From positions 186,001-250,000 of the forward strand of contig NZ_JAGIQA010000003.1 in assembly GCF_017814975.1 (NCBI RefSeq): 64,000 nt of DNA, given 5' to 3'. Below are positions 1 to 64,000 of this stretch, piece after piece. The position numbers and the translations under genes are program-made. Under the pieces are notes generated by a model that made no database searches, had not been told where the DNA came from, and worked only from the letters and a program-made list of their open reading frames with translations. The DNA comes from Cupriavidus consociatus. Its GTDB lineage: Bacteria; Pseudomonadota; Gammaproteobacteria; Burkholderiales; Burkholderiaceae. How positions within the stretch are numbered: the first letter of the stretch is position 1; each line of letters starts with the position of its first letter.

Positions 1-504
1 CTGTGCGAGCTGCTGCAGGAAGGCGTGCTTGACTGCCAGTGCACGATCTACGACCAGGACAAGTGCCAGCAGGTCGCGCTGGAGCTTGCCTTGCTTGACG
101 ACGACCCGGCCTCGGCCAACCCGGCTGCCCACGACCAGCTCAATACGCTGCTGAAGGGCTACGCGCCATCGGAGCGCGACGCCTTCATTGGCTGGCTGCA
201 GGCGATGAAGCGCTTGCGGCTGTGCGCGGCGCGTTTCAATGTCGCCGTCGACGTGGCATGGCGGCCCAGCGTGGAGCATTGCCGCATCGTGACCGCGCGG
301 CAACCGGATGCCCCGGGCGCGGCGGTCTTTCATGCCAGCGCGCTGCCGCTATGGCAGCCCGTTCCGCGCATGCGTCGACCGGACCGGCCGGTTTACCTCG
401 ATGCCGAGCTGGAAGCGGTGCAGCTGCTGAAGGCGCTCGGGTATATCGTGTTCAGTCCGGAGGATATCCGCTCGCAACAGGACAACCTGGAAGACATCGC
501 ATAA
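1..504 (+). CDS. Unknown protein, 5' end outside window
   Basis: The reading frame is already open at base 1 (it begins Leu-Cys-Glu-Leu-Leu) and runs to TAA at 502-504, so only the last 167 codons are visible. There is a GTG at base 25, but nothing marks it as a start. I do not recognise the family. The visible part has an acidic, helix-like first half with two Cys (DCQCT) and a charged C-terminal tail (SPEDIRSQQDNLEDIA). There is no signal peptide, membrane segment or catalytic motif. It ends 32 bases before the isochorismatase-like gene on the same strand, so the two could be co-transcribed. Coding is supported by GC-rich third positions and by the long frame. Confidence 0.6.
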   Translation: MCELLQEGVLDCQCTIYDQDKCQQVALELALLDDDPASANPAAHDQLNTLLKGYAPSERDAFIGWLQAMKRLRLCAARFNVAVDVAWRPSVEHCRIVTARQPDAPGAAVFHASALPLWQPVPRMRRPDRPVYLDAELEAVQLLKALGYIVFSPEDIRSQQDNLEDIA

Positions 505-536
505 CGCAGTAACGCATTGACTTGCTGAAGCACGAT

Positions 537-1121
537 ATGGCCTCCGCTGAGCTGAAACTCGATCCTGCAACGGCGGCGCTCGTCCTGATCGACCTGCAAT
601 ACGGCATCGTCGCCATGGACGTGCAGCCGCAGCCGGGCAGTGAGATCGTCGCCAGGGCGCGGCAACTCGCGGCGGCATTCCGCCGCGTGCAGGCACCCGT
701 CGTGCTTGTCACCGTTGGCAATGCCCCCGACGGCAAGGATGCGCTTGCGCCTGCGCTCGACACACCCATTCCCGCGGGCCGCCGCGGCCCCGACTGGTCG
801 ACCCTGGTTGCCGAGCTGGACGCCCAGCCGACCGACCTGCGTGTCATGAAGCGCCAGTGGGGAGCCTTCTATGGCACCGACCTGGACCTGCAGTTGCGCC
901 GCCGGGGCATCCGCAGCCTCGTGCTGGCCGGAATTTCCACCAACATTGGGGTGGAGTCGACCGCCCGCGACGCCTTCGAACGAGGCTATGACCAGGTATT
1001 CGTGACCGACGCGATGGGCTCGCCGTCCGCGGAAGCGCACGCCAATACGCTGAAATACACCTTCCCCCGGATCGGCCGCCTGCGGACCACCGACGAAGTC
1101 ATCGCCGCGCTGCCGACCTGA
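537..1121 (+). CDS. Isochorismatase-family hydrolase-like protein, Cys replaced by Gly
   Basis: A 194-residue protein of the isochorismatase-like alpha/beta fold. The first strand ends LVLIDLQ, with the conserved Asp at residue 19, and the conserved Lys lies in the VMKRQWGAFYGTDLD stretch. The loop that carries the nucleophilic Cys in nicotinamidases and other cysteine hydrolases reads GISTNIGVESTARDA, so Gly stands where Cys is expected. True isochorismatases (EntB, PhzD) also lack this Cys, so the enzyme may hydrolyse a vinyl ether rather than an amide; the substrate is unknown. I chose the ATG at 537 over an in-frame TTG at 522 because the fold begins directly after it. It stands alone, 105 bases before the cyclase/AAA gene. 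Confidence 0.85.
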   Translation: MASAELKLDPATAALVLIDLQYGIVAMDVQPQPGSEIVARARQLAAAFRRVQAPVVLVTVGNAPDGKDALAPALDTPIPAGRRGPDWSTLVAELDAQPTDLRVMKRQWGAFYGTDLDLQLRRRGIRSLVLAGISTNIGVESTARDAFERGYDQVFVTDAMGSPSAEAHANTLKYTFPRIGRLRTTDEVIAALPT

Positions 1122-1226
1122 CCTGGCCGCCGGTTGCGGCCGACGGCAACGCCTCCTGGCGACGCCTCTTGCGATGGACGGCTTTGGGCACTAATCCTAT
1201 GAAGGAAGCGTCCCCAAGGAGGCCCC

Positions 1227-4200
1227 ATGGCGCAGTGCACAAAGTGCGGATGCGATAACCCCGCGGGCGCCAACTTTTGCCAGCAGTGCGGCAGCCCCCT
1301 CGCCCGCCAATGCCGCCGCTGCGGCCATGCCCTGGCGCCGGCGGCGCGCTTCTGCAGTGCATGCGGCGAACCTTGCGGCGACGTGGCGTCCGCTGCGCCC
1401 GGCGCGACCGGCATGCCCGGAATGCCGGGCTCTGCGGTCTCGCCCGTGTCTTATACGCCGCCCCACCTGGCAGAGCGCATCCGCAGCGAGCAGGCAGCGC
1501 TGGAAGCTCGCGGCGAGCCCGCCGGCGAGCGCAAGACCATCACCGTCCTGTTCGCTGACATGGCCGGGTCGACCGCCCTGATCCACGACCTTGACCCCGA
1601 GGACGCCCACCGGCTGATCACGCCGGTGATCGACCTGATGATGGAGGCGGTGCACTACTACGAGGGCTACGTTGCCAAGTCACTGGGCGACGGCATCCTG
1701 GCGCTGTTCGGCGCACCGATCGCCCACGAAGACCACCCACAGCGTGCGCTCTACGCCGCGCTGCGCATGCAGAAGGCAATGCAGCGGCACAGCGACCGGC
1801 TCAGGCTGGAGCAAGGCATCTCGCTGCAGATCCGGGTCGGCATCCACACCGGCGAAGTGGTGGTGCGCTCGATCCGCAAGGACGATCTGCACACCGACTA
1901 CGATCCGGTCGGCCACACCATCCACATCGCGTCGCGGATGGAGACCATGGCGGCGCTCTCGTCGATCTTCGTCAGCGAATCGACACAACGGCTTGCCGAA
2001 GGCTATTTCGCCTTCAAGCCGCTGGGCGTTGCGCAGGTCAAGGGCATTCCCATGCCGCTGGCCGTCTACGAGCTGACCGGCATCGGGCCGCTGCGTACGC
2101 GCTTGCAGGTGGCGGCGCATCGGGGCCTGGCGTGCTTCGTCGGGCGCGACCGGGAACTGGAGACGCTGCAGCAGGCGCTGCAGCGGTCCGCGGCGGGACA
2201 CGGGCAGATCGTTGCGGTGGTCGGCGAGGCCGGGGTCGGCAAGTCGCGGCTGTTCCATGAATTCAAGGCGCGTTCGCCCGGCAGCTGCCTGAAGCTGGAG
2301 ACGTTCTCGGTGTCCCATGGCAAGGCCTTTGCCTACCTCCCGCTGATCGAGCTGGTGAAGAACTATTTCCAGATCGAAACCCACGATGACGAACGAAAGG
2401 CCCGCGAAAAGGTAGCGGGCCGCGTGGTGATGCTCGACCGGGGACTGGAAGACGTGCTGCCGTACCTGTTACACCTGCTCGGCATCAGCGAGCCCGGCTC
2501 GGCGTTGCCGAACATGGATCCGCTGATCCGGCGCCAGCGCACGTTCGAGGCAATCACCAGCCTGCTGGCGCGCGAGAGCCGCAACCAGCCGCTGGTGCTG
2601 TTGTTCGAGGACCTGCAATGGCTGGACAGCGAGACCGAAGCCTTCCTGGATGTTCTCGTCGACCGGCTTGCCGACGCCAGGATCCTGCTGTTGCTGAACT
2701 ACCGGCCCGAATACCAGCATGGCTGGAGCCACATGGACTGCTACACGCCGCTGCGGCTCGACCCGCTGGGCCTTGCGGAAGCCGGGCAACTGCTCACCGC
2801 GCTGCTTGGCGACGATCCGGCGCTGGCGGACCTCAAGCGCCTGATCCTGGCGAAGACCGAGGGCAACCCCTTCTTCATGGAAGAAGTGGTGCAGACCTTG
2901 TGCGAGGAGAAGGCGCTGCTTGGCGAGCCCGGCCACTACCGCATCGAGAAGACACCCACGGCGCTGCATATCCCGACGACGGTACAGGGGGTGCTTGCCG
3001 CCCGCATCGACCGGCTGTCCCGTGCCGAGAAGGACTTGCTGCAAACCCTCGCCGTGATCGGCAAAGAGTTTTCGCTCAGCCTGATCCAGCGGGTGGTCGC
3101 GCAACCCGATGAGCAGTTGCGCCCGCTGCTAGCCCAGCTGGAGGCCGGGGAATTCATCTACGAACGGCCGGCGTTCCCCGACACCGAATACACCTTCAAG
3201 CACGCGCTGACCCAGGAAGTGGCCGGCAACAGCCTGCTCACGGAGCAGCGCACCGCGCTGCACCAGCGCACGGCCCAGGCGATCGAGGCGCTGTTCCAGA
3301 ACCAGCTGAAGGACCACTACGGCGAACTGGCCCGGCACTACAGCCTCAGCGGCAATGACCCGAAAGCAGTGGAATACCTGCAGTACACCGGACAGCAGGC
3401 GGTCCAGCGCTCGGCCTACCACGAGGCGATCAGCCACCTGAATGCCGCGCTGGAATTGCTCGCCCGCCAGCCGGATACGCCGGAACGCGCACACCAGGAG
3501 CTCGCGCTGCGGCTGGCCATCGGGCCGGCGCTGACCGCCGCCCGGGGCTTTGCCGCAGCCGAGGTCGAGACCACCTACAGCCGCGCGCTTGCCCTGTGCG
3601 GCCAGGGCGGCGACACGCCGCAGCTGTTCCCGACGCTGGTCGGGCTGCGTACCTATTTTTCGCTGCGTGCGGAACATGCGAAGGCTTACCGGCTGGGCAA
3701 GCAGCTGCTGCGGCTGGCCGGGCACACGAACGATCCGGAGCTGTCGGGAGAAGCGCATGTCGCGCTCGGGATGACCGCGTATTACCTGGGAAGGTTCGGC
3801 ATCGCGCGAACCCATCTGGGCGATGCCCTCGCACTCTATGGCGCAGGACCGCATCTCACCCATCTGAATGTCCATGGCGTGGATCCCGAAGTGCGCGCCC
3901 TGTCGATGTCAGCGCTTGTGCTCTGGGCGCTTGGCTACCCGGACCAGGGCATCCAGTGCGCGCAGGACGGCCTGGCGCTGGCGCGGCAGCTATCCCATCC
4001 CTTCAGCCTGGCGCATGCCCTGTGCCAGGCCGCGGAACTGCACCAGTTCCGCCGCGAGCCCGAACTCACGCAGGAATACGCCGACGCCACCATCACGCTG
4101 TCGACCGAGCAGGGTTTCCCGCTCTGGCGCGCATGGACGACCATCCTTCGCGGCTGGGCGCTGGCGGAACAGGGGCAGCAACAGGCAGGCATCGCGCTGA

Positions 4201-4655
4201 TGCATGAAGGGCTGGACGCCTATCACGCGACGGGTGCAGTGCTGGGGAATTCGCATTTCCAGTGCCTGCTGGCACACGCCTACGGACGCCAGGGACAATG
4301 GCAGGCGGGGCTGGACGCGCTTGCAGTGGCGAAATCCGCGGTGGATCAGACCGGGGAGCACTATTGCGAGGCGGAATGGCACCGTCTCAACGGCGTATTG
4401 GCACGGCAACGTTCCGCTGCCGGGGAGCGGCCTGAAGGCGAGGCGGAAGCGGAAGCGTGCTTCCACAAGGCGATCGAAGTGGCTCGCCACCAGCATGCCA
4501 GGTCGCTGGAATTGCGCGCCGCCCTGGATCTGGCGCAGCTATGGCGACAGCAAGGGAAGGAGCAAGCCGCCATCCAGTTGCTGGCGGGCATCCGGAACGG
4601 CTTGACGGAAGGCTTCGACAGCACGGACTTGCAGGCCATGTCTGCGTATCGTTGA
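1227..4655 (+). CDS. Zinc-ribbon, class III cyclase, AAA ATPase and TPR multidomain protein
   Basis: A 1142-residue signalling protein. Residues 4-46 form two zinc ribbons (Cys 4, 7, 18, 21 and 29, 32, 43, 46). Residues about 101-280 are a class III nucleotidyl cyclase domain with the metal Asp in VLFADMAGST (D111) and in SLGDGILALFG (D155). The position of the transition-state Asn holds His (HTIHIASRM), so cyclase activity is uncertain. A P-loop (GEAGVGKS, about 333-340) and Walker B (LLFEDLQWLD, about 457-466) define a STAND/AAA-type ATPase. The rest, to the C-terminus, is helical repeat of TPR type. A strong ribosome site (AAGGAGG) precedes the ATG. This architecture is known in Proteobacteria and Actinobacteria as a predicted regulator; its target is unknown. 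The pyruvyl-transferase-like gene follows after 4 bases. Confidence 0.92.
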   Translation: MAQCTKCGCDNPAGANFCQQCGSPLARQCRRCGHALAPAARFCSACGEPCGDVASAAPGATGMPGMPGSAVSPVSYTPPHLAERIRSEQAALEARGEPAGERKTITVLFADMAGSTALIHDLDPEDAHRLITPVIDLMMEAVHYYEGYVAKSLGDGILALFGAPIAHEDHPQRALYAALRMQKAMQRHSDRLRLEQGISLQIRVGIHTGEVVVRSIRKDDLHTDYDPVGHTIHIASRMETMAALSSIFVSESTQRLAEGYFAFKPLGVAQVKGIPMPLAVYELTGIGPLRTRLQVAAHRGLACFVGRDRELETLQQALQRSAAGHGQIVAVVGEAGVGKSRLFHEFKARSPGSCLKLETFSVSHGKAFAYLPLIELVKNYFQIETHDDERKAREKVAGRVVMLDRGLEDVLPYLLHLLGISEPGSALPNMDPLIRRQRTFEAITSLLARESRNQPLVLLFEDLQWLDSETEAFLDVLVDRLADARILLLLNYRPEYQHGWSHMDCYTPLRLDPLGLAEAGQLLTALLGDDPALADLKRLILAKTEGNPFFMEEVVQTLCEEKALLGEPGHYRIEKTPTALHIPTTVQGVLAARIDRLSRAEKDLLQTLAVIGKEFSLSLIQRVVAQPDEQLRPLLAQLEAGEFIYERPAFPDTEYTFKHALTQEVAGNSLLTEQRTALHQRTAQAIEALFQNQLKDHYGELARHYSLSGNDPKAVEYLQYTGQQAVQRSAYHEAISHLNAALELLARQPDTPERAHQELALRLAIGPALTAARGFAAAEVETTYSRALALCGQGGDTPQLFPTLVGLRTYFSLRAEHAKAYRLGKQLLRLAGHTNDPELSGEAHVALGMTAYYLGRFGIARTHLGDALALYGAGPHLTHLNVHGVDPEVRALSMSALVLWALGYPDQGIQCAQDGLALARQLSHPFSLAHALCQAAELHQFRREPELTQEYADATITLSTEQGFPLWRAWTTILRGWALAEQGQQQAGIALMHEGLDAYHATGAVLGNSHFQCLLAHAYGRQGQWQAGLDALAVAKSAVDQTGEHYCEAEWHRLNGVLARQRSAAGERPEGEAEAEACFHKAIEVARHQHARSLELRAALDLAQLWRQQGKEQAAIQLLAGIRNGLTEGFDSTDLQAMSAYR

Positions 4656-4659
4656 TGCC

Positions 4660-5898
4660 ATGCAAACGTCCCGATTGCGGGAGCAGGCAGGCGCCGCGAC
4701 CTTCACGATCCTGTTGGGCGCCTTCGACCGCCACAACTTCGGCGACCTGCTGCTCGCGCATGTGGTGCGGCGCATGGTCGGCCAGCGCGGCCCCGGTGAC
4801 AGGCTCTGTTACGCAGGCCTTGCCGAGCGCGACCTGAGGCGCCTTGGCGGCCATCGGGTCCACGCGCTGGCGCGACTGACCGCCACCGTGGGCGACGCCG
4901 CCGTCGACGTCATCCACGTGGGCGGCGAGATCCTGACGTGCTCGCCGTGGGAAGCCGCCGTGATGCTGCTGCCTCCCGCGCAGGCCGGTGCAGTGGTAGC
5001 GCGGCTCGATAGCCGGCCGCGCGAGCGCACGGCATGGGCGCGGCAGCAACTGGGCGTGCCGGACCTTGTTCCCTACCTGTTGCCCGCCAGCCTGTTTGCC
5101 AACCTCAGGCGCGTGATTGTCCACGCAGCCGGCGGCATTGATCTTGGATCGGTCGAGCCCGGCATGCGGGCCGAGGTGGTGGCCAAGCTCGGCGCCGCTA
5201 CCAGCGTCGGCGTAAGAGACCGGCAAACCCGATCCGTGCTCGCCGCAAACGGCATCGATTGCCGCCTGGAGCCGGATCCGGCGGTGCTGGTGGCCGAGCT
5301 GTTCGGCGATCGCATCCGCCGGCGCGCCGGCCACGGCGAATGCGCGCGCATCGGGCCGGCTTTCCCGGGCGGATACCTGGCGGTGCAGTGCAGCGCCGAT
5401 TTTGGCGACGACGCAACGCTGTCGCAACTGGCCTCCCAACTCGAATGCGTCGCCCGCGACAGGCACCTGGGCGTGGTGCTGTTCCGCGCCGGTGCCGCGC
5501 CATGGCATGACGACCTGGCTTGCTACCAACGCCTTGCCGCGCGCTTGCGCGGCGCGCCCGTCGCGATCTTTGGCTCGCTCGACCTGTGGGACATCTGCGC
5601 GTTGATCGCGCACAGCCAGGGCTTCATCGGCAGCAGCCTGCACGGCGCCATTGTCGCGGGCGCCTTTGCCCTGCCGAGGCTGGGCCTGCTGCGGCCCGCG
5701 CAATTGCCGGGAGCCAGCAAGCAGGTTGCGTTCGCCGCGGCCTGGGGCGCGGCCGGCGCGCCAGCGGCCGTCCCCGTAGAGACGCTTGCCGCGGGCATGG
5801 ACACGGTGTTGGCAATCCCGTCCGCACAGCGCAGGGACCTGGCACGCGAATGGGCCGCCGCATGCCGGGCGGCATTCAGGCTGGTTCAGGGGTGCTGA
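4660..5898 (+). CDS. Polysaccharide pyruvyl transferase family protein
   Basis: A 412-residue protein of the pyruvyl-transferase family (PF04230), whose known members move pyruvate from phosphoenolpyruvate onto cell-wall or capsule sugars. Visible family features are the N-terminal TILLGAFDRHNFGDLLL (the N-F-G-D signature), the VIHVGGEIL strand, and the C-terminal FIGSSLHGAIVAGAFALPRLGL block. There is no signal peptide, which fits a cytoplasmic enzyme. It begins 4 bases after the cyclase/AAA gene, so the two are probably translated together, an unusual pairing. No glycosyltransferases or polysaccharide export genes lie nearby, so the acceptor cannot be guessed. Confidence 0.82.
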   Translation: MQTSRLREQAGAATFTILLGAFDRHNFGDLLLAHVVRRMVGQRGPGDRLCYAGLAERDLRRLGGHRVHALARLTATVGDAAVDVIHVGGEILTCSPWEAAVMLLPPAQAGAVVARLDSRPRERTAWARQQLGVPDLVPYLLPASLFANLRRVIVHAAGGIDLGSVEPGMRAEVVAKLGAATSVGVRDRQTRSVLAANGIDCRLEPDPAVLVAELFGDRIRRRAGHGECARIGPAFPGGYLAVQCSADFGDDATLSQLASQLECVARDRHLGVVLFRAGAAPWHDDLACYQRLAARLRGAPVAIFGSLDLWDICALIAHSQGFIGSSLHGAIVAGAFALPRLGLLRPAQLPGASKQVAFAAAWGAAGAPAAVPVETLAAGMDTVLAIPSAQRRDLAREWAAACRAAFRLVQGC

Positions 5899-5915
5899 CA
5901 GGGCCGGCCCAACGC

Positions 5916-5952
5916 AAAACGGCGCGACAGGGCAGTTGCCCCATCGCGCCGT
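5916..5952 (-). terminator. Stem-loop terminator after the SDR gene
   Basis: A 9-bp perfect stem (ACGGCGCGA at 5919-5927 with TCGCGCCGT at 5944-5952) encloses a smaller GGGCA/TGCCC stem. Read on the minus strand it is followed by TTTTGCGTT, so it can end the SDR transcript. It may also stop the convergent plus-strand transcript. Confidence 0.7.
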
Positions 5953-5973
5953 CGACCCTTGCGGGCAGCAGGC

Positions 5974-6684
5974 TCAGTGCCCGGCGCTCTGGCCGCCGTC
6001 GACATGCAGGATCTCTCCCGTCACGAACGGCGCACCGTCAAGATACAGCACGGCATCGGCGATATCGCGCATTTCCCCCATATGCCCCACCGGATGCAGC
6101 GCGCCCAGCGCCTCATGCGTTTCCGGCGCATGCATCGGCGACTTGATGATGCCGGGCGACACCGCGTTGGCGCGGATGCCGGACTTCGCATACTCGATCG
6201 CCAGCGATTTCGTCGCCGCGTTCAGCCCGCCCTTGGTCAGCGAGGCCAGCACCGACGGCACGCCGCTGATCGCATGGTCAACCAGGCTGGTCGTGATGCT
6301 GACCACATGGCCGCTGCGCTGCTTCTCCATTTCGGCAATGGCCAGCTGCGTGATATGGAAGAAGCCCGTCAGGTTGATACCTGTGACGTCGGCATAGTCC
6401 TCGTCGGTATAGCTGGTGAACGGCTTGGCAACGAAGATTCCGGCGTTGTTGACCAGCGTATCCACGCGGCCGAACTTAGCCACGGCCTCCGCGATGACGC
6501 GGCGCGCGGTGGACGGATCGGCGATATCGCCGGCGACCGTCAGGATATCCTGGTCGTCGGACGGCTTGATGCTGCGGGCCGTGGCGACCACGCGGTGGCC
6601 GCGTTCGCGGAATGCCTTGACCAGTTCCGCGCCGATGCCTTGCGATGCGCCGGTGATGACGACAACCTTCTGTGCTGCACTCAT
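5974..6684 (-). CDS. SDR-family oxidoreductase, catalytic Tyr missing
   Basis: A 236-residue short-chain dehydrogenase/reductase. The nucleotide-binding TGASQGIG is at residues 11-18, NNAG in the middle, and VSITTS supplies the Ser/Thr strand. The catalytic YxxxK is not intact: the segment reads SVLASLTKGGLNAATKSLA, so Ala occupies the Tyr position four residues before the Lys. NADP preference is possible from the Arg in VVATARSIKPS. SDRs without the Tyr are known and may be non-catalytic or use another acid, so the substrate and even activity are open. The gene faces away from the LysR gene starting at 6970, which probably regulates it. A GAGGTT ribosome site precedes the ATG. Confidence 0.88.
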   Translation of the reverse strand: MSAAQKVVVITGASQGIGAELVKAFRERGHRVVATARSIKPSDDQDILTVAGDIADPSTARRVIAEAVAKFGRVDTLVNNAGIFVAKPFTSYTDEDYADVTGINLTGFFHITQLAIAEMEKQRSGHVVSITTSLVDHAISGVPSVLASLTKGGLNAATKSLAIEYAKSGIRANAVSPGIIKSPMHAPETHEALGALHPVGHMGEMRDIADAVLYLDGAPFVTGEILHVDGGQSAGH

Positions 6685-6787
6685 TTTGTAACCTCGATGT
6701 CTGTTGACTCGGCTTTCGGGCCGATCGGGCCGACGGCTCCGATGGGCTCAAATCTAGGAGAACCGTCCCGCGATTCGAAGACCTCCA

Positions 6788-6819
6788 CGGAACAAACAGT
6801 TATGCACGCGCGGAACAAA
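6788..6819. promoter_or_regulatory. CGGAACAAA direct repeats between SDR and LysR genes
   Basis: Two identical 9-bp copies (6788-6796 and 6811-6819), 23 bases apart start to start, lie in the 285-bp divergent intergenic region. They could be a regulator contact site. No function is shown. Confidence 0.35.
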
Positions 6820-6969
6820 TGGCGCCGGGAACACCGTGCCGAATCGGCGAGACGTCGACTCCCGGCCGCTTTTCCGCCCGGTAGATTGCCGCCATCGACT
6901 TCTGGCAAAGGCCCACATATGATGGCGACACCGCTTCCCGCCCCCCCATGCACCGCCTGATCCGATCCG

Positions 6970-7881
6970 ATGAAAAGGCAATTCGATGACCTCCAGCTCG
7001 GCAGCATCGAGCTGTTCTGCCTGGCTGCCGAGCTGGGCAGCTTTACCGCCGCCGCGGTCGCGGCCGGCGTGACGCCGCCAGCGGTCAGCCGTACCGTGCA
7101 GCGGCTGGAGGAACGGCTGGGGGTACGCCTGTTCGTGCGCACCACGCGGCAGATCCGCCTGACCGACGAAGGACGGCTGTATTTCGAGCAAAGCCGGGGC
7201 GCACTGGCGCAGCTGCTGGACGCGGAGCGGCAAATCAGCGGCCAGCGCGCGGCGCCCGCGGGCCGGCTGCGGATCAGCTTGCCGACGCCTTATGCCCACT
7301 ACCGCGTGCTGCCGATCCTGCCGGCGTTCCGGGCGCAATACCCGGAAGTCGAGGTCGACGTGCATATCAGTAACCGCAACGTCGATTTCGCGGACGACAC
7401 CTATGACCTGTCGGTGCGCGGCCGCGCACCGGACGACTCGAACCTGATCGCGCGCAAGCTGGAAGATGCCGAGCTGGTGGTCGTGGCCACGCCCGCCTAC
7501 CTGCAGCGCGCCGGCACGCCCAGGTCACTGGAAGACCTGCTCAGGCATGAATGCATCCAGTTCGAACGCCCCAGCAGCGGCCGGCGCATTCCCTGGACCT
7601 TTCGCATCAATGGCGAAGACACCGATATCGCCACCACCGGCGGCTATGCGGCGACCGAAGACATCCTTGGCGGGGCCACGCTGGTGCGCGCCGGGGCGGG
7701 CCTGTTCCAGACCTACCGCTTCGTCGTGGAACAGGACCTGCGCGACGGCACGCTGGTGGAAGTGTTGCAGGAATTCAGCGGCAGCACGCGTCCCTTCGTG
7801 CTGCTTTACCCATCGGCCCGGCACGTGACGCGCCGCGTGCGGGTCTTCGTCGATTTCCTGGTCGAGAAATTTTCCGCATAG
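6970..7881 (+). CDS. LysR-family transcriptional regulator
   Basis: A 303-residue regulator with the usual LysR layout. The N-terminal winged helix-turn-helix reads IELFCLAAELGSFTAAAVAAGVTPPAVSRTVQRLEERLGVRLFVRTTR, and the periplasmic-binding-like effector domain starts near residue 90. The effector domain begins RLRISLPTPYAHYRVLPILPAF, as in the CrgA/DsdC-like subgroup that often controls a neighbouring oxidoreductase. It is transcribed away from the SDR gene across a 285-bp region and probably regulates that gene and itself. The RidA gene converges on it with only 15 bases between stop codons. Confidence 0.92.
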   Translation: MKRQFDDLQLGSIELFCLAAELGSFTAAAVAAGVTPPAVSRTVQRLEERLGVRLFVRTTRQIRLTDEGRLYFEQSRGALAQLLDAERQISGQRAAPAGRLRISLPTPYAHYRVLPILPAFRAQYPEVEVDVHISNRNVDFADDTYDLSVRGRAPDDSNLIARKLEDAELVVVATPAYLQRAGTPRSLEDLLRHECIQFERPSSGRRIPWTFRINGEDTDIATTGGYAATEDILGGATLVRAGAGLFQTYRFVVEQDLRDGTLVEVLQEFSGSTRPFVLLYPSARHVTRRVRVFVDFLVEKFSA

Positions 7882-7896
7882 ACGGGCGCGCCGCGC

Positions 7897-8364
7897 TCAT
7901 GCAGGCTTGACCTGCGCGATGACCACGAGGATCACCGCTGCATTGGCGGGCTGCTGGAAGTGCGAGGCAATGGTCCGTGCATGGCCGGCCTTGTCTCCCA
8001 GCACGTCGCGGAACAGGTCGGAAGCGCCGTCGAGGACCGCCGGCTGGTCGAACCAGCCCGGCGCACCGGCAATATGGCCGTCGACGCGAACGATATGGTC
8101 CAGGCGCTCGAAGCCACCCAGGTAGGCATCGATCTGCGCCAGCACGTTGAGCGCCGCGAGTTCGGCGGCAAGCTTGCCCTGCTCGACCGTCAAGTCCTTG
8201 CCGATCTGGCCTTGCCAGGCTACCTTGCCGTCCTGCAACGGCAACTGGCCGGAGATGAAGAGCAGGTCCCCCGCCTGGCTGACGGCGGTATAGCTTCCCA
8301 GCGGTTGCGGGGGGCGCGGCAGCACGAGGCCGCGCGCCGCAAGTCGTTCATGTACGGACATCAT
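7897..8364 (-). CDS. RidA/YjgF-family protein
   Basis: A 155-residue member of the RidA (YjgF/YER057c/UK114) family, small trimeric cytoplasmic proteins. The founding member hydrolyses reactive enamine/imine intermediates from PLP enzymes. The family pattern is visible as DLLFISGQLPLQ, the central helix AALNVLAQIDAYLGGFERLDHIVRVDGHI, and the C-terminal Arg in the HARTIASHFQQPANAAVILVVIAQV block. It belongs to the longer RidA subgroup (about 150 residues) and may not have the canonical deaminase role. Two adjacent ATGs (8364 and 8361) are possible starts. It is a single gene unit. Confidence 0.88.
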   Translation of the reverse strand: MMSVHERLAARGLVLPRPPQPLGSYTAVSQAGDLLFISGQLPLQDGKVAWQGQIGKDLTVEQGKLAAELAALNVLAQIDAYLGGFERLDHIVRVDGHIAGAPGWFDQPAVLDGASDLFRDVLGDKAGHARTIASHFQQPANAAVILVVIAQVKPA

Positions 8365-8697
8365 GTATTCCAGTCAGGTCGGGGGTGCTGTCAACGGGCA
8401 GGGGTGCCGCACGGCTGGCCTCGGTGGCGGCAGCAGTCTTCGGCCTCCTCCTTTCAGGCTCACTTTAGGTGCGCGTTGGCTGGAAATACAGGCACTGGCG
8501 GGAACAGGAATAGAAACGTCACGGAACAAGTCCGCCGGCCCTGCCCGGGCACGTCAGGTTTCATGGACTTGTTCGAGCGCAGCCGGGCCCGTTCGGCCGC
8601 TTCGCTAACGAAGGGGCCGAACGGGTCCGGTGGCCTGCAACTGCCAATGTCTCGGCCGCATCGAAACTTCGGCCATGCCCGCGGTTCTAATTTTTGT
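8365..8697. other. Intergenic region before the VTT-domain gene
   Basis: 333 bases with no supported gene. It holds the long stem-loop at 8583-8630 and probably the promoters of the divergent RidA and VTT-domain genes. I see no convincing -35/-10 pair. Confidence 0.6.
8583..8630. repeat. Long GC-rich stem-loop in the leader of the VTT-domain gene
   Basis: A 16-bp outer stem pairs 8583-8598 with 8615-8630, with one G-U pair. After a single mismatch, an inner 5-bp stem CTTCG/CGAAG closes a CTAA loop. No T-run follows, so it is not a simple intrinsic terminator. It lies 68 bases before the ATG of the membrane-protein gene. Confidence 0.7.
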
Positions 8698-9390
8698 ATG
8701 CTAAGCAAATTGTCTGCCAATCGGCGCACCCTCTGGTTCTGGGCTGCAGTCGGCACCGTGGCGGTGCTGGTCGCATTGGTCGTCCTGTCGCCGCCCTTCA
8801 AGGACTTCGCCGACCAGGCCATCGACTGGGCCCAGGCGACGATAGAACAGCACCCCGGGGCGGGCGCCCTGGTCTTCTTCCTGTTCTCGGCCGTATCCGC
8901 CATGCTCGCCTTCGCCTCGAGCGTGGTCCTGGTGCCGCCGGCCAGCGCAGTATGGGGCAAGCCCCTCACAGTCCTTCTGCTCTGGGGTGGCTGGGTGCTG
9001 GGCGCTGTTGCTGCCTATGGCATCGGCCGGCTCGCCTACCCATTTCTTGCCCGCAGCGGTTACGCGGACAAGCTGGCGAAGTACCAGGACTACGTGTCGC
9101 AGCGCATGAAATTCTGGGCAGTGCTGTTGTTCTGCATCGCGGTGCCGTCGGAAATTCCCGGCTATCTCTTCGGCACGATGCGCTACCCCTTTCCGAAGTT
9201 CCTGGGGGCTATCGGCATCGCCGAAGCGGGCTATGCGATCGGCATCGTCGTCGCGGGCGAGAGCCTGGCAGTCGACCGGCCCCTGCCCTTCCTCATCGCC
9301 GTCGGCATCCTGGCGATCGTCGCGGTGCTCGCGGGCCTGGCGCTGCGTACGGCCAGGAAGCACAAGTCTGGTGGCCTGCGCAGGCGCTGA
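8698..9390 (+). CDS. VTT (DedA/SNARE-associated)-domain membrane protein
   Basis: A 230-residue inner-membrane protein with a TM segment at residues 12-33, a long hydrophobic pair around 55-105, and further segments near 135-165 and 195-220. The central segment with VVLVPPASAVWGKPLTVLLLWGGWVLGAVAAYGIGRLAY, the charged YADKLAKYQDYV and the IAVPSEIPGYLFGTMRYPFPKFL block fit the VTT/DedA family (YqaA/YdjX type). Members of that family are linked to lipid scrambling and membrane homeostasis. The same frame is open further upstream without Met-initiated family sequence, so I set the start at the ATG at 8698. Its neighbours do not suggest a specific role. Confidence 0.82.
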   Translation: MLSKLSANRRTLWFWAAVGTVAVLVALVVLSPPFKDFADQAIDWAQATIEQHPGAGALVFFLFSAVSAMLAFASSVVLVPPASAVWGKPLTVLLLWGGWVLGAVAAYGIGRLAYPFLARSGYADKLAKYQDYVSQRMKFWAVLLFCIAVPSEIPGYLFGTMRYPFPKFLGAIGIAEAGYAIGIVVAGESLAVDRPLPFLIAVGILAIVAVLAGLALRTARKHKSGGLRRR

Positions 9391-9547
9391 GGCCGCCTGT
9401 TGCGCGGTCTGAAGGGGCGTTCCCGTTGGGTTGGGTCGGGTCAGGTCTACGGGTCGTTGCGGACAGTCCCCGGGTGACGATAGGATTACCGGCACAAAAG
9501 ACGTACGCTGACGAGCCGATTCCCTGACCCACACACGGAGACACGCC

Positions 9548-10522
9548 TTGACCACGAAATATCGATTCGCCTTGGGCCTGCTGGCCACGGCAAGCCTGAT
9601 CGCCGCTACGCCGGCCTGTGCACAAGGGCAATGGCCGAACAAACCCATCCGCTTTGTCGTGCCTTTCGCAGCGGGCGGCGCCAATGACCTGATGGCGCGC
9701 GCCGCGGCCGAGGGCGCTTCCAAGGAACTGGGCCAGACCGTACTGGTTGAGAACCGGCCGGGCGCCGGTGGCACCGTCGGCGCGGACATGGTGGCCAAGA
9801 GCAAGCCCGATGGCTACACCTTCCTGATCAGCGCCGCCGGTGTCATTTCCAACAGCATGATCAAGAAGTCGATCCCGTTCAAGGACGACGACCTGGTGCC
9901 CGTCGCCATGATAGGCCTCGCGCCATCAGTGATCGTCGTGCCGAAGAACGCGCCCTACAAGGACCTGCGCGACTTTGTCGAGGCCTCGAAGAAAGGGAAC
10001 GGCTTCAACTTCGCCACCGCGGGGACTGGCAGCACGCCCCACTTCGTCGCCGAGATCCTCAACGTAAAGTACGGCGCGAAGCTGCAGCCGGTGCCGTACA
10101 AGAGCGGGTCGGAGAGCACCACGGCAGTGCTGGGCGGACAGGTGGAAGGCACGTCCGAGGCCAGTATCATCGCGCTCCCGCATATCCTGCACGAAGGCAA
10201 GTTCAAGGCACTGGCGACCACGTGGACGCAACGCATATCGGCCTACCCCCAGCTCTCAACCGCCGTCGAGCAAGGCTTTCCGGACTTGCAGATCGCCCAC
10301 TGGGCCGGTATCCACGCGCCGAAGGGAACGCCCAACGCCATCCTCGACAAGGTCGCCGCGGCCGTCGACAAGGCCATGAAAGATCCGGATGCCTCGGCAA
10401 AGCTCAAGGCCGTGGGCATCGAACCCATCGGCGGCACCCGCGCGGACTTTGTGAAGTTCGTCAGCGCGGAACGGAAGCGACTGGGCGAGATCGTCAAGGC
10501 GGCCAGGATGCAGGAGAAGTGA
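9548..10522 (+). CDS. Bug-family (TctC) tripartite tricarboxylate receptor
   Basis: A 324-residue periplasmic solute-binding protein of the Bug family, which delivers carboxylates and related small molecules to TctAB-type transporters. It has a signal peptide (KYRFALGLLATASLIAATPACAQ), then the hallmark WPNKPIRFVVPFAAGGANDLMAR, ENRPGAGGTVGADMVAKSKPDGYTFL and a C-terminal region of normal length. It starts with TTG at 9548 behind a GGAGA ribosome site, 157 bases after the VTT-domain gene. No tctA or tctB homologue lies nearby, so it must share a transporter encoded elsewhere or act as a sensor. The ligand is unknown. Confidence 0.93.
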   Translation: MTTKYRFALGLLATASLIAATPACAQGQWPNKPIRFVVPFAAGGANDLMARAAAEGASKELGQTVLVENRPGAGGTVGADMVAKSKPDGYTFLISAAGVISNSMIKKSIPFKDDDLVPVAMIGLAPSVIVVPKNAPYKDLRDFVEASKKGNGFNFATAGTGSTPHFVAEILNVKYGAKLQPVPYKSGSESTTAVLGGQVEGTSEASIIALPHILHEGKFKALATTWTQRISAYPQLSTAVEQGFPDLQIAHWAGIHAPKGTPNAILDKVAAAVDKAMKDPDASAKLKAVGIEPIGGTRADFVKFVSAERKRLGEIVKAARMQEK

Positions 10523-10529
10523 TGGCTGC

Positions 10530-10551
10530 GCAGGCCATCGCCATGGCCTGC
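10530..10551. repeat. Perfect 9-bp stem-loop between convergent genes
   Basis: GCAGGCCAT (10530-10538) and ATGGCCTGC (10543-10551) flank a CGCC loop, 8 bases after the Bug gene stop. No T-run follows on either strand. It may still end transcription between the convergent Bug and DUF899 genes. Confidence 0.45.
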
Positions 10552-10595
10552 ACCATCAGGCATCGGCGGACGAAGAACGCTTCGCGCGTGGGGCG

Positions 10596-11312
10596 CTAAT
10601 AGGCCAGCTTCGGCATGAACTGCTCACGCCCCTCGGGCGTCATGTCGAGCAGGCCCCAGAGCGCACTGACAGCATCGCCGGAGCGGTGGTCGATGCCAGG
10701 TTCCGATGGCGCCCAGGTAAGATCGCTGCCCCAGAAATGGCGGACCTTGCCATTGTCGAGACGAAATACGTTGAACGCGGTATCGTCCCATTCCTCGCCG
10801 GGCTTGCCGCCGCGCAACGCCCGAATCTCCGCCGGCAGTTTCGTCGAGTCTCCGAAATAGTCGGCGTCGAAGCTGTTGCCTGCGGTCGAGAGGAACTGAA
10901 GATGCGCCCATCCCCGTTCGCGCGCCCACGCGACCAGCCGCGCGATCGGCGACTTGGCGACGATATAGAGCGCGGCGCGCTGGCCGACATGCCTGGCCGC
11001 GCCGTTGACGGAGTCGAGCAACAACGTGCACATCGGGCACGGCGTGTCGCGGTCCGGGCCGTACATGAAGCTGTACAGGATCAGGGTGCGATGCGGGCCG
11101 AACAGGCCGGACATTGCGACCTGTTCGGGCATGCCGTTCGGGCCGATCCGCTCGAACACGTAGTCCTGCGGCACTTCGCCGCCCGGCGGCAGCGCGCGGC
11201 GCTGCGCTGCGACAGCCTCGATATGCCTGCGCAACGCAATTTCCTCGTCAACCAGCGCGTTGCGGGCCTTGCGGTATTCGGCGCTTTCGTTGGGATAAGT
11301 GATGTGCGACAT
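10596..11312 (-). CDS. DUF899 thioredoxin-like protein
   Basis: A 238-residue protein of the DUF899 family, a thioredoxin-like fold of unknown function common in Proteobacteria and Actinobacteria. Visible family features are the N-terminal helix EYRKARNALVDEEIALRRHIEAVAAQRRALPPGG, the strand-turn LILYSFMYGPDRDTPCPMCTLLLDS with a CPMC pair in the redox position, and the C-terminal NVFRLDNGKVRHFWGSDL. It has no signal peptide. The CPMC motif allows a thiol redox role, but this is not shown for the family. A good AGGAGA ribosome site precedes the ATG. It is transcribed alone. Confidence 0.88.
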   Translation of the reverse strand: MSHITYPNESAEYRKARNALVDEEIALRRHIEAVAAQRRALPPGGEVPQDYVFERIGPNGMPEQVAMSGLFGPHRTLILYSFMYGPDRDTPCPMCTLLLDSVNGAARHVGQRAALYIVAKSPIARLVAWARERGWAHLQFLSTAGNSFDADYFGDSTKLPAEIRALRGGKPGEEWDDTAFNVFRLDNGKVRHFWGSDLTWAPSEPGIDHRSGDAVSALWGLLDMTPEGREQFMPKLAY

Positions 11313-11420
11313 GCCCGTCTCCTGCGGTTTGCTGCCAGTTAGTCAGCAAACGCCCGGATCGGTTCGCGCTTTGCCCGTTCGGGAGAACTCACCACCAGTG
11401 CGCCGCCGGTGCCGCGGGAT

Positions 11421-12905
11421 TCACGTGGCCATCGCCGCAATGATCGTGCCCAGGATGCGCATGCCTTGCAGGATCTGCGCGGTCGTCAGGCTCGCATAAC
11501 CCAGCACCAGTCCCGGCGGTCGCGTGCGGACCTGCGACCGCGGCATGGCAAACAGCGGCGATAACGGATAAATGCCCACCTCCTTCTTCCGCGCGGCAGC
11601 CGCCAGCGCCGCTTCGTCCCGCGGGCGCAACGACGGCAGCCACAGCACCACATGGAGGCCGGCCGCCGTGCCGCTGACCTGCGCATCCGCCGGAAGGAAG
11701 CGGGCAATGCCATCCAGCAACGCCGCACGGCGGCGCTCGTTCTCCCGGCGCATGCGCCGCACATGGCGTTCGTAGGCGCCGCTCTCGATCAGCGCGGCCA
11801 GCACGCGCTGCTCCAGCACCGGCGCATGGCGGTCGGCCAGCCGCTTGGCCTGCCGGAACACCGGCACCAGTTCGGCAGGAAGCACCATGTAACCGAGCCG
11901 CAGCTGTGGCGACAGGGCCTTGGAGAGGGTGCCAACGTAGATCACGCGGGCGTCGGTGTCGATCGACTGCAGCGTGTCGATCGGGCGCTGGCCATAACGG
12001 AACTCGCCGTCGTAGTCGTCTTCGACGATCCAGGCATCGTGGCGCCGTGCCCATTGCAGCAATTCCATGCGCCGGCCGACGGGCAGCACCCCGCCCAGCG
12101 GGAACTGGTGCGATGGCGTCACGTATGCCAGGCGGACACGCTCGTCCTGCGGCAGGCTGGCGGTATCCAGGCCGTGTTCGTCCACGGGCGTGGGCAGGCA
12201 CGTGGCGCCGGTCGCCGCGAAGCAGCACCGGGCCATCAGGTAGCCGGGATCTTCAAAGGCGAAGGCATCGCCGGCATCGAGCAGCAGCCGCGCGCACAGG
12301 TCGATGGCCTGTTGCGAGCCATTCACCACCACGATCTGCCCAGGCTCGCAGGCAAGCCCGCGAGCCCGTCGCAGATAGCCCTGGAGAGCGCGGCGCAGCG
12401 CAGGATCGCCTTCCGGCGCCGCATAGTAGAGGCCGTCCTGCTGGCGCAGCAGTTCGGCCTGGTAGGCGCGCCGCCATGCCAGCGTGGGGAAATCCCGGGA
12501 CGCCACCGCGCCATAGCGGAAATCGAAACGCAGCGGTTCCGCGTCGGGGAGCGCCGGCATGCCGATGTCTGCCAGCCGGCGTCCAAACCGGGACAGCGGC
12601 AAATGGGAAGCAAGGCGCGGCGTCCCGGCCGAAGCGGGAAGCGCCGGCGCCGCCAGCGCGCTGGCAACCCGCGCCGCGCGCCCCGCCGACGTGACGAGAA
12701 AGCCTTCGGCCGCCAGCTGCTCGTAGGCGGCGGTGACCGTGGTGCGGGAAACGGCCAGCTCCGCCGCCAGCGCCCGCGTGGACGGTGCCGGCGCGCCAGG
12801 CGGCAGAGAGCCGTCCGCGATCTGAGCACGCAGCAGGTCGTAGATGCGGCGCCCCGCGCCGGTCGCGCCCGGTCGCGTGCCGCCCGGCGGCCGAAACTGG
12901 CCCAT
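11421..12905 (-). CDS. MocR/PdxR-type transcriptional regulator
   Basis: A 494-residue GntR-MocR regulator with an N-terminal GntR winged helix (RIYDLLRAQIADGSLPPG, then TRALAAELAVSRTTVTAAYEQLAAEGFL) joined to a type I aminotransferase-like domain. The PLP lysine is in YVGTLSKALSPQLRLGY, and the preceding VEDDYDGEFRY block is typical of the subfamily. Such proteins bind PLP as effector and control PLP salvage, GABA or other amine pathways. It is divergent from the PaiB-like gene at 12992 across 86 bases, with AAACTGG repeats in between, so that gene and itself are the likely targets. No pdxS or pdxT lies nearby. Confidence 0.92.
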   Translation of the reverse strand: MGQFRPPGGTRPGATGAGRRIYDLLRAQIADGSLPPGAPAPSTRALAAELAVSRTTVTAAYEQLAAEGFLVTSAGRAARVASALAAPALPASAGTPRLASHLPLSRFGRRLADIGMPALPDAEPLRFDFRYGAVASRDFPTLAWRRAYQAELLRQQDGLYYAAPEGDPALRRALQGYLRRARGLACEPGQIVVVNGSQQAIDLCARLLLDAGDAFAFEDPGYLMARCCFAATGATCLPTPVDEHGLDTASLPQDERVRLAYVTPSHQFPLGGVLPVGRRMELLQWARRHDAWIVEDDYDGEFRYGQRPIDTLQSIDTDARVIYVGTLSKALSPQLRLGYMVLPAELVPVFRQAKRLADRHAPVLEQRVLAALIESGAYERHVRRMRRENERRRAALLDGIARFLPADAQVSGTAAGLHVVLWLPSLRPRDEAALAAAARKKEVGIYPLSPLFAMPRSQVRTRPPGLVLGYASLTTAQILQGMRILGTIIAAMAT

Positions 12906-12944
12906 AAAGAATCCTGGAAACTGGACCTTCCGATTGTGCCAGTT
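12894..12944. promoter_or_regulatory. AAACTGG repeats, likely MocR operator
   Basis: AAACTGG occurs at 12894-12900 and 12918-12924, 24 bases apart. An inverted CCAGTT follows at 12939-12944. Two direct repeats plus an inverted copy is the arrangement described for PdxR-type MocR operators. The first copy overlaps the start codon region of the regulator, which suggests autoregulation. Confidence 0.45.
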
Positions 12945-12991
12945 ACAGGCGACAGTATCTACGACGCCAAGCCCCCTTTCGCCCCATTCCC

Positions 12992-13615
12992 ATGTACATC
13001 CCCGCTCACTTCGCCGAAACCCGCTCCGAAGAACTTGCGCGCATCATCCGCGCGCACCCGCTCGGCATGCTGGTCAGCCAGGCAAACGGCACGCTGGACG
13101 CCGACCACATTCCGTTCGAGTTCGACGCCGACGCGGGACCACACGGCGTGCTCTGCGCCCACGTGGCGCGCGCCAACCCGGTCTGGCAGCGTTGCCCGGC
13201 CGGCACGCCGGTCATGGTCGTCTTTCGCGGCGCCGAGGCCTACATCTCGCCAAACTGGTACCCGAGCAAGCATGAGACGCACCGCCAGGTGCCGACCTGG
13301 AACTACGAGGTGGTACATGCGCACGGCACGCTGACCGTGCATGATGACGAACGCTTCGTCCGGCGCATCGTCGCACGCCTGACGCGCCGGCACGAAGCGG
13401 ACGAATCCCGGCCGTGGAAGATGGGCGATTCCGCGCCCGAATTCATCGACAGCATGCTGCGCAATATCGTCGGCATCGAGATCGCCGTCACTTCGCTGCA
13501 GGGCAAGGTCAAGCTGAGCCAGAACCGGGAAGCGCGCGACCGGCTGGGTGCCGCGGAATCGCTCGAAGCGCGGGGACACGGAAAACTCGCGCAATCCATG
13601 CGTCGGGCCGGGTAA
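12992..13615 (+). CDS. PaiB-like FMN-binding protein
   Basis: A 207-residue protein of the PaiB/FMN-binding split-barrel family, annotated in Bacillus as a negative regulator of sporulation and protease genes. Visible pieces are the N-terminal MYIPAHFAETRSEELARIIRAHPLG, LDADHIPFEFD, the strand VFRGAEAYISPNWYPSKHETHRQVPTWNYEVVHAHG, and SQNREARDR near the C-terminus. These fit an FMN- or haem-binding barrel. In Proteobacteria such genes often sit next to MocR regulators, as here, and the protein is more likely an oxidoreductase than a DNA-binding repressor; that is an inference. A terminator follows immediately. Confidence 0.9.
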   Translation: MYIPAHFAETRSEELARIIRAHPLGMLVSQANGTLDADHIPFEFDADAGPHGVLCAHVARANPVWQRCPAGTPVMVVFRGAEAYISPNWYPSKHETHRQVPTWNYEVVHAHGTLTVHDDERFVRRIVARLTRRHEADESRPWKMGDSAPEFIDSMLRNIVGIEIAVTSLQGKVKLSQNREARDRLGAAESLEARGHGKLAQSMRRAG

Positions 13616-13624
13616 GGCAAGCAT

Positions 13625-13660
13625 AAAAAGGCGAGCCGTGCGGGCTCGCCCCTTTCTCTT
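13625..13660. terminator. Bidirectional terminator
   Basis: An 8-bp perfect stem (GGCGAGCC at 13630-13637, GGCTCGCC at 13643-13650) with a 5-base loop is preceded by AAAAA and followed by CCTTTCTCTT. It lies between the convergent PaiB-like and tannase-type genes and can serve both strands. Confidence 0.8.
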
Positions 13661-13675
13661 ACACCTGCCTTCGCA

Positions 13676-15415
13676 TTACTGCGTCGCGCAGGTAAAGCTC
13701 GATGCCAGGTTCACATCGCCGGCGCCGTTGTACTTCGGCCAGCTCGGGTATTCGCACAGCGGCCGCGTGCGGCCCGGCACGCCGACCGTGTCGGTCACCG
13801 TCAGCGAAGCCGGCGCGGTGCCCTGCTCGACCCACTTCTCCAGCGCCGTCAGCGAGTCCCACGAAGCGTTGAACACGGAGCTCACCGAGTGGCCGTAGCC
13901 CGGGATTTCGTAGTAGCGCATGAAGTTGCTGACATTGCCCGCGCCCATCGCGCCCTGTACCCGCGTGAAGTAGTCCTGCGTCGCCCGCGTGCTGACCAGC
14001 ACGTCGGACTTGCCGTGCGCCATCAGGATCTTGCCGCCCTTGTTCATGAACGCGGACAGGTCGGTCTTGTTGATGTCCTGCAGCCCGGCAAGCTGGCTGA
14101 TGCGGTCCTGCCACGGCCCAGGGTTCTGCGGGTCGAGCGTCAGCGAGTTGAAGGTCGGATCGCGCGTGACAAAGTAGCGCACCCACTGGTCCCAGAACAC
14201 GCTCAGGTACGGTGCGGTAGCCGGCATCGGATTGACCGGGGCATCGAGGTTGAGCGCCAGCGCAATGACTGTCGGCTGGACGGACGCGTTGCCAGTCATG
14301 CCGAGGTCGGCGCCCCAGACGTTGAAGCCCGGATACTGTGTCTCGCCGCTGCCCAGCGCATAGCCGAACACGATCTGCGAGTTGTACACGTTCAGCGCGC
14401 TGATCTGCGCGTCGGACAGGCAGGTGTCGCCGGTGTCGGCACCGTTGGCGCAGCGGACCGGCTGGCCGTTGAGCATGGCAGTGGACGGGTCGAAGCCGGC
14501 ATTGCAGGCAGCCACGTTGCTGATCAGGCCGTCCTTGACACCATCCAGGTCGTCGCACGCGGCAATGGCGGCGTCGTACAGCACCTTGCGCTTGGGCTGG
14601 TTCGGGTAGGCCCCCGGCGCGGCCAGCGCGCGGGTGATGCGGCCGAACTGCAGGTCAAGGCTGGCGGCATTCCAGGCGGGATAGAGCACGATCGCGCCGT
14701 CCCAGTCCTGCGGCCAGCGCTGCACCACTGCCAGCGCCTCGCGCCCACCGGTCGATCCGCCGGCAAAGTAGGCCTTCTTCGGGCCATCGGCCTGGTAGTG
14801 CATCTGGATCAGCGCGATCGCGACGTCGCGCGTCTTCTTCAGCGCGTCGCTGGCGTAGTTGCGCAGCGCCTCGTCATTGGTGCCGAACGAGCCGTCGCGG
14901 CTGCCGAGCGAGCCCGCCTGGTGGCCGGAATCGCTGGCGAAGGTGGCATAGCCGCGCGCCAGCGGCGAGGGCTGGTCGGTCGGGCCGGCCGGCACGTTGC
15001 CTGCCGTGTTGGGGATGGTGCCGTCATAGCCGCCGCCGCCGAACATCACCACCTTCTGGTTCCAGCTGGCCGGCATGTCAACCTCGAAACGGATGGATGG
15101 CGCCGTCGGATCGACGGGCGCGATCGTCCCGGTCACCTTGCAATATGCGCCAGTGCCAAGCTGGCCGCCGCCGGTAGCCGGCACCATCTCTGCATCGGCA
15201 ACGGTTGCGCCCTTGGTCGGCAGGCCGATGCTGCTCGCGGCGACAGTCTTGCCCGGCAAGTTCTGGCACGATACCGGCGTCTTTACCGGCGGGTGATTGT
15301 CGTCGTCATCTCCGCCGCCGCATGCACTCAGCACAAGGCCGGCCGCGGCCGCAACAAGGACGGGTGCCAGTTTGAAGGTCACTGGCAAAACTCTGCTTTG
15401 CATGTCGGTTGACAT
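13676..15415 (-). CDS. Tannase/feruloyl-esterase-family lipoprotein
   Basis: A 579-residue alpha/beta-hydrolase of the tannase and feruloyl esterase family (PF07519), which splits ester bonds of plant phenolics. A signal sequence ends in LVLSAC followed by Gly and Asp residues, so it is probably a lipoprotein. The nucleophile elbow is AYFAGGSTGGREAL, the acid is in LMAHGKSDVLVS, and the catalytic His in IPGYGHSVSSV. The two Cys that fungal members place next to the Ser and the His, forming a disulfide, are both absent (Gly and Ser instead). I chose the ATG at 15415 (GGAGA upstream) over in-frame codons further out, because the signal sequence starts there. An aromatic acyl-CoA ligase lies 5 kb away but is not in the same operon. 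Confidence 0.87.
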   Translation of the reverse strand: MSTDMQSRVLPVTFKLAPVLVAAAAGLVLSACGGGDDDDNHPPVKTPVSCQNLPGKTVAASSIGLPTKGATVADAEMVPATGGGQLGTGAYCKVTGTIAPVDPTAPSIRFEVDMPASWNQKVVMFGGGGYDGTIPNTAGNVPAGPTDQPSPLARGYATFASDSGHQAGSLGSRDGSFGTNDEALRNYASDALKKTRDVAIALIQMHYQADGPKKAYFAGGSTGGREALAVVQRWPQDWDGAIVLYPAWNAASLDLQFGRITRALAAPGAYPNQPKRKVLYDAAIAACDDLDGVKDGLISNVAACNAGFDPSTAMLNGQPVRCANGADTGDTCLSDAQISALNVYNSQIVFGYALGSGETQYPGFNVWGADLGMTGNASVQPTVIALALNLDAPVNPMPATAPYLSVFWDQWVRYFVTRDPTFNSLTLDPQNPGPWQDRISQLAGLQDINKTDLSAFMNKGGKILMAHGKSDVLVSTRATQDYFTRVQGAMGAGNVSNFMRYYEIPGYGHSVSSVFNASWDSLTALEKWVEQGTAPASLTVTDTVGVPGRTRPLCEYPSWPKYNGAGDVNLASSFTCATQ

Positions 15416-15723
15416 TTGTCTTCTCCACGGTGTCTCTTGGGACGGGATAGCGCCGCCGGGACCGGCCCGGCGGGCTATCCTCGGTGCCTGCGTCTGCATT
15501 CGGCATGCCAGCAAGCAGGTGACGAGACGGAGGTGGAGCGCAAAATAGGTTCCGCATCGCCGATACGGAGAGCCGGGTGGTTCTTGAGTGCGAGCGTCAC
15601 ACGCGCACCCGGCCGGCGACGGGAAGTTCTTTCAATCGAATCGGGAAGGACCTGCAAACGGCCCCCAAAGGCCGCAGGCGATTCGGCGACTGAAGAACGA
15701 ACTGCCCGCGCCACGCGCAGAGA
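15416..15723. other. Intergenic region, tannase gene to aldolase gene
   Basis: 308 bases between two minus-strand genes. It should hold the promoter of the tannase-type gene and the end of the aldolase transcript. I see no clear terminator, promoter or small gene. Confidence 0.5.
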
Positions 15724-16746
15724 TCAGGCCGTGGCGTTCTCCATCGCCGCTTCGTATTGCCCCAGGCACGCCATGGCGTTGAGCCGCGAGCGCTGCAGCA
15801 GCGCCCGTTGCGCCAGCGCGGCATTGGCTGGCTCGCCGCGCCACGCCAGCAATGGCGGCTCCTGCAAGGCGCGTCCGTAGGAAAAACTGAGCCGCCACGG
15901 CAACGGGCCCAGCCGGTTCATCGCGTCGAGATTGGCGGTGGCCTCGGCAGGCGTCTGGCCGCCGGACAGGAAAAAAATACCTGGCACCGCCGCGGGCACG
16001 GTGCGCCTGAGCACCTGTACGGTCTGCATGGCAACCTCTGCGGGGGCCGCCTGCCCTGCATCCTTGCCGGGAAGCACCATGCTGGGTTTCAGCAGCATGT
16101 GCTCGAACACCACCGCATGCCGCTGCAAGGCGTCGAACACCTCATGCATAACGGCTTCGGTGACCTCCGCGCAGCGCGCCATGGTGTGCGCGCCGTCCAT
16201 CAGCACCTCGGGTTCGACGATGGGCACGATCGCTGCCTCCTGGCAGATCGCGGCATAGCGCGCCAGCGCTTCGGCATTGGCGTGAATGGCAAGCCGGCCC
16301 GGCAGCTTGTCAGTCACGTTGTAGACGGCGCGCCATTTGGCAAAGCGCGCGCCCTGCTGGCGATAGCCGGCAAGCCGTTTTGCCAGCCCGTCGAGGCCCT
16401 CTGTGATTTCATCCCCGGGAGCGTGCGCCAGCGCGAGCTTGCCCTTGTCCACCTTGATGCCGGGCACGATGCCCTGGCGTGCGGCCAGCTCCGGCAGCGG
16501 CGTGCCATCGTCGGCCCGCTGGCCCAGTGTTTCCTCGTACAGGATCACGCCGCTGATGAACTCGCCAAGGCCCGGCGCGGACAGGAGCAGGCTGCGCCAC
16601 GCCCGGCGGCTCTCCTCGCTGGAGGCCACGCCGATGCGGTCGAACCGCTTGGCGATGGTCGGCCCGCTTTCGTCGGCGGCCAGCAGGCCTTTGGCGCCCT
16701 GCACCATGGCGTCGACAGTGGCTTGCAGTTCGCTTCGTGTGTCCAT
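15724..16746 (-). CDS. fba: Class I fructose-bisphosphate aldolase
   Basis: A 340-residue class I (Schiff-base) aldolase that cleaves fructose 1,6-bisphosphate into dihydroxyacetone phosphate and glyceraldehyde 3-phosphate, or runs the reverse in gluconeogenesis. Key residues are in place: Asp25 in LLAADES, Lys98 in PGIKVDKG, Lys137-Trp-Arg in FAKWR, EPE at 178-180 and the Schiff-base Lys220 in HMLLKPSM. GIFFLSGGQTPAEAT supplies the phosphate-binding loop. The length is a little under the animal enzyme, with a shortened C-terminus. I chose the ATG at 16746; the frame upstream is not family sequence. It is monocistronic and not next to other glycolytic genes. Confidence 0.95.
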   Translation of the reverse strand: MDTRSELQATVDAMVQGAKGLLAADESGPTIAKRFDRIGVASSEESRRAWRSLLLSAPGLGEFISGVILYEETLGQRADDGTPLPELAARQGIVPGIKVDKGKLALAHAPGDEITEGLDGLAKRLAGYRQQGARFAKWRAVYNVTDKLPGRLAIHANAEALARYAAICQEAAIVPIVEPEVLMDGAHTMARCAEVTEAVMHEVFDALQRHAVVFEHMLLKPSMVLPGKDAGQAAPAEVAMQTVQVLRRTVPAAVPGIFFLSGGQTPAEATANLDAMNRLGPLPWRLSFSYGRALQEPPLLAWRGEPANAALAQRALLQRSRLNAMACLGQYEAAMENATA

Positions 16747-17100
16747 GACGTTGCTCCGCGAGGTGGCTATAGCAACAAGCATTAGCCCCCAGGCGCCAAT
16801 GTGCAAGCGCCGGGCGCTGGCGCATCGAATCAGGCAGAGGGCGGCGACGCGCCTTGCACGGGACGAGCGCTTGCCGAGGAATCCGGACCCACACGCATTT
16901 CAGGTTACTTAATACCACTCTGCAGAGGTGTTGTGGATTTCCGCCGTCTTGGTGCACTCTCCGCCAACTTCGCCCCTCACAGGTGTTGGCAGCTTGGCCC
17001 CTCCCTGGATCTCCGGTCTAGAATTGCTGATGAGACATCATCACACGCCTGTCCGATCGGCCATGCATGATGGGTCGTCACGTAGCATCCAGGGGGAGCG
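16747..17100. other. Divergent intergenic region, aldolase and UPF0182 genes
   Basis: 354 bases holding the promoters of both divergent genes. The middle part (about 16900-16940) is less GC-rich. No convincing operator or small gene was seen. Confidence 0.5.
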
Positions 17101-19872
17101 ATGCGGTCGGCAGGGACATCCGGCATGCGCCTTGGACGCTATGCAATTGCGGCTGCAGTAGTCGTCGTCGGCCTGATCATCTTCGGGCTCCTGGCAGACA
17201 TTGTGGTCGAATGGCTGTGGTTTTCCTCGATCGGCTACGCCAGCGTTTTTCGGATCGTCCTTTCCGCTCAGGTGCTGGTGTTTATCGCCGTGTTTGCGAT
17301 CTCGGCGGGCACCATATGGTTGGCAGGGTTGCTGGCGCATCAGTATGCGGGCAGCCCTCGCGTCCTGGCATCGCACGGCTTTCCTTCCGGAAGGCCGCAA
17401 TTCATTGGCGAGCCCGGCGACCTCATGGCGCGCATTCCCTGGGGCGCCAGCATTGCCGGCGCCGCTGTGCTCCTCGGACTGGTCATCGCCGGGAGCAAAG
17501 TCCCGCAGTGGGACATGGCGCTTCGGTTCCTGCATCAAGTACCCTTTGGCGAGCGGGACCCGATCTTCGGCAAGGACATCGGCTTCTATCTCTTCTCGTT
17601 GCCCGTCTATATTGCGCTGAAGAACTGGCTGCAACTACTGCTGCTCTGCAGCGCGGCCATTTCAGGCGTGATCTATGGGGTGCGCGGCGATATCGCGCTC
17701 GCGCCGCCGACCCCGCGGCTCTCTCCCGCCGCTGCGGTTCATGGATCTGTACTCCTTGGCCTGTTCTTCGTGCTGAAGGCGTGGTCCTACTGGCTCGATC
17801 GCTATCTGCTGCTTTACGGCGATAACGGCGTCGTGATTGGCGCCAGCTATACCGACATACACGTCGAGCTGCCGGTCCTGTGGCTGCTTATGGGCCTTGC
17901 CATTGCCGCAGCCTTCGGATCGTTGGCCAATGTACGCCTGCGCGACTATCGAATCCCCGCCGTCGCGGCCCTCCTGGTGTTTGGCGGCTCATTTCTGCTT
18001 GTCCTGATCTACCCGGCGCTTTTCCAGCGCTTCTATGTCAAGCCAAGCGAGTTGGAACTGGAAGCCCCGTATATCGCCCACAATATCGCACTGACCCGGA
18101 AGGCCTACGGCCTTGAACAAATCACGGTCAAGTCGTTCCCGGTCGAACAGGGGCTGAATCTCGCCTCGATCCGGTCCAATCGCGCGACCATCGATAATGT
18201 CCGCCTGTGGGATGTGGGGCCGCTGCTGGATACCTATGCACAGTTGCAGGAGATCAGGACCTACTACAAATTCCTCTCGCTGGACATCGACCGCTACCGG
18301 CTTGATAACGGCTACCGACAGGTGATGCTGTCCGCCCGTGAGCTGGAGCAAGCGAAGCTTCCGGCGAATGCCAGGACCTGGGTGAACCTGCACCTGCTGT
18401 TCACCCACGGCAGCGGCATCGTGATGTCGCCGGTCAACGAGAAATCGACGGAAGGCCTGCCTTCCCTCTATCTGCGCGATATTCCACCGATCGCCAGTGG
18501 CGGCCCGGTCATCCAGGAGCCGCGCATCTACTTCGGTGAAGGCCGTCACGACTATGTCGTCGTGAATGGCAGTGTGCCGGAATTCGACTACCCGACCGGA
18601 AAAAACAATACCTACACGGTCTACAACGGGCGCGACGGCATTGCCATCGGCGGCATTGCGCAGCGCACCCTCTTCGCCTGGCAGTTCGGCGATCCGAACA
18701 TCCTGCTTACCGGATACGTCACGGACAAAAGCCGGATCCTGATCCACCGTAACATCCAGGACCGGGTGCACACAGTCGCGCCATTTCTGAGCCTGGACCA
18801 GGATCCATATATCGTCGCGAGCGGCGGGCGACTTTACTGGATGCAGGATGCCTATACCACCAGCCGCTGGTTCCCCTACGCCCAGCCAGGTTTCGGCGCC
18901 GATTCCAACTACATCCGCAATGCGGTCAAGGTGGTGATCGGTGCGTATGACGGCACCGTCGATCTCTATGCCAGTGATCCAGCCGACCCGATCCTGCGCA
19001 CATACCAGCGCATCTTCCCGGGCTTGTTCAAGCCTCTGGCGGCCATGCCGCCGGACCTGCAGCAGCATATCCGCTATCCCGAGGACCTGTTCCGGATCCA
19101 GGCGAAGCTCTACGGCGCCTACCATATGGATGCGCCCGAAGTGTTCTACAACCGCGAGGATCTTTGGCAGTTCCCGCGGGCGTTGGCCGGCATCGACAGC
19201 GGAAACGCCCCCGGCGCGCCAATGTCGCTCATGGCGCCTTACTACATGATCATGCGGCTCCCCGGTGAACCTCACGCCGAGTTCGTGCTGATGCTGCCAA
19301 TGGTGCCCAGTCAACGCGACAATATGATCGCCTGGCTGGCGGCACGTTGTGATCCGCCTGCGTATGGCAAGCTTGTCGTCTACGCTTTCCCCAAGGAAAA
19401 ACTGGTCTACGGTCCCTTCCAGATCGAGGCGCGCATCCAGCAGAACACCGAGATCTCGCAACAGATCTCGCTGTGGAACCAAATGGGTTCCCGCGTCATC
19501 CGCGGCCACCTTCTGGTGGTGCCGATCGGGAACTCAATCCTGTATTTGTCTCCACTCTACCTGCGCGCGGCTTCCGGCCAGTTGCCCGAACTGAAACGGG
19601 TAATCGGTGCCTATGGTGACCGTGTGGTGATGGAGAATACGCTGGACGAAACCATCGCGGCGCTCTTCAAGGAGGCCGGCCCCATGGCGTCACCTGCCGG
19701 TGGTTCGGCGGACGCGCGCGCCCGAGACGCTCTCGCACACTATGGCCGCGCCATCGAGCGCCTGAAGGCAGGTGACTGGAGCGGCTTCGGCTCGGAACTC
19801 GATGCGCTCAGACCGCTGCTCGAGGAGCTTGGCACAAACAGCACCGACCTCAACCGAAGGACCGAACGATGA
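17101..19872 (+). CDS. UPF0182 family membrane protein
   Basis: A 923-residue member of UPF0182 (COG1615), large membrane proteins of unknown function known from Actinobacteria, Cyanobacteria and some Proteobacteria. The N-terminal 300 residues hold about seven hydrophobic helices (for example 12-40, 55-85, 118-135, 215-235, 250-275, 285-305). A long extracytoplasmic domain follows, with the family blocks LDIDRYRLDNGYRQVMLSARELE, YVVVNGSVPEFDYPTG, and MPMVPSQRDNMIAWLAARCDPPAYG. The C-terminal part is a short charged helix. The gene overlaps the YCII-domain gene by 4 bases (ATGA), so the two are co-translated. No function can be assigned. Confidence 0.93.
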   Translation: MRSAGTSGMRLGRYAIAAAVVVVGLIIFGLLADIVVEWLWFSSIGYASVFRIVLSAQVLVFIAVFAISAGTIWLAGLLAHQYAGSPRVLASHGFPSGRPQFIGEPGDLMARIPWGASIAGAAVLLGLVIAGSKVPQWDMALRFLHQVPFGERDPIFGKDIGFYLFSLPVYIALKNWLQLLLLCSAAISGVIYGVRGDIALAPPTPRLSPAAAVHGSVLLGLFFVLKAWSYWLDRYLLLYGDNGVVIGASYTDIHVELPVLWLLMGLAIAAAFGSLANVRLRDYRIPAVAALLVFGGSFLLVLIYPALFQRFYVKPSELELEAPYIAHNIALTRKAYGLEQITVKSFPVEQGLNLASIRSNRATIDNVRLWDVGPLLDTYAQLQEIRTYYKFLSLDIDRYRLDNGYRQVMLSARELEQAKLPANARTWVNLHLLFTHGSGIVMSPVNEKSTEGLPSLYLRDIPPIASGGPVIQEPRIYFGEGRHDYVVVNGSVPEFDYPTGKNNTYTVYNGRDGIAIGGIAQRTLFAWQFGDPNILLTGYVTDKSRILIHRNIQDRVHTVAPFLSLDQDPYIVASGGRLYWMQDAYTTSRWFPYAQPGFGADSNYIRNAVKVVIGAYDGTVDLYASDPADPILRTYQRIFPGLFKPLAAMPPDLQQHIRYPEDLFRIQAKLYGAYHMDAPEVFYNREDLWQFPRALAGIDSGNAPGAPMSLMAPYYMIMRLPGEPHAEFVLMLPMVPSQRDNMIAWLAARCDPPAYGKLVVYAFPKEKLVYGPFQIEARIQQNTEISQQISLWNQMGSRVIRGHLLVVPIGNSILYLSPLYLRAASGQLPELKRVIGAYGDRVVMENTLDETIAALFKEAGPMASPAGGSADARARDALAHYGRAIERLKAGDWSGFGSELDALRPLLEELGTNSTDLNRRTER

Positions 19873-20210
19873 CGAAATACCTTATCTCCTTTCCTGGAAG
19901 GGCGATGGAAGTCCCCGCCGAGGACTTTGCCGCCGTGGGCGAAGCTGCGCACGAGGTCATACGCGAGGCGAAGGCGGCAGGCGTGTACGTGTTCGGTGGT
20001 GGTATCAACGAGGATGTCGCACCACTCATGGTCGCCTCAGACGGCACGGTCACAAACGAAACCTATCCCCAGACGAAGGAGTTCGACGGCGGCTTCTGTG
20101 TCCTGCAGCTCCCGTCGCGCGAAGCCGCCATCCTGTGGGCTGCAAAGATCGCCAAAGCTTGCCGCTGCTCGCAGGAACTCCGCGAGTTTGGGTATGACCC
20201 CGAGAGCTGA
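19869..20210 (+). CDS. YCII-domain protein
   Basis: A 113-residue protein with a YCII-related (DGPF) ferredoxin-like fold: MTKYLISFPGRAMEVPAEDF, then GVYVFGGGINEDVAP, then GFCVLQLPSREAAILWAAKIAKACRCSQELREF. Related proteins are small dimeric enzymes or regulators, some found beside extracytoplasmic sigma factors. The His-Asp pair of YciI catalytic members is not evident. It overlaps the UPF0182 gene by 4 bases. That coupling is the only hint to function and may mean it serves the membrane protein. Confidence 0.85.
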   Translation: MTKYLISFPGRAMEVPAEDFAAVGEAAHEVIREAKAAGVYVFGGGINEDVAPLMVASDGTVTNETYPQTKEFDGGFCVLQLPSREAAILWAAKIAKACRCSQELREFGYDPES

Positions 20211-20271
20211 CGGGCAGAGCCGTACCCAGCCATTGCAGGACGATGCGCCGGTGGGGTGCCGGCGGCCGTTC

Positions 20272-20285
20272 CATGCCATGGCATG
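20272..20285. repeat. 14-bp palindrome CATGCCATGGCATG
   Basis: A perfect 14-bp palindrome between the convergent YCII-domain and acyl-CoA ligase genes. There is no T-run. Its role is unknown and it may be chance. Confidence 0.35.
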
Positions 20286-20331
20286 AAACTACTGGCCGGC
20301 AGGCAACGAGCGTCCGTGCCGGCCGCCGTGC

Positions 20332-22245
20332 CTACCCCGCGCAGGCGACGTGCGCGGCGGGCTCCGCCTGGAACAATGCTTCGACCAGCCCGGCGCGGCG
20401 CGCACGCGTAGCGGCCTGGTTGACGTAGGCCTTGTCCGCGATCTCGTTGGCGTCGATCGAAGGGGGCTCGGCCATCAGCAGCACGCGCTTTACGCTGAGG
20501 CTGGCGCCTGTGCCAGTGCCGGCGCCCAGCCGCTCGCGGATGGCATCGACGACACGGGGATCGCGCACCAGCGCCTCTGCTTCCAGCCCGGCCAGCTCGG
20601 GATGCAGCGCCCGGCAGGCGGCGACGTTGGGCCACGCCAGCGCGGCCACGTAGTGCTGGTCATGGCCGCAGATCACGGCATCGGTCAGCAGCGGCGCGCA
20701 TTGCTCGACCAGTCCCAGCCTGACCGCGCCGACCCGCACCCAGGTGCCGTTGACCAGCTTGAAGTCCTCCACCACGCGTCCGGCATAGCGCACGCCTTTG
20801 CCCGGATCGGCGGGATCGGCGAGCCGCACGGCATCGCCGAGGCAGAAGTAGCCTTCGTCGTCGAATGCGGCGGCGGTCAGGTCGGACCGCTTGACATAGC
20901 CGCTGAACAAAAACGGGCCGCGCATGCGGATTTCATAGCGGCGGCCCGCGCCGTCCTCGCCTTCCAGCGGCACCAGCTTGACTTCGGCGCCCGGCATCGG
21001 CACCCCGACATTGCCGGTATCCTCGGTCGGCCAGCTGCAGTAGATGCCCATGCCGCTGGTTTCGGTGCAGGCCAGTCCCGAGCAGAACACGATACGCTCG
21101 CCAATGGTGGCTTCGGCGGCGCGGTGGATGCGGTCCCAGACGTCGCGCGGCAGGCTGGCTCCGCCATAGGAAAAATTGACGGCGTTGGCGAACAGGCTGC
21201 GCGCCAGCTCGGGATCGCGTTCGAGTTCGGTTGCCAGCATGGCCCACGCCGAAGGCACGCTGCTAAAGACCGTGGGCGACACCTCGCGCAGGTTCCTTAC
21301 CGTGCGCGCGAACTGTCCCGGCAACGGGCGGCCGTCGTCGATATAGTGGGTCGCGCCGAGCACCACGGCGCGGCTCAGGTTGAGGACGCCGCCGAGGCCG
21401 TGATGCCAGGGCAACCAGTCAAGAAATACCGGCTGGCGCTCGATCAGCGACTGGTAGAGGCGGTAGAAATAGGCGCCCACGGCCCGCAGGTTGCCGTGTG
21501 ACAGCGGCACGCCCTTTGGAACGCCGGTCGAGCCCGAAGTGAACAGGATCCGCCCCGTCTCTTCGTCATGGATTGCGGCATGGGCGGCGCGTACCGCCGC
21601 GCTGCGCTGCGCCGTGACTTCGGCGCCCGCCAGCGCGGCCCAGGGCAATTGCCCGGGGGCGGCCTTGTCGACGGCGATGACCGGCACTTGCGGCATGGCC
21701 AGCGCATCCACTGCCCGCGCGTACGCCGCGCCGTCCTGCACGAACAGCGCCGCCGGCGGCACCAGTTCGGCCACGCCTTTCAGGCGCGCGAAATCCTTGC
21801 TGAGCAGCGAGTACGCCGGCGACACCGGCGCGGTCGGCACACCCACATACTCCGCCGCCAGCAACACCACCGCCTGTTCGATCGAGTTGCCGGACAGCAG
21901 CATCAGCGGGCGCTTCGGACCCAGGCCAAGTTCCAGCAGGCGCGCGCCGACGGACTGCATTTGCTGCCACAGCTCGCCCCAGTTGATGGAGCGCCAGGCG
22001 CCCTCGCCGTCGCGCTCGCAGAACGCGCGTGCGTCCGGCCGCCGTTCGGCCCAGCAGCAGACGTAATCGCCCAGCCCACGCCGGGCGGGGTCAGGCGCGG
22101 GAATCGCGCTGCGCAGCAGGATGGTGCCGTCCGGACGGTGCTCAACCAGCGTGGGACGCTCGACAAACACGGTCGCCCTGTACCTGGCTTGTGGCCTGGA
22201 ATCTGGATTCGCTTCGGGCTTGCGAACGGCAGCGGAAATGGTCAT
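20332..22245 (-). CDS. Feruloyl-CoA synthase-like AMP-forming ligase
   Basis: A 637-residue adenylate-forming acyl-CoA ligase. The P-loop is RILFTSGSTGVPKGVPLSHGN, and the A5-type motif lies in CSGLACTETSGMG. The adenylation loop has GDAVR and GRVVEDFKLVNGTWVRVG, so the Lys of a typical KxxxG hinge sits in DFKLVNG. The order and length fit the feruloyl-CoA synthase group, which activates hydroxycinnamates for side-chain removal to vanillin or protocatechuate. Substrate choice cannot be read from sequence, and no enoyl-CoA hydratase/aldolase partner is adjacent. I chose the ATG at 22245 (AAGGAGA upstream); the longer frame has no family sequence. It is divergent from the five-gene E1/GNAT/nitroreductase operon. 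Confidence 0.87.
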   Translation of the reverse strand: MTISAAVRKPEANPDSRPQARYRATVFVERPTLVEHRPDGTILLRSAIPAPDPARRGLGDYVCCWAERRPDARAFCERDGEGAWRSINWGELWQQMQSVGARLLELGLGPKRPLMLLSGNSIEQAVVLLAAEYVGVPTAPVSPAYSLLSKDFARLKGVAELVPPAALFVQDGAAYARAVDALAMPQVPVIAVDKAAPGQLPWAALAGAEVTAQRSAAVRAAHAAIHDEETGRILFTSGSTGVPKGVPLSHGNLRAVGAYFYRLYQSLIERQPVFLDWLPWHHGLGGVLNLSRAVVLGATHYIDDGRPLPGQFARTVRNLREVSPTVFSSVPSAWAMLATELERDPELARSLFANAVNFSYGGASLPRDVWDRIHRAAEATIGERIVFCSGLACTETSGMGIYCSWPTEDTGNVGVPMPGAEVKLVPLEGEDGAGRRYEIRMRGPFLFSGYVKRSDLTAAAFDDEGYFCLGDAVRLADPADPGKGVRYAGRVVEDFKLVNGTWVRVGAVRLGLVEQCAPLLTDAVICGHDQHYVAALAWPNVAACRALHPELAGLEAEALVRDPRVVDAIRERLGAGTGTGASLSVKRVLLMAEPPSIDANEIADKAYVNQAATRARRAGLVEALFQAEPAAHVACAG

Positions 22246-22498
22246 CGCGGGTGTCTCCTTTATGGCCTCGGCTGATGCGCCGGGGTTCTGTCCGGCGCCG
22301 GTCGGGCGGGATGCGGACCGGCTTTGCTGCCAGCGTAGGCGACATCGCGCCCGGGCCATACCACCCGCCTCAGGTGGCAGTGCGGCCCGCCGGCGAATTG
22401 CGTACCGGCCCCGATCTTGTATATGCTGCGCCCTGCACCTCCGTTTCCCGGAAATTCCTGGACCGCTTACAACAGCACAAGGCATCGGGCAGAGCTGC

Positions 22499-23473
22499 AT
22501 GTTCCAGGTCATCCGTCGAATCCGCCAGCGGCTGCGCTACCTGGACCTGACCCTGAACGCCAGCCGCAGCGTGCGCATCCGCGTCGTCGAGCGGCCCGGG
22601 CTGTGGATGGACAGCGCCCGGCTCGACGCGATGCTGGCCGAAATGCGTGGCGTGGTGCAGCGGGGCATCGGCAAGGAGCTCGAATATGGCGTGCTGTCCG
22701 GCGATCCCGAGCGGCTGCGCCGCGCCGTGGTCACGCTGCTCTACGACCGGGACAGCGGCCATCCCATCGCCTTCAATGCGCTGTCGATCATGCCGATCGA
22801 GGTCAGGGGGCGGCCGGTCGAGGCCATCCACCTCGGCCTGGTGATGGTCGACCCGGGCTATCGCACGCAGGGGCTTTCATGGGTGCTGTACGGGCTGACC
22901 TGCATCCTGCTGTTCTTCCGCCGCGGCTTGCGCCCGATCTGGATCAGCAACGTGACCCAGGTGCCGGCGATCATCGGCAAGGTGGCCGAAGTCTTCGTCA
23001 CGGCGTATCCCAATCCGTTCGCGCCGTCGCGGCGCAGCTTCGAGCACCTGAGCGTGGCGCGCGAGATCATGAAATCGCACCGCCACGTCTTCGGCGTCGA
23101 CGAGGGTGCCGGCTTCGACGAGGCCCGCTTTGTCATCACCGATGCCTACCGCGGCGGCTCGGACAACCTCAAGAAGACCTTCGACGCAGCGCCCAAGCAC
23201 CGTGACGAGCGCGTCAATGCGCTGTGCCAGCGCGAACTCGACTACCAGCGCGGCGACGACTTCCTGCAGGTCGCGCGGCTGGACCTGGCCAGCGCGCGCA
23301 AGTACCTGCTGCGCGAAGTCCCGCGCGACTCGCTGCCGGCGATCCTGGCGCAGGTGGCGTTCCTCGCGCTCGGCCGGATCGTGCTGCCGCTGGTGCACTG
23401 GCTGAATCCGCGCGAGCCGATGGGAGACCTGCGCGAGCCGATGGGAGACCTGCGCGCAAGGAACCACGCATGA
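22499..23473 (+). CDS. GNAT-like acyltransferase, first gene of five-gene operon
   Basis: A 324-residue protein that I cannot place in a named family. The stretch AIHLGLVMVDPGYRTQGLSWVLYGLTCILLFF resembles the acyl-CoA-binding motif A of GNAT acetyltransferases, followed by a hydrophobic helix and ISNVTQVPAIIGKVAEVF. That block is also seen in GNAT-type proteins acting near membranes. The N-terminus is basic and the C-terminal 20 residues contain an exact duplication of seven residues (REPMGDL twice). It is the first of five genes with overlapping or nearly touching ends. The start at 22499 has a weak ribosome site but is the first Met of the conserved region. Confidence 0.72.
   Translation: MFQVIRRIRQRLRYLDLTLNASRSVRIRVVERPGLWMDSARLDAMLAEMRGVVQRGIGKELEYGVLSGDPERLRRAVVTLLYDRDSGHPIAFNALSIMPIEVRGRPVEAIHLGLVMVDPGYRTQGLSWVLYGLTCILLFFRRGLRPIWISNVTQVPAIIGKVAEVFVTAYPNPFAPSRRSFEHLSVAREIMKSHRHVFGVDEGAGFDEARFVITDAYRGGSDNLKKTFDAAPKHRDERVNALCQRELDYQRGDDFLQVARLDLASARKYLLREVPRDSLPAILAQVAFLALGRIVLPLVHWLNPREPMGDLREPMGDLRARNHA
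23411..23452. repeat. 21-bp tandem duplication at the end of the first operon gene
   Basis: Two adjacent identical 21-bp units (23411-23431 and 23432-23452) encode Arg-Glu-Pro-Met-Gly-Asp-Leu twice. The unit length keeps the frame. It looks like a recent slippage event. Confidence 0.85.
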
Positions 23474-24354
23474 CCGCATCCCCTGCCTTTTCCTACGAAG
23501 AATTCACCACCCGCAATATCGGCTTCGTGACCGAGGCCGAGCAGCAGCGGCTGCGCGACGCGCGCATCCTGGTCTGCGGCGTCGGCGGCATGGGCGGCGC
23601 CTGCCTGCAGGCGCTGGCGCGCATGGGCGTCGGCGGCTTCGCGCTGGCCGACTTCGACGTGTTCGAAGTGTCCAACATGAACCGGCAGGTGTTTGCCAGC
23701 CTGGCCACCGTCGGCGTAGGCAAGGTCGAGGCCACCGTCGCGCAGCTGCGCCAGGTCAACCCGGCGCTGCAGCTCGAGACGCTGGGCCAGGACTGGCCGG
23801 GGCGGCTCGACGACCTGCTGGCGCGCTACCCCATCGTGGTCAACGGCATGGACGACATGGCCGCGGGCATCGCGCTCTACCGCAAGGCGCGCGAGCATGG
23901 CGCCACCGTCATCGATGCCTATACCGCGCCGCTGCCCTCGGTCACCGTGGTGCGGCCGCACGACCCGCGGCCCGAGTCGCGCCTGGGCTACCCCACCGCC
24001 GGCATGGACTGGCAGGCGCTGACGCCGGAGATCCGGCAGGCCTGCCTGGGCAAGGAGCTGGAGTACGTCATGGTCCATTCCAGCTCGGTCCGTCACGTCG
24101 ATCTTTCGGTCGCGAAGGATCTGCTTTCGGGCAAGCGCAAGCGCATGTCGTTCGCGCCGATGGTGATCACCACCGGCAACCTGATGGCCTTCGAGGCAGC
24201 CAAGCTGTTGCTGGACCGGCCGCGGCTGGCGGACGCGCGCGGCTATTTCTTCAATCCGTGGAGCATGCGCGTCGAAACGCCGCGCAACGCGCTGGCGGCG
24301 TGGCTGATGCGCGCCGCGGTGCGGCGCTTCATCGCGAGGCTGCTCCGTGATTAA
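23470..24354 (+). CDS. E1-like ThiF/HesA-family adenylyltransferase
   Basis: A 294-residue E1-like protein with a Rossmann-type ATP-binding domain. The glycine loop is CGVGGMGG (residues 36-43), the acidic strand is LADFDVFEVSNMNRQ with Arg72 in the position of the ATP-contacting Arg, a Lys follows in VGVGKVEAT, and NGMDDMAAG gives the Mg-binding Asp. Family members adenylate the C-terminal Gly of ubiquitin-like carriers (ThiS, MoaD) or modify peptides or tRNA. The CxxC zinc pairs of MoeB/ThiF are missing, and no catalytic Cys stands out apart from QACLGKE. No carrier protein ending in Gly-Gly is encoded nearby. It overlaps its neighbours by 4 and 8 bases. Confidence 0.88.
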   Translation: MTASPAFSYEEFTTRNIGFVTEAEQQRLRDARILVCGVGGMGGACLQALARMGVGGFALADFDVFEVSNMNRQVFASLATVGVGKVEATVAQLRQVNPALQLETLGQDWPGRLDDLLARYPIVVNGMDDMAAGIALYRKAREHGATVIDAYTAPLPSVTVVRPHDPRPESRLGYPTAGMDWQALTPEIRQACLGKELEYVMVHSSSVRHVDLSVAKDLLSGKRKRMSFAPMVITTGNLMAFEAAKLLLDRPRLADARGYFFNPWSMRVETPRNALAAWLMRAAVRRFIARLLRD

Positions 24355-25624
24355 CGCGCTGGCCAGCGATGTCACCGTAACCTGGCTGGGCGCGCTGGGC
24401 TGCGGCCTCTACCTGCATTTCCTGTGGACGCGCCGCGAAGCTGGCACCGGGACCGGGCTGTTCCTGTTCGGCGCGCTGACGGCATTGCTGGCGGTGCGGG
24501 GCTTTGCCTGGCTGCTCGGCGGACCGCTGCTCGGCCGGCTGGTGTTCGCCGCGGCCACTATCCTGCCGATCGCAACCACGCTGTTCGCCGAACAGCTGCT
24601 GCGGCGCCATCTTCCGCTGTGGCTGAAACTGCTGGCGCTCGGTGTGTCGATGCTGTTCTTCGCCATCAACCTCGTTGCCGACCTGTCCGCTAACGTGCCG
24701 CTGCTGCTGGCCTTCCTGGCCTGCTATGCGATGGTGACGGCGAGCAACGGCTGGTTCCTGCTCTGGCTGCGCGATGCCGACCTGTCCAGCAACGAAGAGC
24801 GGCTGGCGCGCGCGGTGGTCGTCGTGGTAGCGCTGGCCGTGCCGCTGGCGGCGACGGATTTCCGCGAGGAACTCGGGCATGTGCCGGTCCGGCTGGGCGC
24901 GCTCGGGGCGCTGGCCTTTGTCTACGTGCTGCTGAGCCTGTCGGACTCGCAGCGCGTCGTGCGCGGATTGCTGGCGCATATTGCCGCGGCACTGGTCTTT
25001 GCGGTGGTCCTTGCCGCGGCCATGGCGCTGGCTTCGCACGGCCCGGGCCAGGGGTTCATGCAAGCCTGCCTGCGCGGCATGCCGGTGGCGCTGGCGTGGG
25101 TGTTGCTGACCGCCATCTTTGTCCGCATCCGCGCCGTGTCCCTGGCGGGCGACGGTAACGCCTTCCTGCGCTGGCTGCTCCATGCCCGCCTGGATACGCC
25201 GGACGGCTTCCTCCACTCGCTGCGGCGCCTGCCGCAGACGGCCGACCACGTGGTGCTGGGCGACGCCGAACTGGCGGGCTATGCGCTGGGCGAGCTGTTC
25301 GCGCTGGCCGGCAAGCGGCGCGAGCCGGTGTCGATCGGCGATGCCAGGGCGTGGGCCCGGCAGCCGCAGGGGATCGGCAAAGGCAGCGGCAGCGGCAGCG
25401 GCAGCGGCAGCGACAATGGCAGCGGCAACGGCATCGAAGCCGCGGAGCAACTGGTCGACCTGATGGAGCGCCACGAAATGACCCACGCCCTGCTGATCGC
25501 ACGGCAGCCCGCCATGGTGGTGCTGCTGAACCTGCCGCAGGGCGCCAATGCCGCCATCGGCGAGCTGCGCGCCGCCGTCATCCTGCGGCTGGCGCGGCAC
25601 CTGCGCCGGCAGGAGCCCGCATGA
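24347..25624 (+). CDS. Membrane protein of the E1/GNAT/nitroreductase operon
   Basis: A 425-residue integral membrane protein of no recognised family. The first 265 residues hold about eight hydrophobic helices separated by short basic loops (WTRREAG, LLRRHLP). The last 160 residues are soluble and contain a Gly-Ser linker (GSGSGSGSGS) coded by five perfect GGCAGC hexamers. Start is GTG at 24347, inside the E1-like gene, giving an 8-base overlap; no better start was seen. The position suggests it anchors or exports the product of the neighbouring enzymes, but this is inference. Confidence 0.75.
   Translation: MINALASDVTVTWLGALGCGLYLHFLWTRREAGTGTGLFLFGALTALLAVRGFAWLLGGPLLGRLVFAAATILPIATTLFAEQLLRRHLPLWLKLLALGVSMLFFAINLVADLSANVPLLLAFLACYAMVTASNGWFLLWLRDADLSSNEERLARAVVVVVALAVPLAATDFREELGHVPVRLGALGALAFVYVLLSLSDSQRVVRGLLAHIAAALVFAVVLAAAMALASHGPGQGFMQACLRGMPVALAWVLLTAIFVRIRAVSLAGDGNAFLRWLLHARLDTPDGFLHSLRRLPQTADHVVLGDAELAGYALGELFALAGKRREPVSIGDARAWARQPQGIGKGSGSGSGSGSDNGSGNGIEAAEQLVDLMERHEMTHALLIARQPAMVVLLNLPQGANAAIGELRAAVILRLARHLRRQEPA
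25382..25411 (+). repeat. GGCAGC hexanucleotide repeat, five units
   Basis: Five perfect GGCAGC units code the Gly-Ser linker in the soluble tail of the membrane protein. The repeat length could vary between strains without shifting the frame. Confidence 0.85.
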
Positions 25625-26772
25625 CTGTGGGCATGAGCGTGGACATGACCCTGGAATTGCGCGAAGGCGATTTCGATGCCTTTTTCGCCGCGCCGTTCGC
25701 CTGCTATGGCGACGCTACCCATTTTGTCTCGCCGATGAAGGGCGATCTCGCGCGCGCACTGGACGCGTCGAAGAATCCCTTGTTCAGGCAGTTTGCGCGC
25801 CGCACCTGGTACACCGCGCACCGCGACGGGCAAATCGTGGGACGCATCCTGGCCCATGTGCACGATGCCTCGAACCGGCTGTATGGGCAGAAGCGCGGGT
25901 ATTTCGGCCTGTTCGACTGCGTCGACGACGTCGCCGTCGCCCGCGCGCTGCTCGATGCCGCTGCCGCTTGGGCCAGCCGGCAAGGCTGCGACGAGCTGGC
26001 AGGCAGCTTTAACCTGACCATCACGCAGATGATCGGCATCGTCACCGATGGCTTCGGGCACGCGCCGTACACCTACCAGGAATACACGCCGCCGCACATT
26101 GCCCGGCTGCTCGAAGCCTGCGGCTTCGAGCGCTGCTTCCCGATGCGCACCTTCGAGATGGACGTGCGCGGCTACGATCCCGACCAGCTCCTCGGCGACC
26201 GGCAGCGCGCGCTGGCCAGCGATCCGGACTGGCAATTCAGGCCAATCCGCCGCCGCGGCTTTGAAGGACGCCTGCGCGAGGCGTGCGCCGTGCTGAACGA
26301 TGGCTTTGCCGCCAACCCGATGTTCGTGCCGCTGACGGAAGCGGAATTCCTCTACCCCTGCGCCGGCATGATGTGGATCATCGACGAGCGCCTGTCGTAC
26401 ACCGCGTATTACCGCGGCGAGCCGGCCGGCGTGCTGCTGTGCGTGCCGGACCTCAACCCCTTCCTGCGCGCCACCGGCTTCCGGCTGAAATGGTCGACGC
26501 TGTGGCACTTGCTGCGGTTCCGCGCCAGCCGCAAGCGCGCGGCGGTCATCTTTTTCTCGGTACGCCAGGCGTTCCACGGCCAGGGCGTCAACGGCGTGCT
26601 GCTGCATCGCCTGCTGACGGCGATGCGCGCTGCCGGCTATTCGCACCTGGGCATCAGCTGGGTGTCCGATACGAATGGCGCAAGCCTGCGGCAGATGGAA
26701 AAGCTCGGCGCCACCGAACTGCACCGTCTGCACCTGTTCCGCAGGGCGCTTGCGCCGGAAAGCGGCAACTGA
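25621..26772 (+). CDS. GNAT-superfamily acyltransferase-like protein
   Basis: A 383-residue protein with two GNAT-like halves, similar to the peptidoglycan-type or N-acyl-amino-acid GNATs found in biosynthetic clusters. The N-terminal half begins ELREGDFDAFFAAPFACYGDATHFVSPMKGDLARALD and contains LAGSFNLTITQMIGIVTDGF. The C-terminal half has RKRAAVIFFSVRQAFHGQGVNGVLLHRLLTAMRAAGYSHLGISWVSDTNGASLRQMEKLGA, a good match to the acyl-CoA-binding Q/R-x-x-G-x-G/A segment. It overlaps the membrane-protein gene by 4 bases (ATGA), so translation is coupled. The acyl donor and acceptor are unknown. Confidence 0.83.
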   Translation: MTVGMSVDMTLELREGDFDAFFAAPFACYGDATHFVSPMKGDLARALDASKNPLFRQFARRTWYTAHRDGQIVGRILAHVHDASNRLYGQKRGYFGLFDCVDDVAVARALLDAAAAWASRQGCDELAGSFNLTITQMIGIVTDGFGHAPYTYQEYTPPHIARLLEACGFERCFPMRTFEMDVRGYDPDQLLGDRQRALASDPDWQFRPIRRRGFEGRLREACAVLNDGFAANPMFVPLTEAEFLYPCAGMMWIIDERLSYTAYYRGEPAGVLLCVPDLNPFLRATGFRLKWSTLWHLLRFRASRKRAAVIFFSVRQAFHGQGVNGVLLHRLLTAMRAAGYSHLGISWVSDTNGASLRQMEKLGATELHRLHLFRRALAPESGN

Positions 26773-26774
26773 CG

Positions 26775-27800
26775 ATGCTGACACCGGAACAGCAACTGGC
26801 CATGGTCGCGCAGGCCGCGCGCGCCCCGAGTGCCCACAATATCCAGCCTGCCCGCTGGCACTTTGCCGGCGAGCGCATCCTGCTGCTGGAGGATCCCGCG
26901 CGCTGGCTGTCCGTGGGCGACCCGACCGGCCGGGATAACCGGATCGCGCTGGGCATGGCGTGGGAGGGCATGGCGCTGGCCTTGTCGACCCTCGGTTTTT
27001 CGCTTTCGCCGCCGGAAGTCGAGGTACTGCCCTACCCGCCCGCGGCCGCCGGCTCGCGGGTTGCGGCCACAGGCCAGCTCCGGCCAGGTGCCAGCGTTGC
27101 CAGCGTGGATCCTCTGGCTGCCGCCTGCGAGCAACGCCGCGCCTGGCGCGGCCTCTTTGCACCTGCCGACGCCGCGCAGCTCGCGGCCATGGAGCAGTGC
27201 ATCGCCGCGCATGCTCCCGTTGCCGTGGCGACGGAGCCCGCCAGCACGGCGCAGATCGCCAGCTGGCATGACGATGCGGCCGCAGCCGCCTTCCACGATC
27301 CGGCCTTCGCGCGCGAGCTTTACCACTGGATGCGCCTGTCCCCGCGCGCCACTGGCTGGACCCGCGACGGATTGTCGGCCGAGTGCATGGCGCTGTCGCG
27401 CTGGGAAGCGATGGCAGCGTCGGTCGCCCTGCGTCCGACGGTGGTGCGCATGCTGGCATCGCTGTCGCTGACCGGCCTGCTGGCCGCGGAAGCCGCCAAG
27501 GTCAACAGCGCCGCCCGGATCGTGCTGATCCACGCCGCGCACGACGTGACCGACTTCGAGGCCGGGCGCCGCTGGTACCGGTTCTGGCTGGACATGGCCG
27601 CCCGCGGCTTCGCCGGCGTGCCGATGTCGGCCCTGTCCGACTCGCCCCGCCACGCCGCATTGCTGACGGGCCGCCAGCCGCTTCCAGCGGGCCACCGGCT
27701 GCTCAACGTGATGCGTTTCGGCCCGGTGCCGGGCGCAGCGATTCCCCGCAGCGCGAGGCTGCCGGCGGCGGAGCTGCTGCAGGCGGACGCCCGGCGCTAG
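26775..27800 (+). CDS. Nitroreductase-like FMN protein, last gene of operon
   Basis: A 341-residue nitroreductase-fold protein. The N-terminus MVAQAARAPSAHNIQPARWHF is the classic FMN-contacting segment, with LLLEDPARWLSVGDPTGRDNRIALGMAWEGMALAL and the C-terminal RMLNVMRFG-type strand region completing the fold. Nitroreductase homologues reduce quinones or nitro groups, or oxidise thiazolines and oxazolines in peptide-tailoring clusters. An E1-like protein and a nitroreductase together recall the fused Mycobacterium Rv1355c (MoeY) protein, here as separate genes. It starts 2 bases after the GNAT gene, and its stop overlaps the convergent cytochrome gene by 4 bases. Confidence 0.85.
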   Translation: MLTPEQQLAMVAQAARAPSAHNIQPARWHFAGERILLLEDPARWLSVGDPTGRDNRIALGMAWEGMALALSTLGFSLSPPEVEVLPYPPAAAGSRVAATGQLRPGASVASVDPLAAACEQRRAWRGLFAPADAAQLAAMEQCIAAHAPVAVATEPASTAQIASWHDDAAAAAFHDPAFARELYHWMRLSPRATGWTRDGLSAECMALSRWEAMAASVALRPTVVRMLASLSLTGLLAAEAAKVNSAARIVLIHAAHDVTDFEAGRRWYRFWLDMAARGFAGVPMSALSDSPRHAALLTGRQPLPAGHRLLNVMRFGPVPGAAIPRSARLPAAELLQADARR

Positions 27801-29440
27801 AGCCGCTTCAGGAATTCCAGCAGCGCATCCCTGTCGCCTTCCGTCAAGGCGGTGAACTCCCGCTCATGGCCCCGGTTGTCCCGCCCCGGGGTCGCGGTGT
27901 CATAGAGCACCGGGCTCGACCACGGCCGGTAGTCCGGCGCGTAGGCCCACGCGCCTTGCGCATCCGGCCGCCCGGCGATCCCCACCCTGGCGTAGTCCAG
28001 TGCATGGCCGCCCACCCAGAACCGGCGCGGCCGCGCCTCCGGATGCATCAGGTGCCACAGCGTGGGCACAGAGCCGTTGTGCAGGTAAGGCGCCGTCGCC
28101 CATAGGCCAGACAGGACGGGCGCAACGTAGCCGCCGGTGTTGGCCGCATCGATATGCTTGCCCAGCGCAGAACGCCCGATGGCCTGCAGCAGGCTCGCAT
28201 CGATCGCCTGCCAGCGCGTGGCATCGGTGCCGAGTTCCCCCTGCGCCACCAGCCGGTTGGGATAGCTGACCAGCCGGGGCCGGGCGGTGTCCTGGCTGTA
28301 GTTGCCATGGCATTGCGCGCACTGCGCCGCGTAGACGCCGGCGCCGCGTGCCGCGCGGACCCGGTCGACCGGACCGGGAAACGGCGGCGGCGTGTAGCCC
28401 GCCATGAACCGCATCACGTCCTCCACCTGCGGGATGGCTCGGCTGGCGCGATCCGGCGGCATGCCCATGGTGGGCACGGTAAAGAAGGCCACGATATGCG
28501 CGAGACGCCCGGGATCATTGACGGCATCCGAGGCATGCGGTGCAAAGCGCGCCGCCCCCTTGCTGGTATAGACCCCGTCATAGAGCAGCGACGAACGCAG
28601 GCGCCGGTCGCCCAGTTCCGGGATCGAGGTCGAGCCGCTCGCGCCCGCATCCGCAGAGAGCAGATGGAACTGGAACTTCAGCGCCGCCACGCCATTGGTG
28701 CTGCCGGCGGCGCCATTGCTGAACGGCAGCGGCGCATCGCCGCTGGCCGCGAGTTCGTCGATCCGCCTGACCAGCCGTGGCCAGACGAACTTGCGGATGG
28801 TCGCCAGTTCGTCCGACGAGGTATCGGGATACAGCCGCGGAATGGCGGCCAGCAGCTTGTCGGGGTCGGACTTGACCCGCTTGACTGCGTGGTACACCGC
28901 GTTGACGAAACCATCGAGATTGAGCGAGGTATTCGGCAGACCCAGCCACACCTTGCCGCTGGGCTGGCCGTCCTTGCCATAGGTCATCCCAGCATGGCAC
29001 GCCGCGCACCCCAGGTTCGAGACTTCCAGCCGGATCCTGGGCAGGTCGCGGCCGACGGTGCCGCTGACGATGCCGAGCGGCTTGTCGAAGCGCGGCTGCT
29101 GCGCAAGCGGCCAGTTCAGGATGCCGTCGGGATAGATAAACCCGAACTCCAGCAGCGCGCGGCGCAATGTCTCCGGCGCGGGGGCCGCATCCGGCGCGTT
29201 GGCCAGCACCAGCGCGGTCGTGGCCAGCTTCCATGGCAGCGCGTTGGTTTCCAGCGTATCGGTGCTCAGGCCGCCGAAGTCGTCGAACACAAAGCGGGCC
29301 GCGCCGAGCTGCGCCGGCGTGCCACTGCCGGCAAACTCCCGCATGGCCGCGGATTCGCCATCGGCATAGCCGCGCAGGAAATCGCAGCCAGCGAGCGTCG
29401 ACAGCAGCAGCCCTATGGTGAATGCGCGTGCGAGAGGCAT
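27797..29440 (-). CDS. Di-haem cytochrome c lipoprotein, peroxidase-like
   Basis: A 547-residue protein with a lipoprotein signal (LLLSTLAGC) and two haem-binding motifs, CAACH in the first third and CAQCH in the last third. The second haem region continues GLWATAPYLHNGSVPTLWHLMHPEARPRRF, a block typical of the di-haem peroxidase/MauG/rubber-oxygenase superfamily. It therefore probably works in the periplasm, attached to a membrane, in electron transfer or oxidation of an organic compound. The substrate is not evident. It stands alone and converges on the nitroreductase gene with a 4-base overlap of stop codons, so read-through from either side could interfere. Confidence 0.87.
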   Translation of the reverse strand: MPLARAFTIGLLLSTLAGCDFLRGYADGESAAMREFAGSGTPAQLGAARFVFDDFGGLSTDTLETNALPWKLATTALVLANAPDAAPAPETLRRALLEFGFIYPDGILNWPLAQQPRFDKPLGIVSGTVGRDLPRIRLEVSNLGCAACHAGMTYGKDGQPSGKVWLGLPNTSLNLDGFVNAVYHAVKRVKSDPDKLLAAIPRLYPDTSSDELATIRKFVWPRLVRRIDELAASGDAPLPFSNGAAGSTNGVAALKFQFHLLSADAGASGSTSIPELGDRRLRSSLLYDGVYTSKGAARFAPHASDAVNDPGRLAHIVAFFTVPTMGMPPDRASRAIPQVEDVMRFMAGYTPPPFPGPVDRVRAARGAGVYAAQCAQCHGNYSQDTARPRLVSYPNRLVAQGELGTDATRWQAIDASLLQAIGRSALGKHIDAANTGGYVAPVLSGLWATAPYLHNGSVPTLWHLMHPEARPRRFWVGGHALDYARVGIAGRPDAQGAWAYAPDYRPWSSPVLYDTATPGRDNRGHEREFTALTEGDRDALLEFLKRL

Positions 29441-29485
29441 GGTTGTTGCCCGAGGATCGAGCTTCGCATTCTAGTCCGTCGGAAT

Positions 29486-29515
29486 AAAAAAAAGCGGACC
29501 TCCGAAGAAGCCCGC
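29486..29515 (-). terminator. Intrinsic terminator of the OFA transporter gene
   Basis: On the minus strand, a 9-bp stem (GCGGGCTTC/GAGGTCCGC, two G-U pairs) closes a TTCG tetraloop and runs into eight T residues. This is a textbook intrinsic terminator, 46 bases after the transporter stop codon. Confidence 0.92.
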
Positions 29516-29560
29516 CCAGCTTGCTACCAGTGGATCGATCTATCTGATTCGCTGCACGGA

Positions 29561-30880
29561 TTAGGCTGCCACCTGCGCGCCGGCTGCGGCAGATTCCTTC
29601 GCGAACTGCTGCCTCGAGGTCGCAACGTGCGAGGCCAGCACCGGCCGCAGCACCGCGATTGCCAGGCACGCCGCGGTCAGGTCCATCACCGCCACCGTGT
29701 AGAGCACCGTCGACCACGTGCCGGTCGCTTCCATCAGCAGGTTGCCGATCGGCACGAACAGTGCGCCGATGCCCTTGGCGGTGTACAGCACGCCGTAGAT
29801 CTTGCCGATGTGCTTGGTGCCGAAGGCATCGCCCGCCAGTGCCGAGAACAGCGAGTAGACTTCGCCCCAGGCCAGGAACACCACGCCGGACAGGATCAGG
29901 AAGGCATAGGGGTTGCTGCCGAAGTAACCCAGCGCGATGATGCCCAGCCCTTCCAGGGTGAAGGCGATCACCATCGTCTTCTCGCGGCCGATGTTGTCCG
30001 AGATCCAGCCGAACAGCGGACGCGAGATACCGTTCATGATGCGGTCAAGCATCAGGGCGAGCGGCAATGCAGCCATCACGAAGAAGTGCAGGTCGACCTT
30101 GAATTCCTTCACGCCAAGGTCCTTGGCGATGACGCCGAGCTGGGCCACGGCCATCATGCCGCCGGTAACCACCAGCACGAACATCACCAGCATCAGCCAG
30201 AACAGCTTGGTGCACAGCGCTTCCTTGAGGGTGTAGTCGCGCGTGGCCTGGGCCAGCTTCTTCGAGCCACGCACCTCGCCGGTCTTGGGCGAGCGCAGGA
30301 ACCACGCCGCGACAAAGGCCAGCGACCCTTGCAGCAGGCCGAAGAACAGGAAGGTGTGCTGGAAGCCCTGCGACTCGATCATCGCCGCGATCGGCAGGAT
30401 GGTCGCCGCCGAGCCCGCGCCATAGCCGCCGGCGGTCAGGCCGACCGCGAGGCCGCGGCGGTCCGGGAACCACTTGAGCGCGTTGTTGATGCAGGTCGCG
30501 TAGATGGAGCCCACGCCCAGGCCGCCGACCGCGGCGCCGACATAGAAGCCCATCAGCGTGGTCGCTTGCGAGTTGATGACCCACGCCGTGCCGATAAATA
30601 GCGCGCCGAGGGCCACCATCATGCGCGGCCCGAACTTGTCGATGAAGTAGCCTTCGATCGGCGCCAGCCAGGTCTGCACCAGCACGAACACGGTAAAGGC
30701 GATCTGGATGCTGGCGCGTGACCAGCCGTAGGTCTCCTGGATCTCAGGCACGAACAGCGTCCAGGCGTACTGGATGTTCGCAGTGGCGATCATGCAGACC
30801 ACGCCGACCATCAACTGGATCCAGCGCGTGGACTCCGAAGACTGATTGGGGTGCAGGGCCCCTGCCGTTGCGTTACTCAT
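29561..30880 (-). CDS. OFA-family MFS transporter (oxalate/formate antiporter-like)
   Basis: A 439-residue twelve-helix major facilitator transporter of the oxalate-formate antiporter family. Family features are RWIQLMVGVVCMIATANIQYAWTLFVPEIQETYGWSRASIQIAF in helix 1, GYFIDKFGPRMMVALGAL after helix 2, and GVGSIYATCINNALKWFPDRRGLAVGLTAGGYGAGSA. Founding member OxlT exchanges oxalate for formate, but many relatives carry other monocarboxylates. No oxalyl-CoA decarboxylase or formyl transferase lies nearby, so the substrate is open. Upstream is an unusually long, AT-richer region that probably holds its promoter and regulation. Confidence 0.92.
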   Translation of the reverse strand: MSNATAGALHPNQSSESTRWIQLMVGVVCMIATANIQYAWTLFVPEIQETYGWSRASIQIAFTVFVLVQTWLAPIEGYFIDKFGPRMMVALGALFIGTAWVINSQATTLMGFYVGAAVGGLGVGSIYATCINNALKWFPDRRGLAVGLTAGGYGAGSAATILPIAAMIESQGFQHTFLFFGLLQGSLAFVAAWFLRSPKTGEVRGSKKLAQATRDYTLKEALCTKLFWLMLVMFVLVVTGGMMAVAQLGVIAKDLGVKEFKVDLHFFVMAALPLALMLDRIMNGISRPLFGWISDNIGREKTMVIAFTLEGLGIIALGYFGSNPYAFLILSGVVFLAWGEVYSLFSALAGDAFGTKHIGKIYGVLYTAKGIGALFVPIGNLLMEATGTWSTVLYTVAVMDLTAACLAIAVLRPVLASHVATSRQQFAKESAAAGAQVAA

Positions 30881-31118
30881 AGCGCGCTCCTTGAACCGTG
30901 TGTTTCGGGAAATCCGTGGGGATGGACGAAGGTGGGGACGCCATGCGCGTCAACTTGCAGGTGGCTCCTGGCATTTTCAGTCTCCTGTGTCGTGGGCATT
31001 AACTGCCTTTTATCGCGACGCCATATCGACGTCTCCCGCACTCACCTGTTTTCAAACTACGAGATGCGATGGGATACACAGTATGTGATATATCAAGGAA
31101 GTACAAGACGACCAGCAA

Positions 31119-31350
31119 CAGGGTTTTCACTAGCCCGCGGATTAATGAGAGATATGGCTGCAAAGCCGGATTCAGGCTATTTACGCATCAGTGAGAAAGC
31201 CGCATGAATAAGTGCGCTGAACTCCCGAAAAGCCAATGCTGGAGCGGCTTTGAGGGAAGTGTTGACGACTTGGCCAAATGCATGTCAAATGCTGACCAAG
31301 CGCGAAACATTGCGATTTTGTAATGTTTCGGGAAAAATCAGGGTTTTCAC
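31119..31350. repeat. 12-bp direct repeat CAGGGTTTTCAC
   Basis: Identical copies lie at 31119-31130 and 31339-31350, 220 bases apart, in the AT-richer region. They could be remains of an inserted element or paired protein sites. Confidence 0.45.
31303..31330. promoter_or_regulatory. 9-bp inverted repeat CGAAACATT/AATGTTTCG
   Basis: Perfect 9-bp arms (31303-31311 and 31322-31330) are separated by 10 bases. The AT-rich symmetric form suits a dimeric regulator. No partner gene is apparent other than the OFA transporter 420 bases away. Confidence 0.45.
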
Positions 31351-31415
31351 CAGACCGAATCAGAAAGCGGGAAAATAAGATTCCCGATTAATATCGACCG
31401 CGAATAATTGAGAAT

Positions 31416-31444
31416 AAAAAAAGCCCGCAGGCGTCCCGGCGGGC
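31416..31444 (-). terminator. Intrinsic terminator downstream of the pga remnants
   Basis: On the minus strand, a GCCCGC/GCGGGC 6-bp stem with a 10-base loop runs into seven T residues. It would end minus-strand transcripts coming from the pgaB remnant. Confidence 0.75.
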
Positions 31445-31704
31445 GGAGTCATGATGCGGGACATCAGCCGCAACATGTCCCGTATTTATAAGCGATTATC
31501 CGGAGCAAATAAACAAGGCCGCGCCTAGTGGATTACCCGTTGTCTGTGCCCGATGGCACGAAGGCCTCCCCGCTGCCGCGAAGCCAGGGTCGCGCGCCGG
31601 GCGCGGCGTGCCACTGGCAAGCGGCGCCGCCAGGGCCCCGAAGCAGCCTGTCAGCCGAGATGTGCTGGGGTTCGGTGGCCTGGCAAGCGCTGCCAGCTAT
31701 CCGA

Positions 31705-32139
31705 TCACGCCGGACAAGCTTCTGCCGAAGCGGCCACTGCAGGCTTGACCGGCCGGAGCTGCCATTCGTAGCCCAGCCGCACGCCGGCGATGCCACCGTC
31801 GTGTTCGTGATCAATCACCGCCACCTTGGCCTGCTGCAGTACCGAGACCGCCTGGTAGCCGTTCTCGCGCAGCCACGCCAGCTGGCCGATCAGGTGGTCG
31901 GTATGCACGTTCAGGTAAGCCTGATCGGGGTCCTTGTCTTCGACGTCGTGGTAGGCCAGCACCACCAGGTGGTTGTTGTCCGGCCAGGGCTGTCCGGCCG
32001 CGGCGAGCGGGCGCTGCGCCGGCGGCGTGAACACCGGGATGTCCTTGGCGCAGCCGGCCAGCAGGCATGCGGCCAGAAGGCATGCGACCAGCAGTGGCCA
32101 GGGCAGGCGTCGCCGGGCGTGTTGCGGGTATCGCGTCAT
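31705..32139 (-). pseudogene. pgaB: Truncated pgaB (PNAG deacetylase) remnant
   Basis: A 144-codon frame that begins like PgaB, the outer-membrane lipoprotein that partly deacetylates poly-beta-1,6-N-acetylglucosamine. It has a lipoprotein signal ending LLAGC and HLVVLAYHDVEDKDPDQAYLNVHTDHLIGQLAWLRENGYQAVSV. The family sequence stops at about residue 103. The metal-binding Asp-Asp motif of the deacetylase domain and the whole C-terminal hydrolase domain (about 500 residues) are gone. The last 40 residues, including GGIAGVRLGYEWQLR, look like part of an unrelated barrel-type protein, so a deletion joined two genes. It follows the pgaA remnant in the normal order. Confidence 0.75.
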
Positions 32140-32162
32140 GGCGGGTTCAGGGTCAGAATCGG

Positions 32163-33115
32163 TCAGAATCGACAGGTCAGGTCGAACACGACGCGCAGCT
32201 CGCGCTCGCGTTGGCCGTCATAGGGAGGGCCGGCTGGTGGCGGTGACGGTGGCGCCCACGTCGAACACGTCGCTGGTGCGGTAGCGCTGGCCGTAGCCGA
32301 GCAGCAGGATCGCGCCGGTGCCGAAGCCTTGCTGGCTGTATGTACCGGCACCGGCCAGGAACTGCTGCTCCCAGGCGGTCTCGTAGCGGCGGTACAGCGT
32401 GTGCGTGAGCCGGGCCGACGGCAGCACCGTCAGGTCGGCGCTCGGGCTGTAGTACGACACGTCGGTGCGGCTGTTCGCGAACTCCACAGGTCCACCAGCA
32501 GGTCGGCCTTCAGGTGCGGCGCGGTGTAGACGCGCTGCACGCCGGAGATGCCGCCTTCGAGCCGGTCATTGCCATCGCTGAAGTGCGATGGCGCCACCGT
32601 CAGCATCCACTCGCCGGCCTCGCTGGCGCGCCAGCGTCCGTAGACCCGCACGTTGTTGGCATAGACGCCGTTGAGCAGTGCCTGCAGCGGCGTGGCGGTC
32701 GAGCGCATCGCGGCCGAGGCGCCGATGCGCCAGCGGGTCATCCAGGTCATAGTCCAGCGCCACCCGGCCGCCCTGGCGCGCGCCATAGCCATACCCGTGC
32801 ATGGACAGTTCGGCTTCGAGGGTCAGGTCGCGCACGCGCCGCTGCACGCCGGCGCGGGCCCAGCGGTAGTCGACACGCCCTTCGTCGAAACGCCCGGTGG
32901 CATAGCCCACGCCGCCGAAGGCGGCGCCAGTCGTAGTGGATCGGCGGCGTGTAGAGCACCGACTCGATGCCGAAATTGGCGTCGCCCACCACCGGGCTGT
33001 CGTTGGCCAGGCCGCGATAGCCTTCGATGCGCAGCTCGGCCTTGTTGTGCCGGCGGTAAACCACTGGCTCGTACTGAACACGTAGCGTCGGCGCCCATTC
33101 CCAGGCCCCGGAACG
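32163..33115 (-). pseudogene. pgaA: Decayed pgaA (PNAG export porin) remnant
   Basis: Remains of the C-terminal beta-barrel of PgaA, the outer-membrane porin for poly-N-acetylglucosamine. Barrel-like pieces are spread over the three minus-strand frames: LRIEGYRGLANDSPVVGDA, then FGGVGYATGRFDEG, then NGVYANNVRVYGRWR and SHFSDGNDRLEGGISGVQR, then ETAWEQQFLAGAGTYSQQ, then the last strand RELRVVFDLTCRF. Joining them needs single-base shifts near 32930, 32740, 32487 and 32225. The N-terminal TPR half of PgaA is absent. Four shifts in 0.9 kb argue for decay, or for poor sequence quality here. The neighbour pgaB is also truncated, which favours decay. Confidence 0.75.
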
Positions 33116-33341
33116 CAGTCAGATTCTGCTGCGGCCAACCCGCCACTTTGTATCGCACTGTATCTGGCGCGGCACCCGACATGAAATATTGCATTCCGGC
33201 CGCTGCATGGAAACAAGCGGGATACGCACGGGCGCTCCAATGCAGTCATCGATCCAACCGGAGCCCGACGATGCCCGCCTGCCTTGCCCTGCCTGCCCTT
33301 GCCCCGCTGTGCGCCGCGCCGCGCGCCCGCCGGAGCCACCC

Positions 33342-34034
33342 ATGATCGACGCACTGCTTGCCTTCCTCGCCGGCGTGCTGACGATCGCCTCGCCGTGCGT
33401 ACTGCCGGTGCTGCCGATGCTGCTCGGCGCTTCCCTGGGCAAGTCGGACCGCCTGCGCCCCCTGGCTATCGCGCTGGGGTTCGTCACCGCGTTCTCGGCT
33501 TTTGGCATCGCCTTCGGCGCGCTGTCCAGCGCCTTTGCCGATGCCCACGGGTGGGTGCGCAACGCCGCCATCCTGTTCCTGCTGGTGACCGGACTGGCAC
33601 GGCTGTGGCCCGCCGGGTTCGCGCGGCTGGCGGGTCCGTTCGGCGGCATCGCCGAGCGTCTCGCGGACCGGCTCGGCAGCGTGGGCGGCAGCGGCATGGC
33701 CGGCGGCTTTGTGCTGGGCATGTCGCTGGGGGTAGTCTGGACCCCATGCGCCGGGCCGGTGCTGGCCTCGATCCTGGCGCTGGTTGCCAAAGCCCAGGAC
33801 CTGCAACGCGCCGCCGCACTGCTGGGCATGTATGCGGCCGGCGCGGCCATCCCGATGCTCCTGATCGCCTACGGCGGCCAGTTCGCCACTACCCATGTGC
33901 GCCGGCTGGCGCGCCATACCGAGCGGCTGCAGCAAGGCTTCGGTGCGCTGGTTGTGGTCACGGCCGTCGCCATGTACTTCCAGTACGACACCCTCGCCAT
34001 CGCGTGGCTGACGTCGCTGGTTCCGCTGACCTGA
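33342..34034 (+). CDS. CcdA-like thiol-reductant membrane protein
   Basis: A 230-residue six-helix membrane protein of the CcdA/DsbD transmembrane family, which carries electrons from cytoplasmic thioredoxin to periplasmic thiol proteins. The paired Cys are visible as ASPCVLPVLPMLLGASLGKS near residue 18 and GVVWTPCAGPVLASILALV near 130. I chose the ATG at 33342 (CGGAG upstream), because helix 1 starts directly after it. The next gene, 60 bases on, is an exported thioredoxin-like protein with CxxC and is the obvious partner, so the two make a small periplasmic reduction module. Confidence 0.9.
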   Translation: MIDALLAFLAGVLTIASPCVLPVLPMLLGASLGKSDRLRPLAIALGFVTAFSAFGIAFGALSSAFADAHGWVRNAAILFLLVTGLARLWPAGFARLAGPFGGIAERLADRLGSVGGSGMAGGFVLGMSLGVVWTPCAGPVLASILALVAKAQDLQRAAALLGMYAAGAAIPMLLIAYGGQFATTHVRRLARHTERLQQGFGALVVVTAVAMYFQYDTLAIAWLTSLVPLT

Positions 34035-34094
34035 TCCACTGGCCGAATCCTTCCGCTGAATCTTTCCCTGACTGTCTGACACGGAGACTGCACC

Positions 34095-34625
34095 ATGCAC
34101 CGCATCCTGCGCACCCTGCTTGCCGCCACCACCATCTTCGCCGCCACCCACGGCGCTCCCGCTGCCGCCGCGGCGGCGGATTTCGGCAAGGCGCCGGAAT
34201 TCACCGGCATCGAGAAATGGCTCAACTCCGAGCCGCTGACCCTTGCCGGATTGCGCGGCAAGGTCGTGCTGGTCGATTTCTGGACCTTCGACTGCATCAA
34301 CTGCATCCGCACCCTGCCCCATGTGCGCCAGTGGTACGACAAATACCGCGACAAGGGGCTGGTGGTGGTCGGCGTGCATACGCCCGAGTTCGGCTACGAA
34401 AAGTCCACTGCCAATGTCCAGGCCGCGATCAAGCGCTTCGATATCCGCTACCCGGTGGCGCAGGACAACATGTACGCCACCTGGAATGCCTGGCGCAACC
34501 AGTACTGGCCGGCGCTGTATCTCGTCGATGCCAACGGCAATGTCATCTACAAGCACTTCGGCGAAGGCAACTATGCCCAGACCGAAGCGGCCATCCAGAA
34601 GGCCTTGGCCGACGCCAGGCCCTGA
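34095..34625 (+). CDS. Exported TlpA-like thioredoxin-fold protein
   Basis: A 176-residue periplasmic thioredoxin-fold protein. A signal peptide (LRTLLAATTIFAATHGAPAAA) is followed by the mature domain with VVLVDFWTFDCINCIRTLPHVRQWYDKYRDKGLVVVGVHTPEF. The active site Cys67-Ile-Asn-Cys70 is preceded by Asp rather than Trp-Cys-Gly-Pro. The cis-Pro loop is NQYWPALYLVDANG. This fits the DipZ C-terminal/TlpA-like group that receives electrons from a CcdA-type partner, encoded 60 bases upstream. The client protein is unknown. Confidence 0.9.
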   Translation: MHRILRTLLAATTIFAATHGAPAAAAAADFGKAPEFTGIEKWLNSEPLTLAGLRGKVVLVDFWTFDCINCIRTLPHVRQWYDKYRDKGLVVVGVHTPEFGYEKSTANVQAAIKRFDIRYPVAQDNMYATWNAWRNQYWPALYLVDANGNVIYKHFGEGNYAQTEAAIQKALADARP

Positions 34626-34632
34626 CCCCGGC

Positions 34633-34674
34633 GGCGCGCGCTCGCGCGCCTGTTGAGAATCGCCCCTCGGGGCG
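34633..34674. terminator. Two adjacent GC stem-loops between convergent genes
   Basis: GGCGCGC/GCGCGCC with a GCTC loop (34633-34650) and CGCCCC-TC-GGGGCG (34661-34674) follow the thioredoxin-like gene. Neither has a T-run, so termination is possible but not clear. Confidence 0.4.
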
Positions 34675-34713
34675 CTCATTGCCGGCTGCCGCTGCGCGCG
34701 GCACCGTGCCCGG

Positions 34714-35373
34714 CTAGCGCCGCTGCGCGCCCGCCGTCGGGGGCAACTTCAGCAGCGGATACGGGTTGATCGCACCCCCGGCGGCATAGATGCCGTAGTG
34801 CAGGTGCGGGGGCGTGCCGCGGGCGTTGCCGGTGGTGCCGACGTAGCCAAGCACCGTGCCCGGCGCCACGATATCGCCCGCGCGTATCGCCGCGTAGCCG
34901 TCAAGGTGCGCGTAGTAATGCATCTGCCGACCCGGTCCCATCACCCAGACCACCTTGCCGCCGAGCGAATTGGTGCCGACGCGCGAGACGATGCCTTCGG
35001 TGGCCGACAGCACCGGCCGGCCGCGCGGCGCGAAGACGTCGATGCCCTCGTGCTTGCGCCCGCCGGAGCGCGCGCCATGCCACGTGTCGCGCAACGCGCG
35101 CGCGGCGACGCCTTGCACCGGGACCGGCAGCGCGGTTGGCGCCGGACGGGCCGCCAGCCGCGCAGCGTAGATGGCTCGTTCCAGCTTGGGCTGCAGCCAT
35201 GGCCAGGCGGCCCACAGGATTGCCGCCGCCACCGCCGGCCCGACCAGGCGACCGAACACACCAGCGAACAGCGGGCGGCGGCGCGGCGCATCGCCGTACC
35301 GCTCCGATGCGGGCGATGCGGGCGATGTGGACGGGTCCGGAGCCGCTCCGCGATGGGGATCGAATTGAGGCAT
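34714..35373 (-). CDS. M23-family membrane-anchored metallopeptidase
   Basis: A 219-residue LytM-type peptidase that probably cuts peptidoglycan cross-links or activates amidases. A proline/serine-rich N-terminus precedes one hydrophobic anchor (VGPAVAAAILWAAWPWL). The catalytic domain has the zinc ligands HEGIDVF (His and Asp) and HLHYG (HxH), the GTVLGYVGTTGNARGTPP loop and IRAGDIVAPG, all intact. I favour the ATG at 35373; another in-frame ATG at 35469 would add 32 residues with no family match. It converges on the thioredoxin-like gene and is divergent from the zf-TFIIB gene. Confidence 0.85.
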   Translation of the reverse strand: MPQFDPHRGAAPDPSTSPASPASERYGDAPRRRPLFAGVFGRLVGPAVAAAILWAAWPWLQPKLERAIYAARLAARPAPTALPVPVQGVAARALRDTWHGARSGGRKHEGIDVFAPRGRPVLSATEGIVSRVGTNSLGGKVVWVMGPGRQMHYYAHLDGYAAIRAGDIVAPGTVLGYVGTTGNARGTPPHLHYGIYAAGGAINPYPLLKLPPTAGAQRR

Positions 35374-35521
35374 ATCCGCTTCGACGGCGGCGCGGCTGAC
35401 AAATTCCGCATGCCGCCATGTGGCGCGCGCGTCGCTGTGCAGTTTGGCTGATGCACACTGGCGAACCATTGCAGGGCGGGCCGGTCATACCTCACCTTAT
35501 CGACAGCAACGAGGAGAAGGC

Positions 35522-35845
35522 ATGGATTGTCCGGTCTGCCCGCAAACGCAACTGGTGATGTCCGAAAGACAAGGCATCGAAATCGACTATTGCCCGAAAT
35601 GCCGCGGCGTCTGGCTGGATCGCGGCGAACTCGACAAGATCCTGGAGCGTTCCATCGCCGCGGCGCCCGCGGCACCCTCACCTCAGCCCGTGGCCCCGGC
35701 AGCGCAGCCCCAGCAGGGCTACGGCGACCGGGACCGTGGCCATGAATGGGGCCGCCCTCGAGACCATGACCGGGACCGCTACTACGACGAACGCCAGCAG
35801 AAGCACTATCGCAAGAAGAGCATCTGGCACGAGCTGTTCGACTGA
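35522..35845 (+). CDS. zf-TFIIB zinc-ribbon protein
   Basis: A 107-residue protein with one zinc ribbon at residues 3-31 (CPVC...CPKC), the pattern MDCPVC...IEIDYCPKCRGVWLDRGELDKIL of the zf-TFIIB family, followed by a Pro/Ala linker and a tail very rich in Arg, Asp, His and Tyr (DRDRGHEWGRPRDHDRDRYYDERQQKHYRKK). The tail looks disordered and could bind nucleic acid or metal. The family has no established function. A strong GAGGAGAAGG ribosome site precedes the ATG. Confidence 0.9.
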   Translation: MDCPVCPQTQLVMSERQGIEIDYCPKCRGVWLDRGELDKILERSIAAAPAAPSPQPVAPAAQPQQGYGDRDRGHEWGRPRDHDRDRYYDERQQKHYRKKSIWHELFD

Positions 35846-35916
35846 ACGGCGGCTGCGCGCAATGCCGCGCATCACCACGATCGCCGCGCATTGCCCCGAA
35901 TACACCGGCGATCCCG

Positions 35917-37602
35917 CTATCCCTTGCGCCGCCGGCGCGCAATCTCCGCCGCCGCGTCGCGCAGTTCCGGCGGCAGCGCGCGGATCTCCGCCGCAAAGAA
36001 CGCCCGCTCGGCCGCGCGCAGCGCGGGTAACTGCGCTGCCAGCCGCTCCACCGCCGCGCAGGCTTTTGCCGTTGCGCCTTGCTCGTGTGTCAGGTACCAG
36101 GCCGACTCCAGCAACAGGTTGGCCAGCTGCAACGGCCCCAGGCTGACATGCCCTGCGTCGTGGTCCTCAAGCGCAAAGGCGGCCACCACAGACCAGCGCA
36201 CGAAACCCTTGGCCGGAGCAAACGGCGCGTGGAAGGGACGTAGCGCATCAATGGCATCGGCTACGGACATCGGGCGCTGGCGGCGAAAGGCCGCCACGCT
36301 TTCCCCTCCCCTGCCCTCGCCGGCATCGCCAGGCGCATCCGGCCCGCAACTGCCGCGCGCGATGCGCAACAGGAAGATCGCGTTCCACGCGGTGCCCCCG
36401 CCCACCCCGAAGCGGTCGCAGATCCATTCCGACAACCCCAGCCAGCGCATCGCCTGCCGCTGCACCGCGCCGGCCTCGCGCGCGCGGCCGGGATCGACCA
36501 GCCCATGGCGCCAGAACAGCCACAGGCACAGGCCGATATTGGCCGCGGCATGCTGCACGGCGTCGACGGAATCGGCTTCGTAACCGGCTTGCAACGCTGC
36601 CGCGAAGGCATCGAGGGCACGCTGCGCCGACAGCGCCGGCGCCACGCTGCCGGCGCTGTCCTTGCCCATCGCACCGGCCTTGTACAGCAGCCCCTCCAGG
36701 TTCAGCACCTCGAAGCGCAGGCGGGGGTTGTAGCGCACCGCCAGGGATAGCTCCGGGTCCGCACGCAGCACGGCCAGCCCGGCGCCGGCGCCATCGTGGT
36801 CGCCGCGCGTATAGCGGGCCCAGGCGCGCACCACGTGCGCCATCGCCGCGAAGGTCGGCATGGCGGCACCGGGGCTGCCTGCCCGGGACAGCCGGTCAAA
36901 GCGGGCCAACGCGGCGCGGCTCTGCTCGAGGCTGCCGCAGCGGCGCCAGGCCAGGCTTTCCTTCAGCAGTGACAACGCCTGCTGGAACGGATCGCCGGCG
37001 CTGCGCTGCGCCGCGCGGAACGCTTCGGCCACGGCGGTGCCGTGCGCGCCGGCATAGCCGTCCTGCGCGCTGCGCATGGCCTGCGTCAGTTCGCTCCAGA
37101 AGGCCATGTCGCGCATCACGTAGGCCGCGCCGTCCGGCATGCCGGACACTGGCGCCGCCGCGTCGCCAAAGCCCAGCTGCCGCGCCAGCGCCGCCGGCCC
37201 CAGCGTGCGGCCGTGCGCGACGAAGCGCAGCCGCCGACCCTGCGCCGCCGTCATCCAGAACGGTCCGCGGCTGCGCTGCGCGGGGTTGGCCGTCGCCGGA
37301 TCGCGTTGCCGGTCCACGCCCCAGCCCAGCGTCACGCCCCACCGGGCGAAGTCCGCGAAGGCGCGCGATACCAGCATGCGCAGGTTGGCGGCGGCCGGGA
37401 AGGCGCTGCGCACGGCCGCCGCTGTCACATCACCGCCGCTGCGCTGCGCATGCCAGGCGCGCGCCAGCAGCCAGACCGACTGGAAGCGGGCGGGCTCGCC
37501 ATTGACGCGATAGGGGGCGCAGACGTCGACGCAAAGCAAGGCAGCGGACATGGGTTGAAGCAGTAGCGGGCCGGGGGCAGGAGGTGTGTGCAGCGCCGTC
37601 AT
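35917..37602 (-). CDS. Unknown 561-residue protein divergent from the beta-lactamase
   Basis: I do not recognise this Ala- and Arg-rich protein. The first 120 residues (VNGEPARFQSVWLLARAWHAQ, then LRMLVSRAFADFARWG) could form a small winged-helix-like domain. The remainder is predominantly helical with short repeats such as QALSLLKESLAWRRCGSLEQSRAALARFDRLSRAG, which suggests TPR-like helices. There is no signal peptide, no membrane segment and no enzymatic motif. Three starts are possible (37704, 37602, 37551), none with a clear ribosome site; I used 37602. It is divergent from the OXA-type gene, separated by about 120 bases, so a regulatory link is possible but unproven. Confidence 0.65.
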   Translation of the reverse strand: MTALHTPPAPGPLLLQPMSAALLCVDVCAPYRVNGEPARFQSVWLLARAWHAQRSGGDVTAAAVRSAFPAAANLRMLVSRAFADFARWGVTLGWGVDRQRDPATANPAQRSRGPFWMTAAQGRRLRFVAHGRTLGPAALARQLGFGDAAAPVSGMPDGAAYVMRDMAFWSELTQAMRSAQDGYAGAHGTAVAEAFRAAQRSAGDPFQQALSLLKESLAWRRCGSLEQSRAALARFDRLSRAGSPGAAMPTFAAMAHVVRAWARYTRGDHDGAGAGLAVLRADPELSLAVRYNPRLRFEVLNLEGLLYKAGAMGKDSAGSVAPALSAQRALDAFAAALQAGYEADSVDAVQHAAANIGLCLWLFWRHGLVDPGRAREAGAVQRQAMRWLGLSEWICDRFGVGGGTAWNAIFLLRIARGSCGPDAPGDAGEGRGGESVAAFRRQRPMSVADAIDALRPFHAPFAPAKGFVRWSVVAAFALEDHDAGHVSLGPLQLANLLLESAWYLTHEQGATAKACAAVERLAAQLPALRAAERAFFAAEIRALPPELRDAAAEIARRRRKG

Positions 37603-37721
37603 GTTACGCAAGTTACAGCTTGCGCGGTTGGCGTGTTTGGGGCGCTCTCCTATGCTGCGCACCACGGTCCGGGCCCGGATTGCCACCAGAAGATCTCTGT
37701 CCAACCCAACACGCTATTGCC

Positions 37722-38561
37722 ATGCCTATCCGAATCTCACGCTTGCTGTCCCCGATGGCCGTCGGACTTGCCCTGCTCGCTTCCGTCCTGCCCGCCACCG
37801 CCGCACCACAAGCGGCACCGCTCGATGCGGACGCGCTGTTCCGCCAGGCCGGCACCACTGGCACCATCGTCATCCACGACCTGCGCCGCGATCGCGTGCT
37901 GACCTACAACGCTGCGCGCGCGGCCACGCCGTACTCGCCCGCGTCGACCTTCAAGATCATGAACTCGCTGATCGGCCTGGACAGCGGCGCCGTGGCCGAC
38001 ATCGAGCACGACAAGCTGCCGTGGGACGGCAAGGTCTGGCTGGTCGGCGGCAAGGCTGTCCTGCCCGAAGCCTGCAATGCCGACGTGCCGCTGCGCGTGG
38101 CCTTCCCCAACTCATGCGTGCCCGCCTACCAGGCGCTGGCGCGACGGGTCGGCAGCTCGGCCTACCAGCGCTACCTGACCGCCTCGCATTACGGCAATGC
38201 CGACAGCTCGGGACCGGTCGACCGCTTCTGGCTCAATGGCAACCTGCAGATCTCCGCCTACCAGCAGGTCGATTTCCTCAAGGGGCTGGTGCAGCGCACG
38301 CTGCCGTTCTCGCCGGCCGCCTTCGATGGCGTGGACCGGCTGACGGTAATGGAACGCACCGCAGGCTATACGCTGCACGGCAAGACCGGCTGGGCCGATT
38401 CCGCGCAGCCAGCGGTGGGATGGCTGGTGGGATGGGTCGAGCGCGGCGGCGACAACTACCTGTTTGCGCTCAATCTCGACCTGCTCAGACCCGAGCACGC
38501 CAGGGCGCGGATGGAGATCGCGCGCGCGGCGCTGCGGCAGGCGGGAGCGCTGCCGGATTGA
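37722..38561 (+). CDS. blaOXA: Class D (OXA-type) beta-lactamase
   Basis: A 279-residue periplasmic serine beta-lactamase. A signal peptide ends near LPATAAPQA. The four class D motifs are complete: PASTFK (Ser75 and Lys78), SCV (131-133), YGN (157-159) and KTG (221-223). The FWLNGNLQISA segment also fits the class. It would open the beta-lactam ring through acyl-Ser and a carbamylated Lys. Chromosomal OXA enzymes are intrinsic in Ralstonia and Cupriavidus relatives. Whether it acts on carbapenems cannot be told. No integron or insertion sequence is adjacent, so it looks resident. The frame is open upstream, but the signal peptide fixes the ATG at 37722. Confidence 0.95.
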   Translation: MPIRISRLLSPMAVGLALLASVLPATAAPQAAPLDADALFRQAGTTGTIVIHDLRRDRVLTYNAARAATPYSPASTFKIMNSLIGLDSGAVADIEHDKLPWDGKVWLVGGKAVLPEACNADVPLRVAFPNSCVPAYQALARRVGSSAYQRYLTASHYGNADSSGPVDRFWLNGNLQISAYQQVDFLKGLVQRTLPFSPAAFDGVDRLTVMERTAGYTLHGKTGWADSAQPAVGWLVGWVERGGDNYLFALNLDLLRPEHARARMEIARAALRQAGALPD

Positions 38562-38576
38562 TGGGCACCTGACGCG

Positions 38577-38918
38577 CTACGGCACCGTCCCGCCGAGCTG
38601 CCGCAATAGCTTTTTCACGATTTCATCGTGTAGCGCCAGCGCGGCAGCAAGCGTCGGCGCGCCGTAGCTTTCGTTGTCCTCCTCGCCCATGCCAGTCACG
38701 CGGGTCACGAACAGCGGCGCGTCGCCTGATGCCTGTGCCAGTCCGCGAAAGCGCGTGGTCACCACGCCGCCGCTGTCCTGCAGCAGCGTGCGGCGGAACA
38801 CCGGATCGTTTTCGGCCATCCAGCGTTCCCATTCCTCACGTGCCGCCTCCACCGGCCGGTTCTTCAGGTCCAGCACAAAGTAGCGGCTCCAGTGGCCAGT
38901 TTCAGTGCGGGCCTTCAT
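38577..38918 (-). CDS. Small unknown protein
   Basis: A 113-residue soluble protein that I do not recognise. It has KARTETGHWSRYFVLDLKNRPVEAAREEWERWMAENDPVF at the N-terminus, a central VTTRFRGLAQ strand, and a helical C-terminus LAAALALHDEIVKKLLRQLGG. I chose the ATG at 38918 because a GGGGGGAAAG ribosome site lies before it; the longer frame adds 20 residues with no support. It converges on the OXA-type gene with 15 bases between stop codons and is divergent from the fructose repressor gene. Confidence 0.7.
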   Translation of the reverse strand: MKARTETGHWSRYFVLDLKNRPVEAAREEWERWMAENDPVFRRTLLQDSGGVVTTRFRGLAQASGDAPLFVTRVTGMGEEDNESYGAPTLAAALALHDEIVKKLLRQLGGTVP

Positions 38919-39066
38919 CTTTCCCCCCACATTCGGTGGTCCCGTCTCTACGCTAGCCAGCCATGCGCGAGCGCGCAAGCGAAGTGCTCCTTGAGCAGCC
39001 TCACTGCTGCGACAACGTTTCGTCCTGCGGGTTTTCCCGCAGTTGAGTTCTGACGCCGAGTATTCT

Positions 39067-39085
39067 TTAATTCAACATGAATTAA
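39067..39085. promoter_or_regulatory. Candidate FrcR (ROK) operator
   Basis: A perfect 19-bp inverted repeat, TTAATTCA-ACA-TGAATTAA, lies 48 bases before the ATG of the ROK repressor gene, in an AT-rich island. Symmetric AT-rich sites of this size are typical of ROK-family repressors (NagC, Mlc, XylR). It probably gives autoregulation and control of the whole fructose operon by fructose. Confidence 0.65.
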
Positions 39086-39132
39086 TTAATACGCCGACGC
39101 CCACCGCGCGTCGGCCAGAGGACGGAGACAAC

Positions 39133-40395
39133 ATGACCGCATCCAAGGCAGGCCGTGGCGTGAATTCCGCCAGCTTGCGCCTGTACAACGAACGTGCGCT
39201 GCTGTTGGCATTGCGCCGCGCCGGCGAGGCGTCCAAGGCCGATCTGGCGCGGATGGCGCAGCTGACCAACACCGCGGTGGGCAGCATCGTGCAGACCCTG
39301 GCCGACGAAGGCCTGGTCGAGCAGGCCGGGCGCCGCACGGAGGGCCAGCGCGGGCAGCCCGCCAGCCTGATCCGGCTCAAGGCCAAAGGCGCCTTCGGCA
39401 TTGGCGTGAGGCTCGACCGCGGCAGCATCGAGACCGTGATGGTGGACTTTGCCGGCGAACTGCTCGCCAGCCATGCGCATCAGCTGGTCCTGCCCCATCC
39501 CGAGCAGGCGCTGGACCTGGTGCGACGCGATATCGAAGCGATGCGCGCCCGGCTCAGCCCTGGCGAGCAGAAGCGGCTGCTGGGAATCGGCGTGGCGCAG
39601 CCGTATAACCTCGGCGCCTGGCTGCGCGAGCTCGACGTGCAGGGCGAGGATTTCCAGGCGATTTTCCGCGCCTGGGACGAAGCCGACTTCGCCGCGATGC
39701 TCAACGCCGTCACCGGCCTGCCGGTGTTCGGCGAGAACGACGGCACCGCGGCCGCGGTAGCCGAGCTGTTCTACGGGCGCCACCACGCGCAGCATTTCCT
39801 CTATGTGTTCCTCGGCCCGGCCATCGGCGGCGGCGTGGTGCTCAACGGCGACTGCGTGCGCGGCGTTTCCGGCAATGCCGGCGATATCGCCATGATGCCG
39901 GTGCCGCCCAGCACCCTGCCGTCGGCGCCCGCACCCGCCGGCAGGCGGCGCGACCTGCTGTTGTCGCGCGCCTCGCTCAATGCGCTGACGCGCCACCTGC
40001 GCTATCACGGCGTGGCGGTCGACGGCCATGCCGACCTGCAGCGCCAGGCCGAGCTGGGCCACCCGGCGGTGGCGCAATGGATCGACGACTGCGTCGACGC
40101 GCTGGCGCCGGCGCTGCAATCGGCGCTGGCGGTGCTGGACGTGCCGCTGGTGATCTTCGACGCAGACATCGACGGCGGGCTGGTGCCGGCCCTGATCGAG
40201 CGGCTGCAGCAGGCCCTGAACGACAGCGCCCCTGAAGCGCGCATCCCCGCCAACGTGGTGCGTGGCTGCTTTGGCGCCAACGCCGGTGCGGTCGGCGCTG
40301 CGTCGCTGCCGATGTTCATGAACTTCTCGCCGCGTGCCGAACTGCTCAAGGGCGCTTCGGCCATCGTCCCGGAGGCCAGCCATGCCATGGTCTGA
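39133..40395 (+). CDS. frcR: ROK-family repressor of the fructose operon
   Basis: A 420-residue ROK regulator: winged helix at about 15-75 ([35 protein letters not shown]) and a sugar-kinase-like effector domain with [17 protein letters not shown] and [15 protein letters not shown]. The ROK zinc motif (CxCGxxGC) expected after the GNAGDI segment is absent; a Pro/Ala stretch takes its place. The start at 39133 leaves the candidate operator outside the coding region. The stop overlaps the ATPase gene by 14 bases, so translation is coupled. By neighbours it is the fructose-responsive repressor of the ABC transporter, zwf, pgi and kinase genes, as in the C. necator frc locus. Confidence 0.9.
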
Positions 40396-41977
40396 ACCAT
40401 CGCGCACCCAGTCCACGCCGCAGCACCCCCATGCCGCCGCCGCTGCCGCGCCGCTGCTGGCGCTGCGCAATATCTCCAAGACGTTTCCCGGCGTGAAGGC
40501 GCTCAGCAATGTGCAGCTGACCGTCTACGCGGGCGAAGTCCATGCGCTGATGGGCGAGAACGGCGCCGGCAAGTCGACATTGATGAAGATCCTGTCCGGC
40601 GCCTACACCGCCGATCCCGGCGCCGAGTGCCGCATCGCCGGCGAGCCGGTCGCTTTCGGCGGCCCGGCCGCCGCACGCGAGCATGGCATCGCGGTGATCT
40701 ACCAGGAGCTGAGCCTGGCGCCGAACCTGAGCGTGGCCGAGAACATCTACCTCGGCCGGCATCTGCACCGCCATGGCATGGTCGACCGCGCCGCGATGGC
40801 CAGCGCGTGCGAAGCCACGCTGGCACGGCTCGGCGCCGACTTCACGGCGGTCACGCCGGTGCACACGCTGTCGATCGCGCAGCGCCAGCTGGTCGAGATT
40901 GCGCGCGCGGTGCATTTCGAGACGCGCATCCTGGTGATGGACGAGCCCACCACGCCGCTGTCCACGCGCGAGACCGACCGGCTGTTCGCGCTGATCCGCC
41001 AGTTGCGTGCCGAAGGCATGGCGATCATCTATATCAGCCATCGCATGGCCGAGATCGACGAGCTGGCCGATCGCGTCACGGTGCTGCGCGACGGCTGCTT
41101 CGTCGGCACGCTGGAGCGCGACAACCTGACCCAGGCCGCGCTGGTCAAAATGATGGTGGGCCGCGACCTGTCCGGTTTCTACACCAAGACCCATGGCGAG
41201 GCTCGCCAGGGCGAGATCATGCTGTCGGTGCGCAATATGTCAGATGGCCGGCGCGTGCTGCCGTGCAGCTTCGACCTGCGCGCCGGCGAAGTACTGGGGC
41301 TGGCCGGCCTGGTCGGCGCCGGCCGTACCGAGCTGGCGCGGCTGATCTTCGGCGCCGATGCGCGCAGCGGCGGTGCGGTGTTCGTCGCCGGCACGCCGCT
41401 GGCAATTTCGAGCCCGCGCCAGGCCATCGACGCCGGCATCGCCTACCTGACCGAGGACCGCAAGCTGCAGGGACTGTTCCTGGACCAGAGCGTGCACGAG
41501 AACATCAATCTGATCGTGGCGGCCCGCGACGCGCTGCGCGGCGGCCGGCTCAACCGCGCCAGCGCCCGCCAGCGCACCACGCAGGCGATCCGCTCGCTCG
41601 CAATCCGCGTGGCACACCCGCAGGTCAACGTGGGCGCGCTATCGGGGGGCAACCAGCAGAAGGTGATGCTGTCGCGGCTGCTGGAAACGCGGCCGCGCGT
41701 GCTGATCCTGGATGAGCCGACGCGCGGCGTAGATATCGGCGCCAAGGCGGAAATCTACCGGCTGGTGGACGAGCTGGCCCGTTCTGGCGTCGCGGTGCTG
41801 CTGATTTCCAGCGAGTTGCCGGAGGTGGTCGGCCTGTGCGACCGAGTGCTGGTGATGCGAGAAGGCGAGCTGGTCGGCGAAGTGGCCGGCTGTGCCGATG
41901 CGGCAGGAATGCAGGAGCGGATCATCGCGCTGGCGACGGGCGCGGGTGGGGACATTCAACACACCACACTGCATTGA
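40382..41977 (+). CDS. frcA: Fructose ABC transporter ATPase FrcA
   Basis: A 531-residue dual ABC ATPase of the carbohydrate uptake class CUT2 (RbsA/XylG type). Domain 1 has Walker [11 protein letters not shown] (about 57-66) and Walker [13 protein letters not shown]. Domain 2 has the usual degenerate Walker [11 protein letters not shown], signature [10 protein letters not shown] and Walker [11 protein letters not shown]. The second signature is intact while the first domain carries [11 protein letters not shown], normal for the class. It couples ATP to uptake through the FrcC permease. The first codon lies in the end of frcR. A 150-base gap with a REP-like stem-loop separates it from frcC. 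Confidence 0.93.
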
Positions 41978-41988
41978 TGATGCATGCG

Positions 41989-42028
41989 GCTTGCGCCCCG
42001 CTCCCGCAAGCGGGAGAGGGGCGCAAGC
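41989..42028. repeat. REP-like palindromic stem-loop between frcA and frcC
   Basis: An 11-bp outer stem (GCTTGCGCCCC at 41989-41999 with GGGGCGCAAGC at 42018-42028) continues, after one mismatch, into a CTCCCGC/GCGGGAG inner stem. Similar CTCTCCCGC-rich palindromes recur in beta-proteobacterial genomes. Here it may protect the frcA message or tune downstream expression. Confidence 0.7.
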
Positions 42029-42127
42029 AATCAGCTTGACATCGCCACCGCCACCGCCACCGCCAGCAAATAAAACGCAGTACGCAAGTCGGCCCACGCA
42101 GGCACGACATTCCGAAAAGGAGACACC

Positions 42128-43159
42128 ATGCGCAACCCCTTCCACCCCACCGCCCACGCCACTGCCGCGGCCGCCCCATCCACCGGCCCCGCCCTGCCCG
42201 GCGCGGCCGGCCGCGCGACCACGCAGGAACGCCTGCGCGCGCTCGGCATGCTGCCGGTGCTGGTGCTGCTCTGCTTCGGCTTCACGCTGCTGACCGACAA
42301 CTTCGCCAGCCTGCAGAACCTGTCGATCATCGCGCAGCAGGCGTCGATCAACCTGGTGCTGGCGGCGGGCATGACCTTTGTGATCCTGACCGGCGGCATC
42401 GACCTGTCGGTGGGCTCGATCCTGTCGGTGTCCGCGGTGGTGGCGATGCTGGTATCGCTGATACCGCAGCTGGCGGCGCTGAGCGTGCCGGCGGCGCTGC
42501 TGTGCGGGCTGCTGTTCGGCCTGGTCAACGGCGCGCTGATCGCATTCATGAAGCTGCCCCCGTTCATCGTCACGCTGGGCAGCCTGACCGCGGTGCGCGG
42601 CCTGGCCCGGCTGGTGGGCAATGACAGCACCGTCTACAACCCCGACATCTCCTTTGCCTTCATCGGCAACGGCGACCTGCTGGGCGTGCCCTGGCTGGTG
42701 GTGATCGCGGCGGCGGTGGTGGCGGTGTCGTGGCTGGTGCTGCGCCGCACGGTGCTGGGCCTGCAGATCTACGCAGTCGGCGGCAATGCCGAGGCGGCGC
42801 GGCTGTCAGGAATCAAGGTCTGGGTGGTGCTGCTGTTCGTCTATGCCGTGTCCGGGCTGCTGTCGGGACTGGGCGGCGTCATGTCGGCGTCGCGGCTGTA
42901 CGCGGCCAACGGCCTGCAGCTGGGCCAGTCCTATGAGCTCGATGCCATCGCCGCGGTGATCCTGGGCGGCACCAGCTTCGTCGGCGGGGTCGGTTCGATC
43001 GCCGGCACGCTGGTGGGCGCGCTGATTATCGCGGTGCTGTCCAACGGGCTGATCCTGCTGGGTGTGTCGGATATCTGGCAATACATCATCAAGGGGCTGG
43101 TCATCATCGGCGCGGTGGCGCTGGACCGCTACCGGCAGAAGGGCTCGGCGCGGACCTGA
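42128..43159 (+). CDS. frcC: Fructose ABC transporter permease FrcC
   Basis: A 343-residue CUT2-class inner-membrane permease (RbsC type) with about ten hydrophobic helices. The helix blocks LVLAAGMTFVILTGGIDLSVGSILSVSAVVAML, FIVTLGSLTAVRGLARLVGNDSTVYN and AAVILGGTSFVGGVGSIAGTLVGALIIAVLSNGLILLGVS are typical, including the EAA-like cytoplasmic loop in GNAEAARLSGIKV. It carries fructose with FrcA and FrcB; substrate assignment rests on the neighbouring genes. A hexanucleotide GCCACC run at about 42043-42066 lies just upstream, and AAAAGGAGAC is the ribosome site. Confidence 0.93.
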   Translation: MRNPFHPTAHATAAAAPSTGPALPGAAGRATTQERLRALGMLPVLVLLCFGFTLLTDNFASLQNLSIIAQQASINLVLAAGMTFVILTGGIDLSVGSILSVSAVVAMLVSLIPQLAALSVPAALLCGLLFGLVNGALIAFMKLPPFIVTLGSLTAVRGLARLVGNDSTVYNPDISFAFIGNGDLLGVPWLVVIAAAVVAVSWLVLRRTVLGLQIYAVGGNAEAARLSGIKVWVVLLFVYAVSGLLSGLGGVMSASRLYAANGLQLGQSYELDAIAAVILGGTSFVGGVGSIAGTLVGALIIAVLSNGLILLGVSDIWQYIIKGLVIIGAVALDRYRQKGSART

Positions 43160-43185
43160 GCCACGCACTGACAGGAGACAGATCG

Positions 43186-44166
43186 ATGATCAAGCCCTTT
43201 CCCTTGCTCCGTGCGCTGGCGGCGATCGCATTGGCCGCGCTCTGCACACTGCCGGCCGCCGCGCAGGCACCCTCGCAGCCCGGCGCACCAGCCCCGCAGC
43301 GCCAGCTCAAAAAGGTCGGCGTAACGCTGGGCTCGCTCGGCAACCCGTACTTTGTCGCGCTGGCGCGCGGCGCCGAAGCCGCGGCCCGTCAGGTCAACCC
43401 CGAGGTCAAGGTCACCGTGCTGTCGGCGGACTATGACCTGAACAAGCAGTTCACCCATATCGACAGCTTTATCGTCGCCAAGGTCGACCTGATCCTGATC
43501 AACGCGGCGGACGCGCGCGCCATCGAGCCAGCGGTGCGCAAGGCGCGCAAGGCCGGCATCGTGGTGGTCGCCGTCGACGTGGCCGCCGCCGGCGCCGATG
43601 CCACGGTGCAGACCGACAACACCCAGGCGGGCGAGCTGGCGTGCGGCTTTATCGCCGAGCGGCTCAAGGGGCGCGGCAACGTGATCATCCAGAACGGGCC
43701 GCCGGTGTCGGCCGTGCTCGATCGCGTCAAGGGCTGCAAGGCCGTGCTGGCGCGGCACCCTGACATCCGCATCCTGTCCGACGACCAGGACGCCAAGGGC
43801 TCGCGCGAAGGCGGGCTGAACGTGATGCAGCTGTACCTGACGCGCTTTCCCAAGGTCGACGCGGTCTTCACCATCAACGACCCGCAGGCCGTGGGCGCAG
43901 ACCTGGCCGCGCGCCAGCTCAACCGCCGGGGCATCCTGATCGCTTCGGTCGACGGCGCGCCCGATATCGAAGCCGCGCTGAAGGCCGATACGCTGGTGCA
44001 GGCTTCGGCCAGCCAGGACCCGTGGGCAATCGCCCGTACCGCGGTGCAGTTGGGCGTCGGCATGATGAATGGCCAGCGTCCCGCCCCCCCGACCGTGCTG
44101 CTGCCGTCGACGCTGGTGACGCGCGCCAACGTCGGCCAGTACAAGGGCTGGGCCACGCCGCGATAA
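43186..44166 (+). CDS. frcB: Fructose-binding periplasmic protein FrcB
   Basis: A 326-residue periplasmic binding protein of the ribose/fructose class I fold. A signal peptide (LLRALAAIALAALCTLPAAAQA) is followed by the domain-1 signature KKVGVTLGSLGNPYFVALARGAEAAARQ. VDLILINAADARAIEPAVRKARKAGIVVVAVDVAA and VDAVFTINDPQAVGADLAARQL supply the ligand-cleft strands. It binds the sugar in the periplasm and passes it to FrcAC. Sugar identity comes from the kinase, pgi and zwf that follow. It begins 26 bases after frcC. Confidence 0.93.
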   Translation: MIKPFPLLRALAAIALAALCTLPAAAQAPSQPGAPAPQRQLKKVGVTLGSLGNPYFVALARGAEAAARQVNPEVKVTVLSADYDLNKQFTHIDSFIVAKVDLILINAADARAIEPAVRKARKAGIVVVAVDVAAAGADATVQTDNTQAGELACGFIAERLKGRGNVIIQNGPPVSAVLDRVKGCKAVLARHPDIRILSDDQDAKGSREGGLNVMQLYLTRFPKVDAVFTINDPQAVGADLAARQLNRRGILIASVDGAPDIEAALKADTLVQASASQDPWAIARTAVQLGVGMMNGQRPAPPTVLLPSTLVTRANVGQYKGWATPR

Positions 44167-44222
44167 GCGGCAGGCCCGCCACCTTTCCAACCCCTTAGCC
44201 GAACGTACCGTTACTTCACGAC

Positions 44223-45713
<1,491 letters not shown>

Positions 45714-45724
45714 GAGCCATCGAC

Positions 45725-47374
45725 ATGACCACCACCCTTCCCGCCTGGCAAGCGCTGCGCGCCCATGCCGAAACGATGCACCACGCCCATATGCGCGACT
45801 GGTTCGACGGCCCGCATGGCCTGGCGCGTGCCGACCGCTTCATCGCCGAGGCCTGCGGCCTGACGCTCGACTACGCCAAGAACCGGATCACCGGCGAGAC
45901 GCTGCAACTGCTGCTCGACCTGGCGGCACAGGCACGCGTGTGCGAGCGGCGCGATGCCATGTTTGCCGGCGAGCCGGTCAATACCACCGAGCGCCGCGCC
46001 GCGCTGCATGTCGCGCTGCGCGCTTACCCGGAGGACGGCTACCGCGCGCTTGGCGTGCCGGTTGGCGGTGACGTCGCCGCGGTGCTGGGCCAGATGGAAC
46101 GATTTGCCGATGCCGTGCGCAGCGGTGCGTGGACCGGCTTTGACGGCCGCGCGATCACCGACGTGGTCAACATCGGCATCGGCGGCTCTGACCTGGGGCC
46201 GCGCATGGTGTGCCGTGCGCTGGCGGGTGCCGACAGTGCCGACAACGCCGGGCCGCGCATGCATTTCGTCGCCAATGTCGACGGCAGCGACCTGGCGCGC
46301 ACGCTGGCGCCGCTGGACGCCGCCACCACGCTGGTGATCGTCTGCTCCAAGACCTTCACCACGCTGGAAACCATGGCCAACGCCGGCACCGCGCGCGACT
46401 GGTTCGTGCAGCAGGGTGCGTCGCGCGCGGACCTGGCGCGCCATTTCGTGGCGGTCTCGACCAACCGCGACGCGGTGGCCGCGTTCGGCATCGATCCCGC
46501 CAATATGTTCCCGTTCTGGGACTGGGTGGGGGGTCGCTTTTCGCTGTGGTCGGCGGTGGGCCTGTCGATCGCGGTGGCAGTGGGCTTCGCGCGCTTCCGC
46601 GAACTGCTCGACGGCGCGCGCGCGATGGACCTGCATTTCGCCAGCGCACCGGCAGCGCAGAACCTGCCGATGCTGCTGGGGCTGCTCGATGTCTGGTATC
46701 GCAGCTTCCTCGGCGCCGGCAGCCGCTGCGTGGCCCCCTACTGCGAACCGCTGGAACTGTTGCCCGCTTTCCTGCAGCAGCTGGAGATGGAAAGCAATGG
46801 CAAGTCGGTGCGGCTCGACGGCGGCAGCATCCAGGCAGGCTCGGCCCCGGTGGTGTGGGGCACGACCGGCACCAACGGCCAGCACGCCTATTTCCAGATG
46901 ATGCACCAGGGCTCGCAGCTGGTTCCGGTGGACTTCATTGCCACGCTGGAGCCGGTCAGCGACCTGCCCGGGCACCATACCAAGCTGCTGGCCAACTGCT
47001 TCGCCCAGGGCGAGGCGCTGCTGCGCGGCCGCACCGCGGAAGAAGTGCGGTCAGAAGGCGTCAGCGATGAAGCGCTGGTGCCGCACCTGGTATTCGAAGG
47101 CAACCGGCCCAGCAATACGTTGCTGCTGCGGCGGCTGGATCCGTGGCACCTTGGTGCGCTGCTCGCCTTGGCCGAGCACCGGACCTTCGTGCAGGGTGCG
47201 CTGTGGCAGATCAATTCATTCGACCAGTGGGGCGTGGAACTGGGCAAGAAGCTGGCCGCACCGATCCAGCGCGAGCTCGAAGGCACGGCGGCGGCGGCCC
47301 CGCACGATGCCTCCACCGCCGCACTGATCCGCCGCGCGCAGGCCGCCCAGGCCCCGCAAGGCACCGCGGCCTGA
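45725..47374 (+). CDS. pgi: Glucose-6-phosphate isomerase
   Basis: A 549-residue phosphoglucose isomerase that interconverts fructose 6-phosphate and glucose 6-phosphate, linking the fructokinase product to zwf. The two PROSITE-type blocks are clear: NIGIGGSDLGPRM (substrate phosphate) and FDQWGVELGKKLA at the C-terminus, with the glycine-rich GGRFSLWSAVGLSIAVAVGF region. The mid-protein NGKSVRLDGGSIQAGSAPVVWGTTGTNGQHAYFQ and the catalytic GHHTKLLANCFAQGEALL block are intact. I chose the ATG at 45725, 11 bases after zwf, with TAGGAG upstream. It is in one operon with the fructose genes. Confidence 0.96.
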   Translation: MTTTLPAWQALRAHAETMHHAHMRDWFDGPHGLARADRFIAEACGLTLDYAKNRITGETLQLLLDLAAQARVCERRDAMFAGEPVNTTERRAALHVALRAYPEDGYRALGVPVGGDVAAVLGQMERFADAVRSGAWTGFDGRAITDVVNIGIGGSDLGPRMVCRALAGADSADNAGPRMHFVANVDGSDLARTLAPLDAATTLVIVCSKTFTTLETMANAGTARDWFVQQGASRADLARHFVAVSTNRDAVAAFGIDPANMFPFWDWVGGRFSLWSAVGLSIAVAVGFARFRELLDGARAMDLHFASAPAAQNLPMLLGLLDVWYRSFLGAGSRCVAPYCEPLELLPAFLQQLEMESNGKSVRLDGGSIQAGSAPVVWGTTGTNGQHAYFQMMHQGSQLVPVDFIATLEPVSDLPGHHTKLLANCFAQGEALLRGRTAEEVRSEGVSDEALVPHLVFEGNRPSNTLLLRRLDPWHLGALLALAEHRTFVQGALWQINSFDQWGVELGKKLAAPIQRELEGTAAAAPHDASTAALIRRAQAAQAPQGTAA

Positions 47375-47395
47375 GCTTTTCGCCGGAGATACCCG

Positions 47396-48352
47396 ATGTC
47401 CACGCCTACCTCCCTGCCCCGCTATGTGGTCTTTGGCGAAGCGCTGACCGACATGGTGCGCCAGCCCGACGGCAGCTGGCTGGGCCTGCCTGGCGGCTCA
47501 TGCTGGAACGTAGCGCGCACCGGCGCGCGGCTGGGCATTGCCACCGCGTTCGCCGGCGCCGTCAGCCAGGACCTGTTCGGCGACGACCTCGCGCGCGCCA
47601 GCGCCACGGCCGGGCTCGATGCGCGTTTCCTGCAGCGCGTGCCGCGCTCGCCCTTCCTTGCCTTCGTCGCCTCGCGCCATCCGCCGCAGTATTTCTTTGT
47701 CGGCGACGACAGCGCCGACCTGCACTTCGATCCCGCCGCGCTGCCTGCCGGCTGGCGCCAGGCTGCGGAAGTGGTGCATTTCGGCTCGATCAGCCTGGTG
47801 CGCCAGCCGCTGGCCACACGGCTGTGCGAAGAGGCCACCCAGGCCGCTCAGGCCGGCAAGCGCATCGCCTTCGACCCCAATTTCCGCGAGCTGATGCGCA
47901 CGCAAGGGTACGCCGCGGTGCTGGCGCATATGCTGCGCCTGGCCAGCTACGTCAAGATTTCCGACGAAGACCTGGCAGGACTGTTTCCAAGCCTCGACAC
48001 CTCCACTGCACTCGCGCAGGTACGCGCCATGGCGCCCGACGCTACCGTGATGCTGACGCGCGGTGCCCAGGGCATGACGCTGTTCAAGGGCAGCGCCAGC
48101 ATCGAACAGCCCGCGCTGCGTGTGGAGGTCGCCGACACGGTCGGCTGCGGCGATGCCGCGATGGGTGGGTGGATGGCCGGTGTGTTGTCGGGCGCCGCGC
48201 ACGATCTGGCGGCGCAGGCGCGGCTTGCTGCGGCTGCCGCGGCGGTCGCCGCGACGCGGGCCGGGGCGTATCCGCCGTCGCGCGAGGAAGTCGAGGCGTT
48301 GCAGAGCGCTACGGCAGGAACGCCGGCGACAACAACCGCAGCCCGATCGTAA
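47396..48352 (+). CDS. frcK: PfkB-family fructokinase
   Basis: A 318-residue ribokinase/PfkB-fold kinase that should phosphorylate fructose to fructose 6-phosphate, feeding pgi. The N-terminal sugar-binding region YVVFGEALTDMVRQPDGSWLGLPGGSCWNVARTGARLG and the anion-hole/catalytic block VADTVGCGDAAMGGWMAGV are present. The block is DTVGCGD where most members have DTxGAGD, but the catalytic Asp is kept. It is the last gene of the operon, 21 bases after pgi. Its 3' end overlaps the convergent outer-membrane-protein gene by 44 bases. The name follows its position; biochemical sugar specificity is not shown. Confidence 0.9.
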   Translation: MSTPTSLPRYVVFGEALTDMVRQPDGSWLGLPGGSCWNVARTGARLGIATAFAGAVSQDLFGDDLARASATAGLDARFLQRVPRSPFLAFVASRHPPQYFFVGDDSADLHFDPAALPAGWRQAAEVVHFGSISLVRQPLATRLCEEATQAAQAGKRIAFDPNFRELMRTQGYAAVLAHMLRLASYVKISDEDLAGLFPSLDTSTALAQVRAMAPDATVMLTRGAQGMTLFKGSASIEQPALRVEVADTVGCGDAAMGGWMAGVLSGAAHDLAAQARLAAAAAAVAATRAGAYPPSREEVEALQSATAGTPATTTAARS

Positions 48353-49022
48353 AAAACCGCTCGCCGGTCCCGCCGCCGAACACATTGCCATAGGTGGTGT
48401 CGACCTGAACCCGGTCCCGCACGACCCAGAAGCGCAGACCCGCCTGGAACGATGGCTTGCCGCGATTTTCGCCGAAGGTCTCGGCCACGATGGCCACGCG
48501 TGGATGTACCTGGGTCTCGGTGCCGACACCCCATGTCATGCGCGTCTGTCCCGCTTCGGTATCGCGATTGGCGCCGAGGTTGAGGTGCGCGAGGAAGCGG
48601 TCTTCGGCAAACGAGAACGACACCGGCAGGTTGACATAGACGTTGCCAAACAGCTTGCGCTGTTCCGCGCTCGGATGATGGATCACGCCAGCGGTAAAGG
48701 CGACGCCGTAGCCGCCGGTTTCCAGCGGCCGCAGCAGCGTCTTGCCCTGGAACTGCACGTTGGTGAAATCCGTGCCGCCGTCCACGCGCTGCAGCGACCC
48801 GCCCAGTGTCAGTTCGAGATTTCCCGTCGGGTTGCAGCCCGGCAACGCCCAGAACTCATTGCCGCCGGACTGGACCTGCATCCACGATTCGAGCTGGCAC
48901 GACTTGGGATCGACGATGCGGGCATCATCGGTAATCAGCGGCCGCGCGGCGAGCGCAGGGCGGCAGGCGGCGGCCAGCAAGGCCACCGCGGCGAGACGGA
49001 CAAAGACTTGGGGCCATGCCAT
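48309..49022 (-). CDS. Outer-membrane-type protein of unknown function
   Basis: A 237-residue exported protein with a signal peptide (RLAAVALLAAACRPALA) and a mature part built of alternating short strands with many Gly, Thr and aromatic residues, as in a beta-barrel: NLELTLGGSLQRVDGG, FQGKTLLRPLETGGYGVAFTAGV, NVYVNLPVSFSFAEDRFLAHLNLGANRD, and GERFFTIGLRLLSPAFLP at the end. I do not recognise a specific family; it may be a small barrel like the phenol-pathway MetA group. I chose the ATG at 49022 (GGAGGG upstream). Its 3' end overlaps the fructokinase gene by 44 bases on the opposite strand. Confidence 0.72.
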   Translation of the reverse strand: MAWPQVFVRLAAVALLAAACRPALAARPLITDDARIVDPKSCQLESWMQVQSGGNEFWALPGCNPTGNLELTLGGSLQRVDGGTDFTNVQFQGKTLLRPLETGGYGVAFTAGVIHHPSAEQRKLFGNVYVNLPVSFSFAEDRFLAHLNLGANRDTEAGQTRMTWGVGTETQVHPRVAIVAETFGENRGKPSFQAGLRFWVVRDRVQVDTTYGNVFGGGTGERFFTIGLRLLSPAFLP

Positions 49023-49369
49023 GGCAACCCTCCTGGACACGCAGGGACACGGCCGACGACGATACACGACGGGCCGTGACACGATTTCGATGAACAGGAA
49101 AGGGACGCCGCCGGCTCGGCGACGGCGCGCGCGGGCTGCACGCGCTCACCGCGATTGACGCCAATGGAAACCACTGCAGGCGGCGTTGCCGCGCCTGCAG
49201 CCACAAGACTGCAGTTGCTCAGCGCCCCATGGCGGCCCGGGGCGATCCCCTTCCGCGAGAATGACTGGAACAACTGTCCACGGATAACTCCGTTTATCAG
49301 AAGGGGGCGCAGTGTAATGCCTGCGTTGGAAGCGGGTCAACCCATCTGCGCCATGGATTGCATGGCCGC
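49023..49369. other. Intergenic region, outer-membrane protein to Bug gene
   Basis: 347 bases between two minus-strand genes. It should contain the promoter of the outer-membrane-type gene. I see no gene, terminator or operator that stands out. Confidence 0.5.
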
Positions 49370-50341
49370 TCAGGAACCCGCCTTGTAGTTGGTTTCCTTG
49401 ACGATGCGGGCCCAGCGGGCCGTATCTTCGGCGATGGTGGTGGCGAACTGCTCCGGCGTGCTGCCGACCGCCTCGTAGTCGATCGCCGCCAGTTTCTCCT
49501 TGATCTCCGGCAGCGCGACGATGCGCGTCACCTCCTGGTTCAGCCGGTTGACGATCTCCTTGGGCGTCCCCGCCGGCGCCAGCAGGCCGGCCCACGAGTT
49601 GAACGCCATGCCGTCGAAGCCCGCCTCCTGCATGGTCGGCACCTGCGGCAGTGCCGGCGATCGTCTGGAGGCGAACACCGCCAGCGGACGCAGCTTGCCC
49701 GCCTTGATCATCGCCATCGAGTTGAACGGATCGATCGTCATGTCCACCTCGCCCGACACCACCGCCTGCATCTGCGGCCCGGTGCCCTTGTACGAGACGC
49801 TGACGACATCGGGGATGCCCGCGTTCGCCTTGAAGCTCGCGCCGATCAACTCGATCATGCTGCTGCCTGCCGACAGGCTCAGCGGCCGGGTCTTGGACTT
49901 GGCCAGCGCCACGAACTCCTGCACCGTCCTGGCCGGCACCGACGGGTGCACCACCATCACGAAGCCGATATTGCTGATCAGCGAGATCGGCGCAAAGCTC
50001 TTCAGCGGCTCGTATCCGGCCTTGTACAACAGCGGGCTGAGCGTCTGCGCGCCGGCCGTGTTGAGCAGCAGCGTGTAGCCGTCCGGCGCCGCGCGCGCAA
50101 CGATATCCGTGCCGATGATGCCGTTGGCGCCGGGCCGGTTCTCCACCACCACCGACTGCTTCAGCGCCTCGCCCAGCTTCTGCGAAATCAGCCGCGCCAC
50201 CACATCCGTGGCGCCACCGGGCGAAAACGGTACCACCATGCGGATCGGCTTGCTGGGATAGGTGTCGCTCCAGGCCAGCGTGGGCAGGGTGCCCAGCACG
50301 GCGGCGCACAGCAGCACGCGGCGGCGCAGCTTGACGGTCAT
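49370..50341 (-). CDS. Bug-family (TctC) solute receptor
   Basis: A 323-residue Bug receptor, with signal peptide (RRRVLLCAAVLGTLPTLAWS) and the hallmark YPSKPIRMVVPFSPGGATDVVARL, VVENRPGANGIIGTDIVARAAPDGYTLLLN, and SFAPISLISNIGFVMVVHPSVPA. Nothing in it defines the ligand. No TctAB subunit genes are near. The AT-rich stretch upstream (about 50390-50430) probably holds its promoter. It is divergent from the large di-haem cytochrome gene, so the two might share regulation, but the gap is 560 bases. Confidence 0.93.
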   Translation of the reverse strand: MTVKLRRRVLLCAAVLGTLPTLAWSDTYPSKPIRMVVPFSPGGATDVVARLISQKLGEALKQSVVVENRPGANGIIGTDIVARAAPDGYTLLLNTAGAQTLSPLLYKAGYEPLKSFAPISLISNIGFVMVVHPSVPARTVQEFVALAKSKTRPLSLSAGSSMIELIGASFKANAGIPDVVSVSYKGTGPQMQAVVSGEVDMTIDPFNSMAMIKAGKLRPLAVFASRRSPALPQVPTMQEAGFDGMAFNSWAGLLAPAGTPKEIVNRLNQEVTRIVALPEIKEKLAAIDYEAVGSTPEQFATTIAEDTARWARIVKETNYKAGS

Positions 50342-50901
50342 GAGGTTGTCTCCGGTTTGCGGGCTGTGCCGGCAAATCGCACGCCCTGCTGTTATTCACA
50401 ATAGTAAATCAGATTTTATTCCCATGAATTTCATCGTCAACTGAGGGTATGTACGGACGACGTTGACGGCCCCACAGCGGAAGCAAGCCACAGACAAAGC
50501 AAAAACCCGGCCATGCGTGCCTGATTCAAGCTGGGTGTCTCTTACCACTCCCAGTTTGAATCCGATCGAGCTGGCCATCGCAACGATCTCGCAGCGCCAG
50601 GCAACTCCCCGTCTAGCCTTTTGCGACAACGCTTTCCAGCGCAGGACCGTGCCGCGCCAGCGAACTGGCGAGCGCCATGACTGGCGATCAGGGCTATGTG
50701 CGGTACCGCACATAGCGCAATCCACGGGACACCCTGCGGCCCCTAGAAATTAATGGCGATGGATCCCGGCGGCCCCTTGTGAGGCTGCATGCCAATGGGG
50801 ACCGACAGCAATGCTGGCGAGAGGCGGCCAGTTGACGAAGGGAACCATGACAACGCCGCTCGAATTCATGGGGTGCAATTGCCTACGGTGAGGAGAGAGA
50901 T
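50342..50901. other. Divergent intergenic region with a strong palindrome
   Basis: 560 bases between the Bug and di-haem cytochrome genes. It holds an AT-rich block near 50395-50430, a CGCCAG/CTGGCG stem-loop at 50655-50670 and the 24-bp palindrome at 50693-50716. Short open frames here lack start signals and family matches. Confidence 0.6.
50693..50716. promoter_or_regulatory. Perfect 24-bp palindrome upstream of the di-haem cytochrome gene
   Basis: The arms GCTATGTGCGGT and ACCGCACATAGC form a perfect palindrome with no spacer, about 185 bases before the cytochrome start codon. A site this symmetric suits a homodimeric regulator, or a 10-bp stem with a GTAC loop if transcribed. No T-run follows. 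Confidence 0.6.
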
Positions 50902-52905
50902 ATGTTCAACAACGAAAACAGCAATGGCCCAGCCAGGCCAATGCTAATGGCTGCCATCCTGGCTGCCGCACTGAGCCTGACGTCGCGGACACCGCACGCC
51001 CAGGTGGTAGATCCATTGGCGGGTCTGCGTTCGCTCAAGACCGTTACGGTTCCGGGTCCCCCTGCCGAAGTCCTGGACGAGTTCGTCAAGGACAAGGCGG
51101 CCGCCATTCAGCTCGGCAAGGCGCTGTTCTGGGACATGAAGGTGGGCAGCGACAACAAGACCTCTTGCGCCAGCTGCCACTTCCATGCCGGTGTCGATAA
51201 CCGCATCACGAACCAGCTCTCTCCAGGCCTGCTGGGCGGCGATAAAACCTTCCAGCTGGGCGGGCCAAACTACACTTTCAAGCCGGAAGACTTCGGGTTC
51301 ACCAAGCATGTGGAGGTGAACCAGTCGCAGCCGCAACTCTCGAACGTCAATGAGGTTTCCGGCTCGCAGGGGGTATTCACGGCGAACTTCGTTGAATTCG
51401 GCACAGGCAGCACGGGCGATGTCTGCGCCAATGTTTCCGACGACATCTTCCACGGCGGTACGGGCTTCAACATCAACGGCATCAACACGCGCCAGGTGAC
51501 CGGGCGCAATACCCCTTCCGTCATCAATGCGGTATTCAATTTCCGCAACTTCTGGGACGGGCGCGCCAACAACATGTACAACGGCGGCGACCCGTTTGGC
51601 ATGCGCAATCCGGAAGCCCTGGTGTGGAAGAATGAGGGCGGCGTGGTGAAGCAAGCCAAGCTGGCCATTCCAGGCGCCTCCCTGGCGTCGCAAAGTGACG
51701 GCCCTCCCCTGAGTTCGGTCGAAATGAGTTGCAATGGACGGTCATTCATGAAGCTCGGCAAGAAGCTGCTTGGCCAGCGGCCGTTGTCCGGCCAGGTCAT
51801 CGCGGCTGACGACAGCGTACTTGGCCCGCTGGTGTTACTGCGCAGCAAGGATCAGGTACCGACCTACTCCGAGATGATCAAGAAGGCGTTCCGCTCCCAG
51901 TACTGGAACTCGCCGACGCTGTTGAAGATGTCGGCTGCGGATGAGGCGAAGTTCGCCTCGATGGATCTGTTGCCTCCGCGCCAGTTCAAGCGCAGTACCG
52001 GGAAATTCGAGGTAAGCCAGATGGAAGCCAACTTCGCGCTCTTCTTCGGCCTCGCCGTTCATCTTTACGAATCCACCCTGATTGCCAACGACACGCCGGT
52101 GGACCGCTACCTCGAGGGCCAGACCACAGCCCTGAATGAGCAGCAGTTGCGCGGCGCCAGAGTCTTCACCGGGGCCGGGCGTTGCGGCTTCTGTCACTCG
52201 GGTCCTGAATTCACTGCCGCCTCATTCTCCAGCGTGACCAGGCAGCGGCTCAGGCGGATGCCGATGGGGGATGGGCTGGAAGCTGTCTATGACAACGGCT
52301 TCTACAACATTGGCGTGCAACCGACCACAGAAGATCTCGGTGTAGGCGGCACAGATCCGTTCGGCAATCCGCTCTCTGAAACGCGGATGGCGCAGCAGGG
52401 CAAGACCCATTTGCTGGGCAACGGCTTCGATACCGCTAAGGAGACGGCAGTCGACCCAACCCAGCGTGTGGCTGTTGACGGTGCCTTCAAGGCACCAGGT
52501 CTGCGCAATCTGGAGTTTACCGGCCCATATTTCCATAATGGCGGCAAATCTACCCTGTTGCAGGTGGTCGACTTCTACAACCGCGGCGGGGATTTCGCGG
52601 ACGTGAACAGGGCTAATCTGGATCGTGGCATCGCACCGCTCGGCCTGACGGAGCAGCAAAAGTTAGACCTGGTGGCTTTCCTGCTTGCCCTGGGTGATGA
52701 CCGCGTGCGCTATCGCAAAGCGCCGTTCGACCACCCCTCGCTGTGCTTCCCCCAAGGGCATAAGGTCAACGGTACCGGAGGCTTGGAGCAAGACGGAACC
52801 ACCGGGAACGGCGTGGACAAAACGGAATGTATAGGCGCGGTCGGTGCGGGCGGCGCGAGTAGCGGCCTCAAGCCGTTCCTCAATCTCGATCCGTTCCAAC
52901 GCTAG
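50902..52905 (+). CDS. Large di-haem cytochrome c peroxidase/MauG-like protein
   Basis: A 667-residue periplasmic protein with a signal segment (LMAAILAAALSLTSRTPHA) and two haem motifs, CASCH near residue 93 and CGFCH near 432. The second haem region continues PGLRNLEFTGPYFHNGGKSTLLQVVDFYNRGGDF, the clear mark of the di-haem peroxidase/MauG superfamily. It is much longer than bacterial cytochrome c peroxidase (about 340), closer to the rubber-oxygenase (RoxA) and large MauG-like groups, with insertions between the haems. It probably oxidises an organic substrate or a protein rather than simply removing peroxide. A strong GAGGAGAGAG ribosome site precedes the ATG. It is a single gene. Confidence 0.87.
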   Translation: MFNNENSNGPARPMLMAAILAAALSLTSRTPHAQVVDPLAGLRSLKTVTVPGPPAEVLDEFVKDKAAAIQLGKALFWDMKVGSDNKTSCASCHFHAGVDNRITNQLSPGLLGGDKTFQLGGPNYTFKPEDFGFTKHVEVNQSQPQLSNVNEVSGSQGVFTANFVEFGTGSTGDVCANVSDDIFHGGTGFNINGINTRQVTGRNTPSVINAVFNFRNFWDGRANNMYNGGDPFGMRNPEALVWKNEGGVVKQAKLAIPGASLASQSDGPPLSSVEMSCNGRSFMKLGKKLLGQRPLSGQVIAADDSVLGPLVLLRSKDQVPTYSEMIKKAFRSQYWNSPTLLKMSAADEAKFASMDLLPPRQFKRSTGKFEVSQMEANFALFFGLAVHLYESTLIANDTPVDRYLEGQTTALNEQQLRGARVFTGAGRCGFCHSGPEFTAASFSSVTRQRLRRMPMGDGLEAVYDNGFYNIGVQPTTEDLGVGGTDPFGNPLSETRMAQQGKTHLLGNGFDTAKETAVDPTQRVAVDGAFKAPGLRNLEFTGPYFHNGGKSTLLQVVDFYNRGGDFADVNRANLDRGIAPLGLTEQQKLDLVAFLLALGDDRVRYRKAPFDHPSLCFPQGHKVNGTGGLEQDGTTGNGVDKTECIGAVGAGGASSGLKPFLNLDPFQR

Positions 52906-53486
52906 CGGCGAGCGCTGATGGCGGGGTCCATCCCGTGGGGTCGGGGCGGGACGGACTGCTGTCAGACGGACGCCGACGCGGCTATCAGTGCCGCCTGAGC
53001 GCGACAACAGCGGCAAGCAAGCCTTGACAATCCGGGCCGGACCATTGTCGACGCAGATTGTCGGGGCGGGATCTGCAATGCCGTGAAGCGGGCAACGCGG
53101 CGCCGACATTGTCACTGGAGATATATGTCGCCCCCGATTATCTGCCACGATTATTCATTCTACAGGGAAGACTGCCGGAATCGCCCGCCGCGTTCACTTG
53201 CGATTACCGTCTCCTATCAACAAGAGCCCGCTCCCGATATTATCGGCCGACAAAATATTTCCGGACGATGCCTATATACACCATTTCGCAATCCAATAGC
53301 ATCACAGCGCCGGAATAATCAAACGGATTGATTTTTCATTTACTTTCCGGATAGCATGCCGGGCGCGCCGCGGCAGCCGCTTCGATGCTACCGCGCTCAC
53401 GCATTGCCCCTCCCGGCGGCAAATGCCGGCCGGCCCGGAAGAAAGACAAAGGTGGAAACATCCACCCGCACAAACAGGAGACGTTA
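52906..53486. other. Intergenic region upstream of the NCS2 permease
   Basis: 581 bases with no supported gene. The part from about 53120 to 53345 is AT-richer and probably holds the promoter of the permease. I see no purine riboswitch-like fold or strong operator. Confidence 0.5.
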
Positions 53487-54830
53487 ATGGCACCCTTGCT
53501 GTTCAAGGTGGAAGACCGTCCGCCGCGCATCACTACCGTGCTGCTGGCGCTTCAGCATTTGCTTGCCGCCCTCGGCGGCATTATTGCGGTGCCGCTGGTG
53601 ATCGGCGGGGCATTAAAGCTGCCGACCGCTGAAATCATTGCGCTGGTGAATGCCGCGCTGATCGGCTCGGGGGTGGTGACCATTATTCAATGCAAGGGCG
53701 TCGGGCCGGTCGGCATTCGCCTGCCGTGCGTGATGGGCACCAGCTTTTCCTTCGTCGGCGCTGCCATCAGCGTTGGCGCCGAGCACGGCGTCGCCGGCAT
53801 CCTGGGCTCGGCGCTGGTTGGCTCGCTGCTGATGATCGTCGGCAGCCATTTCATGCCGACCATCCGCAAGCTCTTCCCCCATACCGTCACCAGCGTGGTC
53901 GTCACCATGATCGGCCTGTCGCTGATACCGGTCGCGGTGGACTGGGCCGCCGGTGGCCGCGGCAGCCCGCAGTATGGCGCGGTCGGCAACCTGGCGATCG
54001 CGGCTTTCGTGCTGGCGCTGGTGGTCGCGTTGGTGCAGTGGGGCAAGGGCATGATCTCGGCCTCGGCGATCGTGATCGGCATCCTCGGTGGCTACCTGCT
54101 TTGCCTGGCGCTGGGGCTCGTCGATTTCACGCAGATGCGCAATGCGCCGGTGCTGGCGCTGCCGCAGCCGCTGCATTTCGGCTTGTCGTTCCCGGTGTCG
54201 GGCATCGTTGCAATGGCGATTGCCTACCTCGTGACGACGGTGGAATCCACCGGCACCTTCATGGCGCTCGGTTCGGCCACGCAGACGCCCATCACCGGCA
54301 ACAAGCTGTCGCGCGGCATCCTGTGCGACGGCTTCGGCTCGGCCTTTGCAGCGCTGGTATCGAGCCCGCCGCTGTCGACCTTCGCGCAGAACGTCGGCGT
54401 GGTGTCGCTGACCGGCGTGGCCAGCCGCCACGTGGTGGCGCTGACCGGCGTGATGCTGCTGCTCGCGGGACTGTTCCCGGTGCTGGGCGCGCTGGTGGTG
54501 ACGATTCCCCAGCCGGTGCTCGGCGGCGCCGGCCTGATGATGTTCGCGATGATCGTCTCGGGCGGCATCAACATGCTGAGCCGGATCGAATTCACGCAGC
54601 GCAATACGCTGATCGTGGCGGTGTCGATCGGCTGCGGGCTGGCAGTGACCTTCCGCCCGGAACTGCTGTCCAAGCTGCCGCTGTTCGTGCAGGAGGTGTT
54701 CGGCTCGGGTATCTCGGTGGGGTCGCTGGTGGCAGTCGCGCTGAACCTGGTGCTGCCGGGCGCCGAGGCCGAGCATGCCGAAGACGAGCAGAACAACGAG
54801 GTGGCGCAGGCCTCTGGCGAACTGGCCTGA
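53487..54830 (+). CDS. NCS2-family uracil/xanthine permease
   Basis: A 447-residue nucleobase:cation symporter-2 transporter with about 14 hydrophobic helices. Family motifs are LALQHLLAALGGIIAVPLVIGGALKL in helix 1, GVGPVGIRLPCVMGTSFSFVG in helix 3 with the characteristic half-helix, VESTGTFMALGSATQTPI in helix 8, and SSPPLSTFAQNVGVVSLTGVASR after helix 10. The last motif (NxGxxxxTG-type) is closest to xanthine/urate permeases. The substrate is uracil, xanthine or urate; no catabolic genes are adjacent to decide. The start is the ATG at 53487 behind an AGGAG site. A clear terminator follows. Confidence 0.92.
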   Translation: MAPLLFKVEDRPPRITTVLLALQHLLAALGGIIAVPLVIGGALKLPTAEIIALVNAALIGSGVVTIIQCKGVGPVGIRLPCVMGTSFSFVGAAISVGAEHGVAGILGSALVGSLLMIVGSHFMPTIRKLFPHTVTSVVVTMIGLSLIPVAVDWAAGGRGSPQYGAVGNLAIAAFVLALVVALVQWGKGMISASAIVIGILGGYLLCLALGLVDFTQMRNAPVLALPQPLHFGLSFPVSGIVAMAIAYLVTTVESTGTFMALGSATQTPITGNKLSRGILCDGFGSAFAALVSSPPLSTFAQNVGVVSLTGVASRHVVALTGVMLLLAGLFPVLGALVVTIPQPVLGGAGLMMFAMIVSGGINMLSRIEFTQRNTLIVAVSIGCGLAVTFRPELLSKLPLFVQEVFGSGISVGSLVAVALNLVLPGAEAEHAEDEQNNEVAQASGELA

Positions 54831-54847
54831 CTTGCAAGCTTGACGAG

Positions 54848-54885
54848 CGGACGCTGCCGGCCTGGCCCGCGAGCGTCCGTTTTTT
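54848..54885 (+). terminator. Intrinsic terminator of the NCS2 permease gene
   Basis: An 8-bp perfect stem (CGGACGCT at 54848-54855, AGCGTCCG at 54872-54879) with a 16-base loop runs into TTTTTT. It ends the permease transcript just before the convergent Bug gene. Confidence 0.88.
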
Positions 54886-54908
54886 GGCCATTGCGCCTCG
54901 CCGCGGCT

Positions 54909-55886
54909 TCAGTCCAGCGTGATGTTCGCCTTCCTGATCACCTCGCCCCAGCGCTGGGTCTCGACGCGCACCAGGGCGGCATATTCGGCGCTGGTGCCGG
55001 GCATCGGGATGGCGCCCTGCGCCGCAAGGCTCTCCGCAGTCTTCTTCTCTTTCGCGATCTTGTTGATCTCGAGCGAGAGCCGGTCGACGATCGCCTTGGG
55101 CGTTCCCGCCGGGACCAGCACGCCTGACCACGAATCGACCGCGAAGTCGGCAATGCCGGCCTCGACCATGGTCGGCACCTCGGGCAGCGAGGCTACCCGC
55201 TTCGCGCTCGCAACCGCAAGCGCGCGCATCTTCCCGCCCTGGATGTGTGGCAAGACGTTCGGCAGGTTGACGAACATCAGGTCGATCTGCCCCGACATGA
55301 GGTCAACCGCCGCCGGGCCCGCACCCTTGAACGGCACGTGTTCGAAGCTGGTGCCAGTCTTGTGCTGGAACAGCTCGCCGACCATCTGGTTGACGCTGCC
55401 GTTGCCTGCGGAGCCCATGAACAGCGGCTTGCCCCCCGATTTTGCATAGGCCACGAGTTCCTTGACCGTCTTCGCCGGCACCTTGTTCGAGACCACCAGC
55501 ACGTTCGGCACAGCGGCGAACAGCGCCACCTGGACAAAGTCCTTGTTTGCGTCGTAGGGCAGCTTCTTGTAGATCAGCGGGTGGATGGACTGGTGCCCCG
55601 ACGAAGCAAGCAGCAGCGTATAGCCGTCAGGCGGGGACTTGGCGACCAGGTCCGCCCCCAGCGTGCCGCCCGCGCCGGGCTTGTTCTCCACGATGACCTG
55701 CTGCCCTAGCGTCTCAGACAGGCGCTGCGCCAGCACGCGGCCAATAAGGTTGACGGTGCCGCCGGCGGGGAACGGAACGACGAGGCGGATCGGCTTGTCC
55801 GGATACGCGGCGGAGGCCGCGGAAGCGGGAGTGGCAACGCAGGCAGCGCTAACAGCCGCAATCAGTAACCTGGCGATGAGCTTCAT
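54909..55886 (-). CDS. Bug-family (TctC) receptor next to a lyase
   Basis: A 325-residue Bug receptor. A signal peptide (LIARLLIAAVSAACVATPASA) precedes the hallmark YPDKPIRLVVPFPAGGTVNLIGRVLAQ, VENKPGAGGTLGADLVAKSPPDGYTLLL, and FVQVALFAAVPNVLVVSNKVPA. It ends the minus-strand pair with the argininosuccinate-lyase-like gene, 30 bases upstream, so the two are probably one operon. The ligand may be the lyase substrate or product, for example a dicarboxylate or an arginino- or amidino-succinate. That pairing is the only clue to the ligand. Confidence 0.93.
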   Translation of the reverse strand: MKLIARLLIAAVSAACVATPASAASAAYPDKPIRLVVPFPAGGTVNLIGRVLAQRLSETLGQQVIVENKPGAGGTLGADLVAKSPPDGYTLLLASSGHQSIHPLIYKKLPYDANKDFVQVALFAAVPNVLVVSNKVPAKTVKELVAYAKSGGKPLFMGSAGNGSVNQMVGELFQHKTGTSFEHVPFKGAGPAAVDLMSGQIDLMFVNLPNVLPHIQGGKMRALAVASAKRVASLPEVPTMVEAGIADFAVDSWSGVLVPAGTPKAIVDRLSLEINKIAKEKKTAESLAAQGAIPMPGTSAEYAALVRVETQRWGEVIRKANITLD

Positions 55887-55916
55887 GGTGCTTGGGCAGT
55901 AGGAAGGATGGATGGG

Positions 55917-57416
55917 TCAGGCCGCTGCCAGGGCGGCGATGTCGTGCTTCATCTGGTCGCGCGCCGCATCGAGGCGCTGCCGTATCGACATCACGGAGGC
56001 CAGCACAGTCTCAAGATGAGCCTGTTGACGCTCGATGGCAAGTGCCACCTCGGACGGCGCAGGGCCGCCGTTGCGGCGTGCGTTGACGCTCTCGACAGGG
56101 TCCAGGTACTGGCGCAGCTTGTGGTCGGGCCATTCGATGGCGCGGCCGATCACGTCCACTGCGGCGCGGTCGAGCATGGTGCTGGTCACTTCGGCTGCGG
56201 ACTGGCCGGCATCGAGGGCAAGGCGCACCAGGCCGCCCACGACATGGTGAGCGTCGCGGAACGACAGTCCCGCGTCGGCGACGAGCCCGTCGGCCAGGTC
56301 CGTTGCCACTGAGAAGTCGAACCTGACCCGCTGCAGCATGGATTGCCGCTTCGGCTCCACGCTGCCGACCACCAGCCTGAACAGCGACAGGCAGCGCGAA
56401 GTTTCCTCGCAGCACTCCCAGAAGCTGCGGATGCTCTCGCGGCTGCTGTCGCCGGTGTGCGTGAAGTGCGTTCCCTTGACCGTCATCAGCGCGGTAGTCA
56501 GCAGGCCGACCACGTGGGCACTCTTGCCGCGCAGGTACTCGAGCACGGCGGGGTTCTTCTTCTGCGGCATGATGCTCGAGGTACTCGCTACGCGGTCGGG
56601 GAAGGACAGCAGGCCGAATTCCGGCGTGGACCACACGTAGAAGTCCTGCGCCACCCTGCCCCATGTCAGCGCGACGATGGCCATGGCGGACATTGCCTCC
56701 CACGCAAAGTCGCGCGATGCCACTGCATCCAGCGTGTTGTGCACCAGCGAACCGAAGCCGAGCCCGGCCGCCGAGACGCACCTGTCGATCGGAAAACGCG
56801 TGCCGGCCAGCGCGCCTGCGCCCAGCGGCATGGCGTCGATCCGCGCCAGCGTCGCATGCAGGCGGTCCATGTCCCGCCCCAGCGCCTCGGCCACGGCGCT
56901 CAGGTAAAAGCCGAAGGTGATCGGCTGCGCGGGCTGCAGGTGCGTGTAGCCTGGCATGACCGCATCGGCAAATTCACCGGCCCGCTGCAGCGCCACCCTG
57001 CGGACACTGCCCAGCGCCTCGATGGTGTCGAGCACGATGCCGCGGGCGCGCATCCGGTCGATCGTGGCCGCGATGTCGTTGCGGCTGCGCGCCATGTGCA
57101 GGCGTCCGCCGATGTCGCGGCCGCTCACTTCCATCAGCCGCGCTTCATAGTTGAAGTAGGGATCCTCGCGGGCGGGATCCAGCATCACTGCGTCAGGACC
57201 TTCGGTTTCCATCTGCCGCAGGCCGCCGGCCAGCCTGCGCGCGACCTCGGGCGACACCAGGCCGGTCTTGTGCAGCATCAGCAGGTGCGCCTGGTTCACC
57301 TCGGTGAGGTACGGGAATTGCCTGGTGAAGTCACGCGCAAGGCGCGGACCGTAAATGTGCTCGCAGATTTCTCGGGCAAGCGGCTCGTTGAGCCGGCGGC
57401 TGACTTTGGATTCCAT
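55917..57416 (-). CDS. Argininosuccinate lyase-like enzyme (fumarase/aspartase superfamily)
   Basis: A 499-residue enzyme of the fumarase/aspartase superfamily. It keeps the signature SSIMPQKKNPAVLEYLRGKS and the ARSRNDIAATIDRMRAR and HLQPAQPITFGFYL active-site blocks of argininosuccinate lyase, which splits argininosuccinate to arginine and fumarate. The protein is about 40 residues longer than a housekeeping ArgH, and the context is catabolic (Bug receptor, divergent LysR). It may therefore split an argininosuccinate-like or amidino compound rather than serve arginine synthesis. I chose the ATG at 57416. The downstream Bug gene is 30 bases away. Confidence 0.9.
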   Translation of the reverse strand: MESKVSRRLNEPLAREICEHIYGPRLARDFTRQFPYLTEVNQAHLLMLHKTGLVSPEVARRLAGGLRQMETEGPDAVMLDPAREDPYFNYEARLMEVSGRDIGGRLHMARSRNDIAATIDRMRARGIVLDTIEALGSVRRVALQRAGEFADAVMPGYTHLQPAQPITFGFYLSAVAEALGRDMDRLHATLARIDAMPLGAGALAGTRFPIDRCVSAAGLGFGSLVHNTLDAVASRDFAWEAMSAMAIVALTWGRVAQDFYVWSTPEFGLLSFPDRVASTSSIMPQKKNPAVLEYLRGKSAHVVGLLTTALMTVKGTHFTHTGDSSRESIRSFWECCEETSRCLSLFRLVVGSVEPKRQSMLQRVRFDFSVATDLADGLVADAGLSFRDAHHVVGGLVRLALDAGQSAAEVTSTMLDRAAVDVIGRAIEWPDHKLRQYLDPVESVNARRNGGPAPSEVALAIERQQAHLETVLASVMSIRQRLDAARDQMKHDIAALAAA

Positions 57417-57540
57417 GGTTCGTGGTGCGTTGTGTGATGAACCCAGTATCGAAGCCAGCCGCATACCGGTCAAATGACAGTTTCAAGGGGGTGCATGCAT
57501 TTTTGATATGGGCATCCGGCAATGCCTGTACCATGCCGGC

Positions 57541-58418
57541 ATGAACTTCAAGCAGATTGAAACCTTCCGCACCGTCATGCTGACCGGCTCCATGACCGTC
57601 GCGGCGAAGCAGTTGCATACCTCGCAACCGAACGTGAGCCGCGTTATCGGCAAGCTCGAGGCGGAGCTGGGCTTCGAGCTGTTCGACCGGCTGCCGGGGC
57701 GCGTGGTGGCGACCAAAGGCGCCGAAGCGCTGTTCAGGGAGGTCGAACGCGCCTTCGTCGGACTGGACAGCCTGAGCGACTCGGCGCGCGCGATCCGCAA
57801 CGCCGGCGTCGGGACGCTGCGCGTGGCGGCCGCAGCATCGATATCGCTGAGCGTGCTGCCGCTGGCGGTGCGGCGGTTCAGCGAAAAGTACCCGCAGGTG
57901 CGCATCGTCTGCGACACCAGCGAGTCCTACGTGATCGCCAACTGGATCGCCACGCAGCACTGCGACATCGGCTTTGTGTCGAACATCTCCGACAAGCCGG
58001 GGGTGGTGGCATCCGTCATCCATACCGAAAGCGCGGTGTGCGTGGTGCCGGCGCGTCACCGGCTGGCGAAGAAGAGGCGGCTCGTCCCGGAAGACCTCGC
58101 CGGCGAACGCTTTATTTCCTTGCCCGCGGGCAGTTCGTCACGGCATGCAATCGACGCCGTGTTCGGCGACGGCGACCGCATCATGGCGCTCGAAACGCCC
58201 TTCGCCGCGACGATCTGCAGGATGGTCGGCGAAGGGCTCGGCGTGAGCCTGGTGAACCCCATCGTGAGCCGGACCATGAAGTTCCCGGGCGTGGCAGCGA
58301 TCCCGTTCAAGCCCGATATCCCGTCCGGAGCTATATGCTGCGCGCGCAGCTGGCGCCACGCGACACGCACGTCAACCATTTCGTTGCCTGCATGCGAGCC
58401 GCCTTCGACGCCGTGTGA
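57541..58418 (+). pseudogene. LysR-family regulator gene with a frameshift
   Basis: A LysR regulator for the divergent lyase/Bug pair. The winged helix (MNFKQIETFRTVMLTGSMTVAAKQLHTSQPNVSRVIGKLEAELGFELFDR) and effector domain read normally up to about 58327. There the frame passes into an unrelated Arg-rich tail. The expected end, SYMLRAQLAPRDTHVNHFVACMRAAFDAV, is found one frame over and stops at 58416-58418. One missing base in a run of G (CCGTCCGGAGC where CCGTCCGGGAGC would restore the frame) explains it. Either the gene lost its last 30 residues recently or the base call is wrong. As read, the protein would have a long foreign C-terminus to 58560. Confidence 0.8.
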
Positions 58419-58429
58419 CCGACGGCGGC

Positions 58430-59917
58430 TTACTGCCCGCCGACGGTCGCATCGATGCGATACACCGCACCACTGGCCGCCGATGTCCCGCCGTCCGCCA
58501 GTACATAAAGCGCCTGCGCGGCATCCACCCCGAACGAATACACGTTGCCGGGGATCGTGACGTTCCAGTCGACCTGCTCGGCCGCGCCACCGTCGCGGAA
58601 CACGAAGCTCGACAGCCTGCCGGTGCACAAGTCCGAATAGAAATAGCGGCCTTGCAGCGCAACCAGCGCATTGCCCCGGTACACATAGCCGCCGACGATG
58701 GCGCAGCGGCCGGCATCGTGGCCGTACTCGAATACCGGCAGCGTCAGCCCGGCCGTATCGCAGGTGGCGGCGCCCACGCATGCGGTGCCTTCCATGCGGT
58801 CCCATCCGTAGTTCAGCCCGGCGGCGGTGGCCTCGGCGACGTCGACCTCCTCGCGCTGGTCCTGGCCAACGTCCGCGATATACAGCCGTCCGGCATCAAA
58901 TGAAAACCGCCACGGATTGCGCAGTCCGAATGCCCAGATCTCGCCCCGCCTGCCGCTCTGGCCGGCAAACGGATTGCCGGAGGGAACGCCATAAGGCTGC
59001 CCCGATGCGCCGCTGACGTCGATGCGCAGCACTTTGCCGAGCAGCACGCCGAGGTTCTGCGCATTGCCGGACGGATCGCCACCACCACCGCCATCGCCGG
59101 TGCCGACGTAGAGCATGCCGTCCGTGCCGAACGCCAGCTGGCCGCCGTTATGGTTCTGGAAGTTGCTGTGCGGGATCGACAGCAACACCGTGCCCGTGGC
59201 GTCGGCAACGTCGGGATTACCCGCCGACACCTGGTAGCGCGCGATGGTGATGGCGCCGTTGTTATCGGTGTAGTAGACATAGAAGCGGCCGTTGCTGGCA
59301 TAGCCGGGATCGAATGCCATCGACAGCAGGCCGCGCTCGCCGTCGGTGGTAGTCAGCGCATCGATATCGAGGAAGGGCGTGCCCAGCAGCGCGCCGTTGC
59401 GCACGACGCGGATGCGCCCGGCGCGCTCCACGATGAACAAGCGCGCGTCGCCCGCGGGCGCGGTGAGATAGATCGGTTCGGCCAGTCCACCAGCCACCTG
59501 CTTCAGCGCCAGCCGCACCGGCTGTGGCGAGCCATAGACGACGTTAGCCGTGGCGCCCGCGCCAGCGCCAACAGTCACCGACTGGGCCGGTGGCTGCGGC
59601 TGGTATTGGCTGGTGCCGGCGAGCACGTCGGCCGCGCTGACCGTGTAGGTGCCGGTGGCAAGGTTGGACAGGGTTGTCGACTGGGCGACGGCCTGGCGGT
59701 ATTGCCCCGGGCCAGTCACCGTGACCGCCGCCGGAGTGCCGGACGGCAGGCCGGTGACTGTCAACGACAAGGTTCCCGGGCCGCCGCCGCTATCGCCGCT
59801 ACCGCCGGTATTGCCGGAACCGCCCCCATCGCCGCCACCGCCACCGCCGCACGCCGCCAGGCCCAGGCAGCAGGCAACAAACCATTGGCACAGCGAAGAT
59901 CGTAGTGAGACTGACAT
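58430..59917 (-). CDS. PQQ-type sugar/sorbosone dehydrogenase lipoprotein
   Basis: A 495-residue exported protein. A lipoprotein signal (CLGLAAC) is followed by a Gly-rich linker (GGGGGGDGGGSGNTGG) and a small beta-sandwich region with VTGLPSGTPAAVTVTGPG. The main domain is a six-bladed propeller of the soluble glucose/sorbosone dehydrogenase family (GSDH), with ERGLLSMAFDPGYASNGRFYVYYTDN, HNGGQLAFGTDGMLYVGTGDGGGGGDP, and RNPWRFSFDAG. Members bind PQQ and Ca and oxidise aldoses or L-sorbosone, but many propellers of this group lack proven activity. I chose the ATG at 59917 (AGGAG upstream). The LysR gene converges on it with 11 bases between stops. Confidence 0.9.
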   Translation of the reverse strand: MSVSLRSSLCQWFVACCLGLAACGGGGGGDGGGSGNTGGSGDSGGGPGTLSLTVTGLPSGTPAAVTVTGPGQYRQAVAQSTTLSNLATGTYTVSAADVLAGTSQYQPQPPAQSVTVGAGAGATANVVYGSPQPVRLALKQVAGGLAEPIYLTAPAGDARLFIVERAGRIRVVRNGALLGTPFLDIDALTTTDGERGLLSMAFDPGYASNGRFYVYYTDNNGAITIARYQVSAGNPDVADATGTVLLSIPHSNFQNHNGGQLAFGTDGMLYVGTGDGGGGGDPSGNAQNLGVLLGKVLRIDVSGASGQPYGVPSGNPFAGQSGRRGEIWAFGLRNPWRFSFDAGRLYIADVGQDQREEVDVAEATAAGLNYGWDRMEGTACVGAATCDTAGLTLPVFEYGHDAGRCAIVGGYVYRGNALVALQGRYFYSDLCTGRLSSFVFRDGGAAEQVDWNVTIPGNVYSFGVDAAQALYVLADGGTSAASGAVYRIDATVGGQ

Positions 59918-59989
59918 GATGCACTCCTGCCACCCCGGCGCCTGCTGCCACGCAAGAACCGCTCCATGCCGTGGCAAGGGTTGTCTGTC

Positions 59990-60541
59990 TTACCCCTTGC
60001 CACCCCGCCAGACCTGCAGCGGATCCCACGGCGGCGCGGCGCCTTCCGGCTGCGGCAGAGCCTGCGCTTCTGCCATCATGGCCTCGGCCCGCGCCTGCAG
60101 CTTGTCCAGGCAGCGCGACAGCACGCGCGCTTCTTCGGCGCTCAGGCATGCCGCCAGCTCGCGGTTGAAGGCGCGCGCCTGCGCAAAGGCGCGGTGGTAG
60201 ACCGCTTCGCCCTCTTCCGTCAGCGTGAACGCGGCGGCGCGCCGGTCCTGCGCACGCGCCTCGCGTCGCACCAGGCCGCGCTCGACCAGCGCATGCACGG
60301 CGCGGCTGGCAAGCACCTTGTCAAGGCCAGCACTTTGCGCCAGCTCGGTCAGCCGGGTACCCGGCTGCTCGCCCAGGAAGGCAATCATGCGCCATTCGCG
60401 CCTCGTCACGCCAGCGGTGGCGCGCAGATGAAGCCCCGCGGCCCCCAGCGCCACGCGGTTCAGGTGGTAGACCCGGTAGTTGATGAAATCGCCCAGCCGC
60501 CTGGGCCGCTGCAGCCGGCTGCCGCCGTCGTCGTATGCCAT
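59990..60541 (-). CDS. MarR-family transcriptional regulator
   Basis: A 183-residue MarR regulator, a dimeric winged helix that usually senses a phenolic or aromatic acid. The DNA-binding part reads GVTRREWRMIAFLGEQPGTRLTELAQSAGLDKVLASRAVHALVERGLVRREARAQDRRAAAFTLTEEGEAVYHRA, as in the family, and helices on either side form the dimer interface. It is divergent from the Bug/sulfatase/arginase gene set, across 94 bases that contain an imperfect palindrome with TTGAC arms. It probably represses both transcription units until its ligand is present. Confidence 0.92.
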   Translation of the reverse strand: MAYDDGGSRLQRPRRLGDFINYRVYHLNRVALGAAGLHLRATAGVTRREWRMIAFLGEQPGTRLTELAQSAGLDKVLASRAVHALVERGLVRREARAQDRRAAAFTLTEEGEAVYHRAFAQARAFNRELAACLSAEEARVLSRCLDKLQARAEAMMAEAQALPQPEGAAPPWDPLQVWRGGKG

Positions 60542-60556
60542 GCCCTACCCGCTAAT

Positions 60557-60575
60557 TAGTTGACTTTGTCAATTA
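60557..60575. promoter_or_regulatory. Candidate MarR operator over a TTGACA box
   Basis: TAGTTGAC-TTT-GTCAATTA is an inverted repeat with 7 of 8 arm bases matching. On the minus strand it contains TTGACA, so a bound regulator would cover a -35 element. It lies between the MarR and Bug start codons. Confidence 0.5.
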
Positions 60576-60635
60576 TATCGACGGGTGTTAGCGTGCCACC
60601 CATACCAAACGACAACCCGGAACCGAGGAGACACC

Positions 60636-61622
60636 GTGAGCCCCCGCAACTGCCTTCCCCGCCTTGCCGCCTGCCTGGCGGCCACTGCTACCGCTTTCAC
60701 CGCCTGGGCGCTGCCCGCCGGCGCGCAGTCGGAGCGCCCGCTGCGCATCCTGGTCGGCTACCCCGCCGGCGGCACCGCCGACCTTGCCGCGCGCCTGGTC
60801 GGAGACAAGCTGCGCGAGACGCTGAACCAGAACGTGGTGGTGGAGAACAAGCCCGGTGCCGGCGGCCGGCTGGTGATGGACTATGCCCGCATGCAGCCCG
60901 CCGACGGCCATACGCTGGTGGTGGCCAACTCGGCCGTGATGACGATCGCGCCGCTGGTCTACCGCAAGCTCAACTACGACATCCAGCGCGACTTTGTCCC
61001 GGTGGCGCAGGCAGCCAATTTCCAGTTGGCACTGGCCACCGGCCCGGGCAGCCCGGCGCGCTCGCTCAAGGATTACGTGGCGTGGCTCAAGGCGGGTCCG
61101 CAGAACAACTCCTACGCCTCGCCGGCGCTGGGCAGCATCCCGCATTTCTTCGGGCTGATGATCGGCAAGCAGGTCGGCGTGGAGATGCTGCATGTGCCGT
61201 TCAATGGCTCGGCGCCGCTGATGAGCGCGCTGGTGGGCGGGCAGGTGCCGGCCTCGGTCGATACGCTGGCCGACCTGACCGAGATGCATCGCGCCGGCAA
61301 GGTGCGTGTGCTGGCCACGTCCGGCACGCAGCGCTCGGTGGCACTGCCCGATGTGCCGACCTTCACCGAACTGGGCTACAAAGGCATCGAAGGCGAAGGC
61401 CGCTACGGCGTGCTGGCGCCCGCCGGCACGCCGCGGCCGGTGCTGGACAAGCTCAACGCCGCCATCGTCAAGGCCGTGCAGTCACCCGACGTGCGCGACA
61501 AATTCCTGAAGCTGGGGCTGGAACCGGCCACCGGCACGGCCGACGCGTTTGCCGGCCTGCTGAAGGCGGACACCGCCAGGTGGGCGCCGGTAGTGAAAGC
61601 CTCCGGCTATACCGGCGACTGA
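60636..61622 (+). CDS. Bug-family (TctC) solute receptor in a sulfatase/arginase cluster
   Basis: A 328-residue Bug receptor, with a signal peptide (RLAACLAATATAFTAWALPAGAQS) and RPLRILVGYPAGGTADLAARLVG, VVVENKPGAGGRLVMDYARMQPADGHTLVV. The lead sequence is slightly different from the other three Bug proteins here (ILVGYPAGGTAD rather than VVPFxxGG), so it probably has another ligand. It starts with GTG at 60636 behind GAGGAG. It begins a plus-strand run with a sulfatase-like gene (19 bases on) and arginase, under the MarR regulator. Confidence 0.92.
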   Translation: MSPRNCLPRLAACLAATATAFTAWALPAGAQSERPLRILVGYPAGGTADLAARLVGDKLRETLNQNVVVENKPGAGGRLVMDYARMQPADGHTLVVANSAVMTIAPLVYRKLNYDIQRDFVPVAQAANFQLALATGPGSPARSLKDYVAWLKAGPQNNSYASPALGSIPHFFGLMIGKQVGVEMLHVPFNGSAPLMSALVGGQVPASVDTLADLTEMHRAGKVRVLATSGTQRSVALPDVPTFTELGYKGIEGEGRYGVLAPAGTPRPVLDKLNAAIVKAVQSPDVRDKFLKLGLEPATGTADAFAGLLKADTARWAPVVKASGYTGD

Positions 61623-61641
61623 CAAGCCGCAGCGAGCCACC

Positions 61642-63201
61642 ATGCCGATCCGCAATACCCTGTTCATCATGTGCGACCAGCTGCGCCGCGACCACCTGGG
61701 CTGCTACGGGCACCCCACGCTGCGCACGCGCAATATCGACGCGCTGGCCGCGCGCGGTGTGCGCTTCGACCGCGCCTTCGTCACCTCCGGCGTCTGCGGC
61801 CCCAGCCGCATGAGCTTCTACACCGGCCGCTACGTCAGCAGCCACGGCGCCACCTGGAACCGCGTACCGCTGTCGGTCGGCGAAGTCACGCTGGGCGAGT
61901 ACCTGAAGGACAGCGGCCGCGAGCTGGCGCTGGCGGGCAAGACCCACGTGATGCCCGACAACGCCAACCTCAGGCGCCTGCACCTCGACGGCGGCACCGA
62001 GCTGGAGACGTTGCTGCGCAGCGGCCATTTCACCGAGGTCGACCGCCACGATGGCCATCACGCCGAGCCGCGGGGTGCCTATGCGGATTGGCTGCGCCGG
62101 CAAGGCTACGACAGCGCCGACCCATGGACCGACTACGTCATCAGCGCGGAGAACGCACAAGGCGAAATCGTCTCCGGCTGGCACATGCGCAATGCCGGCC
62201 TGCCCGCGCGCGTGGCCGAGCCCCATTCCGAGACGGCGTACACCGTCGACCAGGCCATGCAGTACATCGGCGCGCGCGGCGACGAGCCGTGGGTGCTGCA
62301 CCTGTCGCTGGTCAAGCCGCACTGGCCCTACCTCGCGCCCGCGCCCTATCACGCCGCCTACAAGCTCGACGACTGCCTGCCGCTGCGCCGCCACGCCGCC
62401 GAACTGGAAGGCCCGCATCCGGTGCTCTCGGCGTACCGCACCCAGGAAGAATGCGCCAGCTTCATGCGCCAGGAAGTGTCGGATACGGTGCGCCCCGCCT
62501 ACCAGGGGCTTATCCAGCAGATCGACGACCGCCTGGGCCTGCTGTGGGACCAGCTGGAACGCCTTGGCCGCTGGCAGGACACGCTCATTGTCTTTACCGC
62601 CGACCATGGCGACTTCCTCGGCGACCACTGGCTGGGCGAGAAGGAGCAGTTCTACGACACGGTGCAGAACGTGCCGCTGATCGTCTACGACCCCTCGCTC
62701 GAGGCCGATGCCACTCGCGGCAGCGCGCAGCAGAACATGGTGTCGGCGGTCGACGTGGTGCCGACGGTGCTCGATGCGCTGGGCCTGCCGCCGGCCGGCC
62801 ATCGCATCGAAGGCCGCTCGCTGCTGGACCTGACCCGCTCGCGCGATGCCGCGCAGTGGCGCGATTTTGTCGTTTCCGAACTCGACTACGCCTACCGCGG
62901 CGCCCGGATCGCGCTCGGCCGCCACCCGGGCGAATGCCGGGCCTGGATGGTGCGTGACGCACGCTGGAAATACGTCCACTGGCAGGGCTTCCGGCCACAG
63001 CTGTTCGACCTGGAAAACGATCCGGACGAGTACTTCGACCTGGGCGACGACCCGGGCCATGAAACCGTGCGCAACGCCATGCGGCTGCGGCTGCTGGACT
63101 GGTTCTGCACGCTCAAGCCGCGTGTGACCGTGACCAACGAGGAGGTCGCGGCCAAGACCAACGTGTACAAGCAGGCTGGCGTGTTCTTCGGCGTGTGGTG
63201 A
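61642..63201 (+). CDS. Arylsulfatase / phosphonate monoester hydrolase-like enzyme
   Basis: A 519-residue alkaline-phosphatase-superfamily hydrolase. The metal-binding N-terminus has FIMCDQLRRDHLGCYGHPTLRT (Asp12). The formylglycine precursor motif Cys52-Gly-Pro-Ser-Arg56 lies in TSGVCGPSRMSFYTGRY, which a formylglycine-generating enzyme could convert. Later blocks VFTADHGDFLGDHWLGEKEQFYDTVQNVPLIV and ELDYAYRG complete the metal site. Length and motifs fit both choline-sulfatase-like arylsulfatases and phosphonate monoester hydrolases (PehA of Burkholderia, about 514 residues). No signal peptide is seen, so it acts in the cytoplasm. Together with the Bug receptor it may take up and cleave a sulfate or phosphonate ester. 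Confidence 0.9.
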   Translation: MPIRNTLFIMCDQLRRDHLGCYGHPTLRTRNIDALAARGVRFDRAFVTSGVCGPSRMSFYTGRYVSSHGATWNRVPLSVGEVTLGEYLKDSGRELALAGKTHVMPDNANLRRLHLDGGTELETLLRSGHFTEVDRHDGHHAEPRGAYADWLRRQGYDSADPWTDYVISAENAQGEIVSGWHMRNAGLPARVAEPHSETAYTVDQAMQYIGARGDEPWVLHLSLVKPHWPYLAPAPYHAAYKLDDCLPLRRHAAELEGPHPVLSAYRTQEECASFMRQEVSDTVRPAYQGLIQQIDDRLGLLWDQLERLGRWQDTLIVFTADHGDFLGDHWLGEKEQFYDTVQNVPLIVYDPSLEADATRGSAQQNMVSAVDVVPTVLDALGLPPAGHRIEGRSLLDLTRSRDAAQWRDFVVSELDYAYRGARIALGRHPGECRAWMVRDARWKYVHWQGFRPQLFDLENDPDEYFDLGDDPGHETVRNAMRLRLLDWFCTLKPRVTVTNEEVAAKTNVYKQAGVFFGVW

Positions 63202-63259
63202 ACGCGCCGGGTACGGAACCTGCAAACGCATGGCGTCCACACACTCACCGCACCTCGCC

Positions 63260-64000
63260 ATGAAACCTGTCACGCTGATTGGTGCCCCAACCGACGTCGG
63301 GGCCGGCACGCGCGGTTCCTCGATGGGCCCCGAGGCACTGCGCGTCGCCGGCCTGGCGCAGGCGCTGGCGCGCAACAACCTGGCGGTCGAAGACGCCGGC
63401 AACCTGGCCGGCCCCGCCAATCCGTGGCAACCGCCGCGGGACGGCATGCGCCACCTCGACGAAGTCGTGGCGTGGAACCGCGCCGTCTATGATGCGTGCC
63501 TCGGCACGCTGCAGGCGGGCCGGCTGCCAATGCTGATGGGCGGCGACCATTGCCTGGCGATCGGCTCGATCAGCGCCGCGGCGCGCCATTGCCGCGATAC
63601 CGGCAAGACCCTGATGGTGCTATGGCTCGATGCGCACGCCGACGCCAATATCGGCACCACCACGCCCACCGGCAACATGCATGGCATGCCGGTGGCCTGC
63701 CTGTGCGGGCACGGCCCCGCGCCGCTGACCACGCTGGCGGGCCCGGCGCCGGCGGTGGAGCGCAGCGCGATCCGGCAGATCGGCATCCGCAGCGTCGATG
63801 CCGAGGAAAAGCGCCGCCTGCATGAACTGCAGCTGGCGGTATACGACATGCGCTACATCGACGAGAACGGCATGCGCTACACCATGCAACAGGCGCTGGC
63901 CGGCATCGACGCGCACACGCACCTGCACGTCAGTTTCGACGTGGATTTTCTCGACTGCGCGATTGCGCCGGGCGTGGGCACCACCGTGCCGGGCGGGCCG
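63260..64000 (+). CDS. rocF: Arginase, 3' end outside window
   Basis: 247 codons of a ureohydrolase, with the frame still open at the last base. It starts KPVTLIGAPTDVGAGTRGSSMGPEALRVAGL and has the three metal-ligand blocks of arginase: GGDHCLAIG, LDAHADAN and SFDVDFLD. The third is usually followed by Pro, but Cys stands there (SFDVDFLDC). It would hydrolyse arginine to ornithine and urea, using two Mn ions. The full-length enzyme is about 300 residues, so roughly 50 are missing. It follows the sulfatase-like gene after 58 bases, with a weak ribosome site, so it may be a separate unit. Agmatinase or guanidinobutyrase activity is a less likely alternative. Confidence 0.9.
   Translation, partial: MKPVTLIGAPTDVGAGTRGSSMGPEALRVAGLAQALARNNLAVEDAGNLAGPANPWQPPRDGMRHLDEVVAWNRAVYDACLGTLQAGRLPMLMGGDHCLAIGSISAAARHCRDTGKTLMVLWLDAHADANIGTTTPTGNMHGMPVACLCGHGPAPLTTLAGPAPAVERSAIRQIGIRSVDAEEKRRLHELQLAVYDMRYIDENGMRYTMQQALAGIDAHTHLHVSFDVDFLDCAIAPGVGTTVPGGP

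Follow-up and report, generated by a model that had tools for sequence, protein, structure and literature searches.

A conserved Cupriavidus operon of E1-like, GNAT-fold, membrane and Acg-type nitroreductase proteins, with possible kinship to acyl-oxazolone pathways

Introduction

A compact operon in Cupriavidus consociatus raises the question of what an E1/ThiF-type enzyme, two GNAT-fold proteins, a membrane protein and a nitroreductase-fold enzyme make together. The operon lies at 22499-27800 on the plus strand of the 64,000-nucleotide stretch of DNA that was analysed (the window), and its genes share 4, 8 and 4 bases at the first three junctions and lie 2 bases apart at the last; these coordinates agree with an earlier note on this DNA, which had described five coupled plus-strand genes overlapping by 4-8 bases or lying 2 apart. 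The folds named there also stand: ThiF (PF00899), GNAT in the second acyltransferase (PF00583) and, by structure model, in the first, eight hydrophobic segments in the membrane protein, and a nitroreductase match of Acg type. The same note knew of no described pathway with this set, which holds for the exact five genes, as we found no published description of them in the literature searched, but not for the core, as E1, acyltransferase and nitroreductase are already described together in acyl-oxazolone biosynthesis (PMC10404671, PMC12856293).

Characterised sets of acyltransferase, ThiF and FDO yield acyl-oxazolones (PMC10404671, PMC12856293), and N-acyl dehydrotyrosine clusters also carry the E1, acyltransferase and nitroreductase core (PMC12479983). 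Lipids of the oxazolone and N-acyl dehydroamino acid kinds came to light only recently, and their physiological role is still under discussion (PMC12856293). In OxzAB (P. rubra), TyzABC and TrzAS (mycobacteria), an acyltransferase, a ThiF/E1 protein and a nitroreductase-fold flavin oxidase are adjacent, as they are in the operon; the NAS-ThiF-nitroreductase clusters of stieleriacine, thalassotalic acid and kyonggic acid producers hold the same three adjacent activities, and overlapping or closely spaced genes are common to the operon and both groups of clusters.

Results

The five genes stay together, and a cytochrome or a fusion protein often joins them

Of 79 related loci, 68 retain this five-gene order, and their genes overlap by a median of 4 bases, so the five families remain together more than chance would allow; their dispersal in related genomes had been named beforehand as one outcome that would refute the proposed system. 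The first gene, G1, is present in 77 of the 79, and the contigs of the remaining two begin inside E1. The second acyltransferase gene, G2, is missing in four loci, and both G2 and the membrane protein gene (MEM) are missing in a fifth, so that G2 is not strictly required. A divergent acyl-CoA synthetase gene (20332 to ~22245, minus strand) was considered as a further part of the cassette and rejected, because none turned up near the operon in three Cupriavidus relatives with room for it (L017-L019).

The earlier five-gene description did not include CYT (27797..29440, minus strand), which codes for a RoxA-like di-heme c-type cytochrome of 547 aa and converges on the operon, its stop codon region overlapping that of the last operon gene by 4 bases. 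CYT scores 74 bits against PF21419 (cut-off 26.7; a relative at L020 scores 75.7 bits), carries two CxxCH motifs and an N terminus that looks lipoprotein-like by eye, and its profile has RoxA (4b2n) as best PDB match (E 2.7e-23). It shares these three features (family, heme motifs and structural match) with the RoxA-like rubber oxygenases; it differs in lying far under the NCBIfam cut-offs for RoxA, RoxB and RoxC (54-64 bits against cut-offs of 900-1000) and slightly under that of the di-heme cytochrome c peroxidase model (138 bits, cut-off 150). Relatives of CYT occur in 45 of 74 evaluable loci; two CxxCH motifs were demanded in this search, so its 46 open reading frames are no independent test of the motif count. 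In 21 other loci an MFS-PlsC-AMP-ligase (acyl ligase) fusion lies at the cytochrome position or upstream, in ten of them just ahead of G1, in the orientation of G1 and 27-42 bases away, and cytochrome and fusion never occur together in one locus. Eight evaluable loci have neither, and inspection by eye found no partner common to all of them.

The E1 protein scores best with a ThiF model linked to FeeM and nitroreductases

E1 (23470..24354, plus strand; 294 aa; PF00899, E 1.1e-36) is a predicted carboxylate-adenylating enzyme. Its D128 aligns with MoeB D130 and is invariant in 32 alignment rows, and like the ThiF/E1 proteins of oxazolone pathways it thus combines the family domain with the catalytic aspartate. 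The conserved cysteine or CxxC zinc site of ubiquitin-like or sulfur-carrier E1s (MoeB, ThiF, Cap2, BilD) is not seen: no cysteine is invariant or nearly so in the 32 rows, and CxxC is found in 0 of 81 copies.

The top NCBIfam model for E1 is PRK08223 (123.8 bits, under the cut-off), against 96.9 bits for MoeB within a range of 84-97 for MoeB and thiamine ThiF models. Scores against the Rv1355c/TrzS model (52 bits) and PRK14852 (77 bits) fall below that range, but come from long models that are not fully comparable, in a comparison that covers family models; the low TrzS-type score nonetheless lessens the weight of an oxazolone-like model and adds to that of a rival without an oxazolone. PRK14852 exceeds its cut-off in none of 299 genomes of the phylum. 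For comparison we assembled 18 distinct PRK08223-type ThiF loci (12 plus 6, each with about 1.5 kb of flank), of which 11 carry a fused or neighbouring nitroreductase and 8 have a FeeM N-acyl amino acid synthase next to the ThiF. L096 is a single 989-aa protein uniting FeeM, ThiF and nitroreductase, and its ThiF part aligns with the operon E1 (99.1%) and its nitroreductase part with the operon nitroreductase (97.0%). An RNxG motif is present in all 81 E1 copies and in 17 of the 18 PRK08223-type loci, so that the operon ThiF shares both model and motif with FeeM-ThiF-nitroreductase sets. In a tree with MoeB/ThiF-type rows, the E1 copies form a distinct clade (100/99), whose sister is either the FeeM type or MoeB-type proteins, neither favoured, because the long branches L003, L004 and L095 attach near the junction. 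A separate clade and a low TrzS-type score both set the operon ThiF apart from acyl-oxazolone pathways.

The nitroreductase-fold enzyme is of Acg type

NTR (26775..27800, plus strand), a predicted FMN oxidoreductase or desaturase, has the Acg family as its top model (NF047509, E 8.1e-40), although at 137.2 bits it lies below the cut-off of 199, as do two relatives (138.6 and 144.3 bits). It is also below the Pfam cut-off, scores 56 bits with the longer Rv1355c model against 137 with the Acg model, and has the Acg structure 2ymv as its top solved-structure match (E 7.8e-21). Three free-standing Acg-type proteins share a branch with fifteen operon NTRs (95/90), and ten FeeM-linked nitroreductases form a group of their own (100/100); L104, the Rv1355c-type L095 and the L096 fusion belong to neither group and have long branches. 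The operon enzymes do not fall with FDO-A, the type expected of an oxazolone oxidase, and resemble Acg/Rv3131-type (FDO-B) oxidoreductases, which according to the data of PMC10404671 are not involved in oxazolone synthesis. The operon NTR adjoins a ThiF gene, an arrangement that PMC10404671 does not describe for the FDO-B genes of M. tuberculosis.

The two acyltransferases and the membrane protein

G1 (22499..23473, plus strand; 324 aa) has no family match, but its AlphaFold model (pLDDT 88.9) adopts a GNAT fold (best Z 11.7, rmsd 3.0, 159 residues). A hydrophobic helix lies at its C terminus, and in 77 of 82 copies hydropathy reaches at least 1.6 close to that end. A Pfam scan of 32 G1 members gave weak GNAT-type matches only (best E 0.0049), none of the 32 matched FeeM (PF21926) at E up to 1, and the G1 profile against PDB sequences and an NCBIfam scan of the members returned chance-level matches. 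Profile alignment gave 0.2% to the FeeM-ThiF-NTR fusion and 0.4% to a candidate TrzA relative named by position alone, a comparison that covers these two proteins. FeeM and AHL synthases are not among the listed fold matches, a list that excludes no family. By sequence, then, the gene beside ThiF shows no link to FeeM-type N-acyl amino acid synthases in these comparisons.

G2 (25621..26772, plus strand; PF00583, E 1.8e-10) is homologous over its full length to the GNAT acyltransferase (bCerS) of bacterial ceramide, or sphingolipid, clusters, aligning by hhalign at 99.9% over 356 columns with Roseomonas and E. coli proteins. Its homologs adjoin aminotransferase I/II, carrier protein and LptFG genes in E. 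coli, Pseudomonas and Sphingomonas records; the set of these with epimerase and acyl-AMP ligase is complete in E. coli and Pseudomonas and seen in part in Sphingomonas and in two Roseomonas records, whose clusters were partly fetched. From its context, we take the homolog in these clusters to be bCerS. The operon shares this acyltransferase with bacterial ceramide synthesis (Spt, bCerS, CerR), whereas the other ceramide-cluster genes were not found in the scan of five neighbouring genes in the window: no aminotransferase or epimerase was found among these and the operon proteins, nor any Spt- or CerR-like gene among the neighbours, a scan that covers the immediate surroundings of G2. In a tree with five ceramide-cluster proteins, the operon G2s form their own group (SH-aLRT 100).

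MEM (24347..25624, plus strand, GTG start) has eight hydrophobic segments in a hydropathy scan and a small C-terminal soluble part. Its identity to 30 relatives is 19-85%, and 19-35% in most. We could assign no family or fold: the best Foldseek E value is 0.1, matches to generic 7TM proteins reach Z 12-14, a level that helical bundles give as background, and weak 7TMR-DISM_7TM matches appear in four of 31 members (best E 4.3e-4). A likeness to the membrane portion of a sensor kinase would be speculative.

Discussion

The core idea of this operon is known, and its first GNAT protein, its Acg-type nitroreductase and its second GNAT protein from the ceramide-cluster family differ from known pathways. 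We favour, at somewhat under an even chance, the reading that the cassette builds an amino acid- or amine-derived acyl-lipid, akin to acyl-oxazolone pathways with substituted parts. Lipid-linked partners, the ceramide family of G2, the PRK08223-type E1 and the kept gene order count for it; the lack of a FeeM link in G1, the Acg-type NTR, the low TrzS-type E1 score and the dispensable G2 count against it.

From the observed gene content, conservation, homology and aspartate alignment we infer the chemistry of each step, the sequence of the steps and the nature of the product. G1, anchored to the inner membrane through its C-terminal helix, would acylate the amino group of an amino acid, and E1 would use ATP to adenylate the free carboxylate, upon which the amide oxygen could close to give an oxazolone or another activated intermediate. 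NTR, with FMN and O2, might then introduce an alpha-beta double bond, G2 might put a second long acyl chain on an amine in one of the intermediates, MEM would transport or sense the product, and the periplasmic RoxA-like cytochrome may oxidise it; in rhizobia and Bosea the MFS-PlsC-acyl ligase fusion might instead supply acyl groups or remodel the product. More tentatively, the whole may define an undescribed lipid class, one that joins oxazolone-type activation of a carboxylate to ceramide-synthase-type second acylation and a finishing step by a periplasmic RoxA-like heme oxygenase. On this same tentative joint reading, its carriers would be mainly Alphaproteobacteria, plus some Cupriavidus, Gammaproteobacteria and Gemmatimonadetes, and the heme step would be replaced by the acyl-ligase/acyltransferase/transporter fusion in rhizobia and Bosea.

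A serious contender, to which we give roughly a third of our belief, is a new aminolipid pathway with no oxazolone, in which E1 adenylates an amino or fatty acid for amide bond formation, G2 transfers an acyl group to the amine in the manner of ceramide synthesis, and an acyl or side chain is desaturated by the Acg-type enzyme. The ceramide-cluster homology of G2, the grouping of NTR with Acg-type proteins, a G1 that is not FeeM by sequence, the MFS-PlsC-acyl ligase partners and the low TrzS-type E1 score all fit it. However, the top NCBIfam model of E1 is the one found in FeeM-ThiF-nitroreductase sets, the combination of three activities is the one known for oxazolones, and Spt- and CerR-like genes are absent among the five neighbours scanned.

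It is improbable that the operon is an ordinary member of the OxzAB/TyzABC/TrzAS group, making a canonical tyrazolone- or tryptazolone-type acyl-oxazolone. The same three activities are adjacent, and both ThiF and NTR can be aligned with the FeeM-ThiF-NTR fusion, but G1 is no FeeM-type synthase by sequence, NTR stands apart from the FeeM-linked enzymes, and G2, the eight-segment MEM and often the RoxA-like cytochrome are conserved extras; we set this membership aside, as FeeM sequence homology and FDO-A grouping both fail.

Two further ideas are highly improbable. A signalling or export module, with MEM as sensor or exporter and the enzymes making a diffusible signal resembling acyl-homoserine lactones, would suit the generic 7TM-like bundle, the weak 7TMR-DISM_7TM matches and the likeness of oxazolones to AHLs (PMC12856293), but the MEM matches are at background for helical bundles, and the flank clusters, mostly without annotation, speak neither for nor against a regulator. 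Peptide or protein modification by E1 with GNAT and nitroreductase partners, suggested by MccB, PaaA, Cap2 and BilD among the PDB matches, is opposed by an E1 with no invariant cysteine or CxxC, by lipid-linked G2 and recurring partners, and by flanks in which no peptide gene was noticed among open reading frames of at least 90 aa. Of the earlier proposal of a small-molecule or peptide-tailoring pathway, the small-molecule half is the best reading, and for the peptide half no link appeared among flank open reading frames of that size.

If the acyl-lipid reading is true, oxazolone-type chemistry would reach many free-living Alphaproteobacteria, carried out there by other acyltransferases and an oxidase of Acg type. 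The operon would provide genetic surroundings for assigning a substrate to an Acg-type flavoenzyme, would tie a ceramide-cluster acyltransferase homolog to a seemingly non-ceramide pathway, and would suggest a lipid-related role for a family of RoxA-like cytochromes.

Organization and distribution of the operon

Five plus-strand genes code, in order, for a GNAT-fold acyltransferase (G1, 22499–23473), a ThiF-type enzyme (E1, 23470–24354), a membrane protein (MEM, 24347–25624), a second GNAT (G2, 25621–26772), and a nitroreductase (NTR, 26775–27800). The earlier note's description of a coupled five-gene layout is borne out, with overlaps of 4, 8, and 4 bases and a single 2-base gap. Directly downstream is a convergent, minus-strand c-type cytochrome gene (27797–29440), whose end overlaps that of NTR by 4 bases, and beyond it an oxalate/formate-type MFS antiporter gene (29564–30880, minus strand; TIGR04259, 573.6 bits). 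The divergent gene on the other side (20332 to about 22245, minus strand) codes for a PRK12582-like acyl-CoA synthetase (NCBIfam 685 bits, cut-off 777), which was not found near the operon in related loci L017–L019. The 8.3 Mb draft genome to which the window belongs (contig 171) has one match each to G2 and NTR at E 0.001.

A pattern-based scan of 84,980 species, with one genome per species and an alignment of six E1 proteins as query, identified at least 79 distinct operon loci, possibly the nearest relatives only. Among the matches listed, 68 of 79 have G1-E1-MEM-G2-NTR in the same order and strand, a count that takes in L052, L056, L063, and L083, where a gene is split or runs into a contig end. 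In four of the 11 exceptions the contig begins inside E1 (L088 and L092) or stops early (L053 and L094), and L055, a 6 kb contig, has G1-E1-NTR alone. One Gemmatimonadetes MAG has the rearranged order G2-NTR-G1-E1-MEM (L022), and in another (L021) G1-E1-MEM are accompanied by a G2 match on the opposite strand, with NTR not found. G2 is missing from L030, L031, L032, and L035, each of which retains the other four genes (G1, E1, MEM, and NTR). This pattern suggests G1, not G2, as the core acyltransferase. The median overlap between adjacent genes is 4 bases in the 79 listed loci, and the four successive junctions fall within −20 to +30 bases in 73/77, 76/77, 67/71, and 67/71 cases. Gene order holds even though MEM identity is only 19–35% for 28 of 30 relatives, which argues for selection acting on the five genes as a set. 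In the copy on a Rhizobium sp. 32-5/1 plasmid (L015/L083), MEM is matched in two frames and NTR in three, an apparent sign of decay.

Going by their record titles, carriers among the matches listed are mostly Alphaproteobacteria, together with Cupriavidus (the nearest named relatives, with 81–83% E1 identity), Arenimonas, Lysobacter, Halomonas, a Nevskiaceae MAG, both Gemmatimonadetes MAGs, and one MAG with the label Terrabacteria group. The operon is sparsely distributed: E1 occurs in only two of 200 genomes from the window's family and, at E 1e-40, in three of 398 from its phylum, the window's own genome included in both. This distribution suggests gain and loss of the operon.

Acyltransferases and membrane protein

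Pfam and NCBIfam scans of 32 G1 members gave no family match and no hit to FeeM, the N-acyl amino acid synthase. The AlphaFold model of G1 (pLDDT 88.9) has a GNAT fold, matching GCN5 with Z 11.7 and rmsd 3.0 across 159 residues, and a hydrophobic segment close to the C terminus recurs in 77 of 82 copies. At the 3′ end of the window's G1 (23410–23451), a short in-frame tandem duplication encodes REPMGDL twice; the Cupriavidus relative L017 has one diverged copy.

G2 has a GNAT match in Pfam, and its relatives occur in 41 plasmid records, 10 of which are this operon; we inspected five of the others. The Escherichia coli (YghO) and Pseudomonas homologs adjoin an aminotransferase I/II-fold enzyme, a carrier protein, an epimerase, an acyl-AMP ligase, and LptFG; the Sphingomonas homolog adjoins an aminotransferase, a carrier protein, an NAD(P)H-binding protein, and LptFG; and both Roseomonas homologs adjoin LptFG, one also with an acyl-AMP ligase and an epimerase. 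Judging by this context, the GNAT of such clusters is probably bacterial ceramide synthase (bCerS). G2 aligns over its full length with two of these homologs, from Roseomonas and E. coli (99.9%, 356 columns).

MEM combines eight hydrophobic segments with a soluble C-terminal part, and fold and family comparisons gave nothing assignable. The window's copy contains a Gly-Ser simple-repeat linker (25380–25430) that is missing from the L017 relative.

A heme protein or an alternative fusion partner

The cytochrome matches the RoxA-like family PF21419 over its cut-off, has two CxxCH motifs and, by eye, a lipoprotein-like N terminus, and scores slightly below the cut-off of the NCBIfam di-heme cytochrome c peroxidase model. 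RoxA (4b2n) is matched by a profile built from 26 relatives, with E 2.7e-23. Among the 74 listed loci with enough room to judge, 45 have the cytochrome (within 120 bases in 43), and 21 carry instead an MFS-PlsC-AMP-ligase fusion, about 1,100 residues long; none has both, and eight have neither. The fusion is downstream of the operon in 11 loci; in the other 10 it lies upstream, on the operon's strand and 27–42 bases from G1. Two loci with neither partner encode similar-looking proteins (by eye) near the operon (L068, 5668–6390; L089, 12469–13182), presumably coiled and PspA-like.

Affinities of E1 and the nitroreductase

The best NCBIfam model for E1 is PRK08223, at 123.8 bits under a cut-off of 266, above MoeB (96.9); PRK14851 scores 90.5, PRK14852 77.0, and the mycobacterial Rv1355c/TrzS model only 52.2, these models differing in length. 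PRK08223, named 'hypothetical protein', exceeds its cut-off in 34 of 200 genomes of the window's order. In 18 distinct best-hit loci, with about 1.5 kb of flank on each side, a nitroreductase is fused or adjacent in 11 and a FeeM-type synthase adjacent in eight. An RNxG motif near the N terminus is present in 81/81 operon copies and 17/18 PRK08223-type proteins, E1 D128 aligns with MoeB D130, and CxxC occurs in none of the 81 copies. In a tree with FeeM-type and MoeB/ThiF-type rows, operon E1s form a single clade (100/99) separate from the FeeM-type rows (85/81), with no single supported sister group; they may lie among the subclusters of a published ThiF similarity network (PMC12856293).

A 989-residue protein on a Nitratidesulfovibrio vulgaris DP4 plasmid (L096, 5056–8022) joins FeeM, ThiF, and nitroreductase, and the operon profiles match its parts with 99.1% (ThiF) and 97.0% (NTR) probability. 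It adjoins PEP-CTERM/exosortase-type genes and is a possible oxazolone-type enzyme. Its host is an anaerobe, an unexpected setting for a desaturase that depends on O2.

In a tree of nitroreductases, those of the operon cluster with three Acg-type proteins that are free-standing (95/90), and 10 FeeM-linked nitroreductases form a separate group (100/100). Long branches outside both groups lead to the L096 fusion, to L104, and to L095, which is of the Rv1355c type. For the window's NTR the Acg model gives 137 bits and the Rv1355c model 56, and for two FeeM-linked nitroreductases the Rv1355c model gives 112 and 124 versus 99 and 117 for Acg, a small margin. According to PMC10404671, the M. tuberculosis genes for Acg-type flavin oxidases (FDO-B) are not near oxazolone genes. 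Unlike the published oxazolone pathways, the operon has an Acg-type oxidase adjoining a ThiF, which counts against filing it among them.

A candidate lipid pathway

The operon looks like a lipid pathway, in which two acyltransferases, one of them ceramide-cluster-like, would act. E1 would be an ATP-using carboxylate activator, its best model occurring in FeeM-ThiF-nitroreductase sets, and NTR is probably an O2-dependent flavin desaturase. MEM and the periplasmic heme protein, or the acyl-activating fusion instead of the latter, would complete the set; the sequence of these steps is one we infer. A pathway without any oxazolone is a serious rival, because neither G1 nor NTR is of the oxazolone-pathway type and E1 has a low score against the TrzS-type model. 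Searches of open-access literature turned up no publication describing this exact gene set.

Producers of acyl-oxazolones and N-acyl dehydrotyrosines have gene sets of the FeeM-ThiF-nitroreductase kind, according to published work (PMC10404671, PMC12856293, PMC12479983). In many Burkholderiales-type loci (L103–L121) at least, PRK08223 appears to be the ThiF of such sets, and this 'hypothetical protein' could be renamed.
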